Source: Bradyrhizobium sp. PSBB068
Lineage (GTDB): Bacteria; Pseudomonadota; Alphaproteobacteria; Rhizobiales; Xanthobacteraceae
DNA: 64,000 bases
Reading direction: 5' to 3'
Assembly (NCBI GenBank): GCA_016839165.1
Contig: CP069300.1
Coordinates: forward strand, 3,348,001 to 3,412,000
Shown here: positions 1-64,000 of the stretch, one piece after another
Layout: the number at the start of each line of letters is the position of its first letter
How positions within the stretch are numbered: the first letter of the stretch is position 1
Notes under the pieces: model-generated
What the model was told of the DNA's origin: nothing
Databases searched by the model: none
The model's input: only the letters and a program-made list of their open reading frames with translations
Program-made: the position numbers and the translations under genes

Positions 1-395
1 AGCGCGAGCAGCGTGCCGCGCTCGACGCCGAAGTCGCGCTCGATCCTGGCGAACAGCGCCTGATTGTTCTTCAGCGCTTCCTTGCCATGAATGATGCGCC
101 AGTCGGAGACGCGGCGGTTGATGTACTGCCAGATCTGCTCGTGGAATTCCGGCTGGTTGCGCATCTGCTTGAACACGCTCATGTCGGGCTCGATCCGCCC
201 CATGCAGCGATTCCAGGTCGCCTCCGATATGCCTTTCGCCAGCGCGCGGGCGCGAAAATTGTCGCGCCATTGATCGAAGCCCGGAGGCGCCGCCGCCAGC
301 ACGCCGAGCGGGTTGGTCAGTGTCACGCCTGCGGCGAGCGCTGCCTTCAGGACAGCGCGGCGCGCGGGGGAATTCGGAGAATCAGGCTGTTTCAT
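1..395 (-). CDS. Lytic murein transglycosylase (MltB/SLT_2 type), N-terminal part
   Basis: The 131 visible codons start at ATG 393-395 and run off the left edge, so the C-terminal catalytic region is missing. Residues about 12-35 form a twin-arginine-type signal (Arg-Arg-Ala-Val-Leu-Lys then a hydrophobic Ala/Leu stretch), pointing to Tat export to the periplasm. The following text (FDQWRDNFRARALAKGIS, later RIERDFGV) is characteristic of the MltB-like family, which cleaves the MurNAc-GlcNAc bond of peptidoglycan to leave 1,6-anhydro ends. The upstream Shine-Dalgarno is weak. The family call rests on this N-terminal pattern only; the catalytic glutamate would lie just beyond position 1. Confidence 0.8.
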   Translation of the reverse strand, partial: MKQPDSPNSPARRAVLKAALAAGVTLTNPLGVLAAAPPGFDQWRDNFRARALAKGISEATWNRCMGRIEPDMSVFKQMRNQPEFHEQIWQYINRRVSDWRIIHGKEALKNNQALFARIERDFGVERGTLLA

Positions 396-458
396 ACGTC
401 CAGTCTAGCGGCGCCGATCGAGCGAGCCAAAAGCCACGCCGCCGCAGGATCATTGTTT

Positions 459-507
459 GAGCATGCCCTTCTCGGAAAACCGGTTCCCACTTTTCCGGGG
501 CATGCTC
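459..507. repeat. Short dispersed palindromic repeat, copy 1
   Basis: Inverted arms GAGCATGCCC and GGGCATGCTC enclose a core related to GCGAAGCGGTTTTCCG. Related copies sit at 24861-24905, 31207-31276 and 36128-36174. This copy touches the stop codon of the neighbouring MarR gene. All four copies are intergenic or abut a gene's 3' end. Confidence 0.7.
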
Positions 508-1079
508 TAGCTATCCTGCAAATCTGTGGCGATTTTTGACAGCCATTGCCGGACCACCTGTTCCGATCTGGCATCGAGGCCGGCCGCGAGCCGGCGCTCC
601 TGGGCCTGGGCGATATGCCGGCATTTCTCCAGCAGCGTGGTTCCATGGCTGGTCAGGGTCCATTGCAGCACCCGACCATGGACCGGATGCGGCGACTTGC
701 GGATCGCGCCGTCGCGCTCAAGGTTGCGGATGATCACGCTGACGGTCTGCGGCGTCAGCAGCGCCACCCGGGCCAGATCGGCCCCTGAGAGCCCCGGATA
801 GGCCTTCAGCATCGTGAGCACGACGAATTGCGGCGAGGTGACGCCGAGCTGCGCCAGCGCACGCTCCATCGACAGGCGTGAAGCGGCATGTGCCTGGCGC
901 AACAGATACGCGAGATAACCCTGTTCGCCGCGCTTGCCTTTGCCGGGCGGCGGGACGGCGGAGGCGGGCAGGGCGTCTGCGGCCGGTCCTGCCCCGATCG
1001 CCGCCTTGCGCGCCACCGCGTTCCCCGCCGGGCGCCGCTCGGCGCTGCCCGATTTCCCTCGTTTCTGCATCCCCGCCAT
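507..1079 (-). CDS. MarR family transcriptional regulator
   Basis: A 190-residue protein with a basic, Ala/Pro-rich N-terminal extension (about 55 residues) before a winged-helix domain. The segment GADLARVALLTPQTVSVIIR followed by NLERDGAI is the classic MarR recognition helix and wing. The frame is open up to 1169, but ATG 1077-1079 is chosen because GAAGG stands five bases upstream and because earlier starts would cover the operator-like palindromes at 1112-1146. It is divergent from the AhpD-like/cupin pair, so it probably represses both itself and that pair. MarR proteins usually respond to phenolic ligands or oxidants; the effector is not visible. Confidence 0.85.
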   Translation of the reverse strand: MAGMQKRGKSGSAERRPAGNAVARKAAIGAGPAADALPASAVPPPGKGKRGEQGYLAYLLRQAHAASRLSMERALAQLGVTSPQFVVLTMLKAYPGLSGADLARVALLTPQTVSVIIRNLERDGAIRKSPHPVHGRVLQWTLTSHGTTLLEKCRHIAQAQERRLAAGLDARSEQVVRQWLSKIATDLQDS

Positions 1080-1111
1080 GTTGCCTTCGCGAATGTCTGC
1101 GTCTTGCTCAA

Positions 1112-1146
1112 TATCAGAGCTCTGATAATATGTCAGTACACTGATA
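1112..1146. promoter_or_regulatory. Tandem MarR operator-like palindromes
   Basis: A perfect 16-bp palindrome, TATCAGAGCTCTGATA, occupies 1112-1127. A second, imperfect one (TCAGT-AC-ACTGA core, 1133-1144) has its centre 19 bp away. Both share the half-site TCAG/CTGA and lie between the divergent MarR and AhpD-like genes, as expected for an autoregulated MarR operator. Binding is inferred. Confidence 0.65.
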
Positions 1147-1162
1147 ACATGAGGCCAAGCCG

Positions 1163-1642
1163 ATGTCACATGCCCGCAAGGAATACACCGACTTCGAGAA
1201 GCTCGCCCCCGATGTCTTCGCCGTCGTGCGTGACCTCGGCCAGTTCGCGGCGAAGGCCGGTCTCGACAAGCAGTTGCTGGAACTGGTCAAGCTGCGCGCC
1301 TCGCAGATCAATGGCTGCGCCTTCTGCGTGCAGTATCACATCCTGCAGGGCGAGAGCCTCGGCGTGCCCATCGACAAGCTCAATCTCGTCGTGGTGTGGC
1401 GCGAGGTGCCGCAGTTCTCGGCGCGCGAGCGCGCGGCGCTGGCCTGGACCGAGGCGCTGACGACCTTGCCGAACGGCGTCTGCGACGAGGTCTACGCCGA
1501 AGCCGCCGCCGAATTCTCCGAGAAGGAGCTGACCTACCTGACCTCGGCGATCGCTTCGATCAATGTCTGGAACCGGTTCGGCGCAGCCTATCGCTGGACG
1601 CCGCCACCGCGCCGGCAGCGGGTCGCAGCCGCGACATCGTGA
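1163..1642 (+). CDS. AhpD-like carboxymuconolactone decarboxylase family protein
   Basis: A 159-residue protein with the peroxidase-type CMD motif: Glu40, Cys52 and Cys55 as CAFC, and His59. In AhpD these form the proton relay and redox dithiol that reduces alkyl hydroperoxides. Similar proteins are common in rhizobia as stand-alone alkylhydroperoxidases. It is the first gene of a probable two-gene unit with the cupin protein 37 bases downstream and is divergent from MarR, which fits an oxidant- or electrophile-responsive unit. The physiological substrate is not shown by sequence. Confidence 0.85.
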   Translation: MSHARKEYTDFEKLAPDVFAVVRDLGQFAAKAGLDKQLLELVKLRASQINGCAFCVQYHILQGESLGVPIDKLNLVVVWREVPQFSARERAALAWTEALTTLPNGVCDEVYAEAAAEFSEKELTYLTSAIASINVWNRFGAAYRWTPPPRRQRVAAATS

Positions 1643-1679
1643 GAAGAATTCAACAGCAATCGACAGGGGAGAACGACCG

Positions 1680-2186
1680 ATGACCTCGATGGCGATGACA
1701 GAATCCTTTTCATTCGTGCGGCCGCCGCGGCCAGTCTTGCTTGCCGCGATCGCGGGATTGGCTTCGGCCTTCGTGATCGGCAAGGCGCTGCCGCCCCCGC
1801 TCGACGCGATTTCCTCGATGATCGCGCCGCTATGCGCCAGCGCGAATGCGGCGTCGCCGCTCGACAAGGTCGAGGTCATCACCTCGCATGCGTTGCCGAA
1901 CGTACAGGGCAAGCGCGTCACCGTGGTGCGCGTGTTCTACGGTCCCGGCGGCTTCACGCCGCCGCATCGTCACTCCGGTTCGGTGACGGCCTACATCACC
2001 AAGGGCGAAATCCGCTCCCAGCTCGGCGGTGGGCCGGTCGAAACCTTCCATGTCGGCCAGTCCTTCTTCGAGCCGCCGGGCTCGACCCACATGGTGTCGG
2101 CCAATGCGAGCACCACGGAGCCAGCGGAGTTGATCGCGGTGTTCGTCGCGGACGAAGGCGCGCAGCTGACGACAATGCTCGAATAG
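1680..2186 (+). CDS. Membrane-anchored cupin domain protein
   Basis: A 168-residue protein. ATG 1680 follows AGGGGAG by about eight bases. Residues 18-38 form a hydrophobic N-terminal segment (signal anchor or uncleaved signal). The rest is a single cupin barrel with metal-ligand pattern His96/His98 (PPHRHSG), Glu110 and His137 (GSTHMV). Cupins of this size bind a metal and may be enzymes or sensors; none is identifiable here. Probably co-transcribed with the AhpD-like gene. Confidence 0.8.
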   Translation: MTSMAMTESFSFVRPPRPVLLAAIAGLASAFVIGKALPPPLDAISSMIAPLCASANAASPLDKVEVITSHALPNVQGKRVTVVRVFYGPGGFTPPHRHSGSVTAYITKGEIRSQLGGGPVETFHVGQSFFEPPGSTHMVSANASTTEPAELIAVFVADEGAQLTTMLE

Positions 2187-2235
2187 TCGCACCCCACGCA
2201 ATTTCCAGGGATCGCGAGATCTGTGGCGCGCTGGA

Positions 2236-2266
2236 CCAGTTTGCTGTGAAGTCTGCAGCAAACTGG
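2236..2266. promoter_or_regulatory. Perfect 11-bp inverted repeat (operator or RNA hairpin)
   Basis: CCAGTTTGCTG (2236-2246) and CAGCAAACTGG (2256-2266) are exact inverted arms around a nine-base loop; two further G-C pairs extend it after one A-A mismatch. No T-run follows, so it is not a simple intrinsic terminator. It lies between the cupin gene and the DapA-family gene, about 100 bases before the latter's start. Confidence 0.5.
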
Positions 2267-2365
2267 ACCTTGCAACGGGTACTGCGCACGGCGATTGATG
2301 GCGTGGCGGCCACGGCCGGAATGCGATTTCGCCGTTCGCGCGGCGGCACCGAACAGGAGCAATCA

Positions 2366-3259
2366 ATGGTCAATCTCAAGGGGCTTTCCGCGTTCCCGAT
2401 CACGCCCTCGTCACGGGATGGGCAAGTCGATGCCGGCGCGCTTCGTGCCTTGCTGGAGCCCTTGCTCGCCGCGAAGGTGGATTCGATCGGGCTGCTCGGA
2501 AGCACCGGTTCATATCCGTATTTCAGCCGTGAAGAGCGGCGCCGCGCGATGCAGGCGGCTGCAGCGCTGGCGGATGGCAGAACGCCGATCCTGGTCGGCG
2601 TCGGCGCACTCCGCACCGACGATGCGGTGAAGCTGGCGCAAGATGCACGTGACGCCGGCGCTGCGGCCGGCCTGCTGGCGGCGGTTTCCTACACGCCCCT
2701 GACCGATGATGAAGTCTTCGAGCACTTTCAAACGGTGGCGCGTGAAAGCAGATTGCCGATCTGCATCTACGACAATCCGGGCACCACGCATTTTCGGTTT
2801 ACGCCGGCCTTGATCGGCCGCTTGAGTCGAGTGGACGGGATTATTGCGGTGAAAAGTCCTGCGCTGGATGCGTCGACCTTGTCGGGCCATGTCGCGGAAT
2901 TGCGGGCTGTCGTGCCGGGCGGTTTCTCGCTCGGTTACAGCGCCGACTGGAATTGCACCGAGGCGCTGCTGGCGGGCGGCGAGACCTGGTACAGCGTCCT
3001 CGCCGGAATCTTCCCCAAGGTCTGCCTCGACATCGTCCGCGCCGTGGCAAGTGGCGATGCCGCCAGGGCGCGGCAGCTCGATGCGCGGCTGCAACCGGTC
3101 TGGCAGTTGCTCAAGACATTCTCGAGCCTGCGCGTCGTCTACGCGATCGCCAATCTCAGGGGAATCTGCGCGGCCGAGCCGCCGCGTCCGATCCTGCCGT
3201 TGCCGCCGGACGCCCAGGCGAAGGTGGGCGAGGTGTTGGCCGCAATGGACATCGGTTGA
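2366..3259 (+). CDS. Dihydrodipicolinate synthase (DapA) family aldolase/lyase
   Basis: A 297-residue TIM-barrel protein starting at ATG 2366, with CAGGAG seven bases upstream. Class I aldolase features are visible: GSTGSYP near residue 45 (phosphate/carboxylate-binding loop), Tyr135 in YDNPGTT, and Schiff-base Lys163 in IIAVKSP. The family includes DapA, N-acetylneuraminate lyase and keto-deoxy sugar aldolases. No lysine biosynthesis gene is nearby and the active-site loop differs from the usual DapA GTTGE, so a catabolic aldolase is more likely than the biosynthetic enzyme. Confidence 0.85.
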   Translation: MVNLKGLSAFPITPSSRDGQVDAGALRALLEPLLAAKVDSIGLLGSTGSYPYFSREERRRAMQAAAALADGRTPILVGVGALRTDDAVKLAQDARDAGAAAGLLAAVSYTPLTDDEVFEHFQTVARESRLPICIYDNPGTTHFRFTPALIGRLSRVDGIIAVKSPALDASTLSGHVAELRAVVPGGFSLGYSADWNCTEALLAGGETWYSVLAGIFPKVCLDIVRAVASGDAARARQLDARLQPVWQLLKTFSSLRVVYAIANLRGICAAEPPRPILPLPPDAQAKVGEVLAAMDIG

Positions 3260-3343
3260 TCGCTCTGAGGTCGCCGAGCTTCCATCCGCGCATAAAATCG
3301 GCATAACAATCGCTGGGCGTGCGCGCTGACTGGGAGGCGTTCG

Positions 3344-3766
3344 ATGCGATTGCCGGTGGCTCTATTGACGATTCTGATTCCCGCGGTGGCGTGGGCCGAG
3401 GAGCCTGCAACCGATGCGCCGGCACTGTGGGGCAATCCCACCGTCGACAACGGCGCCTGCTGCAGGACGCTTGGCGAGGTGCGCGGCAACATCGACCGGC
3501 TCGACCGCGAGATCGTGCGCCTGATGGCCGAGCGCGGCCGCTACGTCCATGAGGCCGCCCGCTTCAAGGCCAACCCCGCGCAGGTCGAGGCGCCCGAGCG
3601 CGCCGAGGCCGTCGTGAAGAAGGCGATGGCGCTCGCCGATGCAGACGGGCTGTCGCCCAAGGTTGCGGAAGCCGCTTACCGCGCCATGATACGCGCCTTC
3701 ATCGATTACGAGCAGGGCGTCTTCGCGGACGCCGCGGCGCGGGGCGACGCGCCCTGGAAGAAGTAG
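3344..3766 (+). CDS. Exported chorismate mutase (AroQ class)
   Basis: A 140-residue protein with a cleavable signal (MRLPVALLTILIPAVAWA, probable cut before Glu-Glu-Pro). The mature part carries the AroQ helical pattern: RGNIDRLDREIVRLMAERG, then Arg/Lys and Gln/Glu positions that line the chorismate pocket. Chorismate mutase converts chorismate to prephenate for Phe/Tyr synthesis; periplasmic forms are known in several bacteria but their role is unclear. It stands alone, 84 bases after the aldolase gene. A cysteine pair (Cys-Cys, about residue 39-40) follows the signal. Confidence 0.8.
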   Translation: MRLPVALLTILIPAVAWAEEPATDAPALWGNPTVDNGACCRTLGEVRGNIDRLDREIVRLMAERGRYVHEAARFKANPAQVEAPERAEAVVKKAMALADADGLSPKVAEAAYRAMIRAFIDYEQGVFADAAARGDAPWKK

Positions 3767-3791
3767 TCGAATGCCGGTGGCGCCGCAGGCG

Positions 3792-4010
3792 CTAAAGCGG
3801 GATGAGTTTTGGTTGAATAGGCTTGGCGCGGTCTTGCTTCACCTCTCCCCGGCGGGGAGAGGTCGGATTGCGCAGCAATCCGGGTGAGGGCTCTTGCTCT
3901 CTCGGTAGACCGCAACCCCTCACCCGATTTGCTGCGCAAATCGACCTCTCCCAAGGGAGAGGTGAACTTTCGACGCCGTGCCAGCTCAACCTAATCTCAT
4001 TATGCTTTAA
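3792..4010. repeat. Nested palindromic element, MITE-like
   Basis: About 220 bases with three layers of symmetry. The outer arms 3792-3815 and 3988-4010 are imperfect inverted repeats (TAAAGC..ATGAG..GGTTG). Inside, CACCTCTCCC with GGGTGAGG (3840-3890) is mirrored by CCCTCACCC and GAGAGGTG (3916-3964). Each half holds its own hairpin (GGATTGCGCAGCAATCC and GATTTGCTGCGCAAATC). No ORF is present. The right outer arm supplies the stop codon of the M23 peptidase gene (4007-4009). Confidence 0.7.
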
Positions 4011-5584
4011 TTGCCGCCGCCTTCCTGGGTGTCGATGCGACGCACGACATCGTCGGACAATGCGTGCGCCACGGCCGCTGCGGGGCCGGGCTCCGGTCCG
4101 ATCTCGCGGCCGCGGCCGTGGATCAGCCGCTCATAGGCCGACACCAGCGTGGTGTAGGGATTGACCCAGAGCCAGCCGTCGCGCGTGAACACCTGCACGT
4201 CGAAATGCAGGTGCCGTGACGTGCCGTTGGGATGGTCGAGATAGTTCGACACCACGCCGATCTTCTCGCCCTCGCTGAGGCGGCGTCCGTTGAGCAGGCC
4301 GTCGGCGTCCATCACGGACGGGTTCATGTGCATGTAGCGGAAGCGGACATGTTCGGTGCGGGTGTTGACCTGCAACGTCGCGGCCTGCTGCTGCGCCGAG
4401 CGGATCACGATGCTGTCGCGCACCGCGACCACCACCTGCTGCCTGGGGTCGCAACCGTCCTTGCCGTCGCCCGGACACGCGCCGGGCCTGATATCCTGGC
4501 CCTGATGGCCGAAGCCGCTGGCGCATTGGCCGACCTCGAAACTGCGCGCCTCGCAGAAATTGTCCTGCCAGGGATATTCGTCGACCCGCCCGCGCTTCGG
4601 AAACGACTGCGAATGGGCGAAGGCCGGCGCCTTCTCCAGCGGAAAGCGGATCTGCGAATAGACCGTGAAGTCCGGATGGCCGCCCTGCTGCCGGCGTCCG
4701 CCGCTGCCCGCGATGATGTCGCCGCTCGGGCGGTAGGTGAAGTCGGCCGATTGCACGATCGGCCGCTCGGCGGAGTCGGCAGCCGTATCGTTGCGCGGCC
4801 GCGACGGCTGCCCGCCGGCGATGCGCAACGCCTTCAAAAATCGTTCGGCCACCGGGTAGGTCTCGCGGCACGCCAGCCGCTTCGATCTCGGCGCGCTGTC
4901 GAGGCACTGGATCGAGACGACATAGGGGATCCCGAAACGCGTGAAGGCGTAGCGGACATAGCCTTCGCGGATGAAGCGGCGCAGGTCCGGAAACTGCGTG
5001 ACCAGAGCCTTGACCGGTTCGCCCTTGCCGCCGAGCCGGTCGGCGAGGTCGTAGACCAGGATCGAGCCCGAGATCTGCACCTCGACCGGCTTAGCAAACG
5101 TCCGCAACGGCATGCCGTCGCCCGCGCCGGGATCGAGCGAGAACACGGCGTCATAGCCGGACGCGCCGGCATGGAAGACGTCGGCCGCGCGGAAATCGGC
5201 CTGGTAGCGCGCGACCGGCAGGCCGTCTGGCGCGCTGCCTTGCCGGGCTTCGAGATAGCTTGCGGGATCGAATGGCAGCAGCACCGGGATCGGGCTCTGC
5301 GCAATGCCGGGGAATAGCGGCGAGGTCAGAGCGTTCAGCTGCACCAGCGCGGGCATGGTGCGAGGATCGGAGGCCGGGACGCGGCGCTGTGCCGCGAAGC
5401 TGAAGCTGGAGACGATGGCCGGACGGGTGGCGATCTCCTGCCGGAGCTGATCCAGCACCGAGCGCCATTCGACCCGCATGGCCGAGATCGAAGGCGTCCG
5501 GAATTCGTCGGCATGAGCGCCGGGAGGAGGCGAGACCAGGGCTGCCAGCCAGCAAGTAATGAAGCTGACCACCTTCCTGTTCAC
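4007..5584 (-). CDS. M23 family metallopeptidase (LytM-like), exported
   Basis: A 525-residue protein with signal peptide (residues 1-25, ending GAHA before DEF). The first 340 residues match no domain I recognise. The C-terminal third holds the Zn-binding LytM motifs: His360 and Asp364 in GHQGQDIRP, and His458/His460 in HLHFDV. M23 enzymes cut peptide cross-links in peptidoglycan, or in degenerate form activate amidases; here the metal ligands look intact. A Cys-rich loop (about 332-378, with CPGDGKDGC) may form disulphides. The stop codon lies inside the right arm of the palindromic element, so the extreme C-terminus may have been altered by its arrival. Confidence 0.82.
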   Translation of the reverse strand: MNRKVVSFITCWLAALVSPPPGAHADEFRTPSISAMRVEWRSVLDQLRQEIATRPAIVSSFSFAAQRRVPASDPRTMPALVQLNALTSPLFPGIAQSPIPVLLPFDPASYLEARQGSAPDGLPVARYQADFRAADVFHAGASGYDAVFSLDPGAGDGMPLRTFAKPVEVQISGSILVYDLADRLGGKGEPVKALVTQFPDLRRFIREGYVRYAFTRFGIPYVVSIQCLDSAPRSKRLACRETYPVAERFLKALRIAGGQPSRPRNDTAADSAERPIVQSADFTYRPSGDIIAGSGGRRQQGGHPDFTVYSQIRFPLEKAPAFAHSQSFPKRGRVDEYPWQDNFCEARSFEVGQCASGFGHQGQDIRPGACPGDGKDGCDPRQQVVVAVRDSIVIRSAQQQAATLQVNTRTEHVRFRYMHMNPSVMDADGLLNGRRLSEGEKIGVVSNYLDHPNGTSRHLHFDVQVFTRDGWLWVNPYTTLVSAYERLIHGRGREIGPEPGPAAAVAHALSDDVVRRIDTQEGGGN

Positions 5585-5634
5585 TGCACCCCCCGGTTCG
5601 AGTCTCCAGAGAGACTAGCGCCTAATCCTTGCGC

Positions 5635-6201
5635 CTAATCCTTGGCGCGTTCAACGTAGGAACCGTCCTCGGTCATGACAACGATGCGGGTGCCGGTGGA
5701 AACATGCGGCGGCACGCCGGTGCGGATGCCGTTCGACAGCACGGCGGGCTTGTACGACGACGAGGCGGTCTGGCCCTTGGTCACGGGCTCGGTCTCCACC
5801 ACTTCCAGCGTCACGCGCTGCGGCAGCTGGATCGCGACCGGATTGCCGTCGTGCATCGACAGCTTGACGGTCATGTTCTCCTGCAGATACGGCGCCGACG
5901 AGCCGACGATCTCCTTGGAGACCTGGACCTGGTCGTAATTGTCGTTGTTCATGAAGTGGAAGCCGTCGGCGTCTTCATAGAGGTAGTTGTAATTGTGGTC
6001 CTCGACGGTGGCCTTCTCGACCTGGTCGGTGGTCTTGTAGCGCTCCGACACCTTCACGCCGTCGCCAATGCGGCGCATTTCGATCTGGCTGACGGGGGTG
6101 CCCTTGCCGGGATGAATGTTTTCGGCGGAGAGGACCACATAGAGCTTGCCATCCTGCTCGATGATGTTGCCCTTGCGGATGGAACTGGCGATGACTTTCA
6201 A
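5635..6201 (-). CDS. efp: Elongation factor P
   Basis: A 188-residue three-domain EF-P that relieves ribosome stalling at polyproline. The modifiable lysine is Lys33 in HPGKGTP. The family N-terminus ([11 protein letters not shown]) begins directly after a TTG codon at 6199-6201, with AGGAAAA about six bases upstream; no ATG exists at that point, so the start appears to be TTG. Divergent from epmA-epmB about 380 bases away, the enzymes that beta-lysylate this lysine, so the whole modification pathway is local. Confidence 0.95.
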
Positions 6202-6581
6202 AGGTGTTTTCCTGAATTTGAGAACGTGAGGGTGCCAACCGGTTCGGCAGCGCCTCGGCCGTGGCGACGATTTCGGGCTGCAACATACTGATTTGTCCCT
6301 GAGATGCCAGTCTTTTGCGGCCGAATTCGGCAGGTTGCCAACCGTTCCGGCCACGCGGGATCGGCTCCGCTTTCGGGCCGGATCGGGCCATCCGCTTCGG
6401 TCCGGCCGCGGTGGCGCATGGACAAGGCCGGCATCTTTCGACAAGAAGGGATCAGCTTTGCCGCGTTCCCGGTGACCAAGGCCATACCGACCATGAATCT
6501 GCTTCGAATCAACTGGTTATGTCCGACTCCTGAGCCGGGGTGGGGGCTTGTTGATGTCGATTCCATGCGGACCCGCTGGCG
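6202..6581. other. Intergenic region between efp and epmA
   Basis: 380 bases between divergent genes, expected to hold both promoters. Plus-strand open frames here overlap each other and lack coding character. No clear -35/-10 pair or strong palindrome was recognised. Confidence 0.4.
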
Positions 6582-7634
6582 ATGACGGGTCAGGACCAGC
6601 CCTCGCCCTGGTGGACGCCGCGGCGCTACGCCGACCGCAGGCCGTTCCTGCAGGCGCGGACCGCGATCACGCGGGCGCTCCGGGCGTGGTTCGAGGAGCA
6701 GGGCTTTGCCGAGGTCGAGACTGCGATCCTGCAGATATCGCCGGGCAACGAGACGCATCTGCACGCGCCGCGGACCGAGCTCAGACAGGCCGATGGCTCT
6801 GCCGCGACGCGCTATCTGCGCACCTCGCCGGAATTCGCATGCAAGAAGCTGCTCGCGGCCGGCGAGCCGAAGATCTACGAGTTCGCGCGGGTGTTCCGCG
6901 ATCGCGAGCGCGGCGACCTGCATCTGCCCGAATTCACCATGCTGGAATGGTATCGGGCCGCCGCCGGCTATGACGCCATCATGGCCGATACCATCGTGGT
7001 GATCGCCCATGCCGCGCAGGCGACCGGGATCGGGCGGTTTTCGTTCCGCGGCAAGACGGCCGATCCGTTTGCCGAGCCGGAGCTGCTGACGGTCGCGGCA
7101 GCTTTCGAGCGCTTGGCCGGCATTGACCTTTTGGCGACGATCGCGGGCGGCGAGGGCGACCGCACAGCGCTGGCGGCGGCCGCGGGCGCGCGGGTGCGGA
7201 TCGCCGATGACGACACCTGGTCGGACATCTTCAGCAAGGTGCTGGTCGAGCATGTCGAGCCCAATCTGGGACAGGACCGTCTGACGGTGCTGTTCGAATA
7301 CCCGTCGCCGGAGGCGGCGCTGGCGCGCACCAAGGCGGGCGACCCGCGCGTCGCCGAGCGCTTCGAGGTCTATGCCTGCGGGGTCGAACTCGCCAACGGC
7401 TTTGGCGAGTTGACCGATGCGGCCGAGCAGCGCCATCGTTTCACCGCAGCGATGGACGAGAAGGCCCGCCGTTACGGCGAGCGCTATCCGCTCGACGACG
7501 ATTTCCTTGCCGCGGTCGGCCGGATGCCGGAGGCGAGCGGTGTCGCACTCGGCTTCGACCGGCTGGTGATGCTGGCGAGCGGCGCGCCGCGAATTGATCA
7601 GGTGGTCTGGACGCCGCCTGCGGGAGAGCCATGA
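6582..7634 (+). CDS. epmA: EF-P--(R)-beta-lysine ligase EpmA (PoxA/GenX)
   Basis: A 350-residue class II lysyl-tRNA synthetase catalytic core without anticodon-binding domain. Motif 2 is visible at about residues 104-124 (FRDRERGDLHLPEFTMLEW) and motif 3 near 320-331 (GVALGFDRLVML). EpmA adenylates (R)-beta-lysine and transfers it to the conserved EF-P lysine. Length matches the family (about 325-350). It overlaps epmB by four bases (ATGA), indicating translational coupling, and is divergent from its substrate gene efp. Confidence 0.93.
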   Translation: MTGQDQPSPWWTPRRYADRRPFLQARTAITRALRAWFEEQGFAEVETAILQISPGNETHLHAPRTELRQADGSAATRYLRTSPEFACKKLLAAGEPKIYEFARVFRDRERGDLHLPEFTMLEWYRAAAGYDAIMADTIVVIAHAAQATGIGRFSFRGKTADPFAEPELLTVAAAFERLAGIDLLATIAGGEGDRTALAAAAGARVRIADDDTWSDIFSKVLVEHVEPNLGQDRLTVLFEYPSPEAALARTKAGDPRVAERFEVYACGVELANGFGELTDAAEQRHRFTAAMDEKARRYGERYPLDDDFLAAVGRMPEASGVALGFDRLVMLASGAPRIDQVVWTPPAGEP

Positions 7635-8722
7635 ACAGGATCGATCCGAAACTGGCGGCGACGCTGCGCCAGCCGCGCGAGCTGATCGATGCCGGCCTCG
7701 CGCCGGTCGACGCCGTTGCCGAGCTCGAACAGGTGGCGGCGCGCTATGCGGTCGCGGTGACGCCGGAGCTCGTCGCGTTGATCGACCCGGCCGATCCAGC
7801 CGACCCGATCGCGCGGCAGTTCATCCCGAGCGCCGACGAGCTCGTCGAGCAGCCCGGCGAGAACGCCGATCCGATCGGCGACGACGCTCGTTCGCCGGTC
7901 GGTGGGATCGTGCATCGCTATCCGGACCGGGTCCTGTTCAAGCTCGTCCATGTCTGCGCAGTCTATTGCCGGTTCTGTTTCCGCCGCGAAATGGTCGGGC
8001 CGGGAAAGGCCTCGGCATTGTCGGACGATGCCTACCGCGCGGGGCTCGACTACATCCGCAGCCATCCGGAGATCTGGGAGGTCATCCTGACCGGCGGCGA
8101 TCCGTTGATGCTGTCGCCGCGCCGGCTCGCCGAGATCATGGCCGATCTCGCCGCCATCGATCATGTGAAGATCATCCGCATCCACAGCCGCGTTCCGATC
8201 GCCGATCCCGAACGTATCAATCCCGAGATGATCGCGGCGCTGCGGGTGGAAGGGGCAACCACCTGGATTGCGATCCACGCCAATCATCCGCGCGAATTCG
8301 GTGCCAATGCCCGCGCGGCCTGCGCACGCCTCGCCGACGCCGGCATTCCATTGGTGAGCCAGTCGGTCCTGCTGCGCGGCGTCAACGACGATGCGGCGAC
8401 GCTCACGGCGCTGATGCGCGCTTTCGTCGAGTGCCGGATCAAGCCCTATTATCTGCACCATGGCGACCTTGCGCCCGGCACCGCGCATTTGCGCACCACG
8501 ATCGAAGCCGGGCAGGAGCTGATGCGGGCCCTGCGCGGGCGCGTCTCCGGACTTTGTCAGCCGGATTACGTGCTCGACATTCCCGGCGGTCACGGCAAGG
8601 CGCCGATCGGCCCGACCTATTTGTCGCAGCCGGTTTCCCGCGAACGTGAAGATGGCGCGGAACGGCGGTACCGTATCGTCGATTATTGCGGTGACGTTCA
8701 TTCCTACCCGCCGCAATCCTGA
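7631..8722 (+). CDS. epmB: EF-P beta-lysylation protein EpmB (lysine 2,3-aminomutase family)
   Basis: A 363-residue radical-SAM/PLP enzyme. The cluster-binding motif is Cys109-x3-Cys113-x2-Cys116 (CAVYCRFC). TGGDPLML is the SAM-binding GGE-like segment, and the C-terminal DIPGGHGK is typical of KamA-type aminomutases. EpmB isomerises L-alpha-lysine to (R)-beta-lysine, the substrate of EpmA. Its four-base overlap with epmA and vicinity to efp decide for EpmB rather than catabolic KamA, which is also longer. No epmC (hydroxylase) is in the window. Confidence 0.92.
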   Translation: MNRIDPKLAATLRQPRELIDAGLAPVDAVAELEQVAARYAVAVTPELVALIDPADPADPIARQFIPSADELVEQPGENADPIGDDARSPVGGIVHRYPDRVLFKLVHVCAVYCRFCFRREMVGPGKASALSDDAYRAGLDYIRSHPEIWEVILTGGDPLMLSPRRLAEIMADLAAIDHVKIIRIHSRVPIADPERINPEMIAALRVEGATTWIAIHANHPREFGANARAACARLADAGIPLVSQSVLLRGVNDDAATLTALMRAFVECRIKPYYLHHGDLAPGTAHLRTTIEAGQELMRALRGRVSGLCQPDYVLDIPGGHGKAPIGPTYLSQPVSREREDGAERRYRIVDYCGDVHSYPPQS

Positions 8723-8761
8723 GGCGGCAATGGGCGGGGCCGCGGCATCGAAAATGCTGTG

Positions 8762-8902
8762 ATGTTCGGCTTCTTTGCGGTGCTGGTCGCCGCAGGAATC
8801 TGGCTCCTTGGCACCATGGCCGATATACCGAAGGGACAGGATTGCGCAGCGCAAGGGCGGCGCAACTGTGCTACCGTCGAGGTGCCGGAACGGGCGCGAT
8901 AG
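8762..8902 (+). CDS. Small membrane protein, 46 residues
   Basis: Short ORF just after epmB. It begins MFGFFAVLVAAGIWLLG, a single N-terminal membrane segment or signal, followed by a polar tail with two cysteines (QDC and RNC). The codons are GC3-rich like the neighbours, but the Shine-Dalgarno is weak. No function is recognised. It could be an exported microprotein or a chance ORF; the hydrophobic-then-Cys pattern favours a real gene. Confidence 0.45.
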   Translation: MFGFFAVLVAAGIWLLGTMADIPKGQDCAAQGRRNCATVEVPERAR

Positions 8903-8924
8903 GGTTGAGAAGCGGAGACGCGAG

Positions 8925-9191
8925 ATGCGGAAGACAGTTTTGTTGATGGCTCTGATGACGGTTGGCCTCGGAACGCCCCAACTGGGAACGTCGCTGGCCT
9001 GGGCGCAGCAGCAGGGCGGATCGTCCTCCATGCAGAAAAATTCGGGGGTGCCGGACGCGCCGGTCGGACATCGTCAGCCGCGCCGCGGCGACGTTGGCAA
9101 CGAGAAGAACATCAGCGATCCGAACAGCCAGGCCAACAAGGAAGACGCGGCGCTCGACAAGAAGATCAAGAGCATCTGCCGCGGCTGCTAA
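8925..9191 (+). CDS. Small exported protein, 88 residues
   Basis: ATG 8925 is preceded by GGAGACGCGAG. Residues 1-28 form a signal peptide ending SLAWA before QQQ. The mature 60 residues are polar and probably disordered (rich in Asn, Asp, Gln, Lys) and end ICRGC, a Cys-x2-Cys tail. I recognise no domain. It faces the DAHP synthase gene convergently, 66 bases away. Confidence 0.65.
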   Translation: MRKTVLLMALMTVGLGTPQLGTSLAWAQQQGGSSSMQKNSGVPDAPVGHRQPRRGDVGNEKNISDPNSQANKEDAALDKKIKSICRGC

Positions 9192-9257
9192 ACCACGGAA
9201 GAGACCGGCGGAGCGCGGTATCCGCCCCGCCGGCAACGCTCAATCCGTCCGGCCGCG

Positions 9258-10343
9258 TCAGGCCGAACGCTCTTGCAAGCCGTCACGCCGCACGCCGCGC
9301 CGTGCGTCGACGGCATCGGCCAGCTGCTTCAAGACGTCAGCCGTCGTCGCGAGGTCGATGCAGCCGTCGGTGATGCTCTGGCCGTAGGTCAGTGGCTTGC
9401 CCGGCACGACGTCCTGGCGTCCCGCGACAAGGTTGCTCTCGATCATCACGCCGATGATGCGCTGTTCGCCTGCCGCGACCTGCTTTGCGATGTCGGCGGC
9501 AACCAGCGGCTGGTTCTCCGGCTTCTTGCTGCTGTTGGCGTGGCTGGTGTCGATCATCAGCCGCGCCGCGACCCCGGCGCGGCCGAGCTCGGTTGCGGCG
9601 GCATCGACGCTCGCGGCATCATAGTTCGGCACCCGGCCGCCGCGCAGGATGACGTGGCAGTCCTCGTTGCCGCTGGTGGCGGCGATCGCCGAGCGGCCGC
9701 CCTTGGTGACCGCCATGAAGTGGTGCGGGTGCGACGCCGACTTCACCGCATCCGCCGCGATCCGCACGCCACCGTCGGTGCTGTTCTTGAAGCCGACCGG
9801 GCACGACAGGCCGGACGCCAGCTCGCGATGGATCTGGCTCTCGGTGGTGCGGGCGCCGATCGCGGCCCAGGAGACCAGATCGGCGATGTATTGCGGCGTT
9901 GTCATGTCGAGGAATTCGGTGCCGGCCGGCAGGCCGAGATTGTTCACCGCCGACAGCACGTTGCGGGCGAGCCGCAGGCCCTTGTTGATGTCGAAGCTGT
10001 TGTCGAGGTCGGGATCGTTGATCAGCCCCTTCCAGCCGACGGTGGTGCGCGGCTTCTCGAAATAGACCCGCATCACGATCTCGAGGCGGTCGGCGAGCTG
10101 TTCGCGCAGGCCGGCGAGGCGCTCGGCATAATCGACGGCCGCCGCGGGATCGTGGATGGAGCAGGGGCCGACGACGACCAGCAGGCGGTCATCGCTGCCG
10201 TTGAGGATCGCGTGGATGGCATTGCGGGCGCCCATCACGACGCGTGTCGCCGTCAGGGTGCGCGGGACCTCCCGCATCACCTCTTCAGGCGTACTCAGTT
10301 CTTTCAATTCCTTGATGCGAAGATCGTCTGTCGTACTCAACAC
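9258..10343 (-). CDS. aroG: 3-deoxy-7-phosphoheptulonate (DAHP) synthase, class I
   Basis: A 361-residue AroFGH-type enzyme condensing phosphoenolpyruvate and erythrose-4-phosphate, the first step of the shikimate pathway. Visible signatures are VVVGPCSIHDP, MRVYFEKPRTTVGWKGLI, GFKNSTDGG and IDTSHANSSKKPE, all core class I motifs. Start: GTG 10341-10343 is preferred because AAAGGAG lies six bases upstream and family proteins begin near here; an in-frame ATG at 10382 lies inside the terminator region. The gene follows an attenuator with an aromatic-rich leader peptide, so expression probably depends on charged tRNAs for Trp, Phe and Tyr. Confidence 0.93.
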   Translation of the reverse strand: MLSTTDDLRIKELKELSTPEEVMREVPRTLTATRVVMGARNAIHAILNGSDDRLLVVVGPCSIHDPAAAVDYAERLAGLREQLADRLEIVMRVYFEKPRTTVGWKGLINDPDLDNSFDINKGLRLARNVLSAVNNLGLPAGTEFLDMTTPQYIADLVSWAAIGARTTESQIHRELASGLSCPVGFKNSTDGGVRIAADAVKSASHPHHFMAVTKGGRSAIAATSGNEDCHVILRGGRVPNYDAASVDAAATELGRAGVAARLMIDTSHANSSKKPENQPLVAADIAKQVAAGEQRIIGVMIESNLVAGRQDVVPGKPLTYGQSITDGCIDLATTADVLKQLADAVDARRGVRRDGLQERSA

Positions 10344-10380
10344 GGCTGGCTCCTTTGGAGTTTTGGGACCTGCCGGCAAC

Positions 10381-10406
10381 AAAAAAGCCGCCAGGTCTGG
10401 CGGCTT
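10381..10406 (-). terminator. Attenuator terminator upstream of aroG
   Basis: Read on the minus strand, AAGCCGCCAG (10406-10397) and CTGGCGGCTT (10394-10385) form a stem closed by a very short loop and followed by six T. It lies 38-63 bases before the GTG start and can be pre-empted by pairing of its first arm with the leader segment at 10453-10461. Confidence 0.88.
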
Positions 10407-10430
10407 GTTTTGGACGTCTGCTGCAATTCT

Positions 10431-10511
10431 TCAGATTGAGCGCGATCCTCCTGCCGCCAGCGAGCTGTCGTAGCTAAAGTACCAAAAATAGCTGGTGGCG
10501 ACGGTGATCAT
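10431..10511 (-). CDS. Aromatic-rich leader peptide of the aroG attenuator, 26 residues
   Basis: ATG 10509-10511 opens a 26-codon reading frame whose codons 8-14 encode Tyr-Phe-Trp-Tyr-Phe-Ser-Tyr, six aromatic residues in seven, ending in TGA at 10433-10431. Codons 5-7 (GCCACCAGC) can pair with codons 17-19 plus one base (GCTGGCGGC, 10461-10453), eight of nine matches, and the latter can instead pair with the terminator's first arm. This is the 1:2, 2:3, 3:4 arrangement of ribosome-mediated attenuation. There is no Shine-Dalgarno and the predicted transcription start is at or one to two bases before the ATG, so it may be a leaderless ORF as described for rhizobial trpL. Confidence 0.85.
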   Translation of the reverse strand: MITVATSYFWYFSYDSSLAAGGSRSI

Positions 10512-10518
10512 GGGCGGC

Positions 10519-10547
10519 TCTATAGCGCAGGGATTTGGGGCTGTCAC
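10519..10547 (-). promoter_or_regulatory. Predicted promoter of the aroG leader transcript
   Basis: On the minus strand GTGACA (10547-10542) and TATAGA (10524-10519) are separated by exactly 17 bases, a good sigma-70-type match. The usual start distance places the first transcribed base at about 10511-10513, on the leader ATG. Confidence 0.6.
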
Positions 10548-10579
10548 TACCCCAAATCAAGACCCCCGGCAGTTCGCCG

Positions 10580-11152
10580 TCAGGTGTTGCGCGCCGCCAA
10601 CGCCATGCCGATCAGGGTCGCCCCGCCGAACATCAGGTTGAGACCGACGAGGAGGCCGATGGCCCATCCCGCCGACTCCGGCAGCCCCGCGATGATGAAG
10701 AAGGCGACCAGAATATCCATCAGGCCCGCGATCAAAAGCCACGACCAGCGTCCCGACAGTTCGCGGCGATGCTCCAGCGCGTACATGATGGTGGCGATGC
10801 CCTCGGCGACGAAATAGGCGCCAGTGACGATGGTCAGCGTCAGCACGCCCTGCATCGGGCGCGCCAGCAGCACCATGCCGGCCAGCACGGCGAGCGTGGC
10901 CGAGATCAGCGACCACCAGAAGCCCGGCATGCTGCGCGCCCAGAACGTCACGATCAGCCCGCCGATTCCGGAGATCAGGAACATCCAGCCGAGGAAGATG
11001 GTGACGGCGAGGCTCGCGAATGTGGGCACGATCAGCGCTGCGATGCCGAGGATCACGAGCAGGATGCCTTCGAACAGGAAAGCTTTCCAGTGCGCCTTGA
11101 CGGCGGCCTTCATCTCGGATCGCAGCTTGTCGAGGTCGTTGGACAGGGTCAT
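10580..11152 (-). CDS. HdeD family membrane protein
   Basis: A 190-residue integral membrane protein. After a polar N-terminus (about 22 residues) it shows five to six hydrophobic helices with the HdeD pattern FEGILLVILGIAALIVP, MFLISGIGGL and DILVAFFIIAGLPESAGW. E. coli HdeD is linked to acid resistance at high density; in rhizobia the role is unknown. Start ATG 11152 is preceded by GGGAGAG. It lies 32 bases after the PrsW-like gene on the same strand, suggesting co-transcription, and ends just before the aroG promoter. Confidence 0.8.
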   Translation of the reverse strand: MTLSNDLDKLRSEMKAAVKAHWKAFLFEGILLVILGIAALIVPTFASLAVTIFLGWMFLISGIGGLIVTFWARSMPGFWWSLISATLAVLAGMVLLARPMQGVLTLTIVTGAYFVAEGIATIMYALEHRRELSGRWSWLLIAGLMDILVAFFIIAGLPESAGWAIGLLVGLNLMFGGATLIGMALAARNT

Positions 11153-11184
11153 CGCGGCTCTCCCAATCTGCGAACGTAGGTATC

Positions 11185-12222
11185 CTAACCCTGGCCCGGC
11201 GCGGACGGAAAGCCTTCCGAGGCGGTCCGCATCCGGTTGCGGCCGAAGAAGTAGACGGCGGTGGTCGCGACCAACAGCGCCAGTCCGATCAGGATCGAGG
11301 TGAAGCCGATCGGGATCAGGATGAAGGACGCATTGCGCTCGGGATTGACGTACCAATGATGCAGCGAGGTGAGCAGGAAGGCGACCCCGGCAAAGCCGGT
11401 GCCGCCGCCGATCAGCAGCAGCGCCCACATCCGTCGCAACTGGCTCAGCCGCTCGCGCGCGACATCTGTGCGCGGGGCATGATGCCTGCCGAGGCGGCGC
11501 ACCAGGCGGACCGCAAAGCCGATCGAGGAGAAGCCGATCAGCACGCTGGCCGTGCCGAGCAGCAGGTGTGTGGTCGAGCTGAGGTCGGGGATCCGCTGCA
11601 GCGCGAGCAGCGGGAAGTCGAACGCCGCATGCAGCAGGACCGGTGCGACCAGCACCAGCGCCCAATTGGTGATGCGCGCCCAGTCGCGGTGACCGCGGTA
11701 GGCGCCGAGCGCGCCGCCGGAGCGCGCGATCGCAAGGTAGGCGCCGGCGATGATGCCGAGTGCGCCGTGGAACGGTACGGTGAGCACGCTGCGCAACGCC
11801 GCGAGCGCGCGCCACATGTCCTTGTGCTGGACCAGATAGGCGAGGTTTTCATAGGCGGCGAAGCCGAGGCCGGCAGCCGCGCCGTACACCACGGTATCCA
11901 TCGGGTCGGCAAAGGCGCGGCGCCGCGTCGAGATGGCGACGATGACGAAAACCTTGACGATCTCCTCCGGCGCCGCGACGCCGAACAGGGCGCGCACCGC
12001 CTGCGTCGCCCAGGGATTGTCGGGAATAGCGAGCAGCGCATTGAAGGGAATGCGTGCCAGGCCGAGCAGCGAGATGCTGGCCGCGCCGAGCACGAAGGCG
12101 AGCCATACCTGCACCGGCGGTCCGGGGCGCTCGTCAGCGGCGATCACCAGCCACAGCACCAGCAGTGCTGGTGCGATGGCGGCGGCGCCGATCACAGTCG
12201 GAAGCGACTCAAGCAACAACAT
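11185..12222 (-). CDS. PrsW family intramembrane metalloprotease
   Basis: A 345-residue multi-pass protein. The PrsW catalytic set is readable: Glu86-Glu87 in APEEIVK, Glu125-Asn in AAYENLAYL, His152 in FHGALG and His198 in LLHAAFDFP. PrsW of Bacillus cleaves an anti-sigma factor at site 1; family members also include CAAX-type proteases. ATG 12222 starts immediately before the first membrane helix; the frame stays open to 12564 but the extra 114 residues have no membrane or conserved pattern. Followed 32 bases later by the HdeD gene. The target is unknown. Confidence 0.8.
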   Translation of the reverse strand: MLLLESLPTVIGAAAIAPALLVLWLVIAADERPGPPVQVWLAFVLGAASISLLGLARIPFNALLAIPDNPWATQAVRALFGVAAPEEIVKVFVIVAISTRRRAFADPMDTVVYGAAAGLGFAAYENLAYLVQHKDMWRALAALRSVLTVPFHGALGIIAGAYLAIARSGGALGAYRGHRDWARITNWALVLVAPVLLHAAFDFPLLALQRIPDLSSTTHLLLGTASVLIGFSSIGFAVRLVRRLGRHHAPRTDVARERLSQLRRMWALLLIGGGTGFAGVAFLLTSLHHWYVNPERNASFILIPIGFTSILIGLALLVATTAVYFFGRNRMRTASEGFPSAPGQG

Positions 12223-12646
12223 GAGCCGAACGGGCCCCTTCAATGGCACCACAGCGGTGCGCTCCGAAGAAATGGCAGCAAGTTCAGCGGATTGCAAATG
12301 GACGATTGGAGGAATCGGTTCGGCTGGCGCCGTTCTCGTGTCCAATATGTCACGGTGCCTGCGAAAGCGCGGCCGAAACGCGTCGATCAGATCAAGAAAG
12401 AGCGGTCGCCGGAAGGTGCCTGACGGCGGAAGGGGACCGGGCACCGCGCCACGACTGCAGCACCGATCCGCCGATTGCGGCGAATTTGCACGGCAGGTGG
12501 CGTCGGCCTCTGCCGGGCAAAACGAAGTGCTACGCTGTCGCGGCGCGCTCAGGGCGCTTCGCAAGGCCTTCGCAAGTTTCGGGCACTGCGTGCCCTTCGT
12601 TGAGTTATAGTACAGCGGGGAGTGACTGATCCGGTAAAAGCCAGAG
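12223..12646. other. Intergenic region between PrsW-like and TauE-like genes
   Basis: 424 bases between divergent genes. Open frames on both strands here look like GC-driven shadows. No repeat, tRNA or terminator was recognised; both promoters should lie here. Confidence 0.4.
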
Positions 12647-13552
12647 ATGCCTTCGATTGATTCTGCTGTGATCGTTCTTGCCGCGAGCGCTCTGTTTGCG
12701 GCCTTTGTAAACGGTGCGCTGGGTTACGGGTTCTCGTCGCTGACGGTGCCGGTCGCACTCGTCTTCTACACCAATCGCGTCCTCAATCCCGCGATTGTCA
12801 TCGTCGAAGTCGTCGTCAATCTATGCGTCCTTTGCATCAACCTGAAAGGCGTTCCGGCGGTGTGGCGGCGCATCCTGCCGATCCTCATCGGCATGCTGCC
12901 CGGCATCGCAGTCGGCGCCTTTGCGCTGACGTCGCTGCAGCCCAGCTGGATCAAATTCGCCACCTATTCGATCATTCTGCCGCTGATCCTGCTGCAGGCC
13001 GCCGGCTGGCGGAGGCCGATCCAGTCGAAATGGCTGGTCGGCTTGCCTTTTGGAACGATGCTGGGCGTCCTGTACTCGGTCACGACCATTTCCGGGCCGC
13101 CGCTGGCGATCCTCTTCAACAACCAGGGCCTCGTCAAAGATGAATTTCGGGCCGGCCTCGCGCTGGTCCGGGTGACGGAGTCCGGCCTGACCGCGATCGC
13201 GTACTACAACCTCGGTCTGTTCATCGAAGAGAGCCGGAGCATCTTGTTCGTGCTCGTTCCTTGCGTCGTCGTCGGCATACCGCTCGGCGCCTTTCTGATC
13301 CGGCGGCTGGATGCCGAAACGTTTCGCCGGATCTGCATGAGTTTTGATGCGTGGGTCGTGGGGTTTGGCCTGTCACGCGTGTTGATCGAAGTGAAGCTGA
13401 TGGAAAGCCCGTGGGCCTACGGCGTCATGGTCGCCACGATCCTGATCGACGTCTGCTTGCTGTACGTCTTCTTCACGGCGAGGCGAGGGACGGTACAAAG
13501 TTCGCACGCGCTGGCCTCGCTGAGATCCGGCAACCGGGGCGGTTCGACCTGA
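12647..13552 (+). CDS. TauE/SafE family membrane transporter
   Basis: A 301-residue protein with about eight hydrophobic helices in two similar halves. The first half begins LFAAFVNGALGYGFSSLTVP and the second has TTISGPPLAILFNNQG, the paired glycine-rich re-entrant-like motifs of TauE/SafE. Members export sulfite, sulfoacetate or other organic anions. The gene is single and no sulfonate genes are near, so the substrate cannot be assigned. It converges on the M20 amidase gene with 22 bases between. Confidence 0.82.
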   Translation: MPSIDSAVIVLAASALFAAFVNGALGYGFSSLTVPVALVFYTNRVLNPAIVIVEVVVNLCVLCINLKGVPAVWRRILPILIGMLPGIAVGAFALTSLQPSWIKFATYSIILPLILLQAAGWRRPIQSKWLVGLPFGTMLGVLYSVTTISGPPLAILFNNQGLVKDEFRAGLALVRVTESGLTAIAYYNLGLFIEESRSILFVLVPCVVVGIPLGAFLIRRLDAETFRRICMSFDAWVVGFGLSRVLIEVKLMESPWAYGVMVATILIDVCLLYVFFTARRGTVQSSHALASLRSGNRGGST

Positions 13553-13574
13553 TCGCGGCGTCGCGATGAAGCGG

Positions 13575-14807
13575 CTAGCCGGCCAGCAGCCGCCGGCAGG
13601 TGTCGACGAACACCTCGGCGCCGGTGACGATGTCGGCGTCGTCGGTGTTCTCGCTCCAGTGATGGCTGATGCCACCGATCGACGGCACGAACAGCATCGC
13701 CGCCGGCATGAGGGTGGCGAGGACCTGGGCATCATGGCCAGCGCCGCTCGGCATGCGGATGGATTTGCCGCCGGCGCAGGCCGCGCTCGCGGCCTCGATC
13801 GCGTCCTGGAAAGCGGGTGTCATCATCGCGGGCACCCCGGTGCGGATGCGCTCGACCTTGACGCTGCAACGGCCCTGCGCCGTCGCCTCGTCGGCCATCC
13901 GGTGCAACTGCGCCTCGAGACGCGCGATCACCTCCGGATTGTCGTCGCGGATCTGGAACAGCATCTCGGCGCCGCCCGGGATGATGCTCGGTGCGCCGGG
14001 GTCGAGCGTGATGCGTCCGGTGGTCCACACCGTGCGCGGTCCGCACAGGGCAGGGAAGCTGTCGTCGATCGCGACGCAGAACCGCGCCAGTGCCAGGCCC
14101 GCATCCTTGCGAACGGCCATCCGTGTGGTGCCGGCATGGTTCTGCTCGCCGATGAAGCTGATGCGATATTGCCAGATGCCTACGATCGAGGTGACGACGC
14201 CGATCTTGAGCCGGCTCGCTTCCAGCGTGTCGCCTTGCTCGATATGTGCCTCGAGATAGCCGATATGGCGGCCGGCTTCGGCGGTGAGGCGCGGGCGCCC
14301 GGCAAAGCCGGCGTCGCGCAGCGCCTCACGCATGGTGCGGCCGCTGGAGCGATCGCGCGCTGCATCGATATCGGCTTCGGTCACGGCGCCTGCGTAGGAG
14401 CGGCTGCCGAGGAAACTGCCGAAATGACCTTCCTCGTCGCACCATGCGGCGACTTCGACCGCGCCGTTGATGCCGGGATCGCCGTTGATGACGCGCGCGG
14501 CTTCCAGCGCATAGACCACGCCGAGCGGCCCATCGAGCCAGCCTGCATGGTTCTGGCTTTCGAGATGCGAGCCCGCTAGCAGCTTCGGCCCCGCTTTCGC
14601 ACTGCTGCCGAGCACGTTGCCGATGCCATCGATCGTGGCGACAAGATCAGCATCGGGCAGGCGGGACGCGAGCCAGCCGAGCGAGCGCAGATGCGGCTCC
14701 GAGAATGTCGGCTTGTGCACGCCGGTCTTGTAGGCACCGATCGCGCGCAGCGCATTGAGATCGGCGAGCACGCGCTTGCCGTCGAAGCGACCGTTGATGC
14801 CTGGCAT
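13575..14807 (-). CDS. M20 family Zn-dependent hydrolase (hydantoinase/carbamoylase type)
   Basis: A 410-residue amidase of the N-carbamoyl-L-amino acid hydrolase / allantoate amidohydrolase / ureidoglycolate family. Visible motifs are GSHLESQNHAGWLDGPLGV (metal His/Asp), CDEEGHFG (catalytic Glu and metal Glu), QNHAGTTRM (dimer-domain substrate residues) and SGAGHDAQ with GISHHWSE (second metal site). These enzymes release ammonia and CO2 or an amino acid from ureido compounds. Without purine-degradation neighbours the exact substrate (carbamoyl-amino acid, ureidoglycine or similar) is open. Confidence 0.85.
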   Translation of the reverse strand: MPGINGRFDGKRVLADLNALRAIGAYKTGVHKPTFSEPHLRSLGWLASRLPDADLVATIDGIGNVLGSSAKAGPKLLAGSHLESQNHAGWLDGPLGVVYALEAARVINGDPGINGAVEVAAWCDEEGHFGSFLGSRSYAGAVTEADIDAARDRSSGRTMREALRDAGFAGRPRLTAEAGRHIGYLEAHIEQGDTLEASRLKIGVVTSIVGIWQYRISFIGEQNHAGTTRMAVRKDAGLALARFCVAIDDSFPALCGPRTVWTTGRITLDPGAPSIIPGGAEMLFQIRDDNPEVIARLEAQLHRMADEATAQGRCSVKVERIRTGVPAMMTPAFQDAIEAASAACAGGKSIRMPSGAGHDAQVLATLMPAAMLFVPSIGGISHHWSENTDDADIVTGAEVFVDTCRRLLAG

Positions 14808-14989
14808 GGATGGACTCCGGATTTGCGTCTTTTGATTTGCGTCTGGATTTTGCGGCTTGGCGCCGCAATCCCGTCTTGATGCCGTCGTGGTTGAATGCGA
14901 CGGAACAATCAGGGTGAACGATTTCTTAGCGGTTCTGCTCTTAGGTCGCGGTACTGGTGTCGCGGTACGAATAGCGTGTGAGTGTGATC

Positions 14990-15328
14990 ATGTCTGCATT
15001 CCGGAACTGGGCTCGCAAGGCCGCTGTGCTGTTTCTTCCGATCGCGCTCGGCGCCTGCGCGCAATATTCGCAGCAATACAGCATGACCACCCCGCCGTCC
15101 GGAACCGGGCCATTGGCCTGGGACGGCGCCGGACAGGATCCCAACGCCCCGCAGCCGCGCCGCCATGCGCGCAATGTGTCACCGGCGGCGGAGACGCAAT
15201 TGTCGGATGCAGATGCCGACGACCGGCTGGCGCGCAAGCTCGTGATCTGCAGCACCTGCATCAAGCAGGCGCCGGCGGTGGCGGCGGCGCAGCAGACCAA
15301 TCGTCAGGACGTCGCCAGCAATCACTAG
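14990..15328 (+). CDS. Small predicted lipoprotein
   Basis: 112 residues from ATG 14990 (an in-frame GTG lies four codons earlier). The N-terminus has a basic start, a hydrophobic stretch and a lipobox ending LGAC at Cys23, so it should be lipidated and envelope-anchored. The remainder is polar with a C-terminal Cys-x2-Cys (ICSTCIKQ). No domain recognised. It is divergent from the M20 hydrolase. Confidence 0.65.
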   Translation: MSAFRNWARKAAVLFLPIALGACAQYSQQYSMTTPPSGTGPLAWDGAGQDPNAPQPRRHARNVSPAAETQLSDADADDRLARKLVICSTCIKQAPAVAAAQQTNRQDVASNH

Positions 15329-15401
15329 CCGCCGGCGCGGTGTGTGTTGCCGCCGGCCTGAGGCCTTAGTTAGGCCACGATGTCGGCCGATGCGCACCCC
15401 C

Positions 15402-15551
15402 ATGTCGTTCCGAAGATTCATTGTTCCCGCCGTCGTCGTCGCGCTAGCCACCGTCATCCTGATTCATGTGGGCGGTTCGCGGGCCCACGCGCATGTGCCG
15501 TCGCATTGCGGCTTCTGGACCTCGATCGAGGCCGGATTGTCTTGCAGATGA
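15402..15551 (+). CDS. Small exported protein, 49 residues
   Basis: ATG 15402 (alternative in-frame ATG 15390). The sequence has an N-terminal signal (IVPAVVVALATVILIHVGG, likely cleavage after AHA) and leaves a mature peptide of about 20 residues with two cysteines (HCGFW and LSCR). It follows the lipoprotein gene by 73 bases. Function unknown; the signal/Cys pattern is the only support. Confidence 0.45.
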   Translation: MSFRRFIVPAVVVALATVILIHVGGSRAHAHVPSHCGFWTSIEAGLSCR

Positions 15552-15707
15552 CCTCCTAGAGGTGATCCGGCGGCAATCCGGGAAAAGCGTTCTGGACGCT
15601 TGCCCGGCCGGCCAATCGCCACTATACGTTCGCCCGTCGCGGCCGTTCGCCGGTAGCGGCCAGTCCGGCCTATCTCACGTTTAACGTATTGATTTGCCGG
15701 GAGTTTT

Positions 15708-15782
15708 GCTCCCTTCGTCTATCGGTTAGGACGCCACCCTTTCACGGTGGAGAGAGCGGTTCGATTCCGCTAGGGAGCGCCA
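15708..15782 (+). tRNA. tRNA-Glu (anticodon TTC)
   Basis: Acceptor arms GCTCCCT and AGGGAGC pair perfectly; the D-loop contains TCGGTTAGGAC, the anticodon stem CCACC/GGTGG encloses loop CTTTCAC with anticodon TTC, the T-arm is GCGGTTCGATTCCGC, and CCA is encoded. Its last 17 bases plus two more are repeated at 19313-19331, marking it as the integration target of the adjacent element. Confidence 0.97.
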
Positions 15783-15784
15783 GC
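15766..15784. repeat. attL-like direct repeat within the tRNA-Glu 3' end
   Basis: TCCGCTAGGGAGCGCCAGC, 19 bases identical to 19313-19331 in the same orientation. The repeat covers the end of the T-arm, the 3' acceptor strand and CCA, as is usual for tyrosine-recombinase integration into tRNA genes. Confidence 0.85.
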
Positions 15785-15867
15785 TTGATGTAAGCTGTTG
15801 TTATTCCTGCAACCCCTTGCTAGGCAACGATTTCTTGGCCGCCTCTGGCACAGCGAGGTGGTACAGA

Positions 15868-16340
15868 ATGGTAGTTCTACGCATGTCCCGACCGTGGAAG
15901 CATCCAGACAGCGATGTCTACTACTTCCGCAAGGCCGTTCCCGACGATTTGCGCGAGGAAATCGGCTGGGAAGTGAAGCGCTCCCTCAAGACCAAGGACC
16001 CGGCTGAGGCGCGCCGCAGGCACACCGAGGAAGCAGACCGCGTTCAGCAAGAGTGGGCCGAGCTGCGCCGGCGCAAGGCCGCCCCTCTGCTCGACAGTCT
16101 CGACCCCGCCACCATCAAGCGCGCTGGCGACGCCTGGGTATCTTCCGCGAGGGCTTAAGGCTCAACGCGAGCAGCTTCAGCTTGCCGCCGAAAACCGCAA
16201 GCGCCACGACGCTCCATCGATCTCGCCATACATTGCTCCCGCAGTCCTGGATCCGTTCGCTGACGACATCGACCCCGACGAGCTTGAAGATCAAGCGCTC
16301 GCAGAAGGCAGGACAGCCGGCGAGCTTGAAGGACACGCAG
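15868..16340 (+). pseudogene. Integrase (tyrosine recombinase) N-terminal remnant, frameshifted
   Basis: Residues from ATG 15868 read MSRPWKHPDSDVYYFRKAVP after a five-residue lead, the N-terminal DUF6538-type domain of phage-like integrases, then a SAM-like coil (LKTKDPAEARRRHTEEADRV). The frame hits a stop at 16158; a second frame from about 16140 continues sensibly (LKAQREQLQLAAENRKRHDA, then ADDIDPDELEDQALAEG) up to about 16340, where it joins the resolvase remnant. The catalytic Arg/His/Tyr domain is absent. Position beside attL and orientation fit the element's former integrase. Confidence 0.75.
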
Positions 16341-16562
16341 CGCGCCGGTATAGAGCACGCGAAGGCCACCAACGAGAAAGCCTAGAGGGGACGGAAGCCG
16401 ACCTTTGATCGCGCTCAGTTCACCGCAGTGATGGATATGGCCGCGCAGGGCATCAACGTTGCCGAGATTGGCAGGGCTAGCGGGCTGCAGCGGATGGCTG
16501 TGTCCCGGATCAAGACCGACCCCGCAAGCGCGGAGCGCATGTTGCAGACTTGGGGCGAGTGA
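16341..16562 (+). pseudogene. Serine resolvase C-terminal remnant
   Basis: The frame reads AGIEHAKATNEKA, a TAG stop at 16383-16385, then RGRKPTFDRAQFTAV and GINVAEIGRASGLQRMAVSR, ending at TGA 16560-16562. This is the hinge and helix-turn-helix end of small serine resolvases; the catalytic Ser domain is missing and the stop replaces a residue in the linker. The junction with the integrase remnant looks like an old deletion. Confidence 0.7.
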
Positions 16563-16691
16563 GGGCCGCCGCGTAAATCTAAGCCCGTGAGAGTGCCCCT
16601 GTCTAAGTTTTTTCGGCACCTCTAGCTGCACGCTGGGTGCACGTTCGGTTGCGCGCTAGTCTGCCGGCTGTTGAAGGGGAAAGGGCGAGTG

Positions 16692-17006
16692 ATGGTGGTT
16701 CGGTACACTGATGAGAGGCAGGACAAACTAAGCGACTTTTTGGGGGAAACATACGATCAAGCCCTCGCCCAGGCGGAGCGACCCGAGTCCACCGAACAAA
16801 CAACGGCGGTGGTGCGTATGATGCACGGGCAGGGCGTCGCGCTAGAGCACGTCATCAGCAGACTCCGCGACGTGGCTGACATGATCGATGAGACACAAGC
16901 GAAGGCCGCGCGGCAGACTGCGCAAGAGATCAGACGGCTTGGCACTATCGTGGCAATGAGCAGTTTCCTCATCATTTTGGTGTTGGTGTCCCAACGCTGG
17001 CACTAA
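16692..17006 (+). CDS. Small tail-anchored membrane protein of the island
   Basis: 104 residues from ATG 16692, well placed after GAAGGGGAAAGGGCG (an upstream TTG start at 16671 is possible). The body is helical and charged with a coiled-coil look (residues 50-80), and the C-terminus has one membrane segment, TIVAMSSFLIILVLVS, followed by only four residues. No family recognised. Codon use is less GC3-rich than the chromosome, like the rest of the element. Confidence 0.6.
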   Translation: MVVRYTDERQDKLSDFLGETYDQALAQAERPESTEQTTAVVRMMHGQGVALEHVISRLRDVADMIDETQAKAARQTAQEIRRLGTIVAMSSFLIILVLVSQRWH

Positions 17007-17068
17007 GTGCACGTTCAAGTGCGGCCCGAGCTGCAATGCCAAATTGGAGGCGCAAGGGGAATGCTCGA

Positions 17069-17509
17069 CTAGCTCAAAGCGTGCTCTACAACCCACGTAT
17101 CTAGGTCGGACGCTTGGCAGGCCATCGCGGTGTAGACTGCAATCTGCGCAGGCGAAGTGACGATACGGCACTTTTTCGCGAAGGCAATGGAAGCCGTGAA
17201 AAGCTCGACGCTGTCGTCGTAAGCTCCTCGTGGGAAGCCAGAGTTTAATTTGTCCGCGATGCGGGCGGCGCCAACATAGTATGCTCGTTTCATTATTATC
17301 CGAGTGGAAACAAAGGACTTCAACGCTTCCGCTTCATAGGGATAAAGCTCCTCAAACTCCTTCCAAGCACACGCCGGCACCCCAATGAGACCGCTTTGGA
17401 GATGGCTGAGAAGGACGGTCTTCAGGTTGCCCGACGCAGCAGCAATACCGTGCAGTCCATCGGTATCGGCGATGCACAAGTATTCCGCATCGCCTTCACT
17501 CATCATCAA
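17069..17509 (-). CDS. PIN-like domain protein (DUF4411-type), partner of ImmA/IrrE gene
   Basis: A 146-residue protein with a PIN-like layout: N-terminal acidic pair Asp15/Asp17 (CIADTDG) after a short beta strand, Glu near residue 50 (WKEFEEL), Asp97-Asp98 (AYDDSVELFTASIA) and a late strand RIVTSPAQ. PIN proteins of DUF4411 type are found paired with ImmA/IrrE-HTH genes in toxin-antitoxin-like modules. Here the start overlaps the end of the metallopeptidase gene by 14 bases (three successive ATG codons, 17509, 17506 and 17503), implying translational coupling. RNase activity is inferred; the final acidic residue is not obvious. Confidence 0.6.
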   Translation of the reverse strand: MMMSEGDAEYLCIADTDGLHGIAAASGNLKTVLLSHLQSGLIGVPACAWKEFEELYPYEAEALKSFVSTRIIMKRAYYVGAARIADKLNSGFPRGAYDDSVELFTASIAFAKKCRIVTSPAQIAVYTAMACQASDLDTWVVEHALS

Positions 17510-18659
17510 GCTCCAGCGTGTGGAGCTGGTCAGGCGTGAGAGACTTAACGTAGTCGAAGTACTGCCTCTGATACTTCGGCTTTAAACCCGTTGAGCGATA
17601 AAGGTTTACCTCGCTAATGAGGCCTTGGCGAAGCAACGAGTCGAATGCGCGAGCGAAAGAGAAGCCGTACTTCGACAGCTTGATTTTTTCTTGTGGGGGC
17701 GGTTCGCCTCCCGGTGGTCCGCCGCGCTTCTCGAAGTAATCCGGGTTGCGGCCATGCACCAGCGCCTTCCATCGGTCGTAGCTACCGGCTGTGTAAATGC
17801 CGAGCTGCTCTAGTCTGAAGACGGTAGCCTCTTGGCTTATCTTCAATCGACGGGAGGCCCATTTGACGTCTTCGTCGTCAGGCTGAGTTGTGGTCGGCCC
17901 CTTCAGGAGTGCCTGAACATACAATTTGGGTACGAGGAAGCTTCCTGCGAAGCGATTGCATATCCGCTCGACTGAGTTCCTTGTGATGAACGGGTCGGAG
18001 ATGCCGGTCGACCGCATGAGGACATGCGCAAGTTCGTGGATGAGAGTGAAAAGACGTCGCCCCTTCGTCTGCTTTCGGGTGTTGACCACGATCACTGGAT
18101 GGCGAGGGTGCGAGAGACAAAAACCGCTACCATCCTGTTCAGGAAAGCTGTCGTGGAGGACAAAAATCCCGGCGTCTTCAATCTTCTTTCTGCAGACAAG
18201 ATAGAACGCGTTTGCGTCCTTTGCGTCGAGCTGATCTTGAAGCGAAATGCTCAGTAGCTCGCGCGCCGCCAGAGCGAACGCGTCGACCTCGGCGTTGCCC
18301 TTTGCTGAGAACTGAGGCAGGTCAAGTTTCACCCAGAACTGTTCGAGAGCGCGCTGGACACCTTCAGCAAATTGAATGGATTGGACCGTTTCTTTCATCT
18401 TGGCCGCTGGCTTCGCGGTCGAGGAGCGAAAGTCAGGCAATACATCATGGAGCGCGGGTGCTTTCTCCATGAAGAAAGAGTAGGGCGGTACCCCAAGCTC
18501 CTTTGCAATGCGATTGAGGATGCCTTGTCCCGGCTCAGGTTCTCGGTCAAGCTCGCGAGAAAGTTCAGCGGGTGCAATTTGAAGGCGATCAGAGAGTTGC
18601 TCGGTACTAAGAAACCGAGTGCTCAAAATCTTTGAAAGAATATTTGGATTGTAAGCCAC
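17496..18659 (-). CDS. XRE-HTH / ImmA-IrrE family metallo-endopeptidase
   Basis: A 387-residue protein. Residues 1-62 look like a lambda-repressor-type helix-turn-helix (STEQLSDRLQIAPAELSREL). A central DUF955 domain carries the Zn motif HELAH at 208-212 with a downstream Glu region (ERICNRFAGSFLVP). The last 90 residues (YGFSFARAFDSLLRQGLIS) are a separate helical part. Family members cleave repressors (ImmA, IrrE) or act as antitoxins for a neighbouring PIN-like toxin. It overlaps the PIN-like gene by 14 bases and is divergent from the 163-residue membrane protein. Confidence 0.85.
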   Translation of the reverse strand: MAYNPNILSKILSTRFLSTEQLSDRLQIAPAELSRELDREPEPGQGILNRIAKELGVPPYSFFMEKAPALHDVLPDFRSSTAKPAAKMKETVQSIQFAEGVQRALEQFWVKLDLPQFSAKGNAEVDAFALAARELLSISLQDQLDAKDANAFYLVCRKKIEDAGIFVLHDSFPEQDGSGFCLSHPRHPVIVVNTRKQTKGRRLFTLIHELAHVLMRSTGISDPFITRNSVERICNRFAGSFLVPKLYVQALLKGPTTTQPDDEDVKWASRRLKISQEATVFRLEQLGIYTAGSYDRWKALVHGRNPDYFEKRGGPPGGEPPPQEKIKLSKYGFSFARAFDSLLRQGLISEVNLYRSTGLKPKYQRQYFDYVKSLTPDQLHTLELDDE

Positions 18660-18684
18660 GAAAAGTCCTTGGGGAGTCGGACTT

Positions 18685-19176
18685 ATGAAGTATGGGGATT
18701 TTTCTAGCGTCGTGCAACTAGGGGTAGGCCTCCATGTAGGGACTGTCGTTCTCCAGCTTTACGGGGACATCGGCCTTCAGCCTCTAAACCGCGCCTTGGC
18801 TAGACTGCGAAGCCTGTTCCTGGCTCCAGAGCACGAGCGTCCCCCAAAAGAGTTTGAGGATGAGCTTTTGGGTATTGAGGGCAGGTACGAAATCTTCAGA
18901 ATTCGCCTGTCGAGGGAGTTCGAGAAGTACGTTCTAGGAAACTCGCTTGTTGCAGCTGCGCTGGCGATCATACTGACCGTCATTGCGTTCAAGGCCGATG
19001 ACCCAATAACCGAGGGTTGGGAGATGGTCCCCATGTTGCTCGTTGGACTTTCGCTCCTGCCTGCACCGGTCAGCCTCGGGGTGCTTTGGTTCGACGCGGA
19101 TCGCCAAGTAAAGCCGCTCCGACAAGAGGCGGATGCATTGGAAAGAAGGGCGCAGGGCGAGTTCCCAAAAGCGTAG
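18685..19176 (+). CDS. Island membrane protein, 163 residues
   Basis: Divergent from the ImmA/IrrE gene with only 25 bases between. An amphipathic N-terminus is followed by a charged middle (REFEKYVLG), then two membrane segments (about residues 88-106 and 117-137), and a basic coiled tail (RQEADALERRAQGEF). No family recognised. The gene is last before attR; it may be cargo or the membrane partner of the ImmA/PIN pair, but nothing in the sequence proves either. Confidence 0.55.
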   Translation: MKYGDFSSVVQLGVGLHVGTVVLQLYGDIGLQPLNRALARLRSLFLAPEHERPPKEFEDELLGIEGRYEIFRIRLSREFEKYVLGNSLVAAALAIILTVIAFKADDPITEGWEMVPMLLVGLSLLPAPVSLGVLWFDADRQVKPLRQEADALERRAQGEFPKA

Positions 19177-19312
19177 TAAGCCACCGCATTCAGCCGCGCA
19201 CCTCTGTCCACTTCAGGAACACGTTAAGGGCGCCCCTTGCCGAGGGTACAGTGAATTGGGTGACCAAGAAATTCTACTGTGAAATCAAGGGTAGGTAGCG
19301 TTCCTCACGCCC

Positions 19313-19331
19313 TCCGCTAGGGAGCGCCAGC
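19313..19331. repeat. attR-like direct repeat
   Basis: Exact 19-base copy of 15766-15784 (end of tRNA-Glu), in the same orientation, marking the distal border of the element. Confidence 0.85.
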
Positions 19332-19573
19332 CTCGTTGCATCTCAACGTGACGCTGTGCGTGTCCGGCGCCGATTGACCTTTCGCCCCCGATTGACGATT
19401 GCCGATGCTGCGACCGCGGTGAAGCAACGCAATCTGGTCATTTATGGCGGATGGTTCCGGCCATCTCACCGCCTCCACAGGCAAGCGGCGGGGCGGTGCT
19501 CGTCATGTCTCCCATCGGAGTCTAAGCCGCTGCCGTTCTCGACGAAGTACCAGGGGCTTGGTTCATCGCTCCC

Positions 19574-19594
19574 GGAGGTCGGGATTCGACCTCC
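19574..19594 (-). terminator. Hairpin abutting the IclR stop codon
   Basis: GGAGGTCG and CGACCTCC (8-bp perfect stem, five-base loop) begin immediately after the TGA at 19595-19597. There is no T-run, so it may be a mRNA 3'-end stabiliser or a factor-dependent terminator rather than an intrinsic one. Confidence 0.4.
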
Positions 19595-20488
19595 TCAAAG
19601 GGTACCAATTCCCGATCCTTCAGGCTGCCAGCCGGCCGTGGCCGAGAGGGCGCGAGCATGGGCGAGCAAGGCTCTCGCCGTCGCGCCCTTCAGATCGTCG
19701 TCGAGGATACCGATCGGTCCCATCATCGTGATCGCCGCGATCATAAATCCGGTCTGATCGAAGATCGGTGCCGACAAAGATGTGAAGTTCGGCAGCAGCG
19801 CGTCGCGGCACCGGCTGATGCCGTCGTGCCGGATCGTTGCGACCATGTCTTCCACTTCGGCCTTGGTTGCCGGCGCGTCGTCGATCCTGGCGTGCCGTGA
19901 GCGCTCTTCCTTGAGCTCCTGGTCGAGCATCTGCTCCGTGATGGAGCGCGGCAGATGCGCGAGGAAGTTGCGGCCGAGCGCCGAGCGCAGCAGGCTGAGC
20001 ACACTGCCGACGCGCAGTTCGATGATCGGCCGGCTGGCGCCGCCTTCGACGCGATAGATGATGGTGGGTCCGCGGTTGCCCCAGACGCCGAGAAAGACCG
20101 TGTGGCCGATGGTCGTCGCCAGTTCGGTCATCGCGGGGCGGGCGGCGGTGAAGACATCGAATTGCTCGATCGCGGCCATGCCGAGCTTCAGCGCGTAGGG
20201 TCCGAGCGCATAGCAGCCGGTGTCGGTTTCCTGCCGGACGATGCCTACGGCTTGAAAGCTTACGAGATAGTAGTGGGCATTGGCCGCCGACATTCCGGTG
20301 TTGGCGGCGATCATCTTGAGCGGAACCGGACGCAGCTCGGTGCGCAGATAATCAAGGATCCGGAAGCCGATTTCGATCGACTGGATGCCGCGCCGCCCGG
20401 TGCGTTCCGCCTTGGCCGCTCCTTCAGATTGGGACCTTGCTGCCGCAGGCAGCGGCTCAGGCTGCGGGGCTCCGCGCGTCCTTTTCAC
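19595..20488 (-). CDS. IclR family transcriptional regulator
   Basis: A 297-residue protein. After a ~35-residue basic lead, a winged helix (IEIGFRILDYLRTELRP, then KMIAANTGMSAANAHYYL) precedes the IclR effector domain (residues 115-290). IclR proteins bind small organic acids and usually control a divergent catabolic operon; here that is the MHS transporter, nitrilase and flavin reductase genes. The N-terminal extension and MSAANAHYY recognition helix are typical of rhizobial members. Confidence 0.88.
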   Translation of the reverse strand: MKRTRGAPQPEPLPAAARSQSEGAAKAERTGRRGIQSIEIGFRILDYLRTELRPVPLKMIAANTGMSAANAHYYLVSFQAVGIVRQETDTGCYALGPYALKLGMAAIEQFDVFTAARPAMTELATTIGHTVFLGVWGNRGPTIIYRVEGGASRPIIELRVGSVLSLLRSALGRNFLAHLPRSITEQMLDQELKEERSRHARIDDAPATKAEVEDMVATIRHDGISRCRDALLPNFTSLSAPIFDQTGFMIAAITMMGPIGILDDDLKGATARALLAHARALSATAGWQPEGSGIGTL

Positions 20489-20578
20489 TGAAAGTCCTTG
20501 TGAATCATAGTGTTAATGGATTCGCTCCTGAGCCGCATTATTGGGCGCGTCCCGCCGGACATTCAAGCTTGCCATATT

Positions 20579-20589
20579 TGATAATATCA
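20579..20589. promoter_or_regulatory. Candidate IclR operator / promoter region
   Basis: TGATAATATCA is an 11-bp palindrome in an AT-rich stretch between the divergent IclR and MHS genes, 78 bases before the transporter ATG. It is the only clear symmetry in the 178-base gap; assignment to IclR is inference. Confidence 0.4.
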
Positions 20590-20666
20590 TATCTATCTGA
20601 CTAAATAAGAAATGTCGCTTCGAGGCTGCTGTCAGAGCGGGGGCTCGCGGGCCGTAAAACAGGGGA

Positions 20667-22307
20667 ATGGCGATGGATGCAGTAACGGCGACGGCAGCAG
20701 TCGATCACGATCTGACGCGCAGCGAGGAGCGGCAGGTCGTCCTGGCCTCGACGCTGGGCACGGTGTTCGAGTGGTACGACTTCTTCATCTACGGCTCGCT
20801 GGCCGTGTTCATGAGCTCGGTGCTGTTCCCGCCGGACAATCCGACGGCTGCCGTGCTTGCGTCGCTCGGCGCGCTTGCCGCCGGATTCGTCATCCGCCCG
20901 ATCGGCGCGGTGGTGTTCGGACGCATCGGCGACCTGGTGGGCCGCAAATATACGTTCCTCATCACCATCGTGATGATGGGCGGCAGCACGGCGCTGATCG
21001 GCTTCCTGCCGACCTATGCGACGGTGGGGCACGCGGCATGGATTGCGCTGGTGGTGCTGCGCCTGATCCAGGGTCTTGCGGTCGGCGGAGAGTATGGCGG
21101 GGCTGTCGTCTATGTCGCCGAGCATTCGCGTCCCAACCGGCGCGGGCTTCTGACCGGCTGGATTCAAATCACCTCGTCGATTGGTCTGGCGCTCTCGATC
21201 GCCGTCATCATCGGCACTCAGAGCCTCATGAGCGACGCCGACTTCAAGGCCTGGGGCTGGCGTGTTCCGTTTATCATCTCGATCGTGATGCTGGCGTTCT
21301 CGATCTATGTCCGCGCCAGGCTGCACGAGTCGCCGGTGTTCGCTCGTCTCAAGGCCGAGCGGCGCCTGTCCAAGAACCCGATCCGCGACACGTTCGGCCG
21401 CTGGTCGAGCCTGCGTCTCGTACTGATCGCGTTGTTCGGTGCAACCGCCGGCATGGGCTCGACCTACTTCACGGGGCAGTTCTACGTGATGATCTTCATG
21501 CAGCAGGTGGCGAAGATCGATCTGCAGACCTCATACATTTTGATGGCAGTTGGTCTCATCATCGGCGCGCCAGCCTTCATATTCTTCGGCTGGCTGTCCG
21601 ACCGGATCGGCCGCAAGTGGCTGATGATAGCGGGCCTGTTGCTCTCGGCACTGTGCTATCGGCCGATGTTTGCCTCGCTTCTGGAAGCGGGCAATCCGCA
21701 ACTCGTGGCCGCAACCCGGACTGCGCCCGTCAAGGTGCATGCGGACAGTTCCAGCGAAGCCTGCAGGTTCGGTCTTGCGGCCGCATTGCTGAGCACCCAC
21801 AGCGATCACGGCAAGCCCTGCGTTCAGGCCAAGAAGCTGCTGATCTCGGGCGGTATCAACTTCAGCTACGCTGCGCCGATCGGCGGCCAGGCTGTGGCGA
21901 TCACGGTGAAGGGGACGACGATTCCCGGCTACGACCCGGCAGCCTATCGCAAAGCTCTGGTGGACGTGGGGTACCCGGTTAAGGCCGATCCGGCCAAGGT
22001 ATCGTCCGGTCACATCATCTTCCTGCTGGTGGTCATGACCATCATCGTGGCGATGATCTACGGGCCGGTCGCCTCGTTCCTGGTCGAGGTCTTCCCTGCG
22101 AACATCCGGTACACGGCGCTCTCGTTTCCGTACCACATCGGTGCGGGTATCTTCGGCGGTTTCCTGCCGTTCTTCGCGACCTACCTGTCGCTGGCGGTCG
22201 GCGATGTGTTCGCAGGACTTTGGTATCCGGTCGTCATCTGCGCCGCAGTCGCGGTGATCGGTTCGATCGTGCTGCCGAACCGGCCGAAGCTCGAGACCGA
22301 TGACTAA
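20667..22307 (+). CDS. MFS transporter, metabolite:H+ symporter (MHS) family
   Basis: A 546-residue transporter. MHS hallmarks are TLGTVFEWYDFFIYGSLA at the N-terminus, RIGDLVGRK between helices 2 and 3, and RLIQGLAVGGEYGGAVV in helix 4. About 100 residues between helices 8 and 9 (roughly 350-450) are polar and include cysteines, making this longer than the usual ~430. MHS carriers import organic acids such as shikimate, citrate or alpha-ketoglutarate. Situated between IclR and a nitrilase gene, it probably imports the nitrilase substrate or its acid product. Confidence 0.88.
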   Translation: MAMDAVTATAAVDHDLTRSEERQVVLASTLGTVFEWYDFFIYGSLAVFMSSVLFPPDNPTAAVLASLGALAAGFVIRPIGAVVFGRIGDLVGRKYTFLITIVMMGGSTALIGFLPTYATVGHAAWIALVVLRLIQGLAVGGEYGGAVVYVAEHSRPNRRGLLTGWIQITSSIGLALSIAVIIGTQSLMSDADFKAWGWRVPFIISIVMLAFSIYVRARLHESPVFARLKAERRLSKNPIRDTFGRWSSLRLVLIALFGATAGMGSTYFTGQFYVMIFMQQVAKIDLQTSYILMAVGLIIGAPAFIFFGWLSDRIGRKWLMIAGLLLSALCYRPMFASLLEAGNPQLVAATRTAPVKVHADSSSEACRFGLAAALLSTHSDHGKPCVQAKKLLISGGINFSYAAPIGGQAVAITVKGTTIPGYDPAAYRKALVDVGYPVKADPAKVSSGHIIFLLVVMTIIVAMIYGPVASFLVEVFPANIRYTALSFPYHIGAGIFGGFLPFFATYLSLAVGDVFAGLWYPVVICAAVAVIGSIVLPNRPKLETDD

Positions 22308-22381
22308 ACCCACGACACTATTCACGGGCAGCCCGAGAGCAGCCCGTGTTTCCTTGCATCGTCATATTCCGGATCGGCGTC

Positions 22382-23344
22382 ATGACTTCCCGAAAAATCA
22401 GCAGCTACAAGGCGGCCGTCATTCAGGCGGGGGCATTTCCGAACGACACCCTCGCGTCAGCTCGGAAGGCCGCAAGCCTGATCGAGCAAGCGTGCAGGGC
22501 CGGCGCGCGGCTGACGGTTTTTCCCGAGGCCTTTCTCGGCGGCTATCCGAAAGGTAGTTCGTTCGGTGCGCCGGTCGGTCTGCGCAAGCAGGAAGGGCGC
22601 GAAGCCTTCCGGCTGTATTGGGACCAGGCGATTGATCTCGACGGTCCCGAGGTCGAGACGATTGCGGCGGCAACTGCGGCCACTGGGGTCTTCGCAGTCA
22701 TCGGCTGCATCGAGCGCGAGCATGGCACGCTGTACTGCACCGTGCTGTTCTTCGATGGCGCGAACGGCCTGGTCGGCAAGCACCGCAAGCTGATGCCGAC
22801 CGCCGGCGAGCGGCTGATCTGGGGCTTTGGCGATGGCTCCACCATGCCGGCTTTCAAGACCGCGCTGGGCATCATTGGCGCCGTGATCTGTTGGGAAAAC
22901 TACATGCCGATGCTGCGCATGCACATGTACAGCCAGGGCGTCAGCATTTACTGCGCGCCCACGGCTGACGATCGTGACACCTGGTTGCCGACGATGCAGC
23001 ACGTTGCGCTTGAGGGCCGCTGCTTTGTGCTGACCGCCTGCCAGTACCTCAAGCGCGGCGCATTTCCCGAGAACTACGAATGTGCGCTCAGCGACGATCC
23101 CGAGACCGTGCTGATGCGCGGCGGCAGCGCCATCATCGACCCGCTTGGCAAGGTGCTGGCGGGGCCGCACTTCGACGGCGAAACCATTCTCTACGCCGAC
23201 GTCGATCTCGACGACGTAGCGCGCGGCAAATACGACTTCGATGCGACCGGTCATTATTCGCGCCCCGACGTATTCCAGCTCATCGTCGACGATCGGCCGA
23301 AGGCCGCGGTGTCGACGGTCAGCAGTGCGCAGACAAGGACTTGA
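22382..23344 (+). CDS. Nitrilase / carbon-nitrogen hydrolase
   Basis: A 320-residue enzyme with the nitrilase triad Glu49 (FPEAFLGGYPKG), Lys136 (KHRKLMPT) and Cys170 (AVICWENYMP). The Cys-Trp-Glu-Asn tract and length are those of true nitrilases (nitrile to carboxylate plus ammonia) rather than amidases or NAD synthetase domains. Start ATG 22382 agrees with the family N-terminus. Lies 74 bases after the MHS gene and just before a flavin reductase gene in the same direction. Aryl-acetonitrile-type substrates, including indole-3-acetonitrile, are plausible for a plant-associated bacterium but not shown. Confidence 0.9.
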   Translation: MTSRKISSYKAAVIQAGAFPNDTLASARKAASLIEQACRAGARLTVFPEAFLGGYPKGSSFGAPVGLRKQEGREAFRLYWDQAIDLDGPEVETIAAATAATGVFAVIGCIEREHGTLYCTVLFFDGANGLVGKHRKLMPTAGERLIWGFGDGSTMPAFKTALGIIGAVICWENYMPMLRMHMYSQGVSIYCAPTADDRDTWLPTMQHVALEGRCFVLTACQYLKRGAFPENYECALSDDPETVLMRGGSAIIDPLGKVLAGPHFDGETILYADVDLDDVARGKYDFDATGHYSRPDVFQLIVDDRPKAAVSTVSSAQTRT

Positions 23345-23351
23345 GGCCAGG

Positions 23352-23999
23352 ATGTTCTTCGATATGGGCCAGCTTGCTGCGGACATCCGCTACAAGATCC
23401 TTACTGCGACCGTTACCCCGCGACCGATCGCATGGGTGACGACACGGTCCGCTGACGGTGTCGTCAACGCGGCGCCGTTCAGTTTCTTCAACGTGCTGGG
23501 GCACGAGCCGCCGACGGTTGCGCTCGGTTTGCTTCGCCATCCCGAGAAGGGATTGAAGGACACCGCCGAGAACATCCTCGCGACCGGCGAGTTCGTCGCG
23601 CATCTGGTGCCGCGGGGCATGGCCGATGCCATGAATGCCACCTGTGTCGATGCGCCGCGCGAGGTCGATGAGCTCGCGCTCGCCGGCTTGCGGACGGTGC
23701 CCTCGCAGATGGTTTCGCCGCCACGCATCGCCGACAGCCCGGTGGCGTTCGAATGCCGCAGCCTCTCGACTCATGAGACGGGTCCGCGGCAGGTTGCCGT
23801 GATCGGCGAGGTCGTATGCGCCCACGTCTCGGACGAGTTCGTCCTCGATGCCGGCAAGGGCTACATCGACACGCTTGCCCTCGATCTCATCGCCCGCATG
23901 CATGGGAGCGGGTGGTATGCGCGTCCAACCAACCTGTTCCAGCTGGAGCGGCCGGCGCCGATCGGCCGAGGGGACCATGGTCGGCCCGGGCCGAAATGA
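23352..23999 (+). CDS. Flavin reductase-like (FMN-binding split barrel) protein
   Basis: 215 residues from ATG 23352, seven bases after the nitrilase stop. TPRPIAWVTTRSADGVVNAAPFSFFN is the hallmark FMN-binding start of the DIM6/NTAB flavin reductase group, followed by NILATGEFVAHLV. Such proteins supply reduced flavin to a monooxygenase or act as oxidoreductases. No monooxygenase is adjacent. Co-transcription with nitrilase and transporter is likely. Confidence 0.85.
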   Translation: MFFDMGQLAADIRYKILTATVTPRPIAWVTTRSADGVVNAAPFSFFNVLGHEPPTVALGLLRHPEKGLKDTAENILATGEFVAHLVPRGMADAMNATCVDAPREVDELALAGLRTVPSQMVSPPRIADSPVAFECRSLSTHETGPRQVAVIGEVVCAHVSDEFVLDAGKGYIDTLALDLIARMHGSGWYARPTNLFQLERPAPIGRGDHGRPGPK

Positions 24000-24323
24000 G
24001 TTAGTCGGGGCGAAGGGCGTGTGCACAATTTCCGGATTATCAAATAATGCTCCTGCTTTGCCCGACGTGTCACGTCGCGTCGTCGAGTGCCGGCAGCCGG
24101 CGGCTCCTTTGCATGGGGTTGTTTTCGATATTTTGGCAGTGCGTGCGCGATGCCGTCAGCGCCAAATAGGAAATCCAGTAAACTCAATGCATTATCCCGC
24201 GCGACCAAGCCCTGCCGCGCCGCTGCGGGGATGTGCACAATCTCCGGGATCGCGACAGTCCGCTAATATCTCGTAACCCTTTGTAAAGCGACCGGCGATA
24301 CCCGTGATCCCGGGGATGATGTG
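24000..24323. other. Intergenic region with an imperfect direct repeat
   Basis: 324 bases without coding character. TGTGCACAATTTCCGGAT (24020-24037) recurs as TGTGCACAATCTCCGGGAT (24232-24250); each starts with the palindrome TGTGCACA. The PilZ gene promoter should lie here; the repeats might be its binding sites. Confidence 0.4.
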
Positions 24324-24581
24324 ATGGCTCTAGGGTCCAAGAAGCGCGAAACGCGCAAATCGCTGCGTCAGTCCGGCTGGATCACGCTCGACGGCGGATT
24401 CGCCGCGCGGCCGTGCGTGGTCGAGGACATTTCCTCGTCGGGCGCAAAAATCACGGTCCAGGACAACAACTCGCTGCCGGCCAAGCTGCGGCTGGCGTTT
24501 TCGCGCGACGCCCGCACCGGGCGCGCCTGCGAGGTGGTCTGGCGCGAGGGCAAGACGTTCGGCGTCAAATTCGTGCGCTAG
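24324..24581 (+). CDS. PilZ domain protein
   Basis: An 85-residue single-domain PilZ protein (GTG 24321 is an alternative start). The motifs are degenerate but legible: KRETRKSLRQSG stands where RxxxR occurs, followed by VEDISSSGAKI, matching (D/N)xSxxG. PilZ domains bind cyclic di-GMP; stand-alone members usually act on motility or exopolysaccharide machinery. A second possible PilZ module opens the GGDEF protein at 45.3 kb. Confidence 0.8.
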   Translation: MALGSKKRETRKSLRQSGWITLDGGFAARPCVVEDISSSGAKITVQDNNSLPAKLRLAFSRDARTGRACEVVWREGKTFGVKFVR

Positions 24582-24613
24582 CCTCTTTTTGCTGCGCGCG
24601 ATACAAGGGGCGG

Positions 24614-24859
24614 ATGCGCAAGACCTGTTTTGCCGTCATCGCCGTCCTGCTCCCCGCCACCGCGTTCGCGCAAACCGGCGATCGCCGCAATTTCCAGACG
24701 CCACCCGATGCCGGCAAGATGTTGCCGTCAAAATCCGCGACGCGGAGCAATCCCTGCGCGTCGTACGGAGCGGGCTTCGTCAAGGTCGAAGGCACCGACA
24801 CCTGCGTGAAGCTCGGCGGCGGCATCAGTGTCGGTGCGGGGATGTCCAGCGGACGTTGA
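24614..24859 (+). CDS. Small exported protein resembling a porin N-terminus
   Basis: 81 residues from ATG 24614, with AAGGGG five to six bases upstream, and a signal peptide ending AFA before QTG. The C-terminal part SYGAGFVKVEGTDTCVKLGG resembles the start of rhizobial Porin_2 proteins (SLYGAGFYYIPGTDTCIKIG-type), where two cysteines frame the first strand. Here Cys48 and Cys63 are kept but the protein ends 18 residues later. It is either a porin fragment turned into a free secreted microprotein or an independent small envelope protein. Confidence 0.65.
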   Translation: MRKTCFAVIAVLLPATAFAQTGDRRNFQTPPDAGKMLPSKSATRSNPCASYGAGFVKVEGTDTCVKLGGGISVGAGMSSGR

Positions 24860-24860
24860 A

Positions 24861-24905
24861 GCATGATCCGGAAAAGTGCGAAGCGGTTTTCCGAAAAGAT
24901 CATGC
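24861..24905. repeat. Short dispersed palindromic repeat, copy 2
   Basis: GCATGATCC and GATCATGC arms around GTGCGAAGCGGTTTTCCG. It lies between the porin-like gene and the GST gene (convergent ends). Confidence 0.75.
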
Positions 24906-24921
24906 TCTAACGCCTTGCCGC

Positions 24922-25563
24922 TCAGGACATCGGCGGTGCGACGATGCGCACGAAGGCCGGCCGCTGCGCGATCTCGCCGAACCAGCGTTCGAGATGGGGC
25001 AGCTTCGGCTTGGTGACACCCTCGACGCCGAACCAGCGCCGCGCGAAGGCGCCGAGCGCGATGTCGGCGATGGTGAACTGTTCGCCCTCGATGAAGCGAC
25101 GGCTCGCCAGCTGCGCCTCGGCAACGCGCCACACCACGCCCCCGGCGTCGGCGTCCTTCTGGATCTGAACCATGTCGCGCTGCTCCGGCGGCGTGCGCAC
25201 CAGCCCCCAGAACACCGGGCGGTCGACCGGCTGCAGCGTCGACAGTGTCCAGTCGAGCCAGCGGTCGACGGCAGCGCGCGCCTTCGGCGCCTGAGGATAG
25301 ACCGGCGAGCTCTGGCCGTAGGCCATGCAGAGATAGCGCATCACCGAATTGGATTCCCACAGCACATAGTCGCCGTCGACCAGCGTCGGGATGCGGCCGT
25401 TCGGATTCATCCCGAGATAGTCGGGCTGATCGTTCTTGCCGAACTGCATGCCGGCGTCGATGCGCTGATAGGGCAGGTCGAGCTCGGCGAGACACCAGAG
25501 CACCTTCTGCACATTGACCGAATTGGCCCGGCCCCAGATCGTCAGTTGCGGCTTGCTGTCCAT
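24922..25563 (-). CDS. Glutathione S-transferase family protein
   Basis: 213 residues: a thioredoxin-fold N-terminal domain (LTIWGRANSVNVQKVLWCL, with Ser15/Asn positions at the GSH-activating site; NPNGRIPTLVDGDYVLWES with the cis-Pro and Glu-Ser glutathione contacts) and a helical C-terminal domain with the capping motif FTIADIALG. It conjugates or reduces substrates with glutathione in the cytosol; the substrate is unknown. It stands alone, convergent with the porin-like gene. Confidence 0.9.
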   Translation of the reverse strand: MDSKPQLTIWGRANSVNVQKVLWCLAELDLPYQRIDAGMQFGKNDQPDYLGMNPNGRIPTLVDGDYVLWESNSVMRYLCMAYGQSSPVYPQAPKARAAVDRWLDWTLSTLQPVDRPVFWGLVRTPPEQRDMVQIQKDADAGGVVWRVAEAQLASRRFIEGEQFTIADIALGAFARRWFGVEGVTKPKLPHLERWFGEIAQRPAFVRIVAPPMS

Positions 25564-25647
25564 CACGCGATTCTTCCCGCTGTCGTGCTTTGCGGCGTTC
25601 TTAGCCGAAACGCCGTGGAAAAGCGCGGTGTGAATTGTATCGAGAGC

Positions 25648-25681
25648 AAAAAAGAAGGCCCCGCCGCATTGCGGCGGAGCC
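25648..25681 (-). terminator. Intrinsic terminator of the 26-residue peptide gene
   Basis: On the minus strand GGCTCCGCCGC and GCGGCGGGGCC pair (one mismatch) around a three-base loop and are followed by TTCTTTTTT. It lies 28 bases after the TGA of the microprotein gene. Confidence 0.85.
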
Positions 25682-25709
25682 TCGTCGAATCGCACGCGTC
25701 AAAACGCAG

Positions 25710-25790
25710 TCAGTGACCGAACAGCAACCACAGCACGATGATCACCGGGATCGGCACACCCAACAGCCAAAGCAAAATTCCTTTTCCCAT
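25710..25790 (-). CDS. 26-residue hydrophobic membrane peptide, SD sequestered in hairpin
   Basis: ATG 25788-25790 encodes MGKGILLWLLGVPIPV, then a second hydrophobic stretch (IIVLWLLF) ending GH, almost entirely one membrane-spanning segment with a central Pro-x-Pro kink and one lysine. The Shine-Dalgarno GAGGAGG is seven to ten bases upstream but forms one arm of a perfect 11-bp hairpin (25794-25828), and a strong intrinsic terminator follows the stop. A monocistronic mRNA, tiny hydrophobic product and hidden ribosome site resemble type I toxins or stress-regulated membrane peptides. I recognise no named family. Confidence 0.75.
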   Translation of the reverse strand: MGKGILLWLLGVPIPVIIVLWLLFGH

Positions 25791-25793
25791 CTC

Positions 25794-25828
25794 GTTGCCT
25801 CCTCGGGTTCAATGCATGAGGAGGCAAC
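25794..25828 (-). promoter_or_regulatory. Hairpin masking the Shine-Dalgarno of the 26-residue peptide
   Basis: In transcript order GTTGCCTCCTC (25828-25818), a 13-base loop, then GAGGAGGCAAC (25804-25794), all 11 pairs matched. The second arm is the Shine-Dalgarno. The loop contains a minimal ATG-CAT-TGA frame. As drawn, translation needs the stem to be opened by heat, a factor or another RNA. Confidence 0.8.
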
Positions 25829-25928
25829 TTCAACGGTTGCGAGGGGTTCCTAACGATCGCTCCGCGCCTGACCGACCGCGAAAGACGGACAGGAACTTGC
25901 GCGTGGGCGCGGCGTTTACTTTCGCGTC

Positions 25929-26381
25929 TTACCAGTGACCGGTGTTGGGCATCGAGGCCCACGGTTCGGCCGGCGGCTTCGGATCACCCTTCTGCAGGAT
26001 CTCGATCGAGTGCAGGTCGGGCGAACGCACGAACGCCATGTTGCCGTCGCGCGGCGGGCGATTGATGGTGACGCCCATCTTCATCAGCTTCTCGCAGGTC
26101 GCGTAGATGTCGTCGACCTCGTAGGCGAGATGACCGAAATGGCGGTCCTCGCCGTATTTCTCCTCGTCCCAATTATAGGTCAGCTCGACCAGCGGCGCGC
26201 CGCGGCTCTGCGGCAGCGACTTGAGCAGATGGAGGTCTTCTTCCGCGCAGAGAAACACCAGCGTGAAGCGGCCCTTGTCATTGTCGATGCGGCGCACTTC
26301 CTTCAGCCCGAGCGCGTCCTGATAGAATTTCATTGCGACGTCGAGATTGCGGACGCGCAGCATGGTGTGCAGATAGCGCAT
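25929..26381 (-). CDS. gloA: Lactoylglutathione lyase (glyoxalase I)
   Basis: A 150-residue VOC-fold enzyme turning the methylglyoxal-glutathione hemithioacetal into S-lactoylglutathione. Expected metal ligands and signatures: His5 (RYLHTMLRV), the EL.YN-type region (LVELTYNWDEEKYG), HFGHLAYEVDD and Glu in HSIEILQKG. Length and order match bacterial Ni-type GloA plus a short C-terminal tail rich in Pro and Trp. Lies upstream of the microprotein gene on the same strand, with about 138 bases between. Confidence 0.93.
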   Translation of the reverse strand: MRYLHTMLRVRNLDVAMKFYQDALGLKEVRRIDNDKGRFTLVFLCAEEDLHLLKSLPQSRGAPLVELTYNWDEEKYGEDRHFGHLAYEVDDIYATCEKLMKMGVTINRPPRDGNMAFVRSPDLHSIEILQKGDPKPPAEPWASMPNTGHW

Positions 26382-26574
26382 TTTTTCCTCCTGGCAGATT
26401 CAGAGAGTCTTGCAGAGATGCTTGGCGGGATGGTCCGGGAGGGAAAATAGCAGCAAATCGCATCAAGGGGCAGCTCTAACCTGCGGATCTGCCCTGCGGG
26501 CGTTCGCGCTTTCCCGCCACTCATTCGCGATTGTGTGAAGGCCTTATCCCTAGGTCAGCGTCGGCCGGTGGGCC

Positions 26575-26808
26575 TTACCGAGCCTCGGCGCGCTGAGCGA
26601 TGTTCCGGATCACGCAGGCGATGAACCAGATGACGAGAGCGAACAGCAGTCCGGCGTACAGGCCGAAGAAGGGGCGGTAGGTGTTGCCGCTCAGATATCG
26701 CGCGATCTCGGCGAACTGAAAGAATGCGATGCTGCCGAACCAGATCAGCCGCACCAACCATTTCCACATGATCGGCGCGAGATCGGCTGACCAGTGGTCT
26801 TCTGACAT
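26575..26808 (-). CDS. Small two-helix membrane protein
   Basis: 77 residues from ATG 26808 (GGGGCAG upstream; an in-frame ATG at 26844 is less likely). It has two hydrophobic segments, WLVRLIWFGSIAFFQFAEIA and GLYAGLLFALVIWFIACVI, each with aromatic belts, and a short basic tail. No family recognised. Confidence 0.6.
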   Translation of the reverse strand: MSEDHWSADLAPIMWKWLVRLIWFGSIAFFQFAEIARYLSGNTYRPFFGLYAGLLFALVIWFIACVIRNIAQRAEAR

Positions 26809-26926
26809 GCGCTGCCCCTGTTGCGACACCTTGCTAGCACTCAAGTGGTTGCCGCCCGATTGGCGCGGTAGCTAAAGCTTTATGCGCCGCCGGCATCGCC
26901 GCAAGCATATGCCGCAAGCGATACGA

Positions 26927-26964
26927 GAAAGCCCCGCCCGGGAAAATTCCGGAACGGGGCTTTC
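26927..26964. terminator. Terminator-like hairpin
   Basis: GAAAGCCCCG and CGGGGCTTTC arms (10 bp) with an inner CCGG/CCGG stem. Only short A/T tails flank it, so direction and efficiency are unclear. Confidence 0.45.
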
Positions 26965-27056
26965 GTGGTCGAGCCTTGGAGGCACTCGCTTCTATCCCAT
27001 CGAATGGCCACGACTGCCAATCAAGGACGCGCGAGGTTGGACATCCTCTAGAAAGC

Positions 27057-27083
27057 AAAAACCCCGCGAGCGGGCTCGCGGGG
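27057..27083 (-). terminator. Intrinsic terminator
   Basis: On the minus strand CCCCGCGAG-CCCG-CTCGCGGGG (9-bp perfect stem) is followed by five T. Its upstream partner on that strand is the 57-residue gene or an RNA starting in between. Confidence 0.7.
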
Positions 27084-27170
27084 TCTGATGCCGACCGGCC
27101 TTGGGGTGATCATGCCGGCAACGGGACACCCAACGGTGCTCGTGGCGAAAGGTTCCGGCATCCGAAAATA

Positions 27171-27200
27171 GAAAGCCCCGCAGGCTGGATGCGGGCTTTC
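27171..27200 (-). terminator. Terminator-like hairpin
   Basis: GAAAGCCCGC and GCGGGGCTTTC (one bulged base) with the T-rich tail TCTATTTT on the minus strand. Confidence 0.5.
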
Positions 27201-27202
27201 CC

Positions 27203-27244
27203 AGTTGACGGACTGGGGATCTCTCAGGGCGTGAGCCGTCAACT
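27203..27244. other. 9-bp perfect inverted repeat
   Basis: AGTTGACGG (27203-27211) and CCGTCAACT (27236-27244) flank 24 bases; directly next to the 27171-27200 hairpin. It could be an additional RNA stem or a protein site. Confidence 0.4.
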
Positions 27245-27280
27245 GTTGGGGACCAAACTTAAGGTTGAATTTGTAAAATG

Positions 27281-27356
27281 CAACAGCGCCGCGTAGACGG
27301 AATATCCTCGTCCCACAGCGCTGCGCCAAACGCTGGGCCCTGAAATCCCCCAGCGC
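27281..27356. ncRNA. Candidate structured RNA motif, copy 1
   Basis: Aligns over 76 positions with 32281-32353, about three-quarters identical. Stem A (CAGCGC 27284-27289 with GCGCTG 27318-27323, plus inner GACG/CGTC) caps a loop beginning GAATAT; stem B (CGCTGGG 27331-27337 with CCCAGCG 27349-27355) caps the loop CCCTGAAATCC. Stem sequences differ between copies while pairing is kept. Strand is not certain. It might match a known Rhizobiales RNA family; this was not searched. Confidence 0.5.
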
Positions 27357-27430
27357 AATTGTGTCTTCGCACGGCGCGAAAGGTTCAAAGGAAAGACCGG
27401 GCGAGCGGACGTCGTTGCCCGCTTGCGACC

Positions 27431-27604
27431 TCACACCTTGATGTCGAGCATGGCCTCGACGGCGTCGCGGTCGGCCTTGTTCTTGGCCGCGAAGACGTCA
27501 AGCACATCGGCGCTGATGATACGCGGCTGCTCCTTCGCCGTCTGATCGACGACGAGCTGCACCCTGGCGTGTGTCACTTCGGCAGGTACGGGGTAAATGA
27601 GCAT
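27431..27604 (-). CDS. Small conserved-looking protein, 57 residues
   Basis: ATG 27604 is preceded by an excellent Shine-Dalgarno (GGAGGGAG). The product is a soluble mixed alpha/beta peptide: MLIYPVPAEVTHARVQLVV, then RIISADVLDVFAAKNKADRD and AVEAMLDIKV. No family recognised. A GGAAC...CGTT pair (27670-27647, 15-base gap) lies upstream, reminiscent of general-stress EcfG promoters, though the usual gap is 16-17. Confidence 0.65.
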   Translation of the reverse strand: MLIYPVPAEVTHARVQLVVDQTAKEQPRIISADVLDVFAAKNKADRDAVEAMLDIKV

Positions 27605-27771
27605 GGCTCGCTCCCTCCGGCGGTCGAACCTTGTCAGGGCTTTCTTAACGGATTCTTGACGTCCGGTTCCGCGCTTTCGGCCCGAATCGGCGGCCGGACG
27701 GTATCGGCGTGCTCGTGCGCCGCCCGGCTTGGCGTCATACTGCGGACTTTCGCGACCAGACGACGCGATCG

Positions 27772-28119
27772 GTGCGGAACGGGCCCTATTCGATCCATAT
27801 CCATATGACCGACGGCGTGCGTGGCCGTGATAGCGGCATCCTGAACCTGCGGGACGGTCTTCTGATCGGCGGGGGGCCGTATTTCTGGTCAATCGGTCCC
27901 TACAGGGCCGGCGAGGGCACCTGGAAGGGACACCTCAGGACCAACCAGCATTCGACGTTTTCTGATCCGTTCACCCGGCTGCTGTTCGCCGGGCAGGAGG
28001 TGACGAGCGGCTTCTCCGGCACTTTCAGCGGCGACCGGGCAGAGGTGTTCGGGCCGGTGCCGGTTGGAATCCGCAGCCTGAGCTTCCAGGCGACCCCGAA
28101 GCACCTGGCGGACGTTTGA
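27772..28119 (+). CDS. GrlR-like regulatory protein
   Basis: 115 residues from GTG 27772 (the frame opens upstream at 27709). The text NGPYSIHIHMTDGVRGRDSG followed by ILNLRDGLLIGGGPYFWSIG matches the small beta-barrel family related to GrlR, the negative regulator of type III secretion in enteric pathogens, which is widespread in rhizobia as GrlR family regulatory proteins. No type III genes are in the window, so its partner is unknown. No clear Shine-Dalgarno. Confidence 0.6.
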   Translation: MRNGPYSIHIHMTDGVRGRDSGILNLRDGLLIGGGPYFWSIGPYRAGEGTWKGHLRTNQHSTFSDPFTRLLFAGQEVTSGFSGTFSGDRAEVFGPVPVGIRSLSFQATPKHLADV

Positions 28120-28365
28120 TCGGGCTGGCTGTGGACGAGTGCGCAGCAAGAGCCGGGGTCCGTTGAGGAAACGGGCCCTGCGCCCCTGTGAATTTGCTGC
28201 GGACAAGCGTGGGATATGTTGTGGATTCCACGGCAGGCCGGCGCTGCAGGGCATATCGCCCGCGGCGCCGTATCGGACCACCGCTAACCCTACCGAGTTA
28301 GGTTAAGAGTGGCATGGCGTTGCCACCACCTGCGATTGCAGTTGAGATGGCTGCAGGTGACAGCC

Positions 28366-28551
28366 ATGATGCCATCGTTCCATAGCGCTGATCGACCGAC
28401 CCACCGGCGCGTGATGATGGTGGGCTTGCTCTTCTGTTCCGTCTTTGTGGTGATCAGCTTCTGGCTTAGGCCGCAGCCCGAGAGCGGCAAGGTGCTCGCG
28501 AAGGCGGACCGGCTCGTCCGGACGGCGGGAGAGGCGCGCAAGGCAAATTGA
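28366..28551 (+). CDS. Small single-pass membrane protein, 61 residues
   Basis: ATG 28366 follows AGGTGACAGCC. A short basic N-terminus leads into one membrane helix (VGLLFCSVFVVISFWLR) and a charged C-terminal helix (GKVLAKADRLVRTAGEARKA). Convergent with the 33-residue microprotein gene, 25 bases apart; an inverted repeat GCTGCCA/TGGCAGC (28553-28589) spans both ends. Function unknown. Confidence 0.5.
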   Translation: MMPSFHSADRPTHRRVMMVGLLFCSVFVVISFWLRPQPESGKVLAKADRLVRTAGEARKAN

Positions 28552-28576
28552 GGCTGCCAACGGAGAGGTCCGGCGG

Positions 28577-28678
28577 TCAGTCTGGCAGCTTCCCGTTCGG
28601 ATGCTTGTGATACATCGCAATGCCGATGAAGCCGGCAAAGGCCATCACGTTCAGCAGCAGTTCCATCCACGCCGGCAT
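28577..28678 (-). CDS. 33-residue membrane microprotein
   Basis: ATG 28678 is preceded by GCGAGGTTGGC. The peptide has a hydrophobic core MELLLNVMAFAGFIGIAMY followed by HKHPNGKLPD, a one-helix protein with a polar tail. GC3-rich codons and Shine-Dalgarno support a gene; no family is recognised. Confidence 0.5.
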   Translation of the reverse strand: MPAWMELLLNVMAFAGFIGIAMYHKHPNGKLPD

Positions 28679-28849
28679 CGATGCCAACCTCGCTCACATC
28701 AGAGCTAATCACTGAGGTTGTGTTTTTGTTCCGGCGCTAACCGATGGTAGCTTTGCGCTATCGCATGGCTGGGGTACCGGAACAGACTTTTGCAGCAACC
28801 ATCCCCGTCCGGCCGCGTTGGTGCACATCACCACGTGAGGAGGTTGCGC

Positions 28850-29119
28850 ATGAAAAAGACATTGGCAGTTCTGGCGACCGTTGCGACGGTTGGCGCAACG
28901 ATGGTCACCGCGCCGGCGCAGGCGCGCGGCATCGGTCCCGGCCTGGCTTTCGGTCTGGCCGCCGGTGCACTCGCGGCAGGCGCGGCCGGCGCGTACTACG
29001 GCCCACGCTATTATGGGCCCGGCTACGGTTATTACGGCCCGCGTTACGGTTACTACGACGACGGTTACGCCTACTATCGCCCGTATTACCGGCACCACTA
29101 CTATCGCCATTATTGGTAA
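28850..29119 (+). CDS. Gly/Tyr-rich exported protein
   Basis: 89 residues from ATG 28850 with GTGAGGAGG upstream. The signal peptide ends APAQA before RGIG. A Gly/Ala-rich hydrophobic segment (FGLAAGALAAGAAGA) is followed by a Tyr-Gly-Arg-Pro repeat region (YYGPRYYGPGYGYYGPRYGY) ending in His/Tyr (HHYYRHYW). Such YG-rich small proteins are common in rhizobial envelopes; the repeats suggest a surface or matrix role. Compare the GRGWGY protein at 33.7 kb. Confidence 0.7.
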   Translation: MKKTLAVLATVATVGATMVTAPAQARGIGPGLAFGLAAGALAAGAAGAYYGPRYYGPGYGYYGPRYGYYDDGYAYYRPYYRHHYYRHYW

Positions 29120-29219
29120 CGGCGGCGAGCCCGGAGCACATCGCTCCGGGCTTTCTCAATTGCGCGTCACGACGTGATCGCGGGCGAACGATCGTATCGT
29201 CGCGGTGGTCGGCGCGGCA

Positions 29220-29381
29220 TCAGGCGCTCCTGCGCTGAAATCCACTCCAGACATTGCCGAGCGTGTTGTCGTAATACTCCTGGCGGTCGCGCTCGAACCT
29301 CTGCTGCGTCGCCCTGAAGCTGGCAACGCGTGCGACGATCTCCTCGCGCTCGCGCGCGGCACTGTCTTCCCGATCGGTCAT
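29220..29381 (-). CDS. Small charged helical protein, 53 residues
   Basis: ATG 29381 with GAGGATGGG upstream. Almost entirely charged and probably one long helix: REREEIVARVASFRATQQRF then ERDRQEYYDNTLGNVW. No signal or membrane segment. Function unknown; the real start is chosen over longer frames because upstream residues are Arg-rich shadow sequence. Confidence 0.55.
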   Translation of the reverse strand: MTDREDSAAREREEIVARVASFRATQQRFERDRQEYYDNTLGNVWSGFQRRSA

Positions 29382-29569
29382 TGCCCATCCTCGTCGTATT
29401 GGTCCTATCCCACGCGCATTGGCATCATTGAATTGGGCGTCAATGCGGAGCAGGCAGTGCAGGAATGTGATGATGCTGGGGCGGAAGCGACCGCGCCGGT
29501 GCCATCGCCCTCGAGCTCGCAATCGGTCAAGCCGTGCTATAATCGCGGCCGCCAACCGGAATATTTCCA

Positions 29570-30346
29570 GTGATCGCAAAAGACTCGATTGCAAAAGACT
29601 TGCGCAGCGGCGTCGAGCGGCTTGGCGACATGATCGCCGAGGCATCGTCGATCGTCCCCTTCACCGGTGCGGGTATCTCCACCGAGTGCGGCATTCCAGA
29701 CTTCCGCTCGCCCGGCGGGCTGTGGACGCGCAACCGGCCGATCCCGTTCGACGAGTTCGTCGCCAGTCAGGAGGCGCGCGACGAGTCATGGCGGCGCCGC
29801 TTTGCGATGGAGCCGACATTTGCGGCAGCCAAGCCCGGGCGCGGGCATCGTGCGCTCGCCTCGCTGTACCGGGCAGGCAAGATTCCCGGCATCATCACCC
29901 AGAACATCGACAATCTGCACCAGGCGTCGGGCTTCAAGGCCGATGACGTCATCGAGCTGCACGGCAACACCACCTACGCCCGCTGCATCGGTTGCGGCAA
30001 AGCCTACGAGCTCTCGTGGGTGAAACTGCACTTCGACAAGACTGGCGCTGCACCCGACTGCTCCGAGTGCGGCGATCCGGTGAAGACCGCGACGATCTCG
30101 TTCGGACAGTCGATGCCGGAGGATGCGATGCGCCGCGCGGCGGAACTCGCCAGGGATTGCGACCTGTTGCTGGCGATCGGGTCGTCGCTGGTGGTGTGGC
30201 CCGCCGCGGGTTTTCCGATGATGGCCAAGGAGAGCGGCGCTCGGCTCGTGATCATCAACAACGAGCCGACCGATCAGGACGACATCGCCGACCTGGTGAT
30301 CCGCCACGACATCGGCGACACGCTTGGTCCTTTCGTAGGCAATTGA
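29570..30346 (+). CDS. NAD-dependent protein deacetylase/deacylase (Sir2 family)
   Basis: A 258-residue sirtuin. NAD-binding and catalytic motifs: [26 protein letters not shown] and the catalytic His in ELHGN. A Zn ribbon is formed by Cys-x2-Cys pairs (CIGCGKA and CSECGDP), then [11 protein letters not shown] and [13 protein letters not shown]. Start is GTG 29570 (no good Shine-Dalgarno; ATG 29630 would lose the first helix). It removes acyl groups from lysines in the cytosol, for example on acyl-CoA synthetases. Confidence 0.92.
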
Positions 30347-30545
30347 TGCCCGATTGATTCGCGGCTGTGCAAGCCTGTTCATAGTTCCCGATAGAATCGT
30401 TTTTTAGCTATGCCCCGCAAGCGGGAGTGTTATCTTTTGGTTGAGAGATTCGCGCAGCGTCCAAACGAGTTGGTGATGGAGAGCAGCGTGTACAGGGTGC
30501 GCCGCAATGTCGGCGCTCCGCATTTGATGTGTGGGGTCCGGGGTC

Positions 30546-31208
30546 ATGGGGTCGGACGGATTTGAGTCCAAGAAGCTCGGCGGACCGCCGATCGGCGGAG
30601 TTGGGCAAAGCAGGATTGGACAGGGCGAGTTCGGCAGCGCGCCGCGCGATCCGGCGATGGATGCCTTCTCCGGTCTCGGCGATGTGGCGGCCAACCTCGT
30701 CGAAGTCTCCGGCGTCATCAAATGGTTCGACGCTTCGAAGGGATACGGCTTCATCGTCCCTGACAATGGCTGGCCGGACATCCTGCTGCATGTGACGGTG
30801 CTCCGGCGCGACGGCCATCAGACCGCCTACGAGGGCGCGCGCCTCGTCGTCGAATGCGTGCAGCGTGCGAAGGGCTATCAGGCCTTCCGCATCGTCTCGA
30901 TGGACGAGTCGACCGCGATTCATCCGGCGCAGATGCTGCCGCCGCGGACCCACGTCACGGTGACCGCGACCAGCGGGCTCGAGCGCGCGCAGGTCAAGTG
31001 GTTCAACCGGCTGCGCGGCTTCGGCTTCGTGACCTGCGGCGAGGGCACGCCGGACATCTTCGTGCACATGGAAACGCTGCGCCGCTTCGGCATGACCGAG
31101 CTGCGTCCCGGCCAGTATGTGCTGGTGCGGTTCGGGCCCGGCTCCAAGGGCATGATGGCCGCCGAGATCCATCCGGAGACCGGCCCGTCGGCGCTGTCGT
31201 CGCACTGA
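30546..31208 (+). CDS. Cold-shock protein with two CSD domains
   Basis: 220 residues from ATG 30546. Two cold-shock domains are visible: VSGVIKWFDASKGYGFIVP (about 53-71, RNP1 GYGFI) and ERAQVKWFNRLRGFGFVT (about 147-164, RNP1 GFGFV). The first ~50 residues are Gly-rich and disordered. Double-CSD proteins are found in alphaproteobacteria and bind single-stranded nucleic acid. The ~200-base upstream region contains a CCCGC-AA-GCGGG hairpin (about 30413-30424) that could be part of a structured 5' leader. Confidence 0.88.
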   Translation: MGSDGFESKKLGGPPIGGVGQSRIGQGEFGSAPRDPAMDAFSGLGDVAANLVEVSGVIKWFDASKGYGFIVPDNGWPDILLHVTVLRRDGHQTAYEGARLVVECVQRAKGYQAFRIVSMDESTAIHPAQMLPPRTHVTVTATSGLERAQVKWFNRLRGFGFVTCGEGTPDIFVHMETLRRFGMTELRPGQYVLVRFGPGSKGMMAAEIHPETGPSALSSH

Positions 31209-31276
31209 GCATGATCCGGACCCGGAGGGCCGCGTTAGCGCAAAGTGCGAAGCGGTTTTCCGAACAGATCATGCTC
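31207..31276. repeat. Short dispersed palindromic repeat, copy 3
   Basis: GAGCATGATCCG and AGATCATGCTC arms with the shared core GTGCGAAGCGGTTTTCCGA; about 20 extra bases are present in the left half relative to copy 2. It starts at the stop codon of the cold-shock gene. Confidence 0.7.
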
Positions 31277-31405
31277 AAACAAGACCTCCGGTTGTCGTCC
31301 TGACGGAAACGTGAGGCGCCGGCGAGCCTCCAGGGCTCTGGCATTTGCCGCAATCATCGGGTTAGGGTCCGCCGGAAAAATCTTCCCCGGTGTGAGTATT
31401 TGTCG

Positions 31406-31882
31406 ATGAATTTCGATCGCATGGTTGGGCGGCTTCGCCCGTGGCTGGTGGCCTCCCTCGTCATGATGTTCGGCGCGCTGGCGCCGGCCGCGCAGGCTGC
31501 CAGCGTCCAGCCGCTCGAAATCGTCACCAAATCAGGGGTGCACGTCTTCTCCGTCGAAATGGCGACCACCGAGCAGGAGAAGGAGACCGGCCTGATGTAC
31601 CGGAAGGAACTCGCGGACGGCAAAGGCATGCTGTTCGACTTCACTCCGGAACAGGAAGTGTCGATGTGGATGAAGAACACCTACATCTCGCTCGACATGA
31701 TCTTCATCCGGGCCGACGGGCGCATCCTGCGGATCGCCGAGAATACCGAGCCGATGTCGACCAAGATCATTTCGTCGCGCGGGCTCGCCAGGGGCGTCCT
31801 CGAGGTGATTGCCGGCACGGCACAGAAATACGGCATCCAGCCCGGCGACCGGGTCGGCCATCCGCTGTTTGCCGGCCACTAA
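31406..31882 (+). CDS. DUF192 family exported protein
   Basis: 158 residues from ATG 31406. Signal peptide ends AAQA before ASV. The mature DUF192 beta-barrel has the usual GLMYRKELADGKGMLFDF, SMWMKNTYISLDMIFI and a C-terminal VLEVIAGTAQKYGIQPGD. The family is widespread, periplasmic, and of unknown function. Stand-alone gene; the stop codon runs into a palindromic repeat. Confidence 0.88.
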   Translation: MNFDRMVGRLRPWLVASLVMMFGALAPAAQAASVQPLEIVTKSGVHVFSVEMATTEQEKETGLMYRKELADGKGMLFDFTPEQEVSMWMKNTYISLDMIFIRADGRILRIAENTEPMSTKIISSRGLARGVLEVIAGTAQKYGIQPGDRVGHPLFAGH

Positions 31883-31976
31883 AGCGTTTTCAAGCGAGGT
31901 GGATACCGGTTCGCGTGAAGAAAACGCGTCAAAACAAGAATCCAGAGCCCCGTTCCGATTCAATCGGAACGGAATA
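31883..31976. repeat. Dispersed repeat with 11-bp palindrome
   Basis: The left part (GCGTTTTC ... GAAAACGC arms around TGGATACCGGTTCGCGTG) and the right part (CCGTTCCGATT-C-AATCGGAACGG, 31950-31972) are both palindromic. The same layout is familiar from other Bradyrhizobium-type intergenic regions. No ORF. Confidence 0.6.
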
Positions 31977-32100
31977 GGCTCAAGGTTCTTCGAGGCGATT
32001 CCGGCGCAGAAATGGCTGCCAATTTCGCCGCGGGAAGCCCGGCACCGGTGCCTTGCTGGCGCTGGCTGAAGCGTGTATCCACGGGGCTTCTCGGAAATGT

Positions 32101-32177
32101 CGGGGTATAGCGCAGCCTGGTAGCGCGGCAGTTTTGGGTACTGCAGGTCGTTGGTTCGAATCCAGCTGCCCCGACCA
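32101..32177 (+). tRNA. tRNA-Pro (anticodon TGG)
   Basis: Acceptor CGGGGTA/TGCCCCG pairs with one G-T pair, D-arm GCGC..GCGC, anticodon stem GCAGT/ACTGC with loop TTTGGGT (anticodon TGG), T-arm GTTGGTTCGAATCCAGC and encoded CCA. No integrase follows, so this tRNA is not an occupied island site in the window. Confidence 0.96.
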
Positions 32178-32280
32178 TCCCATCCCATCGCATAGCTTCG
32201 TCGAGAGAACCAACCGGGCGGGCCGTAGCCCGGTCGCGCGGAACTGCAACAAACTTCGATCGAGATCGTCTTGCCTGACG

Positions 32281-32353
32281 CAACAACGCCGCCTGGACGG
32301 AATATGTTCGTCCAGACGGCGCCGTCGAATACTGGGCCCTGAAATCCCCAGTG
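32281..32353. ncRNA. Candidate structured RNA motif, copy 2
   Basis: Partner of 27281-27356. Stem A is a 13-position helix with one mismatch (32287-32299 with 32309-32321) capped by the same loop beginning GAATAT; stem B (ACTGGG 32331-32336 with CCCAGT 32347-32352) caps CCCTGAAATC. The G-C pair 27332-27354 of copy 1 is replaced here by A-T 32331-32352, a compensatory change. Located between tRNA-Pro and the cyclase-family gene. Confidence 0.5.
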
Positions 32354-32517
32354 CCCATGGGTCGCCCCGGCGGCAAATAGGTTCAACATTGCGCCGCCTT
32401 GCCGCAGCCCAGCCCTGACGTCGTCAGCCGCGATCCCGAGCGGATGTGGCTTGCCGATCACGCGCGCGGGCTGGCAGGTTAGTCCCGCCTGACAAGACCA
32501 ATCCGTGAGGAGGCACC

Positions 32518-33294
32518 ATGGCGCGCAGACTGATCGATATCTCCGTTCCCCTGCAGAACGACGTTCCGGCCGATCCGCCCGGCAACCACCCGACCATCCA
32601 GTACATCGACCATCAGCAGGGGCTGCCGCGCATGCTGCAGTTCTTCGATGGATTGAAGGCTTCGGATCTGCCGGACGGACAGGGCTGGGCCGTCGAGCAG
32701 GTCTCGCTCTCGACGCACAACGGCACGCATCTCGATGCGCCCTGGCATTTCCATCCGACCATGAACCGCGGCGAGCGATCATGGACCATCGACGAGGTGC
32801 CGCTGGAATGGTGCTTCCAACCAGGGGTGAAGCTCGACTTCCGGCATCTGCCTGACGGCTATGTTGCGACCGCCGGCGACGTCGAGGCCGAGCTGAAGCG
32901 TATCGGCCATTCGCTGTCACCGCTCGAGATCGTCGTCGTCAACACCAGCGCCGGCGCGAAGTATGGTCAGCCTGACTACGTCAATTCGGGCTGCGGCATG
33001 GGCTATGAGGCGACGATGTATCTGCTCGAGCGCGGCGTGCGGCTGACCGGCATCGACGGCTGGAGCTGGGATGCGCCGTTCGTTTTCACCGCGAAGAAAT
33101 ATGCCGAGACCAGAGACGCCAGTCTGATCTGGGAAGGCCACAAGGCCGGGCGGCACATCGGCTACTGCCACATCGAGAAGCTGCACAATCTCGAGCAGCT
33201 GCCGTCGACCGGGTTCATGGTGTCTTGCTTCCCGGTGAAGATTGAGCGTGCCTCGGCGGGGTGGACGAGGGCAGTTGCCATCCTCGACGATTAG
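32518..33294 (+). CDS. Cyclase family (kynurenine formamidase-like) metal hydrolase
   Basis: 258 residues with GTGAGGAGG upstream of ATG 32518. The Cyclase-family metal motif HNGTHLDAPWHFHP (about residues 68-81) is intact, with SGCGMGYEATMYLLERGVR and GIDGWSWDAPF further on. Family enzymes include kynurenine formamidase and isatin or related amide hydrolases. The extra N-terminal stretch (PADPPGNHPTIQYIDHQQG) and DGWSWD loop suggest a subgroup distinct from KynB. No tryptophan-degradation genes are adjacent. Confidence 0.85.
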   Translation: MARRLIDISVPLQNDVPADPPGNHPTIQYIDHQQGLPRMLQFFDGLKASDLPDGQGWAVEQVSLSTHNGTHLDAPWHFHPTMNRGERSWTIDEVPLEWCFQPGVKLDFRHLPDGYVATAGDVEAELKRIGHSLSPLEIVVVNTSAGAKYGQPDYVNSGCGMGYEATMYLLERGVRLTGIDGWSWDAPFVFTAKKYAETRDASLIWEGHKAGRHIGYCHIEKLHNLEQLPSTGFMVSCFPVKIERASAGWTRAVAILDD

Positions 33295-33663
33295 AGCGTG
33301 ACCGCAGCGGTTTTTCGACGGGCGATGGAACCGGTGGAAAGGCGTTCATTCCGGTGGGTTGTTGCGGCACGGCTACAGCCTGAGGCAGCAGAATCTGCTT
33401 TCATGCACGCAGTAGATGCACTTGGGTGATCGGGCCGACGGCTCGGCCTCGCGTCCGATTTCTGAAGGTTCTCTCCCGTGACTGGAGCCCCGGCGTCTCC
33501 CGGGGCTCTTTCTTGCGTGCCGCGGGTTGCTGCGTGTCAGGTCCTTGCGTGGCGCAGGTCCGTGCGCGGCCCAAAAGACAATACCCAAAAAGAAAATCAG
33601 GTGCGCCGGAACCGACGCACCCGATCTATGTCTTCAATATCGCTTGTGTCGGCCGCTTGGTTG
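33295..33663. other. Intergenic region with one terminator
   Basis: 369 bases after the cyclase gene. Apart from the strong hairpin at 33485-33514 no gene was recognised; a short transcript ending there is possible. Confidence 0.4.
33485..33514 (+). terminator. Intrinsic terminator
   Basis: GAGCCCCGG and CCGGGGCTC (9-bp perfect stem, six-base loop) followed by TTTCTT on the plus strand. It is 190 bases after the cyclase stop, so it may end that mRNA or a separate small RNA. Confidence 0.65.
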
Positions 33664-33927
33664 TTACCACCGGCAAACGCGAACACCACGCGGGGTCCAC
33701 CAGCAACGGGGACCGACGTAACCGCCGTAGTAGCCATAGCCACGGCCATAGCCCCATCCGCGGCCGCGACCCCAGCCGCCGCGATAGCCATAGCCGCGCC
33801 CGCGCCATTGCGCTTGCGCAGACGATGTGGTCGCGCCAACCAGGATGGCAGAGGTGCTTGCGACATAGACGAACAACAAAGCGACTGCTGCAAGGCAACG
33901 AGTCAGGATATTGTAGCGTTTAGTCAT
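33664..33927 (-). CDS. Gly/Arg/Trp-rich exported protein
   Basis: 87 residues. Long signal (CLAAVALLFVYVASTSAILV, ending SSAQA before QWRG), then a repetitive RGRGYGYRGGWGRGRGWGYG tract, and a C-terminal cap with two cysteines (GPRCWWTPRGVRVCRW). The composition (Gly, Arg, Tyr, Trp) suggests an extracellular or nucleic-acid/polysaccharide-binding microprotein. Same general design as the YG-rich protein at 28.85 kb but not alignable outside the repeats. Confidence 0.7.
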   Translation of the reverse strand: MTKRYNILTRCLAAVALLFVYVASTSAILVGATTSSAQAQWRGRGYGYRGGWGRGRGWGYGRGYGYYGGYVGPRCWWTPRGVRVCRW

Positions 33928-34305
33928 TCTGAAGATCTCCAGTCACTTCCAAACATCTGAACTGATGCTGGCTGTCTCGCTTAGACGCGCGACACCGACA
34001 TCCGGTTCGAGCATGCCTAAGACAATATTTTCACTAAGGTTCTTGCGAGCTTTAGCGACTCTATTGAGACCAACAGGTAAGGTCAAGTTACAGTCCCGCC
34101 CGCAAAGGATGATGTGGTTGCTACACTCATCTTGTCGTTCATCCGCCGTTCATTCTGTTCATCTTGCATTGCATCGACTTCGTGCCGATTTGATTTGTGC
34201 ATCGCAGAAGCGATGATTTGCGAGTCGCGAAAAATGCCGTCGAGAACTTGAAGTCGACACGATCATGTTCTCTGAGCGTTTCAGAATCCTCCCTGAAGAG
34301 TGCCC
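33928..34305. other. AT-richer intergenic region upstream of the carbamoyltransferase
   Basis: 378 bases, visibly less GC-rich than the surroundings, between divergent genes. No nod-box-like sequence, repeat or ORF with coding character was recognised. Both promoters should lie here. Confidence 0.4.
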
Positions 34306-36126
34306 ATGCCGAAACAACACACCTACGTCCTTGGTCTCAACGCCTACGACCATGACGTGAGCGCCTGCCTGCTGCGTGACGGCGCGATCGCCTACGCGAT
34401 CTCCAAGGAGCGCATCACCCGCGAGAAGCACGCCTCCGGCTTCTACAAGGAAGTCGTCGACTACTGCCTGTCCGCCGAGGGCATCACGCTCGACGATGTC
34501 GATCTCGTGGTGCGCAACAGCTACATCCTTCCGGTGCCCGAGATGGAGGAGCGGATGCTCCACCAGGACATGCCCGGCTTCCTGCCGATTGCCGAGCGCA
34601 ACGCGGCCATCAAGCATCCGCTGTTTCGTTCGAAATCCGACAAGGTGGTGTCGATCTCACATCACCTCGCGCATGCCTACAGCGCCTTCGCGGTGTCGCC
34701 CTTCAAGGATGGCGTCGTGATGATCGTCGACGGCGTCGGCAGCTACCAGGCCGACGCGATGGAGGCCTATCCCCAGGAAGGAGCCTCGCCGCTCGCCCGC
34801 GAGTCCGAGAGCTACTACAGGTTCGACGATACCAGGCTCGAATGCCTGAAGAAGGTCTTCATGGAGCCGGCGCGCGGGTTGTTGTCGGACGAGTTCTACA
34901 ACATGCCGGGCTTGGGTGCGCTGTACAGCCGGGTCTCGACCTATGTGTTCGGCGACTGGAACAAGTGCGGCGAGCTGATGGGGCTTGCGCCCTATGGCCG
35001 CCACGGGCAGGTCGGCAGTCTCCTCGAGATGAAGGACGGCCGGCTGCACGTGCCGTTCTGGGGCGACGACAACAAGCAGCCCTTCGTGCTCGACAGCGGC
35101 AGCTGGGACAAGAGCCCGACCATGCGGCACTGGGAGGACATCGCCTGGCGGGTGCAGGACGACACCGAGAACGTGCTGCTCGAGCGGGCGCGCTGGCTGC
35201 GCGAGAGCACCGGCGCGAAGAACCTGTGCATCGCCGGCGGCGTCGCGTTGAACTGCGTGGCGAACGGGCGGATCGCACGCGAGGCCGGCTTCGAGAACGT
35301 CTGGATCCAGCCCGCCGCCGGTGACGACGGCATCGCCATCGGCTGTGCCTATTACGGCTGGCTGGAGATTCTGAAACAGCGCCGCTCCTTCGTGATGGAG
35401 CACGCCTATGTCGGCCGACGCTACAGCGACGCGGAGGTGGCGGCCGCGCTGCAGGGCTTCCTGGTGCGCATCCAGGTCGATGCGAAGCGCAGCGACAACA
35501 TCTGCCGCGACACCGCCAGGCTGCTCGCCGAGCAGCGCGTGATCGGCTGGTTTCAGGGCCCGTCCGAATTCGGTCCGCGCGCGCTCGGCAACCGCAGCCT
35601 GATCGCCGATCCGCGCAGGGCCGAGATGAAGGACATCCTCAACAGCCGCGTCAAGCACCGCCAGGCGTTCCGGCCGTTCGCGCCGATCGTGCTGGCCGAG
35701 CGCATGAAGGAGATCTTCGAGGGCGAGGAGGACTCGCCCTACATGCTGATCGCAAAGCCGGTGCGGCCGGATTGGCGCGACAGGATCCCGGCGATCGTGC
35801 ATGTCGACGGTTCGGCGCGGGTGCAGAGCGTGCGGGAAGAAACCAACCCGGTGCTCTATCGCCTGCTCAAAGAGTTCGAGGCGCTGACCGGCGTGCCGGT
35901 GCTGATCAACACTTCATTCAACGTCAAGGGCGAGCCGATCATCGAGACGCCGCAGGATGCGGTGAGCTGCTTCCTCACCACGGGTATCGACCACCTCGTG
36001 CTGCACGACACGCTGGTGTCGAAGACCGCCATGCACAAGGTCGTTACGCCCGTGATGACGACGTTCGGAGACGTCGCCACCATCGTGTCCTCGACCACCC
36101 AGGACGGCAGCCGCGGTGGAAGTTAA
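34306..36126 (+). CDS. NodU/CmcH family carbamoyltransferase
   Basis: A 606-residue enzyme with the two-domain layout of TobZ/NodU/CmcH. The N-terminal Kae1-like domain has GLNAYDHDVSACLL, the metal/carbamoyl-adenylate motif HHLAHA at 119-124, and IVDGVG. The C-terminal YrdC-like part has GPSEFGPRALGNRSLIADPR and the late VLINTSFNVKGEPI. It should transfer carbamoyl from carbamoyl phosphate via carbamoyl-adenylate to a hydroxyl. NodU acts on Nod factors, but no nod genes are here; the acceptor may be a glycan, as an OpgC-like gene faces it convergently. Confidence 0.9.
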   Translation: MPKQHTYVLGLNAYDHDVSACLLRDGAIAYAISKERITREKHASGFYKEVVDYCLSAEGITLDDVDLVVRNSYILPVPEMEERMLHQDMPGFLPIAERNAAIKHPLFRSKSDKVVSISHHLAHAYSAFAVSPFKDGVVMIVDGVGSYQADAMEAYPQEGASPLARESESYYRFDDTRLECLKKVFMEPARGLLSDEFYNMPGLGALYSRVSTYVFGDWNKCGELMGLAPYGRHGQVGSLLEMKDGRLHVPFWGDDNKQPFVLDSGSWDKSPTMRHWEDIAWRVQDDTENVLLERARWLRESTGAKNLCIAGGVALNCVANGRIAREAGFENVWIQPAAGDDGIAIGCAYYGWLEILKQRRSFVMEHAYVGRRYSDAEVAAALQGFLVRIQVDAKRSDNICRDTARLLAEQRVIGWFQGPSEFGPRALGNRSLIADPRRAEMKDILNSRVKHRQAFRPFAPIVLAERMKEIFEGEEDSPYMLIAKPVRPDWRDRIPAIVHVDGSARVQSVREETNPVLYRLLKEFEALTGVPVLINTSFNVKGEPIIETPQDAVSCFLTTGIDHLVLHDTLVSKTAMHKVVTPVMTTFGDVATIVSSTTQDGSRGGS

Positions 36127-36127
36127 G

Positions 36128-36174
36128 GCATGGCCCGGAAAACCGCGAAGCGGTTTTCCGACAAGGCCATACTC
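36128..36174. repeat. Short dispersed palindromic repeat, copy 4
   Basis: Arms GGCATGGCCCG and AAGGCCATACTC around CCGCGAAGCGGTTTTCCG, between the convergent carbamoyltransferase and OpgC-like genes. Confidence 0.65.
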
Positions 36175-36186
36175 AGATATTGAGCG

Positions 36187-37350
36187 TCAGGCCGCCTTGG
36201 CCGGTGCCGCGGGTTTCGGCGCTGGCGGCTTGATCGGCTTGTCCTGCCGCTTCGACCACGAGATGTAATAGGCCACGATCGTCATGATCGCGATGCCGGA
36301 GATGCTGACGAAGATCTGCGCGAACAGCGAGCCCGAGCTCATCGAGAGCTCGAAATGTCCGACAAAGGACAGGAATACGCCGACGCAGAACACCGCGAGC
36401 GACTGCTGGCCGCAGACGATCAGGGGATCGAACACCTTCCATTCCAGCGCCGACCAGTCCTTCGGCACAAAGCGGATCACCAGCACCGTGATCACCACGA
36501 AGTGCAGGAAGCGATAGGGCGCGAGGTTGGTCTTGTCGTTCGGATTGAAGGTCGAATACAGCCAATCCGGGAACATCGCGCCGAATTCCGGGAAGCGGCC
36601 GGCCATCGTCATGATCAGCGCGAAGACCAGATAGGCAATACAGAACCACAGCGTGTAGCGCGAGTTGATGATGTGCATGTTGGCGCGCGCGCCGCCCATC
36701 GCGCACCACGAGCCGAACACGAACAGCACCTGCCAGGCGAACGGATTGAAGTACCAGGTCCCGGCCGGGTAGGCGGGCAGGTTCCAGCCGAAATGGCGCG
36801 AGACCAGCCACAGCGCGAGCGAGGCCAGCATGGTCCAGTTCGGCTGCCGCAGCATGAACCACAGCACCGGCGGAAACAGGCCCATCAGTACGATGTAGAG
36901 CGGCAGCACGTCGAGATTGACCGGCTTGAATTTCAGGAACAGGCCCTGGCGCAGCGTCTCGGTGGCGTTGTCGACGAGGCCGGCGACATTGAACTCGTTG
37001 ATGATCTCGGAGTCGCCGAAGCGCAGCGCCAGGTAGCTGATCGAGGCGATGTAGATCACGAACAGGATGATGTGGGCGACATAGAGCTGCCAGACCCGCT
37101 TGGTCAACCTCGTGGCGCCAACGATGAAGCCGCGCTCCAGCATCATCCGGGCGTAGACGAAGGAGGCGGTGTAGCCGGAGATGAAGACGAACAGGTCCGC
37201 GGCGTCGCTGAAGCCGTAGTTCCGCGTCGTGATCCAGTTCACGATGTTGTCGGGGATGTGGTCGAGGTAGATCGCCCAGTTCGCGATCCCGCGGAACAGG
37301 TCGAGCCGGAGGTCACGTCCTTTTTCGGGCAAATGAGCGTGGATTTCCAT
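36187..37350 (-). CDS. opgC: OpgC family membrane protein (acyl/succinyltransferase-like)
   Basis: A 387-residue protein with about ten membrane helices. RDLRLDLFRGIANWAIYLDH is the OpgC/acyltransferase_3-type start (Asp/Arg/His at the first helix), followed by GFSDAADLFVFISGYTASFVY. Start ATG 37350 is chosen at this conserved point (upstream frame to 37401 is not family-like). OpgC succinylates osmoregulated periplasmic glucans. The C-terminus is a Pro/Ala/Lys tail. Convergent with the carbamoyltransferase gene, which suggests both decorate a glycan, though this is inference. Confidence 0.82.
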   Translation of the reverse strand: MEIHAHLPEKGRDLRLDLFRGIANWAIYLDHIPDNIVNWITTRNYGFSDAADLFVFISGYTASFVYARMMLERGFIVGATRLTKRVWQLYVAHIILFVIYIASISYLALRFGDSEIINEFNVAGLVDNATETLRQGLFLKFKPVNLDVLPLYIVLMGLFPPVLWFMLRQPNWTMLASLALWLVSRHFGWNLPAYPAGTWYFNPFAWQVLFVFGSWCAMGGARANMHIINSRYTLWFCIAYLVFALIMTMAGRFPEFGAMFPDWLYSTFNPNDKTNLAPYRFLHFVVITVLVIRFVPKDWSALEWKVFDPLIVCGQQSLAVFCVGVFLSFVGHFELSMSSGSLFAQIFVSISGIAIMTIVAYYISWSKRQDKPIKPPAPKPAAPAKAA

Positions 37351-37605
37351 GGGACGCCGTTTCCTCGAGGTGATGCTGTCGAGAAGACCGCACCTTGGCA
37401 ATCTGGCCGCGCCCCGAGGGACTGCAAAGGGAAGCCTCCCGGGGCCAGATTGTCACAGCGCGGTAGAATGACTATACCGGTCCGGCGAAGGCTGCCTCCG
37501 AGATCGAGGAATCACCGATCAGTTCGTTGAACGGTGTCTCTATACTATCCCGACGGTTTCCTTCAAATCGCTTCCATGTTGCACATCCCACGGGGCCGAC
37601 CATCC

Positions 37606-37911
37606 ATGACCGCACGCATTTTTAAGCCCGCCAAAAACGCGATGCAATCGGGACGTGCCAAGACCAAGGCGTGGCAGCTGGATTATGAGCCGGAGCAGCC
37701 GCGCACCGTGGAGCCCCTGATGGGCTGGACCTCGTCGTCGGACATGAAGCAGCAGCTCACGCTGCACTTCGAGACCAAGGAGGAGGCGGTGGCCTATTGC
37801 GAGCGCAAGGGCATCGCCTACCAGGTGATCGAGCCGAAGGATTCGGCGCACCGCCAGATCGCCTATGCCGACAATTTCGCCTTCCGGCGCTGGGAGCCGT
37901 GGACCCACTAG
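37606..37911 (+). CDS. NADH dehydrogenase complex I NDUFS4-type subunit (ETC_C1_NDUFA4)
   Basis: 101 residues. MTARIFKPAKNAMQSGRAKT, KAWQLDYEPEQPR, PLMGWTSSSDMKQQLTLHF and DNFAFRRWEPWTH are the standard motifs of the alphaproteobacterial/mitochondrial 18-kDa accessory subunit that stabilises the N-module of complex I. It is encoded apart from the nuo operon, as usual in this group. Start ATG 37606 fits the family; an upstream in-frame ATG (37576) is less likely. Confidence 0.93.
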   Translation: MTARIFKPAKNAMQSGRAKTKAWQLDYEPEQPRTVEPLMGWTSSSDMKQQLTLHFETKEEAVAYCERKGIAYQVIEPKDSAHRQIAYADNFAFRRWEPWTH

Positions 37912-37920
37912 GGTCTACGA

Positions 37921-38421
37921 TCAACTCGCGGGGCTTGGGACGAGGGCCGCTGGAATCGGCAGCGGCGCGTCCTTGGAGACCCCGAGCACCGGAAAACTCC
38001 TGATCCTGCGCACGTTGGGCAGGCCGGCGAATTGTAGCAGCTGCCGGCGCATGTCGTCGACGCTGGGCGCGACACACCGAAGCATGAAATCGGCGTCGCC
38101 CGAGATCCGCCAGCACTGCAGGAAGCGCGGCACCGCCGCCACTGCGGCCTCGAACGCCTCGATCGCGACCAGGTTCTGGCTGTCGAGCTGGATCAGCACG
38201 AAAGTCGTCACCTCGTAGCCGAGCAGCCGCTCGTCGAGTGTGGCACGGATCGCCTGCACCACGCCGCGGCTGCGCAGCGCGCGGACCCGGCGCAGGCAGG
38301 GCGGGGCGGTGATGCCGACCCGCTCGGCAAGCTCGTTGATCCTGATCCGGCCGTCGCGTTGCAACTCGGTGAGGATCCGCAGGTCGATGTCATCGAGCTG
38401 TGGGCGCTCTGTCACAGTCAC
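37921..38421 (-). CDS. Lrp/AsnC family transcriptional regulator
   Basis: 166 residues: an N-terminal winged helix (DDIDLRILTELQRDGRIRIN, then AERVGITAPPCLRRVRAL) and a C-terminal RAM effector domain (from about 70). Lrp proteins sense amino acids. It overlaps the upstream TetR gene by four bases (ATGA), so the two are co-translated, and they are divergent from a leucine degradation operon, which makes branched-chain amino acids or their derivatives plausible signals. Confidence 0.88.
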   Translation of the reverse strand: MTVTERPQLDDIDLRILTELQRDGRIRINELAERVGITAPPCLRRVRALRSRGVVQAIRATLDERLLGYEVTTFVLIQLDSQNLVAIEAFEAAVAAVPRFLQCWRISGDADFMLRCVAPSVDDMRRQLLQFAGLPNVRRIRSFPVLGVSKDAPLPIPAALVPSPAS

Positions 38422-39071
38422 GAACCCGCCACCGCGGTTCGCGGGCCTTTACCGCCGTTCTGGACCCGACCGATCGCAGCCTGCGGTGCGACGCCCGACA
38501 GCACCAGCTTCTCGTGCGCTGCGATGATGGCGTCGCGGGTCAGCCGGCCGCCGGGGCGGTACCAGGTACAGAGCCCGGTCAGCAGAGCGATGATCGCAAA
38601 GGTCGCGACCTGGATGTCGACTACCTCGAACACGCCGTCCGACACCCCGTCGGTGAGGATCTGTGCCAGCCGCTGCTCGTAGGCACCGCGCAGCGACACG
38701 ACGGCGTCGTAGTTTTTGGCATCGAGGCTGCGCAGCTCGGAATTGGCGATGAAGACCTCGCGCTTGCGGGTCATGTGATAGGTGACGTGGAAGGCGACGA
38801 AGGCGCGCAGCTGTTCGACCGGATCGGCCTTGCCCTCCAGCGCCAGATCAAGCTCGCGCAGCAAATCGTTGATATGGTCCTGCACCAGATCGAACAGCAG
38901 GTCCTGCTTGGTTGAGATATGGTTGTAGAGTGAGCCCGCCTGGATGCCGACTTCGGCGGCGAGCTGGCGCAAGCTCATGGCCTCGTAGCCGTGCTCGAAG
39001 ATCAGGCGCACGCCAGCCTTGCGGATCGCCTCCAGAGTTGTGGGGCCATGTGAACCGATCGTGCGTGCCAT
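38418..39071 (-). CDS. TetR family transcriptional regulator
   Basis: 217 residues. The N-terminal TetR DNA-binding domain ends with LRQLAAEVGIQAGSLYNHIS (recognition helix), followed by a TetR_C_33-like ligand domain. Genomic place, divergent from ivd-mccB-mccA-hmgL with two similar palindromes in the 170-base gap, suggests it represses that operon, presumably releasing on an acyl-CoA or a precursor. Translationally coupled to the Lrp gene. Confidence 0.88.
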   Translation of the reverse strand: MARTIGSHGPTTLEAIRKAGVRLIFEHGYEAMSLRQLAAEVGIQAGSLYNHISTKQDLLFDLVQDHINDLLRELDLALEGKADPVEQLRAFVAFHVTYHMTRKREVFIANSELRSLDAKNYDAVVSLRGAYEQRLAQILTDGVSDGVFEVVDIQVATFAIIALLTGLCTWYRPGGRLTRDAIIAAHEKLVLSGVAPQAAIGRVQNGGKGPRTAVAGS

Positions 39072-39120
39072 CGGGGCCTCGGAGGGGGTGTCGGCTTGCC
39101 AGGAAAGTTAGGAAACAAGC

Positions 39121-39136
39121 GAACGACCGTATGTTT
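39121..39136. promoter_or_regulatory. Candidate TetR operator, site 1
   Basis: GAACGACCGTATGTTT; its reverse complement AAACATACGGTCGTTC matches site 2 (AAACGTATGATCGTTT) at 12 of 16 positions. Close to the TetR start. Confidence 0.5.
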
Positions 39137-39140
39137 ATCG

Positions 39141-39180
39141 CATGAAATCCCAGTGAATTCAATGAACTGCCGATTTCATG
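39141..39180. promoter_or_regulatory. Nested inverted repeat between TetR and ivd
   Basis: CATGAAATC (39141-39149) and GATTTCATG (39172-39180) are perfect arms; inside, CAGT and ACTG pair, and the centre contains TGAATTCA. The whole 40 bases can form one hairpin or a large dyad. No T-run, so more likely an operator or a 5'-leader structure. Confidence 0.5.
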
Positions 39181-39218
39181 CACGAACCATAGCACAGTCG
39201 CTTGCGAAGCCAAGAAAA

Positions 39219-39234
39219 AAACGTATGATCGTTT
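39219..39234. promoter_or_regulatory. Candidate TetR operator, site 2
   Basis: AAACGTATGATCGTTT has palindromic ends AAACG/CGTTT and lies 30 bases before the ivd start, where repressor binding would block transcription or initiation. Confidence 0.55.
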
Positions 39235-39264
39235 AATTGCAAGATGAATCTCATGGGAGGGATC

Positions 39265-40437
39265 ATGGCCTCGAACCGGGCGGCAATCTTCAATTTCGAC
39301 CTTGGCGAGACCGCGGATGCGATCCGCGAGACGGTGCATGATTTCTCGACCAACGAGATCGCACCGCGCGCCGCCGAGATCGATCGCTCCAATACCTTTC
39401 CGCGCGACCTCTGGCCCAAGATCGGTGCGCTCGGCCTGCACGGCATCACGGTCGAAGAGGAGTATGGCGGCTCGGGCCTCGGCTATCTCGAGCATTGCAT
39501 CGCGGTCGAGGAGATCTCGCGGGCGTCGGCCTCGGTCGGATTGGCCTATGGCGCTCATTCCAACCTCTGCGTCAACCAGATCCGCCGCAACGGCAACGAG
39601 GCGCAGAAGCGCAAATATCTGCCGAAGCTGATCTCGGGCGAGCATGTCGGCTCGCTGGCGATGTCGGAGCCCGGCGCCGGCTCGGATGTGGTCTCGATGA
39701 AGACCCGCGCCGAGAAGAAGGGCGACCGCTACGTGCTCAACGGCAACAAGATGTGGATCACCAACGGCCCGCACGCCGAGACGCTGGTGGTCTACGCCAA
39801 GACCGACGTCAACGCCGGCCCGCGCGGTATGACCGCCTTCATCATCGAAAAGGGCATGAAGGGATTCTCCACCGCGCAGAAGCTCGACAAGCTCGGCATG
39901 CGCGGCTCCGACACCTGCGAACTGGTGTTCGAGGATTGCGAGGTGCCGGAGGAGAACGTGCTCTCCGAAGTCGGCCGCGGCGTCAACGTGCTGATGTCTG
40001 GTCTCGACTACGAGCGCGCGGTGCTCGCAGCCGGGCCGATCGGGATCATGCAGGCCTGCATGGACGTCGTGCTGCCTTACGTGCACGAGCGCAAGCAGTT
40101 CGGCGAGCCGATCGGCTCGTTCCAGCTGGTGCAGGGCAAGATCGCCGACATGTACACCACGATGAACGCCTCGCGCGCCTATGTCTACGCGGTGGCAAAG
40201 GCCTGCGACCGCGGCGAGACCACACGCGAGGACGCAGCCGGCGCCATCCTCTATGCCGCCGAGAAGGCCACCCAATGCGCGCTGGATGCGATCCAGCTGC
40301 TGGGCGGCAACGGCTACATCAACGAGTATCCGACCGGCCGTCTGCTGCGCGACGCAAAGCTCTACGAGATCGGCGCCGGCACCAGCGAGATCCGCCGCAT
40401 GCTGATTGGCCGCGAGCTGTTCGCCAAGACGGCTTGA
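39265..40437 (+). CDS. ivd: Isovaleryl-CoA dehydrogenase
   Basis: A 390-residue acyl-CoA dehydrogenase. ATG 39265 has GGGAGG at ideal distance; the in-frame ATG 39244 does not. Signatures are [17 protein letters not shown] and [20 protein letters not shown]. The catalytic Glu250 sits in [10 protein letters not shown], the position used by isovaleryl-CoA dehydrogenases and not by other acyl-CoA dehydrogenases. It oxidises isovaleryl-CoA to 3-methylcrotonyl-CoA in leucine degradation. First gene of an operon followed by the carboxylase subunits and HMG-CoA lyase. Confidence 0.93.
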
Positions 40438-40520
40438 GCTTCGCGCCGGCGGTCGCGCCATGGCGCGATCGCCTGACGTCCCCGATCCTGTCAGCTCCTC
40501 CAACGAAACGTGCAACACAG

Positions 40521-42125
40521 ATGCCGCTTCATTCGACCATCGATCCGACATCTTCCGAATTCGCCCGCAACGCCGACGTGATGCGCGGCCTGGTCGCGGA
40601 GCTCCGCGACAAGCTCAACCAGGTGGCTGGCGGCGGGGGGGAGACCTCGCGCAAGCGCCACACCTCGCGCGGCAAGATGCTGGCGCGCGACCGCGTCGAT
40701 CTGCTGGTCGACCCGGGCACCGCGTTCCTCGAATTGTCGCCGCTCGCTGCCAACGGCCTCTATGGCGGTGACGTGCATTCGGCGAGCGTCATTACCGGCG
40801 TCGGCCACATTGCGGGCCGCGAATGCATCATCGTTGCCAATGACGCCACCATCAAGGGCGGCACGTACTATCCGATGACGGTGAAGAAGCACCTGCGCGC
40901 CCAGGACATCGCGCGGCAGAACAATCTGCCCTGTGTCTACATGGTGGATTCCGGCGGCGCCTTCCTGCCGTTGCAGGACGAGATATTTCCCGACGAGCGG
41001 CATTTCGGGCGCATCTTCTACAATCAGGCCCAGATGTCGTCGCAGGGCATCCCGCAGATCGCGATCGTGATGGGCTCGTGCACGGCGGGCGGCGCCTATG
41101 TGCCGGCGATGTCGGACGAGAGCATCATCGTGCGCAATCAGGGCACCATCTTCCTCGGCGGCCCGCCGCTGGTGAAGGCCGCGACCGGCGAGGTCGTCAC
41201 CGCCGAAGAGCTCGGCGGCGCCGATGTGCATTCCCGCCAGTCCGGCGTGACCGATCACTACGCCCAGAACGATGCGCATGCGATCGGCATCGCGCGACGC
41301 ATCGTCGGCACGTTGAAGCAGCCGGCGAAGGCAACGCTCAACATGCGCGCCGTCCAGGAGCCGCTGTTTCCCGCCGAGGAGATCTATGGTGTGGTCTCCG
41401 CCGACGGGCGCAAGCCGTTCGACGTCCACGACATCATCGCGCGGATCGTCGACGGCTCCGAATTCGACGAATTCAAGAAGCTTTACGGCACCACGCTGAT
41501 CTGCGGCTTCGCCCATATCTGGGGCTATCCGGTCGGCATCATCGCCAACAACGGCATCCTGTTCAGCGAGAGTTCGCTGAAGGGCGCGCATTTCATCGAG
41601 CTGTGCTGCCAGCGCGGCATTCCCCTGGTGTTCCTGCAAAACATCACCGGCTTCATGGTCGGCAAGAAATACGAGGCCGGCGGCATCGCGCGCGACGGCG
41701 CCAAGCTGGTGACAGCGGTTGCGACCGCCGGCGTGCCGAAATTCACCGTGGTGATCGGCGGCTCCTACGGCGCCGGCAACTATGGCATGTGCGGCCGCGC
41801 CTACAGCCCGCGCTTCCTCTGGCTGTGGCCGAACGCCCGCATCTCGGTGATGGGCGGCGAGCAGGCCTCGATGGTGCTGAGCCAGGTCAAGCGCGACGGC
41901 ATCGAGGCCAAGGGCGAGAGCTGGTCGGCGGAAGAGGAAGACAAGTTCCGCGAGCCGATCCGGGCGCAGTACGAGAAACAGGGTAATCCCTATTACGCCA
42001 CCGCGCGGCTGTGGGACGACGGCGTGATCGATCCCGCCGACACGCGTTTGGTGCTCGGGCTCGGCCTGTCGGCAGCGGCCAATGCGCCGATCGAACCCAC
42101 CAAGTTCGGCCTGTTCAGGATGTGA
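40521..42125 (+). CDS. mccB: 3-methylcrotonyl-CoA carboxylase, carboxyltransferase (beta) subunit
   Basis: 534 residues, crotonase-fold carboxyltransferase. [67 protein letters not shown] and the end [14 protein letters not shown] are those of methylcrotonyl-CoA carboxylase beta rather than propionyl-CoA carboxylase. It carboxylates 3-methylcrotonyl-CoA using carboxybiotin from the alpha subunit encoded next, 15 bases downstream. Start ATG 40521. Confidence 0.93.
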
Positions 42126-42140
42126 GCCAAGGATCTGATC

Positions 42141-44150
42141 ATGGACCGCTCAAAACTCTACCGGCGTTTCCGCACGCTGCTGATCGCCAACCGCGGCGAG
42201 ATCGCCTGCCGCGTCATCCGCTCGGCGCGCGCCATGGGGCTGCGCACCGTCGCCGTCTATTCCGAGGCCGACCGCGAGGCGATGCATGTCGCGCTCGCCG
42301 ACGAGGCGGTGCTGCTCGGGCCGGCGCGGGCGCGTGACAGCTATCTCAACATCGAGCGCGTCATCGCGGCGGCGAAGCAGACCGGCGCGGAGGCGGTGCA
42401 TCCCGGCTACGGCTTCCTGTCGGAGAATGCCGAATTCGCGCAGGCCTGCCTCGACGCAGGTTTGGTGTTCGTCGGCCCGACCGCCGGGATGATGACGGCG
42501 ATGGGGTCGAAATCCGGCTCGAAGGCGCTGATGGAGAAGGCCGGCGTGCCCTTGGTGCCGGGCTATCACGGCGAGGCCCAGGACGAAGCGATTTTGGCGG
42601 AAGCCGCCAACCGGATCGGCTTCCCGGTGCTGGTGAAGGCGTCGGCCGGCGGCGGCGGCCGCGGAATGCGCGTGGTCAATTCGGCGGCCGAGCTCGCGGC
42701 CGCGATCACCAGCGCCAAGCGCGAGGCCAAGGCGGCGTTCGGCGACGACCGCATGCTGATCGAGAAATACGTGCAGAATCCGCGCCACATCGAGGTGCAG
42801 ATCATCGGCGACAGCCATGGCAATCTGCTCTCGCTGTGGGAGCGCGAATGCACGCTGCAACGCCGCCATCAGAAGGTGATCGAGGAGGCGCCGTCGCCGA
42901 CCCTGAACGCTGCGCAGCGCGAGACGGTCTGCGAGGCCGCCCGCAAGGCTGCCGGTGCAGTCAACTATGTCGGCGCCGGCACTATCGAGTTCGTCTCCGA
43001 CGGCAAGGACGTGTTCTTCATCGAGATGAACACCCGATTGCAGGTCGAGCATCCGGTCACGGAGCTGATCACCGGCGTCGATCTCGTGGAATGGCAGCTT
43101 CGCGTCGCGTTCGGCGAAGCGCTGCCGCTGAAGCAGAATGAGATCAGGTTGAACGGCCACGCCATCGAAGCGCGCGTCTACGCGGAGAATCCGCAGAAGA
43201 ACTTCATGCCTTCGGTGGGCCGCATCAAGACCTGGCGGACTCCGCCGGACGGCGACGGACTGCGGATCGATGCCGGCTATCGCAGCGGCGACAATGTCTC
43301 GCCGTATTACGACGCGATGCTCGCCAAGGTGATCGCCTGGGCGCCGACGCGTGAAGGCGCGATCGAGAAGCTCAACCGTGGGCTTGAGCAGACCGACGTC
43401 CGCGGCATCGTCACCAACATCCCGTTCCTGTCGGCGCTGGTGACGCATCAGGCGACCAGGACCAATGCTATCGATACCGGCTTCATCGAGCGCGAGCTGA
43501 AAAACCTGACAGCGGGGCAGGGCGCGGCCGGCGATTTCGAACTGTGCGCGGCGGTGGCGGCGATCGTCGACGACGAGCAGAAGGCGGCGCGGCGCGAGGC
43601 CAACTCGCCCTGGCAGGCCTTCGGCTGGATGCCGGTCGGCCGCCGCCAGCGGGTGTTCTCGTTCAAGCAAGGCCATGAACCGCCGCAGACCATCACGCTG
43701 CACTATGGCAACGGTCCGTCGACGCTGTCGGTCGGCGGCCACGAGCTTGCCTTCGCGATCTCGTCATCCGGCGAGGATGGCTTCGACCTGACGCTCAACG
43801 GCCTCAAGTCGCGCGTTGCATCGGTCATCGAGGGCCACGAGCTTTATCTGCGTACCCGCAACGGCCGCTTCGACCTGCATTGGGTCGATCCGTTCGGCGG
43901 CGAAAGCGAGGAGCAGGTCGGCGAGGACAAGATCGTCGCGCCCTTGCCCGGCACCGTGGTGGCGCTGCTGGCCGAGGAGGGCGCGACGCTGGAGAAGGGC
44001 GCGCCGATCCTGACGCTGGAAGTGATGAAGATGGAGCAGACCCTGCGCGCGCCCTACGCCGGCGTGCTGAAGAAGCTCAAATGCAAGGTCGGCGATATCG
44101 TCGGCGAGGGTGTCGAGCTTGCGGAAGTGGAGCCTGCGGCTGCGTCATGA
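42141..44150 (+). CDS. mccA: 3-methylcrotonyl-CoA carboxylase, biotin (alpha) subunit
   Basis: 669 residues: biotin carboxylase domains (LIANRGEIACRVIRSARAMG, ATP-grasp KASAGGGGRGMRVV, FIEMNTRLQVEHPVTE) then a linker and a C-terminal biotinyl domain with Lys630 in VMKMEQ. It loads CO2 from bicarbonate onto biotin. Domain order and length match MccA/LiuD. Its stop overlaps the start of hmgL by four bases. Confidence 0.93.
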   Translation: MDRSKLYRRFRTLLIANRGEIACRVIRSARAMGLRTVAVYSEADREAMHVALADEAVLLGPARARDSYLNIERVIAAAKQTGAEAVHPGYGFLSENAEFAQACLDAGLVFVGPTAGMMTAMGSKSGSKALMEKAGVPLVPGYHGEAQDEAILAEAANRIGFPVLVKASAGGGGRGMRVVNSAAELAAAITSAKREAKAAFGDDRMLIEKYVQNPRHIEVQIIGDSHGNLLSLWERECTLQRRHQKVIEEAPSPTLNAAQRETVCEAARKAAGAVNYVGAGTIEFVSDGKDVFFIEMNTRLQVEHPVTELITGVDLVEWQLRVAFGEALPLKQNEIRLNGHAIEARVYAENPQKNFMPSVGRIKTWRTPPDGDGLRIDAGYRSGDNVSPYYDAMLAKVIAWAPTREGAIEKLNRGLEQTDVRGIVTNIPFLSALVTHQATRTNAIDTGFIERELKNLTAGQGAAGDFELCAAVAAIVDDEQKAARREANSPWQAFGWMPVGRRQRVFSFKQGHEPPQTITLHYGNGPSTLSVGGHELAFAISSSGEDGFDLTLNGLKSRVASVIEGHELYLRTRNGRFDLHWVDPFGGESEEQVGEDKIVAPLPGTVVALLAEEGATLEKGAPILTLEVMKMEQTLRAPYAGVLKKLKCKVGDIVGEGVELAEVEPAAAS

Positions 44151-45061
44151 GCGATCAGGTCAAGATCATCGAGATGGGGCCGCGCGACGGCCTGCAGAAT
44201 GAGAAGACGCCGGTCAGCGTCGCGGCGCGCATCGCCTTCGTCGAGGCGCTGGTGGCGGCGGGGCTCAATACCGTTGAGGTCGGCGCCTTCGTGTCGCCGA
44301 AGGCGATCCCGCAGATGGCGAGCTCCGACCAGGTGCTGTGCGGCGTCAGCCATATCAGGGATGCCGAATTCCACGTGCTGGTGCCGAACGAGAAGGGCTA
44401 TGACGCCGCGCGCGCGGCCGGCGCCCGGGTGGTCTCGGTGTTCGCGGCGGCCTCCGAGGGCTTCTCACGCGCCAACATCAATTGCTCGATCGCGGAATCG
44501 ATCGAGCGCTTCAAGCCGGTGCTGGCGCGTGCCAAGGCCGACGGCGTCAAGGTGCGTGGCTACGTCTCCTGCGTGCTCGGCTGCCCGTTCGACGGCGAGA
44601 TCAAGCCGAAGGCGGTCGCCGACCTCGCGGTGACCCTGTGGGAGCTCGGCTGCTATGAGATCTCGCTCGGCGACACCATCGGTGTCGGCACGCCGCTCAA
44701 GGCCAGGGAGATGCTGCGCGCGGTCGGCGCCGAGCTTCCGGTCGCCAACCTTGCGATGCATTTCCACGACACCTACGGCCAGGCGCTCGCCAATCTCTAT
44801 GCCGGCATGGAGGAGGGCGTCCGCGTCATCGATGCCGCCGCCGGCGGCCTCGGCGGCTGCCCCTACGCGCCCGGCGCCACCGGCAACGTCGCGACCGAGG
44901 ATGTCGCCTACATGCTGGAAGGCATGGGCGTGACAACCGGCATCGACATGGACAAGCTGCTGGCCACGACGAACGAAGTTGCCACCTTGCTCGGCCGTCC
45001 GCCGGTGGGCCGTGTCGCCTCCGCGCTGAACGCGAAACGGAAGCGGCTCGGCGGCTCGTGA
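44147..45061 (+). CDS. hmgL: Hydroxymethylglutaryl-CoA lyase
   Basis: 304-residue TIM-barrel lyase splitting HMG-CoA into acetyl-CoA and acetoacetate, the end of leucine degradation. EMGPRDGLQNEK (metal site), FVSPKAIPQMASSDQV, HFHDTYGQALANL and the signature GLGGCPYAPGATGNVATED (catalytic Cys) are all present. ATG overlaps the mccA stop. A methylglutaconyl-CoA hydratase gene (liuC), needed between MCC and this enzyme, is not in the operon and must be elsewhere. Confidence 0.94.
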   Translation: MSDQVKIIEMGPRDGLQNEKTPVSVAARIAFVEALVAAGLNTVEVGAFVSPKAIPQMASSDQVLCGVSHIRDAEFHVLVPNEKGYDAARAAGARVVSVFAAASEGFSRANINCSIAESIERFKPVLARAKADGVKVRGYVSCVLGCPFDGEIKPKAVADLAVTLWELGCYEISLGDTIGVGTPLKAREMLRAVGAELPVANLAMHFHDTYGQALANLYAGMEEGVRVIDAAAGGLGGCPYAPGATGNVATEDVAYMLEGMGVTTGIDMDKLLATTNEVATLLGRPPVGRVASALNAKRKRLGGS

Positions 45062-45293
45062 GCCTACGAGCGACGTCCGTCCGTCGCCATTGCGGGCATG
45101 CGCCAAGGCACGCTCCGGAATGACGGAAATCGGACGGGCTGCGACTTGACGCGGGGCCGCCCAATGGAACCCGCATTGCGGCGCACACGCCTTGTCATGG
45201 GGTTCCCGACCAAAATGCTCGAAAAGCATTCATGGCTTGGTGACTCAAAGGTGCTGAGGTGAGCGAGCTCGCAATTGCTCCAGGTGGCTCGCC

Positions 45294-46928
45294 ATGTCCG
45301 GACAGGTGTCAGCTTCTCGTGGCCGAACGTTCTTGGCCGGAAAGATCGTTTTCAACTTCGGTCGGTCAGCGTTCGATTGCACGGTCCGGCAGCTCACCGA
45401 TGCCGGGGCGACCGTGGAACTCGAAACCACGATCGGCATTCCCGACCACGTTCAGTTGTTGCTCGTCGGCACCAACCAGGTGAGGCCGTGCAAACGATTG
45501 TGGCAATCGGACCGGCAGCTCGGCCTCGCGTTTGAGGAGCAGCGGGCGAGCGCTGCAGCTTCGGCAGCCGCGCCGGCTTCCGCACCTGCGGGTCCCGCAC
45601 CGTTCACCATTCCGGAGCGACGCAGCGGCGACATTCTGCGCGGGCACATGCTGGCGCTGCGCGCGGCGCTCGATCTGATCCCGGTCGGCATCCTGCTGCT
45701 GGATGCCGAACTGAAAGCCCTGTTCATCAACCGCGCGTTTCGGAACATGTGGGTGCTTCCGGACGCGGTTGCGGACCGCACCCCCAGCTTCACCGATCTG
45801 ATGCGTCACGGTTGCAAGACCATGGCCTATGATCTGCCGGCCGAGCAGCTCGAAGCCTACCTTGCCGAACGCGTCCGCCTCGTGAGCATAGGGGACACAA
45901 ACCCGATCGATCTCAGGCGCAGCAATGGTGATGTCATCCGATGTCAGTGCACGCCGCTGCCCGACGGCGGCCGGATGGTGAGCTACACGCCCGTAACCGA
46001 CATCGTGCGCGCGTCGGACAAGCTGAAGGTGCTGACCGGGGCGCTCGAGAACGTGGAGGACGGCGTCGTGCTGCTCGATCGCGATCTCAATGCGGTGTTC
46101 CTCAATCGCAGGATGCGGGAATTCTGGGAGGTGAGCGAGGAGGAGGTCGCGCGGCATCCCGCCTATGTCACGCTGATCGCGCGCAATCGCCGGGCAGTCC
46201 CGACGGGCGCAACGGCGGAGCAGATCAAGGCCTTTCCGGCGAAGCGGATCGCGGAGATCAAGGCGGGCGACCACAAGCGCGACTTGCAGACGCCGGACGG
46301 CCGCAATATCCGGGTCCATTGCTCGACGATGGCAAATGGCGGCCGGATGCTGACCTTTGTCGACGTCACCGATCTTGTCCGCAATGCGCGACAGCTGGAG
46401 GTGCTCGCGACCACCGATCCACTCACTGGACTGTTCAACCGCAGGCACTTCCTCATGACGTTGGATGCGGAGTGGAGCCGGTTCCAGCGCTACTATCGTT
46501 CGGTCTCCGTCCTGATGGTCGATATCGATCACTTCAAGAGCATCAACGACCGGTTCGGCCACGCGATCGGTGACGAGGCGATCAAGGCGGTCGCCGAGAT
46601 CTGCACGCGCGGCAAGCGCAAGTCGGACATTGTCGGCCGCATCGGAGGCGAGGAGTTCACGGTTCTGTTGCCGGAAACGACATTGTCGCGCGCCCGAACT
46701 GTTGCCGAGCGGATTCGCAGGCGGGTCGAAGGACTGACGTTGACGGCGGACGGCCGTCCGGTGTCCGTCACGGTGAGCATCGGCGTTGCCGAAGCCCTCA
46801 CGAGCATGTCCGGGATAGACGCCCTGATGAAGGCCGCCGACGCCGCGCTCTACCAGGCCAAGGAAGGCGGCCGCAATCGGACGCAGTGCTGGCTGCCGCC
46901 GGCGCCGCCGAAGCTGGCGGCGGAGTAG
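45294..46928 (+). CDS. Diguanylate cyclase with PilZ-like and two PAS domains
   Basis: 544 residues. The N-terminal ~80 residues look like a degenerate PilZ barrel (FDCTVRQLTDAGATVELET in place of the D-x-S-x-x-G motif). Two PAS_7-type domains follow (about 120-240 and 245-365; the repeated DLIPVGILLLDAELKALFIN / NVEDGVVLLDRDLNAVFLN shows the duplication). The GGDEF domain has active-site GGEEF at 451-455 and an I-site RKSD at 442-445. It should make cyclic di-GMP from GTP in response to a PAS signal with product inhibition. No membrane segments; cytosolic. Confidence 0.9.
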   Translation: MSGQVSASRGRTFLAGKIVFNFGRSAFDCTVRQLTDAGATVELETTIGIPDHVQLLLVGTNQVRPCKRLWQSDRQLGLAFEEQRASAAASAAAPASAPAGPAPFTIPERRSGDILRGHMLALRAALDLIPVGILLLDAELKALFINRAFRNMWVLPDAVADRTPSFTDLMRHGCKTMAYDLPAEQLEAYLAERVRLVSIGDTNPIDLRRSNGDVIRCQCTPLPDGGRMVSYTPVTDIVRASDKLKVLTGALENVEDGVVLLDRDLNAVFLNRRMREFWEVSEEEVARHPAYVTLIARNRRAVPTGATAEQIKAFPAKRIAEIKAGDHKRDLQTPDGRNIRVHCSTMANGGRMLTFVDVTDLVRNARQLEVLATTDPLTGLFNRRHFLMTLDAEWSRFQRYYRSVSVLMVDIDHFKSINDRFGHAIGDEAIKAVAEICTRGKRKSDIVGRIGGEEFTVLLPETTLSRARTVAERIRRRVEGLTLTADGRPVSVTVSIGVAEALTSMSGIDALMKAADAALYQAKEGGRNRTQCWLPPAPPKLAAE

Positions 46929-47245
46929 GCCTGAGTTGCAGCTTGAACGAGCTTAGTAACATGACTGCAACTAAACAGCTACTTGGTCAGGCGCCCGTCA
47001 GGTTCCCATAAGGACTGATAATACATGGTTGCCTTACGGACACGATTGTTGCGTCGTTGCAACGGTGTCGGAACATTTAACCCTAAAAGCAGCCCATCCG
47101 TAGTCGCGCCGCTTTTTGGCCACACCCTGACATGAAAGGATATTCACCTAGCTGAATAGCCAGCGCTCCGACGACGGGACATTTTATCGGTTCCAGCGTT
47201 GATGGAGGAAGGGCGCAGGAAAAAGAGCGCCGGAACAGGGTCGCG
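46929..47245. other. Intergenic region upstream of ilvD
   Basis: 317 bases. It contains short symmetries (ATTCA-CCTAGC-TGAAT near 47141, GTTGCAAC near 47054) but no leader peptide rich in Ile, Leu or Val and no terminator was found, in contrast to the aroG leader. The ilvD promoter should be here. Confidence 0.4.
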
Positions 47246-48970
47246 ATGGACGTCAAGACGAACATCAAGAGCAGGCTGCCCAGCCGTCACGTGACGGAGG
47301 GCCCCCAGCGCGCGCCGCATCGTTCCTATCTCTATGCGATGGGGCTGACGACAGCCCAGATTCATCAACCCTTTGTCGGCGTTGCTTCATGTTGGAATGA
47401 AGCGGCCCCCTGCAACATTTCGCTGATGCGCCAGGCGCAGGCGGTGAAGAAGGGCGTGGCTTCGGCCGGCGGTACACCGCGCGAATTCTGCACCATCACC
47501 GTGACCGATGGCATCGCCATGGGCCATGACGGCATGCGCTCGTCGCTGCCGTCGCGCGAATGCATCGCCGATTCGGTCGAGCTGACCGTCCGCGGCCACG
47601 CCTATGACGCGCTGGTCGGGCTCGCCGGCTGCGACAAATCGCTGCCGGGCATGATGATGGCGATGGTCCGTCTCAACGTGCCCTCGATCTTCATCTATGG
47701 CGGCTCGATCCTGCCGGGCAACTTCCGTGGCCAGCCGGTGACCGTGCAGGACATGTTCGAGGCGGTCGGCAAGCACTCGGTCGGCGCCATGTCGGACGAG
47801 GACCTCGACGAGATCGAGCGGGTGGCGTGCCCCTCGGCCGGCGCCTGCGGCGCCCAGTTCACCGCCAATACCATGGCGACTGTGTCCGAGGCGATCGGCC
47901 TCGCGCTGCCGTATTCGGCCGGGGCTCCGGCGCCGTATGAGATCCGCGACTCCTTCTGCGCCGCCGCCGGCGAGAAGGTGATGGAGCTGATCGAGAAAAA
48001 CATCCGGCCCCGTGACATCGTCACCCGCGAAGCCCTTGAAAATGCTGCGGCCGTGGTTGCAGCCTCAGGTGGTTCGACCAATGCTGCGCTGCACCTGCCG
48101 GCGATCGCCCATGAGTGCGGCATCAAATTCAATTTGTTCGACGTTGCCGAAATCTTCAAAAAGACTCCTTACGTCGCGGATTTGAAGCCGGGCGGCCGTT
48201 ATGTTGCCAAAGACATGTTTGAAGTAGGTGGCATTCCGCTGCTGATGAAGACGCTGCTCGACCATGGCCACCTGCACGGGAATTGCCTCACCGTCACTGG
48301 CCGAACGATCGCCGAAAACCTCAAAAGCGTGAAATGGAATCCGCACCAGGATGTGGTGCGGCCCGCCGACAATCCGATCACCGTCACAGGTGGCGTTGTC
48401 GGGCTGAAGGGTAATCTCGCTCCGGAGGGTGCGATCGTGAAGGTCGCGGGAATGTCCAACCTGAAGTTCACCGGTCCGGCCCGGTGCTTCGACCGCGAGG
48501 AAGACGCTTTCGAGGCGGTGCAGAAGCGCACCTACAAGGAAGGCGAAGTGATTGTGATCCGCTACGAGGGGCCGAAGGGCGGTCCCGGGATGCGGGAGAT
48601 GCTGGCGACCACGGCGGCGCTGACCGGGCAGGGGATGGGGGGCAAGGTTGCCCTGATCACCGATGGCCGGTTCTCCGGCGCCACCCGTGGCTTCTGCATC
48701 GGACATATTGGACCTGAAGCGGCCGTCGGCGGGCCGATCGGGTTATTGCAGGACGGCGACATCATCGAGATCGATGCGGTCGCCGGCACACTTGACGTAA
48801 AATTGAGCGACGCCGAGCTCGCAAATCGTAAGACCAAATGGGCCCCTCGGGCGACTAACCACACATCTGGTGCGCTGTGGAAGTACGCCGAGCAAGTGGG
48901 GCCGGCGGTGGATGGCGCAGTCACCCATCCGGGTGGCGCGCACGAGAAACAGTGTTATGCGGACGTTTAG
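47246..48970 (+). CDS. ilvD: Dihydroxy-acid dehydratase
   Basis: 574 residues. Fe-S and active-site signatures: [39 protein letters not shown], and [20 protein letters not shown]. It dehydrates dihydroxy acids to 2-keto acids in Ile, Val, Leu and pantothenate biosynthesis. Start ATG 47246 lies 10 bases after GGAACAGGG. Its last 14 bases overlap the start of the ExoR-like gene. Confidence 0.95.
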
Positions 48971-49793
48971 GCGTACGATTTTTGCGTTTGCGTTAGGGGC
49001 CATTCCGGTGGCGGGCCCTGGATTCGGATTCGACGGAGCCCCGGTCAACCCCCAGGATACCGTTCTGCCGGTGGTCGCGCCGCAGCCGGGCTCGGCGGCT
49101 GCGTTGAAGCGGGCCACGACGCCGGTTGCCCCGACGGCGACCGCGCCGACCTCGTCCTTCAGCACGCTGCAGTATCAGGCCGAGGGCGGCCACCCCGTGG
49201 CGCAGTGGAAGCTCGGCAAGATGTACGCCGAGGGCGACGGCGTGATCCAGGACGACATGCGCGCCTTCGAATATTTCAGCCGGATCGCCAATGCGCATGC
49301 CGAGGATTCACCGTCGGCGCCGCAAGCCTCGATCGTGGCCAACGCCTTTGTCGCGCTCGGCCGCTACTATCTGAACGGCATTCCCAATTCCAAGGTGAAG
49401 GCGGACACCGAGCGCGCGCGGGAGATGTTCTCCTATGCGGCGTCCTATTTCGGCAATGCCGACGCCCAGTACGACCTTGCCCGGCTGTATTTGAAGACGC
49501 CGGATGCATCGCGGGATGATTTCCGCTATGGCGCGCGCTGGCTGGGCCTTGCCGCCCAGAAGGGCCAGCATCAGGCGCAGGCGCTGCTTGGCCAGATGCT
49601 GTTCAACGGCGACCGGCTGCCGCCGCAGCGGGCGCGCGGCCTGATGTGGCTGACCCTGGCGCGCGACAGCGCCACGCCCGACGAGGCCTGGATCAAGGAA
49701 AGCTACAACCGGGCGATCGCCAAGGCGTCGGAAGACGACCGTGCGATGGCACTGCAGATGCTCGAGCACTGGGTGCAAGGTCGTCGCGATTAG
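48957..49793 (+). CDS. exoR: Periplasmic Sel1-repeat protein, ExoR-like
   Basis: 278 residues. Signal peptide (about 1-24), a Pro/Ala/Thr-rich linker, then Sel1-like repeats: [52 protein letters not shown] and [14 protein letters not shown]. The order and spacing match rhizobial ExoR, the periplasmic inhibitor of the ExoS-ChvI two-component system that controls exopolysaccharide and motility. It starts 14 bases inside ilvD, so it depends on ilvD transcription. ExoR identity is by pattern; other Sel1 proteins are possible. Confidence 0.75.
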
Positions 49794-49842
49794 AGGCCGC
49801 CGCGACTGAGATCGCGGGCGGCCCTTGGAACTCGCTCGGGGC

Positions 49843-50640
49843 TCAGGCGGTCTCGAAATCGAGATCGGCCCAGACCGGGACATGGTCGGACGGCTTCTCC
49901 CAGGCGCGGACATAGCTGTCGATGCCGACATCGATCAGCCGGTCGCTGGCCTGCGGCGACATCAGGAGATGGTCGATCCGCAGCCCCCAGTTCTTCTGCC
50001 AGGCGCCGGCCTGGTAATCCCAGAAGGTGTACTGGCCGGGCTCGTCATTGACTGCCCGCAGCGCATCCGTGAGGCCGAGGCCGAGCAGGGACTGGAAGGC
50101 CTCGCGGGTCGCCGGGCGGAACAGCGCGTCGTCGGCCCATGCGGCCGGATTGTAGACGTCGCGGGCCGCCGGGATGACATTGTAGTCGCCGGCCAGGATC
50201 AGCGGCTCCTCGGCCTTAAGCCGTTCCTTCGTGTACTCAAGAAGCCGCGACATCCATTTGAGCTTGTAGGGATATTTGTCGGTGTTCGCGGGATTGCCGT
50301 TGGGCAGGTAAAGGCATGCGACCCGTACCACGCCCTGTTTCAGCGTCACGACGCCTTCGAGGAAGCGGGCATGGGCGTCCTCGTCGTCGCCGGCGAGGCC
50401 CGATTTGGTCTCGTCGAACGGCAGCTTGGAGAGCAGCGCGACGCCGTTGAAGGTCTTCTGCCCGTGGGTGACGACATTATACCCGAGCGCCTCGACCTCG
50501 AGCCGAGGGAAAGCGTCATCGACGCATTTGATCTCCTGCAGGCAAACGATGTCCGGAGAGCACTCCTTCAGCCAGGCGACCAGCAGTTCGATCCGTTGCC
50601 GGACCGAGTTGACGTTCCAGGTGGCGATGCGAACTGTCAT
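49843..50640 (-). CDS. xthA: Exodeoxyribonuclease III
   Basis: 265-residue EEP nuclease. Catalytic motifs: ATWNVNSVRQRI, CLQEIKC, LAGDYNVIP, LRIDHLLMS and SDHVPVWADL. The typical activity is AP endonuclease and 3'-5' exonuclease repairing abasic sites. Alphaproteobacterial length. Convergent with the ExoR-like gene, same strand as and downstream of the acetyltransferase gene. Confidence 0.93.
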   Translation of the reverse strand: MTVRIATWNVNSVRQRIELLVAWLKECSPDIVCLQEIKCVDDAFPRLEVEALGYNVVTHGQKTFNGVALLSKLPFDETKSGLAGDDEDAHARFLEGVVTLKQGVVRVACLYLPNGNPANTDKYPYKLKWMSRLLEYTKERLKAEEPLILAGDYNVIPAARDVYNPAAWADDALFRPATREAFQSLLGLGLTDALRAVNDEPGQYTFWDYQAGAWQKNWGLRIDHLLMSPQASDRLIDVGIDSYVRAWEKPSDHVPVWADLDFETA

Positions 50641-50682
50641 CGGAAGTCCCTTATTTCATGACGCTTTCGCGTCACTTGATGC

Positions 50683-51108
50683 CTAGACCAAGCGTTTGCG
50701 CATCTCGATGTGTGGGATGCCGGCTTCCTCGAACTCGTCGCCGCACCGTTCGAACCCGGCGCGCGCATAGAACGGCTCCGCGTGCGTCTGAGCGTTGAGG
50801 ATCAGTTCGGGATAGCCGAGTTCTGCCGCCTTGGCCATCAGCGCGTCCAGTACTCGGGCGCCAACGCCCGTGCCACGTGCCGTTTCGAGCACGGCCATGC
50901 GGCCGATATGGCCGTCGGGGAGCAGCCGGCCGGTGGCAACGGGTGTGCCGTCATCGGTAAACGCCAGCGCATGCCAACTCGACGCGTCCATCTCGTCCCA
51001 TTCCAGTTCGACCGGCACGCCCTGTTCTTCGACAAAGACTTTGTAACGGATGGCGCCGGAGCGTTCGCGGGCGTCTTCCCAAGTGCAGATCAGGACGGAG
51101 GTGGACAT
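50683..51108 (-). CDS. GNAT family N-acetyltransferase
   Basis: 141 residues. ElaA/YjcF-like start (RYKVFVEEQGVPVELEWDEM), acetyl-CoA loop RGTGVGARVLDALM and a C-terminal Tyr in PFYARAGFERCGDEF. Substrate unknown. Upstream of xthA in the same direction with 42 bases between; divergent from the RND operon. Confidence 0.87.
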   Translation of the reverse strand: MSTSVLICTWEDARERSGAIRYKVFVEEQGVPVELEWDEMDASSWHALAFTDDGTPVATGRLLPDGHIGRMAVLETARGTGVGARVLDALMAKAAELGYPELILNAQTHAEPFYARAGFERCGDEFEEAGIPHIEMRKRLV

Positions 51109-51277
51109 AGGGCGGCGATTGGCGGGCGCCCGAGGAGGCGCAGTATTTCACTTTCGTGGCATACCATATGCGGTCCGGCTGTGCTAACCCTCTCCGGAAA
51201 CAAGGCGTAACAATTGCCGATGGGGGAGTCGCGAAGCGTCCCGCCTTCAAGGGAAGGGGCGGCGCACGTGCAAAATT

Positions 51278-52411
51278 ATGAAAAAACGCAGTTTGGTTCT
51301 GACTGTCGCGGTCCTCGGCATTGCGGCCGGGGCGGCCTACATGATCCGCTCTTCGTGGATGGGCGGCGGTTCCGCAACCACGCAAGGGCCCCCGCGGCCG
51401 CGGGTAGTCTCGGTGGATCTGGCCAAGGCGGAACGCAGATCGGTGCCGGTCGATGTCGATGCGATCGGAACGGTCACGCCGATCTCCAGCGTGGCGCTGA
51501 AATCGCGGCTGGAGACCACCATCGTCTCGGTGCATTTCGAGGACGGCGCCAGGGTCAATGAGGGCGACCTGCTGTTCATGCTCGACGCGCGACAGATCGA
51601 CGCCCAGATCGAGCAGGCCGAGGGTGTCCTAGCCCGCGACCAGGCCCAGCTCGAGGGCGCACAGCGCGACCAGCGCCGCTACACCGAACTGGTCGGCAAG
51701 GGCGCGACCACCCAGGTCAACCTCGACAACGCCAAGACCCAGTCCGACGTCCTGATCGGCACCATCAAGGCCGACCAGTTCGCGCTGGAAAATCTCCGCG
51801 TCCAGAAGAGCTACACCGTGATCCGGGCGCCGTTTGCGGGCCGGATCAGCGCCGCCAACGTCAAGGTCGGGAACTTCGTCCGTCCCGCCGATACGCAACC
51901 GCTCGCGATCATCAACCAGATGGCGCCGGTTTATGTCACCTTCGCAATCCCGCAGCGGGCGCTGGTCGATCTGCGCGACGCCATGGGAAAGGGTGATCCC
52001 AAGGTGATCGCGACCATTCCCGGCCACCAGCGCTCCGAAAGCGGCAAGGTCGCCATGGTCGAGAACGCCGTCGATGCAACCACCGGCATGGTGACCGTGC
52101 GCGGCGTCATGAACAATGCCAGCGAGACGCTGTGGCCGGGCACCATCGTGCAGACCAAGCTGATCATCCGCAGCGAGGACGCCGTCGTGGTGCCCACGGT
52201 CGCGGTGCAGCGCAGCCAGAACGGCAATTTCGTCTTCGTGGTCAGGGACGGCGTCGCCAAGGTCCAGCCCGTCAAGGTCGATCGCACGTTCCAGGGCTCG
52301 TCGGTGATCTCTGACGGACTGGCGGGCGATGAAAGCGTCGTCGTCGACGGCCAGCTGCTGCTGTCGGAGGGATCGCGGGTCGAGTTGCGGGCGCGCAAGG
52401 CCGGAGCCTGA
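51278..52411 (+). CDS. RND efflux periplasmic adaptor (MFP) subunit
   Basis: 377 residues with an N-terminal membrane anchor (LVLTVAVLGIAAGAAYMI). Lipoyl-type half motifs flank a coiled hairpin: VALKSRLETTIVSVHFEDGA and VIRAPFAGRISAANVKVGNF; a beta-barrel and membrane-proximal domain follow. It links the inner-membrane RND pump to an outer-membrane channel. MdtA/AcrA-like. Three bases separate it from the pump gene. No outer-membrane factor or local regulator is encoded beside it. Confidence 0.92.
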   Translation: MKKRSLVLTVAVLGIAAGAAYMIRSSWMGGGSATTQGPPRPRVVSVDLAKAERRSVPVDVDAIGTVTPISSVALKSRLETTIVSVHFEDGARVNEGDLLFMLDARQIDAQIEQAEGVLARDQAQLEGAQRDQRRYTELVGKGATTQVNLDNAKTQSDVLIGTIKADQFALENLRVQKSYTVIRAPFAGRISAANVKVGNFVRPADTQPLAIINQMAPVYVTFAIPQRALVDLRDAMGKGDPKVIATIPGHQRSESGKVAMVENAVDATTGMVTVRGVMNNASETLWPGTIVQTKLIIRSEDAVVVPTVAVQRSQNGNFVFVVRDGVAKVQPVKVDRTFQGSSVISDGLAGDESVVVDGQLLLSEGSRVELRARKAGA

Positions 52412-52414
52412 CCT

Positions 52415-55400
52415 ATGACGCTGTCCGAGCTCTGCATCCGCCGCCCGGTCATGACGACGCTGATCACTGCGTCGATCATCGCCTTCGGCCTGTTCGGTTT
52501 CCGCCTGCTGCCGGTCTCGGCGCTGCCCAAGGTGGACTTCCCGACCATCGCAGTCACCGCGACCCTGCCGGGCGCCAGCGCCGACACCATGGCGGCCTCG
52601 GTTGCAGGGATCATCGAGCGTCAGCTCTCGACGATTGCCGGCATCTCCTCGATGTCCTCGAACTCGTCGCAGGGCACCAGCGTCATCACCATCCAGTTCG
52701 ACCTCAACCGCAGCATCGATGCCGCGGCGCTCGACGTGCAGACGGCATTGACGATCGCGCAGCGCCGGCTGCCGATCGAGATGACGATCCCGCCGAGCTT
52801 CCGGAAGGTGAACCCGGCCGATTTCCCGGTGCTGTTCGTCTCGCTGGGGTCGGCGACGCTGCCGCTGTCGGCGGTCAACGAATACGGCGACATCACGATC
52901 GGGCAGGCGCTGTCGCAGCTGCCGGGGGTCGCGCAGGTCCTGATCTACGGCGCGCAGAAATTCGCGATCCGGGTCCAGGCCGATCCGGAGGCCGCGGCCG
53001 CCCGGGGCGTCTCGATGGAGGACATCCGCGCAGCGGTGTCGCGCGCCAATTCCTCCACCCCGGTCGGCACGCTGAACGGTCCCAAGCAGGACGTCGCGCT
53101 GCAGGCCTCCGGCCAGATGGACAAGGCGGCCGACTACCGCCAGATCTATGTCGCTTGGCGCAACGGTTCGCCGGTCCGACTCGACGAGATCGCCAAGGTC
53201 TATGACAGCGTCGAGAACGACAAGATCGCGACCTGGATGAACGACGAGCGCGCGATCGTGCTCGCGATCCAGAAACAGCCCGACGCCAACACCGTCGCCG
53301 TCGTCGACGCCGTTCTCGCAAAGCTGCCGTCGCTGCGCGCCGCGATCCCGCCCTCGGTAACGATGCAGGTGATGATGGACCGCTCGGTCTCGATCCGGCA
53401 GGCGGTCAGCGACGTCGAGGAGACCCTGCTGATCGCGATCGGGCTCGTCATCCTGGTGATTTTCCTGTTTCTGCGCTCGGCGTCGGCGACTTTCATTCCG
53501 GCGCTCGCGGTGCCGATCTCGCTGTTCGGCACCTGCGCTGCGATGTACGCGCTGGATTACTCCATCAACAACATGACGCTGCTGGCGCTGACGCTCTCGG
53601 TCGGCTTCGTGGTCGATGACGCCATCGTGATGCTGGAGAACATCGTCCGCCATATCGAGCATGGCATGAAGCCGTTCGAGGCGGCACTGAAGGGCGCCCG
53701 CGAGATCGGCTTCACCATCATCTCGATCACGTTCTCGCTGATTGCCGTGTTCATCCCGGTGCTGCTGATGGGCGGCATCGTCGGCCGCGTGTTCCGCGAA
53801 TTCGCGGTCACGATCTCGGTCGCGATCATCGTCTCCGGCTTCGTGTCGCTGACCCTGACGCCGATGCTGTGCGCCCGCGTGCTGCGCGCGCATGATGCGA
53901 CCAGGCGGCCGAACATCGCGCTGCGGGCGTTCGAGGCGATGTTCGAGGCCTGGCTGCGCGCCTATGAATGGGCACTGGACTGGGTGCTGGCCAAGAAGGC
54001 CTTGATGCTGGTGGTGACGCTCGCGACGCTCGGCGGCACAGTCTATCTCTACATGATCGTGCCGAAGGGCTTCTTCCCGCAGGAGGATACCGGCTTCCTG
54101 ATCGGCGTGACGGAAGCCGCGACCGACACCTCGTTCGAGGCGATGAAGGTGCGCCAGCAGGCACTGGTCGACGTGCTCAGGACCGATCCGGCGATCGACT
54201 ATGTCAATTCCACCGTCGGCTCCGGCGGTCCCAATTCGACCACCAATTACGGCCGGCTGTTCATTGCGCTGAAGCCGCAGAACACCCGCGACAACGCCGC
54301 TGTCGTGATCGGGCGGCTGCGCCAGAAGGCGCGCGAGATCCCGGGCATGCAGGCGTTCTTCCAGAGCGTCCAGAACCTCAACATCGGCGGCCGCATCTCC
54401 AAGAGCCAGTATCAATACGTGATGCAGAGCGGCGATACCGAGGCGCTGTACCGGCTGGCGCCTGAGATGCGCGACAAGATCGAGAAGATCCCGGGCCTGC
54501 TCGACGTCACCACCGACCTCTACATCAAGAACCCGCAGATGACAGTCGACATCGACCGCGAGAAGGCGGCGGTGTACGGCATCACCGTCGACCAGGTCCG
54601 CAACCAGCTCTACAACGCCTATGGTTCGCGGCAGGTCGGCACTATCTACATGCCGTCGAACGACTACCAGATCATTCTCGAGGTGCAGCCGCAGTTTCGG
54701 GTCGATCCGTCAGACCTCTCGAAGCTCTACATGAAGACCGCGAGCGGCCAGACCATTCCGCTGGATGCGGTGGCCCGGCTGGTGCCGACGGTCGGACCGC
54801 TGCAGATCAACCACCAGGGCCAGCAGCCGGCGGTGACGATCTCGTTCAATCTCGCGCCGGGCAATTCGCTCGGCTACGCAGTCGACAAGATCACCGAGCT
54901 CGAGCAGAATTCAAGCCCGCCGCCAACGATTGCGACCGGCTTCTCCGGCACCGCGCAGGTGTTCCAGGATTCGCTGCGCGGGCAGGGCGTCCTGATCCTC
55001 GCCGCGGTGTTCGCGGCTTTCGTCATCCTTGGCATTCTCTACGAAAGCTTCATCCATCCGATCACCATCATCTCGGGCTTGCCGTCGGCCGGTATCGGCG
55101 CGATCCTGACGTTGACGCTGTTCGGGATGGAGCTGTCGGTGATCGCAATGATCGGCATCGTGATGCTGGTCGGCATCGTCAAGAAGAACGCGATCATGAT
55201 GGTCGACTTCGCGCTGGAGCGCCGCCGCGTGGGGTTGAGTGCCGAGCATGCGATCCGCGAGGCCGCTCTGCTGCGCTTCCGCCCGATCATGATGACGACG
55301 TTCGCGGCGATCTTCGGCACGCTGCCGATCGCGCTCGGTGCCGGCGCCGGTGCGGAGCTGCGTCAGCCGCTCGGCGTCGCCGTGGTCGGCGGCCTCTGCG

Positions 55401-55537
55401 TCTCACAACTGCTGACGCTGTTCATCACGCCTGTCATCTACATCTATCTCGACCGCATCGACCGCGGCCTGCGGCGCAAGCTCGACCCGCAGGCGGACGG
55501 TGACATCGAACGGCCGCAGGTGGTCGCGGCCGAGTAG
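52415..55537 (+). CDS. RND family efflux transporter (AcrB/MdtB-C like)
   Basis: 1040 residues, twelve helices with two large periplasmic loops. Typical HAE1-type text: FIRRPVMTT-like start (CIRRPVMTTLITASIIAFG), proton-relay acidic pair in GFVVDDAIVMLENIVRHIE, and late GIVMLVGIVKKNAIMMVDFA. Drives export of hydrophobic or amphiphilic compounds with the proton gradient. Closer in layout to MdtB/MdtC than to AcrB (short first loop, ends DRGLRRKL), but substrate specificity is not readable. Confidence 0.93.
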   Translation: MTLSELCIRRPVMTTLITASIIAFGLFGFRLLPVSALPKVDFPTIAVTATLPGASADTMAASVAGIIERQLSTIAGISSMSSNSSQGTSVITIQFDLNRSIDAAALDVQTALTIAQRRLPIEMTIPPSFRKVNPADFPVLFVSLGSATLPLSAVNEYGDITIGQALSQLPGVAQVLIYGAQKFAIRVQADPEAAAARGVSMEDIRAAVSRANSSTPVGTLNGPKQDVALQASGQMDKAADYRQIYVAWRNGSPVRLDEIAKVYDSVENDKIATWMNDERAIVLAIQKQPDANTVAVVDAVLAKLPSLRAAIPPSVTMQVMMDRSVSIRQAVSDVEETLLIAIGLVILVIFLFLRSASATFIPALAVPISLFGTCAAMYALDYSINNMTLLALTLSVGFVVDDAIVMLENIVRHIEHGMKPFEAALKGAREIGFTIISITFSLIAVFIPVLLMGGIVGRVFREFAVTISVAIIVSGFVSLTLTPMLCARVLRAHDATRRPNIALRAFEAMFEAWLRAYEWALDWVLAKKALMLVVTLATLGGTVYLYMIVPKGFFPQEDTGFLIGVTEAATDTSFEAMKVRQQALVDVLRTDPAIDYVNSTVGSGGPNSTTNYGRLFIALKPQNTRDNAAVVIGRLRQKAREIPGMQAFFQSVQNLNIGGRISKSQYQYVMQSGDTEALYRLAPEMRDKIEKIPGLLDVTTDLYIKNPQMTVDIDREKAAVYGITVDQVRNQLYNAYGSRQVGTIYMPSNDYQIILEVQPQFRVDPSDLSKLYMKTASGQTIPLDAVARLVPTVGPLQINHQGQQPAVTISFNLAPGNSLGYAVDKITELEQNSSPPPTIATGFSGTAQVFQDSLRGQGVLILAAVFAAFVILGILYESFIHPITIISGLPSAGIGAILTLTLFGMELSVIAMIGIVMLVGIVKKNAIMMVDFALERRRVGLSAEHAIREAALLRFRPIMMTTFAAIFGTLPIALGAGAGAELRQPLGVAVVGGLCVSQLLTLFITPVIYIYLDRIDRGLRRKLDPQADGDIERPQVVAAE

Positions 55538-55547
55538 CAGGCGGCGG

Positions 55548-55877
55548 TTAGATCGAGAAGCTGGTGCCGCAGCCGCAGGAGGCGGTGGCGTTCGGATTGA
55601 CGACGCGGAACGAGGCGCCGATCAAATCGTCGACGAAGTCGACCTCCGAACCCGCGAGGAACGGGACCGAGGCGGGATCGATCAGCACCACGGCGCTGTC
55701 GCGCTCGATCACGAGGTCGTCATCGGCCTGGGTGCGCTCGACGTCGAACTTGTACTGGAAACCGGAGCAGCCGCCGCCCTCGACCGAAATGCGCAGCTTG
55801 GCGCCGTCGCCTTCCTTGCTGAGGATCTGCCCGATCCGGCGGGCGGCCCGTTCGCTGACGGTGATGGCAGCAGTCAT
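55548..55877 (-). CDS. erpA: Iron-sulfur cluster insertion protein ErpA
   Basis: 109 residues, A-type carrier. The three cysteines are Cys37 (EGGGCSGFQY), Cys101 and Cys103 (ASCGCGTSFSI). Start ATG 55877 is preceded by CGGAGACCGAT; a longer in-frame start at 55907 is less likely. It passes [2Fe-2S]/[4Fe-4S] clusters to apo-enzymes. Divergent from dgt, a neighbourhood often seen in alphaproteobacteria; ends convergently with the RND gene. Confidence 0.93.
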   Translation of the reverse strand: MTAAITVSERAARRIGQILSKEGDGAKLRISVEGGGCSGFQYKFDVERTQADDDLVIERDSAVVLIDPASVPFLAGSEVDFVDDLIGASFRVVNPNATASCGCGTSFSI

Positions 55878-56016
55878 ATCGGTCTCCGAAACCTTGATTC
55901 GAGGCATGGTCGGATCGGATCATGCCCGGCGTCATAGCCAATTCATTTGGTCAGCCGCCTCAGGCATAGTTAAGTGCGTCGGACCATGGAATCAAATGGA
56001 TAAGGACTAAAATACT

Positions 56017-57225
56017 GTGTCGGTCGGAATGGCTGCCCCCCGCGCGCCTTATGCCTGCGACCCCGACCACAGCCGCGGCCGGCTGGTCGCGGAGCCGCCG
56101 AGCCGGACCCGGAGCCCGTTCCGGCGCGACTGCGACCGGGTCATCCATTCCACCGCGTTCCGCCGCCTGAAGCACAAGACCCAGGTCTTCGTCTTCCACG
56201 AGGGCGACCATTACCGCACCCGGCTGACTCATTCGCTGGAGGTGGCGCAGATCGCCCGCGCACTGGCGCGCCAGCTCGGGGTCGACGAGGATCTGACCGA
56301 GACGCTGGCGCTCGCGCATGACCTCGGCCATCCGCCGTTCGGGCATGCCGGGGAGCGCGCGCTCGATGACTGCCTCAAGGATGATGGCGGCTTCGACCAC
56401 AATGCACAGGCGCTGCGGGTCGTCACCTTGCTGGAACACCGCTATCCCGAGTTCGGGGGGCTGAACCTGACCTGGGAATCGCTCGAGGGGATCGTCAAGC
56501 ACAACGGCCCGCTGACCGAACGCAACGGTGCGCCGGCCGGCCGCTACCTGGACAGCGGCCTTCCGGTCGGGATCGCCGACTACAACAGGACCTACGACCT
56601 CGAGCTCTGGAGCTACGCCTCGCTCGAGGCGCAGATCGCCGCCTTCGCCGACGACATCGCCTATGACGCGCACGACATCGACGACGGCCTGCGCGCCGGC
56701 CTGTTCGCGGTCGACGACCTCAAGGAGATGCCGCTGACCGCTGAAATCATCGCCGAGATCGATCGCCATTACCCCGGGCTCGATGAGGTCCGGCGCGGTG
56801 CCGAGCTGGTACGTGAGCTGATCTCACATTTCATCAATGCCGTCTTCAACGAGGCGAGCCGGCGCCTTGCGGCCGCCCGGCCGCAATCGGCCAAGGACGT
56901 GCGCCATCACAATGCGCCGCTTATCGCGTTTCCGGCCGAGGTGGCGGAGCAGGAGGCGGCGATCAAGGCGTTCCTGTTCCGGCGGATGTATCGCCACCAG
57001 CGGGTGATGATCGTGATGCGGGAGGCGGAGCAGGTGGTCCGCAATCTGTTCGAGCGCTACCGGCAATCGCCCGGCGACCTGCCGGCGGAATGGATCGAGG
57101 GCAGCGTGCAGGAGACCACGAACGCGCGGAACAGGCGGATCGGCAATTTCATTGCCGGGATGACCGACCGTTTCGCCCTGATCGAGCACCAAAGGCTTTT
57201 TGACTCGACCCCGGATTTGCGTTAG
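56017..57225 (+). CDS. dgt: Deoxyguanosinetriphosphate triphosphohydrolase-like protein
   Basis: 402 residues starting at GTG 56017. HD-domain motifs: [29 protein letters not shown] and [16 protein letters not shown], with [17 protein letters not shown] further on. It hydrolyses dNTPs to deoxynucleoside and triphosphate. Type 2 subfamily by length. Nine bases precede argS in the same direction. Confidence 0.93.
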
Positions 57226-57234
57226 CGCCCTGCC

Positions 57235-59031
57235 ATGGCCGACACCACTGCTTCACCACACCTTTTTGCCGACATGCTGACGCGCGTGCACGCGATCTGT
57301 GCCGCGGTCGGAGCCGAGGATAACTGGCCCGCGGGCATCGACCTCACACGCGTCGTGGTGGAGCCGCCGCGCGATGCCAGCCATGGCGACATGGCGACCA
57401 ATGCCGCGATGGTGCTCGCCAAGGACGCCAAGGCCAAGCCGCGCGAGCTCGCCGACAAGATCGCCGCGCGGCTGCGCGCCGACGCGCTGGTGGCCTCGGT
57501 CGATGTCGCTGGGCCCGGCTTCATCAACCTGACCCTGAAGCCGCAGGTCTGGGCAGACGGGCTGCGCGCCGTGCTGGCCGCCGGCTCCGCTTACGGACGC
57601 AGCGACATCGGCAAGGCCGAGAAGGTCAATGTCGAATACGTCTCGGCCAATCCGACCGGACCGATGCATGTCGGCCATTGCCGCGGTGCCGTGTTCGGCG
57701 ACGCGCTGTGCAGCCTGCTGCAATTCGCCGGCTTCGACGTTTGCCGCGAATATTACATCAATGATGCCGGTGCCCAGGTCGACGTGCTCGCGCGCTCGGC
57801 GTTCCTGCGTTACCGCGAGGCGCTGGGGCAGGACATCGGCGCGATCCCGGAAGGGCTCTATCCCGGTGATTACCTCGTGCCGGTCGGCGAGGCGCTCGTC
57901 AAGGAATACGGCGAGAAGCTGCTCGACATGACCGAAGCCGCGTGGCTGCCGATCGTGCGCGACAAGGCGATCGCCATGATGATGGAGATGATCAAGGGCG
58001 ATCTAGCCGCGCTCAATATCCATCACGACGTGTTCTTCTCCGAGCGTTCGCTGATCACCTCGGGCAACAACAAGGTCGCCGAGACCATCGATTTCCTGCG
58101 CGCCAAGGGCGACATCTATGAGGGCCGGCTGCCGCCGCCGAAGGGCAAGCCGGTCGAGGATTACGAGGACCGCGAGCAGTCGCTGTTCCGCGCCACCGCG
58201 TATGGCGACGACGTCGATCGTCCGCTGATCAAGTCGGACGGCTCGTACACGTACTTCGCGTCCGATATCGCCAACCACCGCAACAAGTTCGAGCGCGGGT
58301 TCACCAACCTTATCGACGTGTTCGGCGCCGATCACGGCGGCTACATCAAGCGCATGCAGGCGGCCGTGAAAGCGGTGACCGCGGGCAAGGCGACACTCGA
58401 CGTCAAGATCGTGCAGCTTGTGAAGCTGCTGCGCGACGGCGAGCCGGTGAAGATGTCGAAGCGGTCAGGCGAATTCGTCACGCTGCGCGAAGTCGTCGAC
58501 GAGGTCGGCTCCGACGCCGTGCGGTTCATGATGCTGTTCCGCAAGAACGACGCGGTGCTCGATTTCGACCTCGCCAAGGTGATCGAGCAGACCAAGGACA
58601 ATGCCGTCTTCTACGTCCAGTACGGCCACGCCCGCGGCCATTCGATCTTCCGCAATGCGCGGGAAGAAGCGGTTCCGGACCTGCCGACGTCCGACGAGGC
58701 CCGGCTCGCCTATCTGCGGAGCGCTGCGGTCGAACGGTTGACCGACCCGGCCGAGCTCGATTTGCTCAAGCGGCTGGCGCTTTATCCCCGGATGATCGAG
58801 GCCGCGGCGGTGGCACATGAGCCGCACCGAATCGCTTTTTATCTATATGATTTGGCCAGTGAATTTCATGCGCTTTGGACCAAGGGGCGCGATTTGCCCT
58901 ATTTACGCTTCATTATCAATAATGATGCAGAGATCACGAGGGCGCGACTGGCAATGGTTCAGGGCGTCGTCTCGGTTCTGGCATCGGGCTTAGCTGTTCT
59001 AGGCGTCCACGCTCCGACCGAGATGCGGTAG
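57235..59031 (+). CDS. argS: Arginyl-tRNA synthetase
   Basis: 598 residues, class I. N-terminal Add1 domain, HIGH-like signature [20 protein letters not shown], the class signature region [18 protein letters not shown], and a C-terminal helical anticodon-binding domain (DALSHDLASEFH type; here [12 protein letters not shown]). It attaches arginine to tRNA-Arg. Located between dgt and the SPOR gene as in related genomes. Confidence 0.95.
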
Positions 59032-59149
59032 GCAGGGGCATTTGGCCCTCACGAGTGGGGATTTGTGAGGGCATCTGGCAGGGGCCAACTCGTTCGGACC
59101 GGCTGTGCCGGCGATCTTGGCGCTGTCCCGAAGGGGATGCATCATCACG

Positions 59150-60616
59150 ATGGCTGATCGATATCAGGACCGAAATTTTTCCGCCGACACGGCCTCGAGG
59201 GCCGACAGCGATCCGCTTGCTGAACTGGCCCGGCTGATCGGCCAGACGGATCCATTCGGCACCGCCAACAAGCCGCCGCCGCGTCCGCTGCAGTCGCGCG
59301 CCAATGCGCGGCCGCAACAGTATGAGCCGCAGGCGGAAGAGGACGAGACCCCGCCCGCAGGCCCGCCGCCCTGGATGCAGCGCGCGCGGCAGGAGGCGGC
59401 CCCGCCGCCGCCCGTGCAGCACACCGAATACGAAGAGCCGGAGCAGGACTATCAACCGAAGCCGGTGCATCCGCTGCACCGCTATGCGGCCCAGCAGGCA
59501 CAGCCGCCTGCGCCCGCGCCGGTCGCGACCTATCGGCCGGTCGAGCCCCCCCGGCAGCCTGAGGCCTTCGACGAGGAGCCGCATTATCAGGCCAACGATC
59601 AGGGGCACGATACGTCGCGCTATGACGACGCGCTCTACGGCCAACTGGAGGCCGGTGAACAGGATCTGCAGCGCGATCCGTCCTATCCGGACGATCCCTA
59701 CGCCTATGATGCCTATGAGGAAGAACCCGAACCGCGCAAGCGGAGCAGCGGCCTGATGACGGTCGCCGCGGTCGTGGCACTCGCGGTGGTCGGCACTGGT
59801 GGCGCGCTCGCCTATCGCAACTATGTCGGCTCGCCCCGAACGGGCGAACCGCCGATCATCAAGGCTGACAATACGCCGACCAAGGTGTTGCCGGCCCAGG
59901 CCGATGCGCCGGCCAAGACGCCGGACCGCATGGCGACGGGGGACGGCACCGAGAAGATCGTGTCGCGCGAGGAGACCCCGGTCGACGTCAATTCGAAGAC
60001 CGCCGGTCCGCGCGTGGTGTTTCCGGCGCTGAACGCCAATGCGAATCCGCCGCCCGCCGCCAGCGTGCAGACGGCGCAGCCCGCGCCGGCGCCGATCGCC
60101 GCGAACGGGACCCTGCCGAACAATGAGCCGCGCAAGGTCCGGACGTTGTCGGTCAAGGGCGATTCGCCTGACGGCGCACAGGCTGCGGCCGCCGCGCCGG
60201 CCAAGCCGGCCGCAGCGAAGCCTCCAGTGTCGCGCGGCAACCCGTCGGCAGCCAATGCCAGTGTGAACGCGCCGATGTCGCTGACTCCGGGCGGCCAGCC
60301 CGACCCTGCGCCCGCCGCACCTCCGACCCGAATCGCGTCGACCTCGACGGCCTCGGTCGGTGGTGGCGGATACCTGGTGCAGGTGTCGTCGCAGAAGAAC
60401 GAGGCCGACGCGCAGTCGTCCTATCGAACGCTGCAGGGCAAATATCGCAGCGTGCTCGGTTCGCAGCCTTTGGTGGTCAAACGCGTCGATCTCGGTGAGA
60501 AGGGCGTCTATTACCGCGCCTTCGCGGGCCCGTTCGCGTCGTCGGAAGAGGCGAGCCAGCTGTGCAAAAGCCTGATGTCGGCCGGTGGGCCGCAGTGCCT
60601 CATCCAAAGAAATTAA
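59150..60616 (+). CDS. SPOR domain protein, inner-membrane, disordered linker
   Basis: 488 residues. A long Pro/Gln/Glu-rich cytoplasmic part (1-205), one membrane helix (LMTVAAVVALAVVGTGGALA), a Pro/Ala/Asn-rich periplasmic linker, and a C-terminal SPOR domain (YLVQVSSQKNEADAQSSYRT to CKSLMSAGGPQCLIQ). SPOR domains bind denuded septal peptidoglycan, so it is expected at the division site. The upstream AAGGGG is 13 bases from ATG 59150. Followed by nagZ, consistent with a cell-wall cluster. Confidence 0.88.
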   Translation: MADRYQDRNFSADTASRADSDPLAELARLIGQTDPFGTANKPPPRPLQSRANARPQQYEPQAEEDETPPAGPPPWMQRARQEAAPPPPVQHTEYEEPEQDYQPKPVHPLHRYAAQQAQPPAPAPVATYRPVEPPRQPEAFDEEPHYQANDQGHDTSRYDDALYGQLEAGEQDLQRDPSYPDDPYAYDAYEEEPEPRKRSSGLMTVAAVVALAVVGTGGALAYRNYVGSPRTGEPPIIKADNTPTKVLPAQADAPAKTPDRMATGDGTEKIVSREETPVDVNSKTAGPRVVFPALNANANPPPAASVQTAQPAPAPIAANGTLPNNEPRKVRTLSVKGDSPDGAQAAAAAPAKPAAAKPPVSRGNPSAANASVNAPMSLTPGGQPDPAPAAPPTRIASTSTASVGGGGYLVQVSSQKNEADAQSSYRTLQGKYRSVLGSQPLVVKRVDLGEKGVYYRAFAGPFASSEEASQLCKSLMSAGGPQCLIQRN

Positions 60617-60662
60617 CGGCCGTTTCCTTGACCCGTGAGCCGCATACGGCCTAATCGGCCGA

Positions 60663-61685
60663 ATGACGAACCGCGGATTCATCACGGGCGTATCCGGCCT
60701 GATCCTCAACGACGCTGAACGCGAATTTATTCGCGCCGAGCGGCCATGGGGCTTCATCCTGTTCAAGCGCAACATCGAGAGTCCGGCCCAAGTGGCGGCT
60801 CTTATTGGGGAACTCCGGAAAGCGGCTGGCATGGCCGAAGCCCCGGTTCTGATCGACCAGGAAGGCGGGCGGGTGCAACGGCTCGGCCCTCCGCATTGGC
60901 CGGTCTATCCGCCCGGCGCGAGCTTCGGCGCGCTCTACGACATCGACCCGAAGCTCGGCCTTGCCGCGGCGCGGCTCAGCTCGCGGCTGATCGCGGCCGA
61001 CCTGATCGACCTCGGAATATCAGTCGATTGCCTGCCTTTGGCCGACGTTCCCGTCGCCGGGGCGGACGCAGTGATCGGCAACCGAGCCTATGGAACCGAA
61101 CCGGGCAAGGTCGCGGCGATCGCGCGTGCGGTCACGGATGGGCTGGAACAGGGCGGCGTGCTGCCGGTTCTCAAGCACATCCCCGGCCATGGCCGGGCCA
61201 CGGCGGACAGCCATTTCCGGCTTCCAACGGTCGATACAGCCAGAGATGAGCTGGAACGGACCGATTTCGCCGCGTTCCAGCCGCTGGCGGACTTGCCGAT
61301 GGCCATGACTGCACATGTTGTGTTTAGCGCGCTGGACCCCGTCCATCCGGCGACGACTTCTGCGACAATCATCGAACAGGTGATTCGCGGCCTGATCGGG
61401 TTTCAGGGTTTGTTGATGAGTGATGACGTGTCGATGAATGCGCTGGCCGGATCGATTGCCGAGCGGACCCGCGCCATCGTCAGCGCCGGTTGCGACATGA
61501 TCCTGCACTGCAACGGCAATCTCGACGAGATGCGCGAAGTCGCGCGGGAAACGCCGGAACTGACCGGCAAGGCGCTTGAGCGCGCCAAGGCTGCGCTCGC
61601 TGTGCGGAAGCAGCCGGAGCCGCTGGACCGGCAGGCGGCGCGGGCTGAACTGGATGCGTTGTTGGATCGGGTAGGGACGGCATGA
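60663..61685 (+). CDS. nagZ: Beta-N-acetylhexosaminidase NagZ
   Basis: 340 residues, GH3 family. LIDQEGGRVQRLGPPHWP, the general-acid/base His-Asp region KHIPGHGRATADSHFRLP and the nucleophile Asp in GLLMSDDVSMNAL are present. It removes GlcNAc from anhydro-muropeptides in cytoplasmic wall recycling, a signal route for AmpC-type regulation. Overlaps scpA start by four bases. Confidence 0.93.
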   Translation: MTNRGFITGVSGLILNDAEREFIRAERPWGFILFKRNIESPAQVAALIGELRKAAGMAEAPVLIDQEGGRVQRLGPPHWPVYPPGASFGALYDIDPKLGLAAARLSSRLIAADLIDLGISVDCLPLADVPVAGADAVIGNRAYGTEPGKVAAIARAVTDGLEQGGVLPVLKHIPGHGRATADSHFRLPTVDTARDELERTDFAAFQPLADLPMAMTAHVVFSALDPVHPATTSATIIEQVIRGLIGFQGLLMSDDVSMNALAGSIAERTRAIVSAGCDMILHCNGNLDEMREVARETPELTGKALERAKAALAVRKQPEPLDRQAARAELDALLDRVGTA

Positions 61686-62503
61686 CCGCTGAAATTCTAT
61701 CGTTCGATACCGGGCGGCCGGCCGACCTTGCTGATGGCGAACCGGCGCTGGTGGTCGACGTCGAGGGCTACGAGGGCCCGCTCGACCTGCTGCTGACGCT
61801 GGCTCGGCAGCAGAAGGTCGACCTGTCGAAGATCTCGATCCTGGCGCTCGCCGACCAGTATCTCTCGTTCATCGAGGCAGCGCGCAAGATCCGCCTCGAA
61901 CTCGCCGCCGACTATCTGGTGATGGCAGCCTGGCTCGCCTTCCTGAAGTCGCGGCTGCTGCTGCCGGAACCGCCGACCGCTGAGGGGCCGAGCGCCGAGG
62001 AAATGGCGACCGCGCTTGCCAACCAGTTGCGTCGTCTCGAGGCGATCCGTGAGGCGGCGAACCGGCTGATGAACCGGCCGCAGTTCCAGCGCGATATCTT
62101 CCCGCGCGGCAATCCGGAATCGATCGCCGAGATCAAGCATCCGAAGTTCACCGCGACGCTGTACGACCTGCTGTCGGCCTATGCCACGCAGCGCGCGTCG
62201 CGGGTGCTGACGTCGGTGCATCTGGCCAAGCGGACGGTGTGGTCGCTTGCGGAAGCGCGCGCCTCGCTGGAGCGGCTGGTCGGCATCGCCGAGGACTGGA
62301 GCTGCCTCGACGAGTACCTGATGAGCTACGTCGCCGATCCCACCCAGAAGGCGACGGTGTTCGCATCGAGCTTCGCCGCCGCCCTCGAACTGGTTCGCGA
62401 GGGTGAGATGGAAATCAACCAGAAGCAGGCGTTCGCGCCGATCTATTTCCGAAAGCGTCCAGCGCAAGCCGCAATGGCTGCGCCCGACCTGTCGGTTGAG
62501 TAA
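61682..62503 (+). CDS. scpA: Segregation and condensation protein A
   Basis: 273 residues. ScpA/kleisin start VVDVEGYEGPLDLLLTLARQ and QKVDLSKISILALADQYL, with a C-terminal winged helix. It bridges Smc heads and binds ScpB dimers to organise the chromosome. Four-base overlap with nagZ and 22 bases before scpB. Confidence 0.93.
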   Translation: MTAEILSFDTGRPADLADGEPALVVDVEGYEGPLDLLLTLARQQKVDLSKISILALADQYLSFIEAARKIRLELAADYLVMAAWLAFLKSRLLLPEPPTAEGPSAEEMATALANQLRRLEAIREAANRLMNRPQFQRDIFPRGNPESIAEIKHPKFTATLYDLLSAYATQRASRVLTSVHLAKRTVWSLAEARASLERLVGIAEDWSCLDEYLMSYVADPTQKATVFASSFAAALELVREGEMEINQKQAFAPIYFRKRPAQAAMAAPDLSVE

Positions 62504-62525
62504 GTGGAAGAAGGAGAGCAGGCCG

Positions 62526-63446
62526 ATGGCAAGCTTGGCGGAAGTGCGCAGAGACGAGCCCGAGGAGGAGGTTTCTCCGATGGATCATCCGGTGGCGCGG
62601 CCTGAGGAATTGCGGCTCCTTGAAGCCCTGTTGTTCGCATCGGCCGAGCCGATCGATCAGGCAACGCTGGCCAAGCGCATGCCTGACGGCGTCGACATCA
62701 AGCAGGCGCTGGCACAGTTGCAGGCGGAATATGCGCCGCGCGGCGTCAACCTGGTGAAGGTGGCGAACAAGTGGACGTTCCGTACCGCGGGCGATCTGTC
62801 GTGGCTGATGACGCGCGAGAGCACCGAGACCCGCAAGCTGTCGCGCGCGGCGATCGAGGTGCTGGCGATCATCGCCTACCACCAGCCGGTGACCCGCGCC
62901 GAGATCGAAGAGATTCGCGGCGTGGTGACGTCGAAGGGAACCATCGACGTGCTGCTGGAAACCGGCTGGATTCGCCCGCGCGGCCGCCGCAAGACGCCGG
63001 GCCGGCCGCTGACCTTCGGAACCACCGACGGCTTCCTGTCGCAGTTCAGCCTGGAAGCGCTCGGCGACCTGCCGGGGCTCGAGGAACTCAAGGGCACCGG
63101 CCTGCTCGATTCGCGGCTGCCGACCGGATTCTCCGTTCCGTCGCCATCTGACGATGCGACGCTGCGCGAGGATGAGGAGCCGCTCGAGCCCGGCGATACA
63201 CTGGAACTGCTGTTGGCCCCGGCCGTCGAGCCGGAGGCCAAGGAACCGACGGCTGAGGTCGAGGCCGAAACCGAGGCCGCTACCGAGGTTGAAGCGACGG
63301 CCGAGACCGAAGCCGAGGTGGTCAGTGAGGCAGAGGCAGGCGAGCTTGACACTGCCGAGCCCGATGCCGATGAACCCGACGCCGACGAGCCGGACGATCG
63401 CGCTGACGACGCGGGCGATCACGACGGCGCCGAGAAGGGCGAATAG
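62526..63446 (+). CDS. scpB: Segregation and condensation protein B with acidic C-terminal tail
   Basis: 306 residues. Two winged helices: LRLLEALLFASAEPIDQATL and RAAIEVLAIIAYHQPVTRAE, with IRGVVTSKGTIDVLLE. From about residue 205 a long Glu/Ala/Asp-rich low-complexity tail (EVEAETEAATEVEATAETEA then DEPDADEPDDRADDAGDHDG) is unlike E. coli/Bacillus ScpB and roughly a third of the protein. ATG 62526 follows GGAGAGCAGGCCG. The tail composition is typical of rhizobial homologues but its role is unknown. Confidence 0.92.
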   Translation: MASLAEVRRDEPEEEVSPMDHPVARPEELRLLEALLFASAEPIDQATLAKRMPDGVDIKQALAQLQAEYAPRGVNLVKVANKWTFRTAGDLSWLMTRESTETRKLSRAAIEVLAIIAYHQPVTRAEIEEIRGVVTSKGTIDVLLETGWIRPRGRRKTPGRPLTFGTTDGFLSQFSLEALGDLPGLEELKGTGLLDSRLPTGFSVPSPSDDATLREDEEPLEPGDTLELLLAPAVEPEAKEPTAEVEAETEAATEVEATAETEAEVVSEAEAGELDTAEPDADEPDADEPDDRADDAGDHDGAEKGE

Positions 63447-63593
63447 GGCGGAATATTCCCGGTTAAGCCTAGCAATATTACGTAGCCGCGACAGCGATTT
63501 GCCGCGGCAGAGGTCCTTGTTTTTGACACCCCGCGGGCCTAACTTCCGGCCATGTTCAGGCCGGTCCGCCGGCCATTTCTGGAGGGTTGCAGG

Positions 63594-63827
63594 ATGGGTT
63601 CGCTTAGCATTTGGCACTGGATCGTCGTGATCGCAGTGGTCCTGCTGCTGTTCGGACGCGGCAAGATTTCGGACCTGATGGGTGACGTCGCCCAGGGCAT
63701 CAAGGCCTTCAAGAAGGGCATGCAGGACGACGACAAGGTCGCAGACAAGACCGAGCCCACCAAGGCGATCGATCACAATGCGGCGCCGTCGGCAGCGCGC
63801 CAGGACGTCGGCAGCAAGGCCGTCTAA
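63594..63827 (+). CDS. tatA: Sec-independent protein translocase subunit TatA
   Basis: 77 residues: N-terminal helix [15 protein letters not shown], the hinge [20 protein letters not shown] and a polar tail. It forms the size-adapting channel of the Tat pathway. ATG 63594 with GGAGGG 8-9 bases upstream. A -35-like TTGACA stands at 63523-63528 in the 147-base gap after scpB. Followed by tatB. The window's transglycosylase with a twin-arginine signal is a likely client. Confidence 0.94.
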
Positions 63828-63988
63828 GGCGCTTGTACTGACGTGTATTTTCGACGTTTTTCTTCGCGCGAAACGGTGACGCCGTCGCACAGACGCGCTA
63901 TGGACGCCGATTGAGAAAAGGCGCCGGCGGCCCCACATCCTGTTGGGAGCGATGGGGCCGATGGCGGCGCGCTTAGGCGGAACAATTC

Positions 63989-64000
63989 ATGTTCGATATC
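63989..64000 (+). CDS. tatB: TatB, first four codons
   Basis: ATG 63989 after TTAGGCGGAAC opens Met-Phe-Asp-Ile, the invariant start of TatB (MFDIGWSEL). The rest lies beyond the window. Position after tatA makes this assignment likely despite the tiny fragment. Confidence 0.7.

Follow-up and report, generated by a model that had tools for sequence, protein, structure and literature searches.

Within the window, a stretch of 64,000 nucleotides from Bradyrhizobium sp. PSBB068, the minus strand carries the gene aroG, preceded by a short ORF rich in aromatic codons and by segments that can pair with one another in alternative ways (table 1). The AroG protein is a type I 3-deoxy-7-phosphoheptulonate (DAHP) synthase (PF00793, 305.9 bits; TIGR00034 above its cut-off) and the sole type I match in this genome. 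On a tree that draws on the best 80 of 591 AroG loci, its nearest named relative is the protein of Bradyrhizobium betae, with 87% identity across 344 columns. A type II DAHP synthase (PF01474) was identified in 30 of the 31 genomes examined, including this one, where it lies at G000 C1:2699525-2700838.

Table 1. Features of the aroG leader region, in positions of the window
Feature	Positions	Strand	Remarks
-35-like hexamer GTGACA	10542..10547	-	sequence
-10-like hexamer TATAGA	10519..10524	-	17 nt past GTGACA, 7 nt ahead of the leader ATG
Leader ORF, 26 codons, MITVATSYFWYFSYDSSLAAGGSRSI	10431..10511	-	ATG at 10511; predicted leaderless
Control codons 8-14	10470..10490	-	TAT TTT TGG TAC TTT AGC TAC = Y F W Y F S Y
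Region 1, GCCACCAGC	10491..10499	-	8/9 complementary to region 2
Region 2, GCTGGCGGC	10453..10461	-	within the leader ORF; core GGCGG 10458-10454
Region 3, AAGCCGCCAG	10397..10406	-	5' arm of the terminator and partner of region 2
Region 4, TGGCGGCTT	10385..10393	-	3' arm of the terminator
Six-T run	10381..10386	-	first two bases close the terminator stem; sequence
Shine-Dalgarno-like AAAGGAG of aroG	10350..10356	-	sequence
aroG, type I DAHP synthase	9258..10343	-	GTG start at 10343; 361 aa

The leader ORF with its run of aromatic codons, the four pairing regions and the terminator with its six T all lie where the first-pass annotation had placed them, and the complementarity that it had reported between regions 1 and 2 was recovered as well. 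The core motifs form a ladder, in which region 2, inside the ORF, reads GGCGG, region 3 CCGCC, and region 4 again GGCGG. Region 2 lies about 21 nt ahead of the leader stop codon; the terminator (10406-10385) consists of a stem of nine pairs, six of them G-C, and a loop of four. Of 200 dinucleotide shuffles of the RNA from 10511 to 10376, 197 fold less stably than the native sequence (z = -2.48). We rejected the possibility of a chance ORF, because this is the only ORF of its kind in the window: among 1515 start-to-stop frames of 15-45 aa, every start codon being counted, only two starts gave at least five aromatic residues in eight codons, and both belong to the aroG leader ORF. The leader peptide had no match in NCBIfam, no family of Rfam 15 reached its gathering score for the region, and none did so at the element in 10 relatives. 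Weak Rfam matches to RNAI and BjrC1505, which scored 20 bits where 47 and 50 are needed, fell mainly on the terminator hairpin and were discarded.

Searches for AroG gave matches in 19 of 31 relatives. At wider ranks it was present in 15 of the 149 family genomes, in 60 of the 397 for the order (including a stray match at E 8.5e-4), in 14 of 385 for the class and in 107 of 200 for the phylum; a search of plasmids listed aroG homologues. A first set comprised the upstream regions of 121 loci, namely the order matches without the stray one, all those of the class and a part of those of the phylum (the loci listed there, plus seven that were chosen). An aromatic leader, defined here as an ORF that starts with ATG, spans 15-45 aa and has at least four aromatic residues in eight codons, was present in 102 of the 121, and in all 32 aroG upstreams fetched from the genus itself. 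No such leader was found in 17 of the 121, all from four other families of the phylum. Locus L057 is cut off by a contig edge and begins within the terminator; another contig of the same genome has a leader at its end (89.7 bits), which reads MNLAAATYYFDFFGYPMPLAEVGVWLI by eye. L060 has a weak leader, MNAARTLSARFYPRSIAGGIRGA, and a similar terminator.

A second set was made of the best 80 of 591 AroG loci, from named organisms; L239 was dropped, leaving 79 with enough upstream sequence, to which we applied a strict test that asked for both a leader and a called terminator. Among these best loci, 54 of 79 passed and 25 failed. Those that passed include Alphaproteobacteria (Bradyrhizobium, Devosia, Mesorhizobium, Rhizobium tropici, Methylosinus, Leisingera), Burkholderiales (Burkholderia, Paraburkholderia, Caballeronia, Cupriavidus, Oxalobacteraceae) and Xanthomonadales (Xanthomonas, Stenotrophomonas, Pseudoxanthomonas, Dyella, Rhodanobacter). 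Loci of Pantoea, Erwinia, Citrobacter, Enterovibrio, Photobacterium, Thauera, Azoarcus, Chitinimonas and others failed; the three named Enterobacterales loci fetched (Pantoea, Erwinia and Citrobacter) have no such leader, and in the failing L229, L237 and L243 the aromatic ORF is present and its terminator was not called by the test. In five Burkholderiales loci (L204, L209, L212, L213 and L222) the distance from the leader ATG to the aroG match is 242-286 nt, greater than in most.

Of the 200 aroG genes fetched, 153 have both leader and terminator ahead of them; the pair occurs in 0 of 1384 control windows. These controls were cut from the remainder of the same loci, using both strands, and are mostly coding sequence. 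Leader and terminator were seen in Alphaproteobacteria, Burkholderiales and Xanthomonadales, and hence in three classes of Proteobacteria. The first-pass annotation had staked its reading on conservation of the leader and hairpins in other Bradyrhizobium species, which the own-genus loci bear out and which extends to other families, orders and classes. A quickly built tree covered 100 AroG proteins, 29 from the first set of 121 and 71 from the best 80. Its 44 rows of Alphaproteobacteria and Xanthomonadales, all with a leader (L060 being counted as leader-bearing), stand on one side of a branch with an SH-aLRT of 99, and the other 56 rows divide into 25 with and 31 without a leader. The leader label requires 10 changes on this tree, compared with 26.6 in shuffles.

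The 102 leaders of the first set encode 82 unique peptides, which vary in length and codons. Phe and Tyr occur in 82 of the 82 and Trp in 73, under a selection rule that required aromatic residues without specifying which. The reading frame and the control codons are conserved in these leaders, which suggests that the ORF may be translated. Codon choice is skewed: in the unique leaders of 156 loci, Phe is encoded by TTT in 291 of 397 cases, compared with 49 of 690 in aroG, and Tyr by TAT in 191 of 351, compared with 256 of 665. The preference for TTT may reflect a role in stalling, or it may serve to keep this stretch unpaired. We also noted that many leaders share a C-terminal G-x-R-S-I/P pattern after region 2 (10451-10434 in the window, and in relatives). 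Its Arg, encoded by four synonymous codons, is found in 60 of 96 leaders, which hints at a constraint on the peptide or on termination.

The spacing between the control codons and region 2 is conserved. In 70 of the 102 leaders (68 by script and two, L042 and L043, after correction by eye), the core of region 2 starts 14 nt past the first base of the last aromatic codon; this distance is 11-17 nt in 97 of the 102 and 20 or 30 nt in four, and L068 has no core. We examined the consequences by folding the 63 non-redundant sequences of alignment A1 with a model ribosome whose footprint reaches 12 nt beyond the first base of the A-site, and across which helices are excluded. With the A-site at the last aromatic codon or at most six codons before it, pairing of regions 2 and 3 (2:3) was available in 95-100% of the 63 sequences, and at positions further upstream in 73-94%. 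Availability fell to 54% one codon past the last aromatic one, to 24% two codons past it and to 0 at the stop codon. Barring helices across the ribosome is an assumption, under which 2:3 must vanish as soon as the ribosome has moved beyond region 2. With the ribosome at the stop codon, 1:2 formed in 68% of the sequences. Varying the footprint edge from +10 to +15 moved the boundary codon by up to two codons. By geometry and folding, a stalled ribosome would leave region 2 free and an advancing one would cover it.

Folding without a ribosome gave a different preference. Once region 3 is present, 2:3 is favoured over 1:2 at this locus (6.87 versus 0.28 pairs in equilibrium folding), and across the 63 sequences 2:3 was obtained in 54% and 1:2 in 29%. 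Before region 3 exists, nucleotides 1-75 fold as 1:2, at -24.6 kcal/mol. Because 2:3 is preferred in the complete RNA, termination of a transcript that is never translated would have to rely on 1:2 forming first.

In A1, 95.2% of the cells are paired for the terminator 3:4, 82.9% for the antiterminator 2:3 and 67.7% for 1:2, which is the least conserved part of the element. Region 2 contains GGCGG in 145 of 156 leaders, and the terminator reads CCGCC-loop-GGCGG-T4 in 148 of 156, with representatives in all groups. At two core positions of 2:3 both partners have been replaced, giving A-U where G-C stood; one of these pairs is altered in three sequences from a single genus (f24g70), the other in two sequences from another genus (f1g57). 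At the same positions, and in the same numbers (three and two), 3:4 has a wobble U-G in place of C-G. Region 3 has thus changed and region 2 has followed while region 4 has not, a pattern expected if the antiterminator is under selection, and the covariation of 2:3 points to such selection. In one of the three f24g70 sequences, L112, the best computed partner for region 3 was a different stretch of the leader. Because region 3 is common to 2:3 and 3:4, formation of the antiterminator would exclude that of the terminator, and the covariation agrees with this. Synonymous recoding of the leaders was less telling: the median percentile was 0.17 for 2:3, with 6 of 63 sequences at or below 0.05, and 0.31 for 1:2, with 7 of 63. 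As these values are only mildly favourable, we put the weight on covariation and geometry.

Four loci of Rhizobium type (L073, L112, L113 and L219) have a divergent leader, for example MSFAHAYASRFYSYRCSQRRRACA; in L073, L112 and L113 a core 2:3 pair is compensated.

The promoter proposed by the first-pass annotation, GTGACA and TATAGA at a spacing of 17, stands as far as letters and spacing are concerned, but a scan with the sigma-70 consensus called no promoter there, TATAGA lacking the T at position 6. Support for it comes from 56 non-redundant upstream regions of Alphaproteobacteria, whose majority consensus (at least 50%) contains gtgacaA and cta. In 107 of 112 leaders from Alphaproteobacteria the best -10-like hexamer is found 5-9 nt ahead of the ATG, as it is in 8 of 8 named Xanthomonadales and in 6 of 7 other leaders of the phylum, but in only 5 of 28 in the beta/other group. 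A Shine-Dalgarno-like 4-mer precedes the leader in 3 of 156 cases, compared with 128 of 156 within 25 nt ahead of the aroG match. The position of the hexamer and the rarity of such 4-mers suggest that in this clade the ATG is probably the start of transcription, which in Burkholderiales probably begins at another place. The leaderless start that had been proposed is likely for Alphaproteobacteria and Xanthomonadales and is not supported for Burkholderiales.

Altogether, the element is very probably a ribosome-mediated transcription attenuator of aroG, as the first-pass annotation had suggested; the control codons, the 2:3 and 3:4 pairings and their geometry are conserved, and compensatory changes accompany them. 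From the ORF, its codons and the pairing regions, with the conservation, covariation and geometry described above, we infer the start point, the translation, the stalling and the response to amino acids as follows. Transcription would start at, or adjoining, the A of the leader ATG, and a ribosome would move along the leader ORF behind the polymerase. A shortage of charged tRNA for Phe, Tyr or, at this locus, Trp would make the ribosome stall in codons 8-14, covering region 1 and leaving region 2 just free, so that 2:3 could pair once region 3 is made; region 4 would then be left without a partner and aroG would be transcribed. When all three amino acids are plentiful, the ribosome would cross region 2 to the stop codon and 1:2 could pair behind it, whereupon regions 3 and 4 would pair as the terminator, releasing an RNA of about 131 nt. 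An attenuator of this kind makes sense for the gene, since the sole type I DAHP synthase stands at the entry to all three amino acids.

How many of these amino acids are sensed is a narrower question. The first-pass annotation had expected a response to any of the three; because Phe and Tyr codons are always present and Trp codons usually (82 and 73 of the 82 unique peptides, respectively), we only infer such a response. It is conceivable, if somewhat doubtful, that the leader senses mainly Phe, and perhaps Tyr, with the Trp codon as a passenger, as in aroR of Corynebacterium glutamicum. The nine unique peptides that lack Trp would fit such a restricted sensor, as would the bias toward TTT in leaders, which singles out Phe decoding, and attenuation through aroR is described as indifferent to the supply of Tyr (PMC11802643, accessible text). 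However, Trp is present in all 32 own-genus leaders and, by geometry, stalling at any of the codons can expose region 2. At the other extreme, we consider it unlikely that all leaders form a single ancient class of GGCGG/CCGCC/GGCGG attenuators spanning Alpha-, Beta- and Gammaproteobacteria, which would act as an OR gate for Phe, Tyr and Trp at the entry of the shikimate pathway and whose putative RNA of about 131 nt, together with its well conserved peptide, would also act in trans on other genes in the leaderless clades.

Two further readings were considered and rejected. In one, the leader is a separate small RNA or small-protein gene with its own terminator, and aroG is transcribed by readthrough or from a promoter of its own. 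The predicted 131-nt terminated transcript would be leaderless, like the trans-acting rnTrpL of Sinorhizobium meliloti, and the peptide is well conserved, being identical to that of the window in 8 of 32 own-genus leaders (the window's own counted) and in three of five named Bradyrhizobium. The element nevertheless keeps company with aroG. Model R1, run on 41 and on 240 genomes with stricter filters that lose weak matches, gave 31 loci of at least 85 bits, with aroG directly downstream in 30 and a contig end in one; away from aroG no match was listed above 39 bits, and no second strong match was listed in any of these genomes. G015, of the same genus, has neither a type I aroG nor the leader. 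As the control codons also correspond to the products of the pathway, and covariation links region 2 with region 3, a separate gene appears very unlikely. We give similarly little credence to purely translational control, in which translation of the leader would remodel the RNA around the aroG ribosome-binding site: aroG does have its own Shine-Dalgarno-like site a few nt ahead of its GTG, but conservation extends to the intrinsic terminator and its T-run, with 95.2% of cells paired and the motif present in 148 of 156, and in a fold of this locus through the aroG start the ribosome-binding site was unpaired with regions 1-4.

If aroG is attenuated as proposed, the kind of control is already known. 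Attenuators of the trp and phe operons, such as E. coli trpL and pheL (PMC11802643, accessible text), likewise combine a short ORF carrying codons of the end product, alternative hairpins, an intrinsic terminator and a downstream gene of the same pathway. They respond to one amino acid, whereas the aroG leader has mixed Phe, Tyr and Trp codons and the entry enzyme as its target. The aroG leader also has its region 2 inside the ORF, before the stop codon, in which it differs from E. coli trpL. In C. glutamicum, according to the accessible text of PMC11802643, aroF is attenuated through the AroR leader, with Phe-Tyr-Phe, in response to Phe and not to Tyr; the same system is treated in PMC4046766 (accessible text). 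The two cases would share attenuation of a DAHP synthase gene by a leader of aromatic codons; C. glutamicum belongs to another phylum and has Phe-Tyr-Phe where six aromatic codons stand here, the two being compared by description. The original paper on the aroR-aroF attenuator is reportedly that of Neshat, from 2014.

The trpL of S. meliloti combines a leaderless leader ORF, an attenuator and a released small RNA, and rnTrpL and the peptide peTrpL act in trans (PMC7298713, PMC10117765, accessible parts). The predicted leaderless ORF and the attenuator with a released RNA resemble this system, but trpL of S. meliloti and Bradyrhizobium has Trp codons only and trpE as its target, and the Bradyrhizobium peptide, MSTAVAPARLWWRTS, is unrelated in sequence to the aroG leader. 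The predicted uORFC-13-1 motif of Acholeplasma, ahead of aroF (PMC8632094, accessible text), is similar in that a DAHP synthase gene is preceded by a uORF, containing one or more Phe codons, and by a terminator; it is a prediction only, comprises 24 representatives from Acholeplasma and environmental sequences, and has a ribosome-binding site. The same text cites an earlier hypothesis of attenuation of E. coli aroF, and a 2005 survey of Actinobacteria reports, in its accessible part, no Phe or Tyr attenuators there. Neither aroG nor DAHP occurs in the main text of a survey of premature terminators, and aroG is absent from the main texts of the B. japonicum start-site paper (PMC4842269), a small-ORF paper and a Gluconobacter RNA-seq paper. 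We found no paper on an aroG attenuator in Alphaproteobacteria, Burkholderiales or Xanthomonadales, in a search with subscription journals mostly outside its reach.

The view that the aroG leader is a new and widespread example of a familiar kind of control is well supported. E. coli controls aroF and aroH by repression, through TyrR and TrpR (PMC11802643, accessible text), and in the many leader-bearing Proteobacteria the evidence points to an RNA switch at this same step, one that is missing from Rfam and from the papers found. If the model holds, one ribosome-based sensor could integrate three amino acids. The analysis also documents compensatory changes for an antiterminator, and it marks an unannotated 26-aa ORF and a predicted short RNA in nitrogen-fixing symbionts. 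The leader could offer a handle for engineering the production of aromatic compounds in these bacteria.

A model R1 match of 39 bits lies at G1090:C135:24952. Among the 33 loci L148-L180 that were scanned, 28 are weak matches to model R1 away from aroG, and five of these (L161, L165, L169, L175 and L176) have an ATG ORF with at least four aromatic residues in eight codons. Only L176 resembles the leader by eye: at the centre of this locus (G753, minus strand), a leader-like ORF, MIHAANYYYWFISSHTGGAQGFV, and a hairpin without a T-run precede an ORF of 87 aa, which had no Pfam match and resembles by eye the C-terminal S4 part of tyrosyl-tRNA synthetase. Finally, in the class member L058, a cobalamin riboswitch (2636-2842, 118.9 bits) lies just after aroG.
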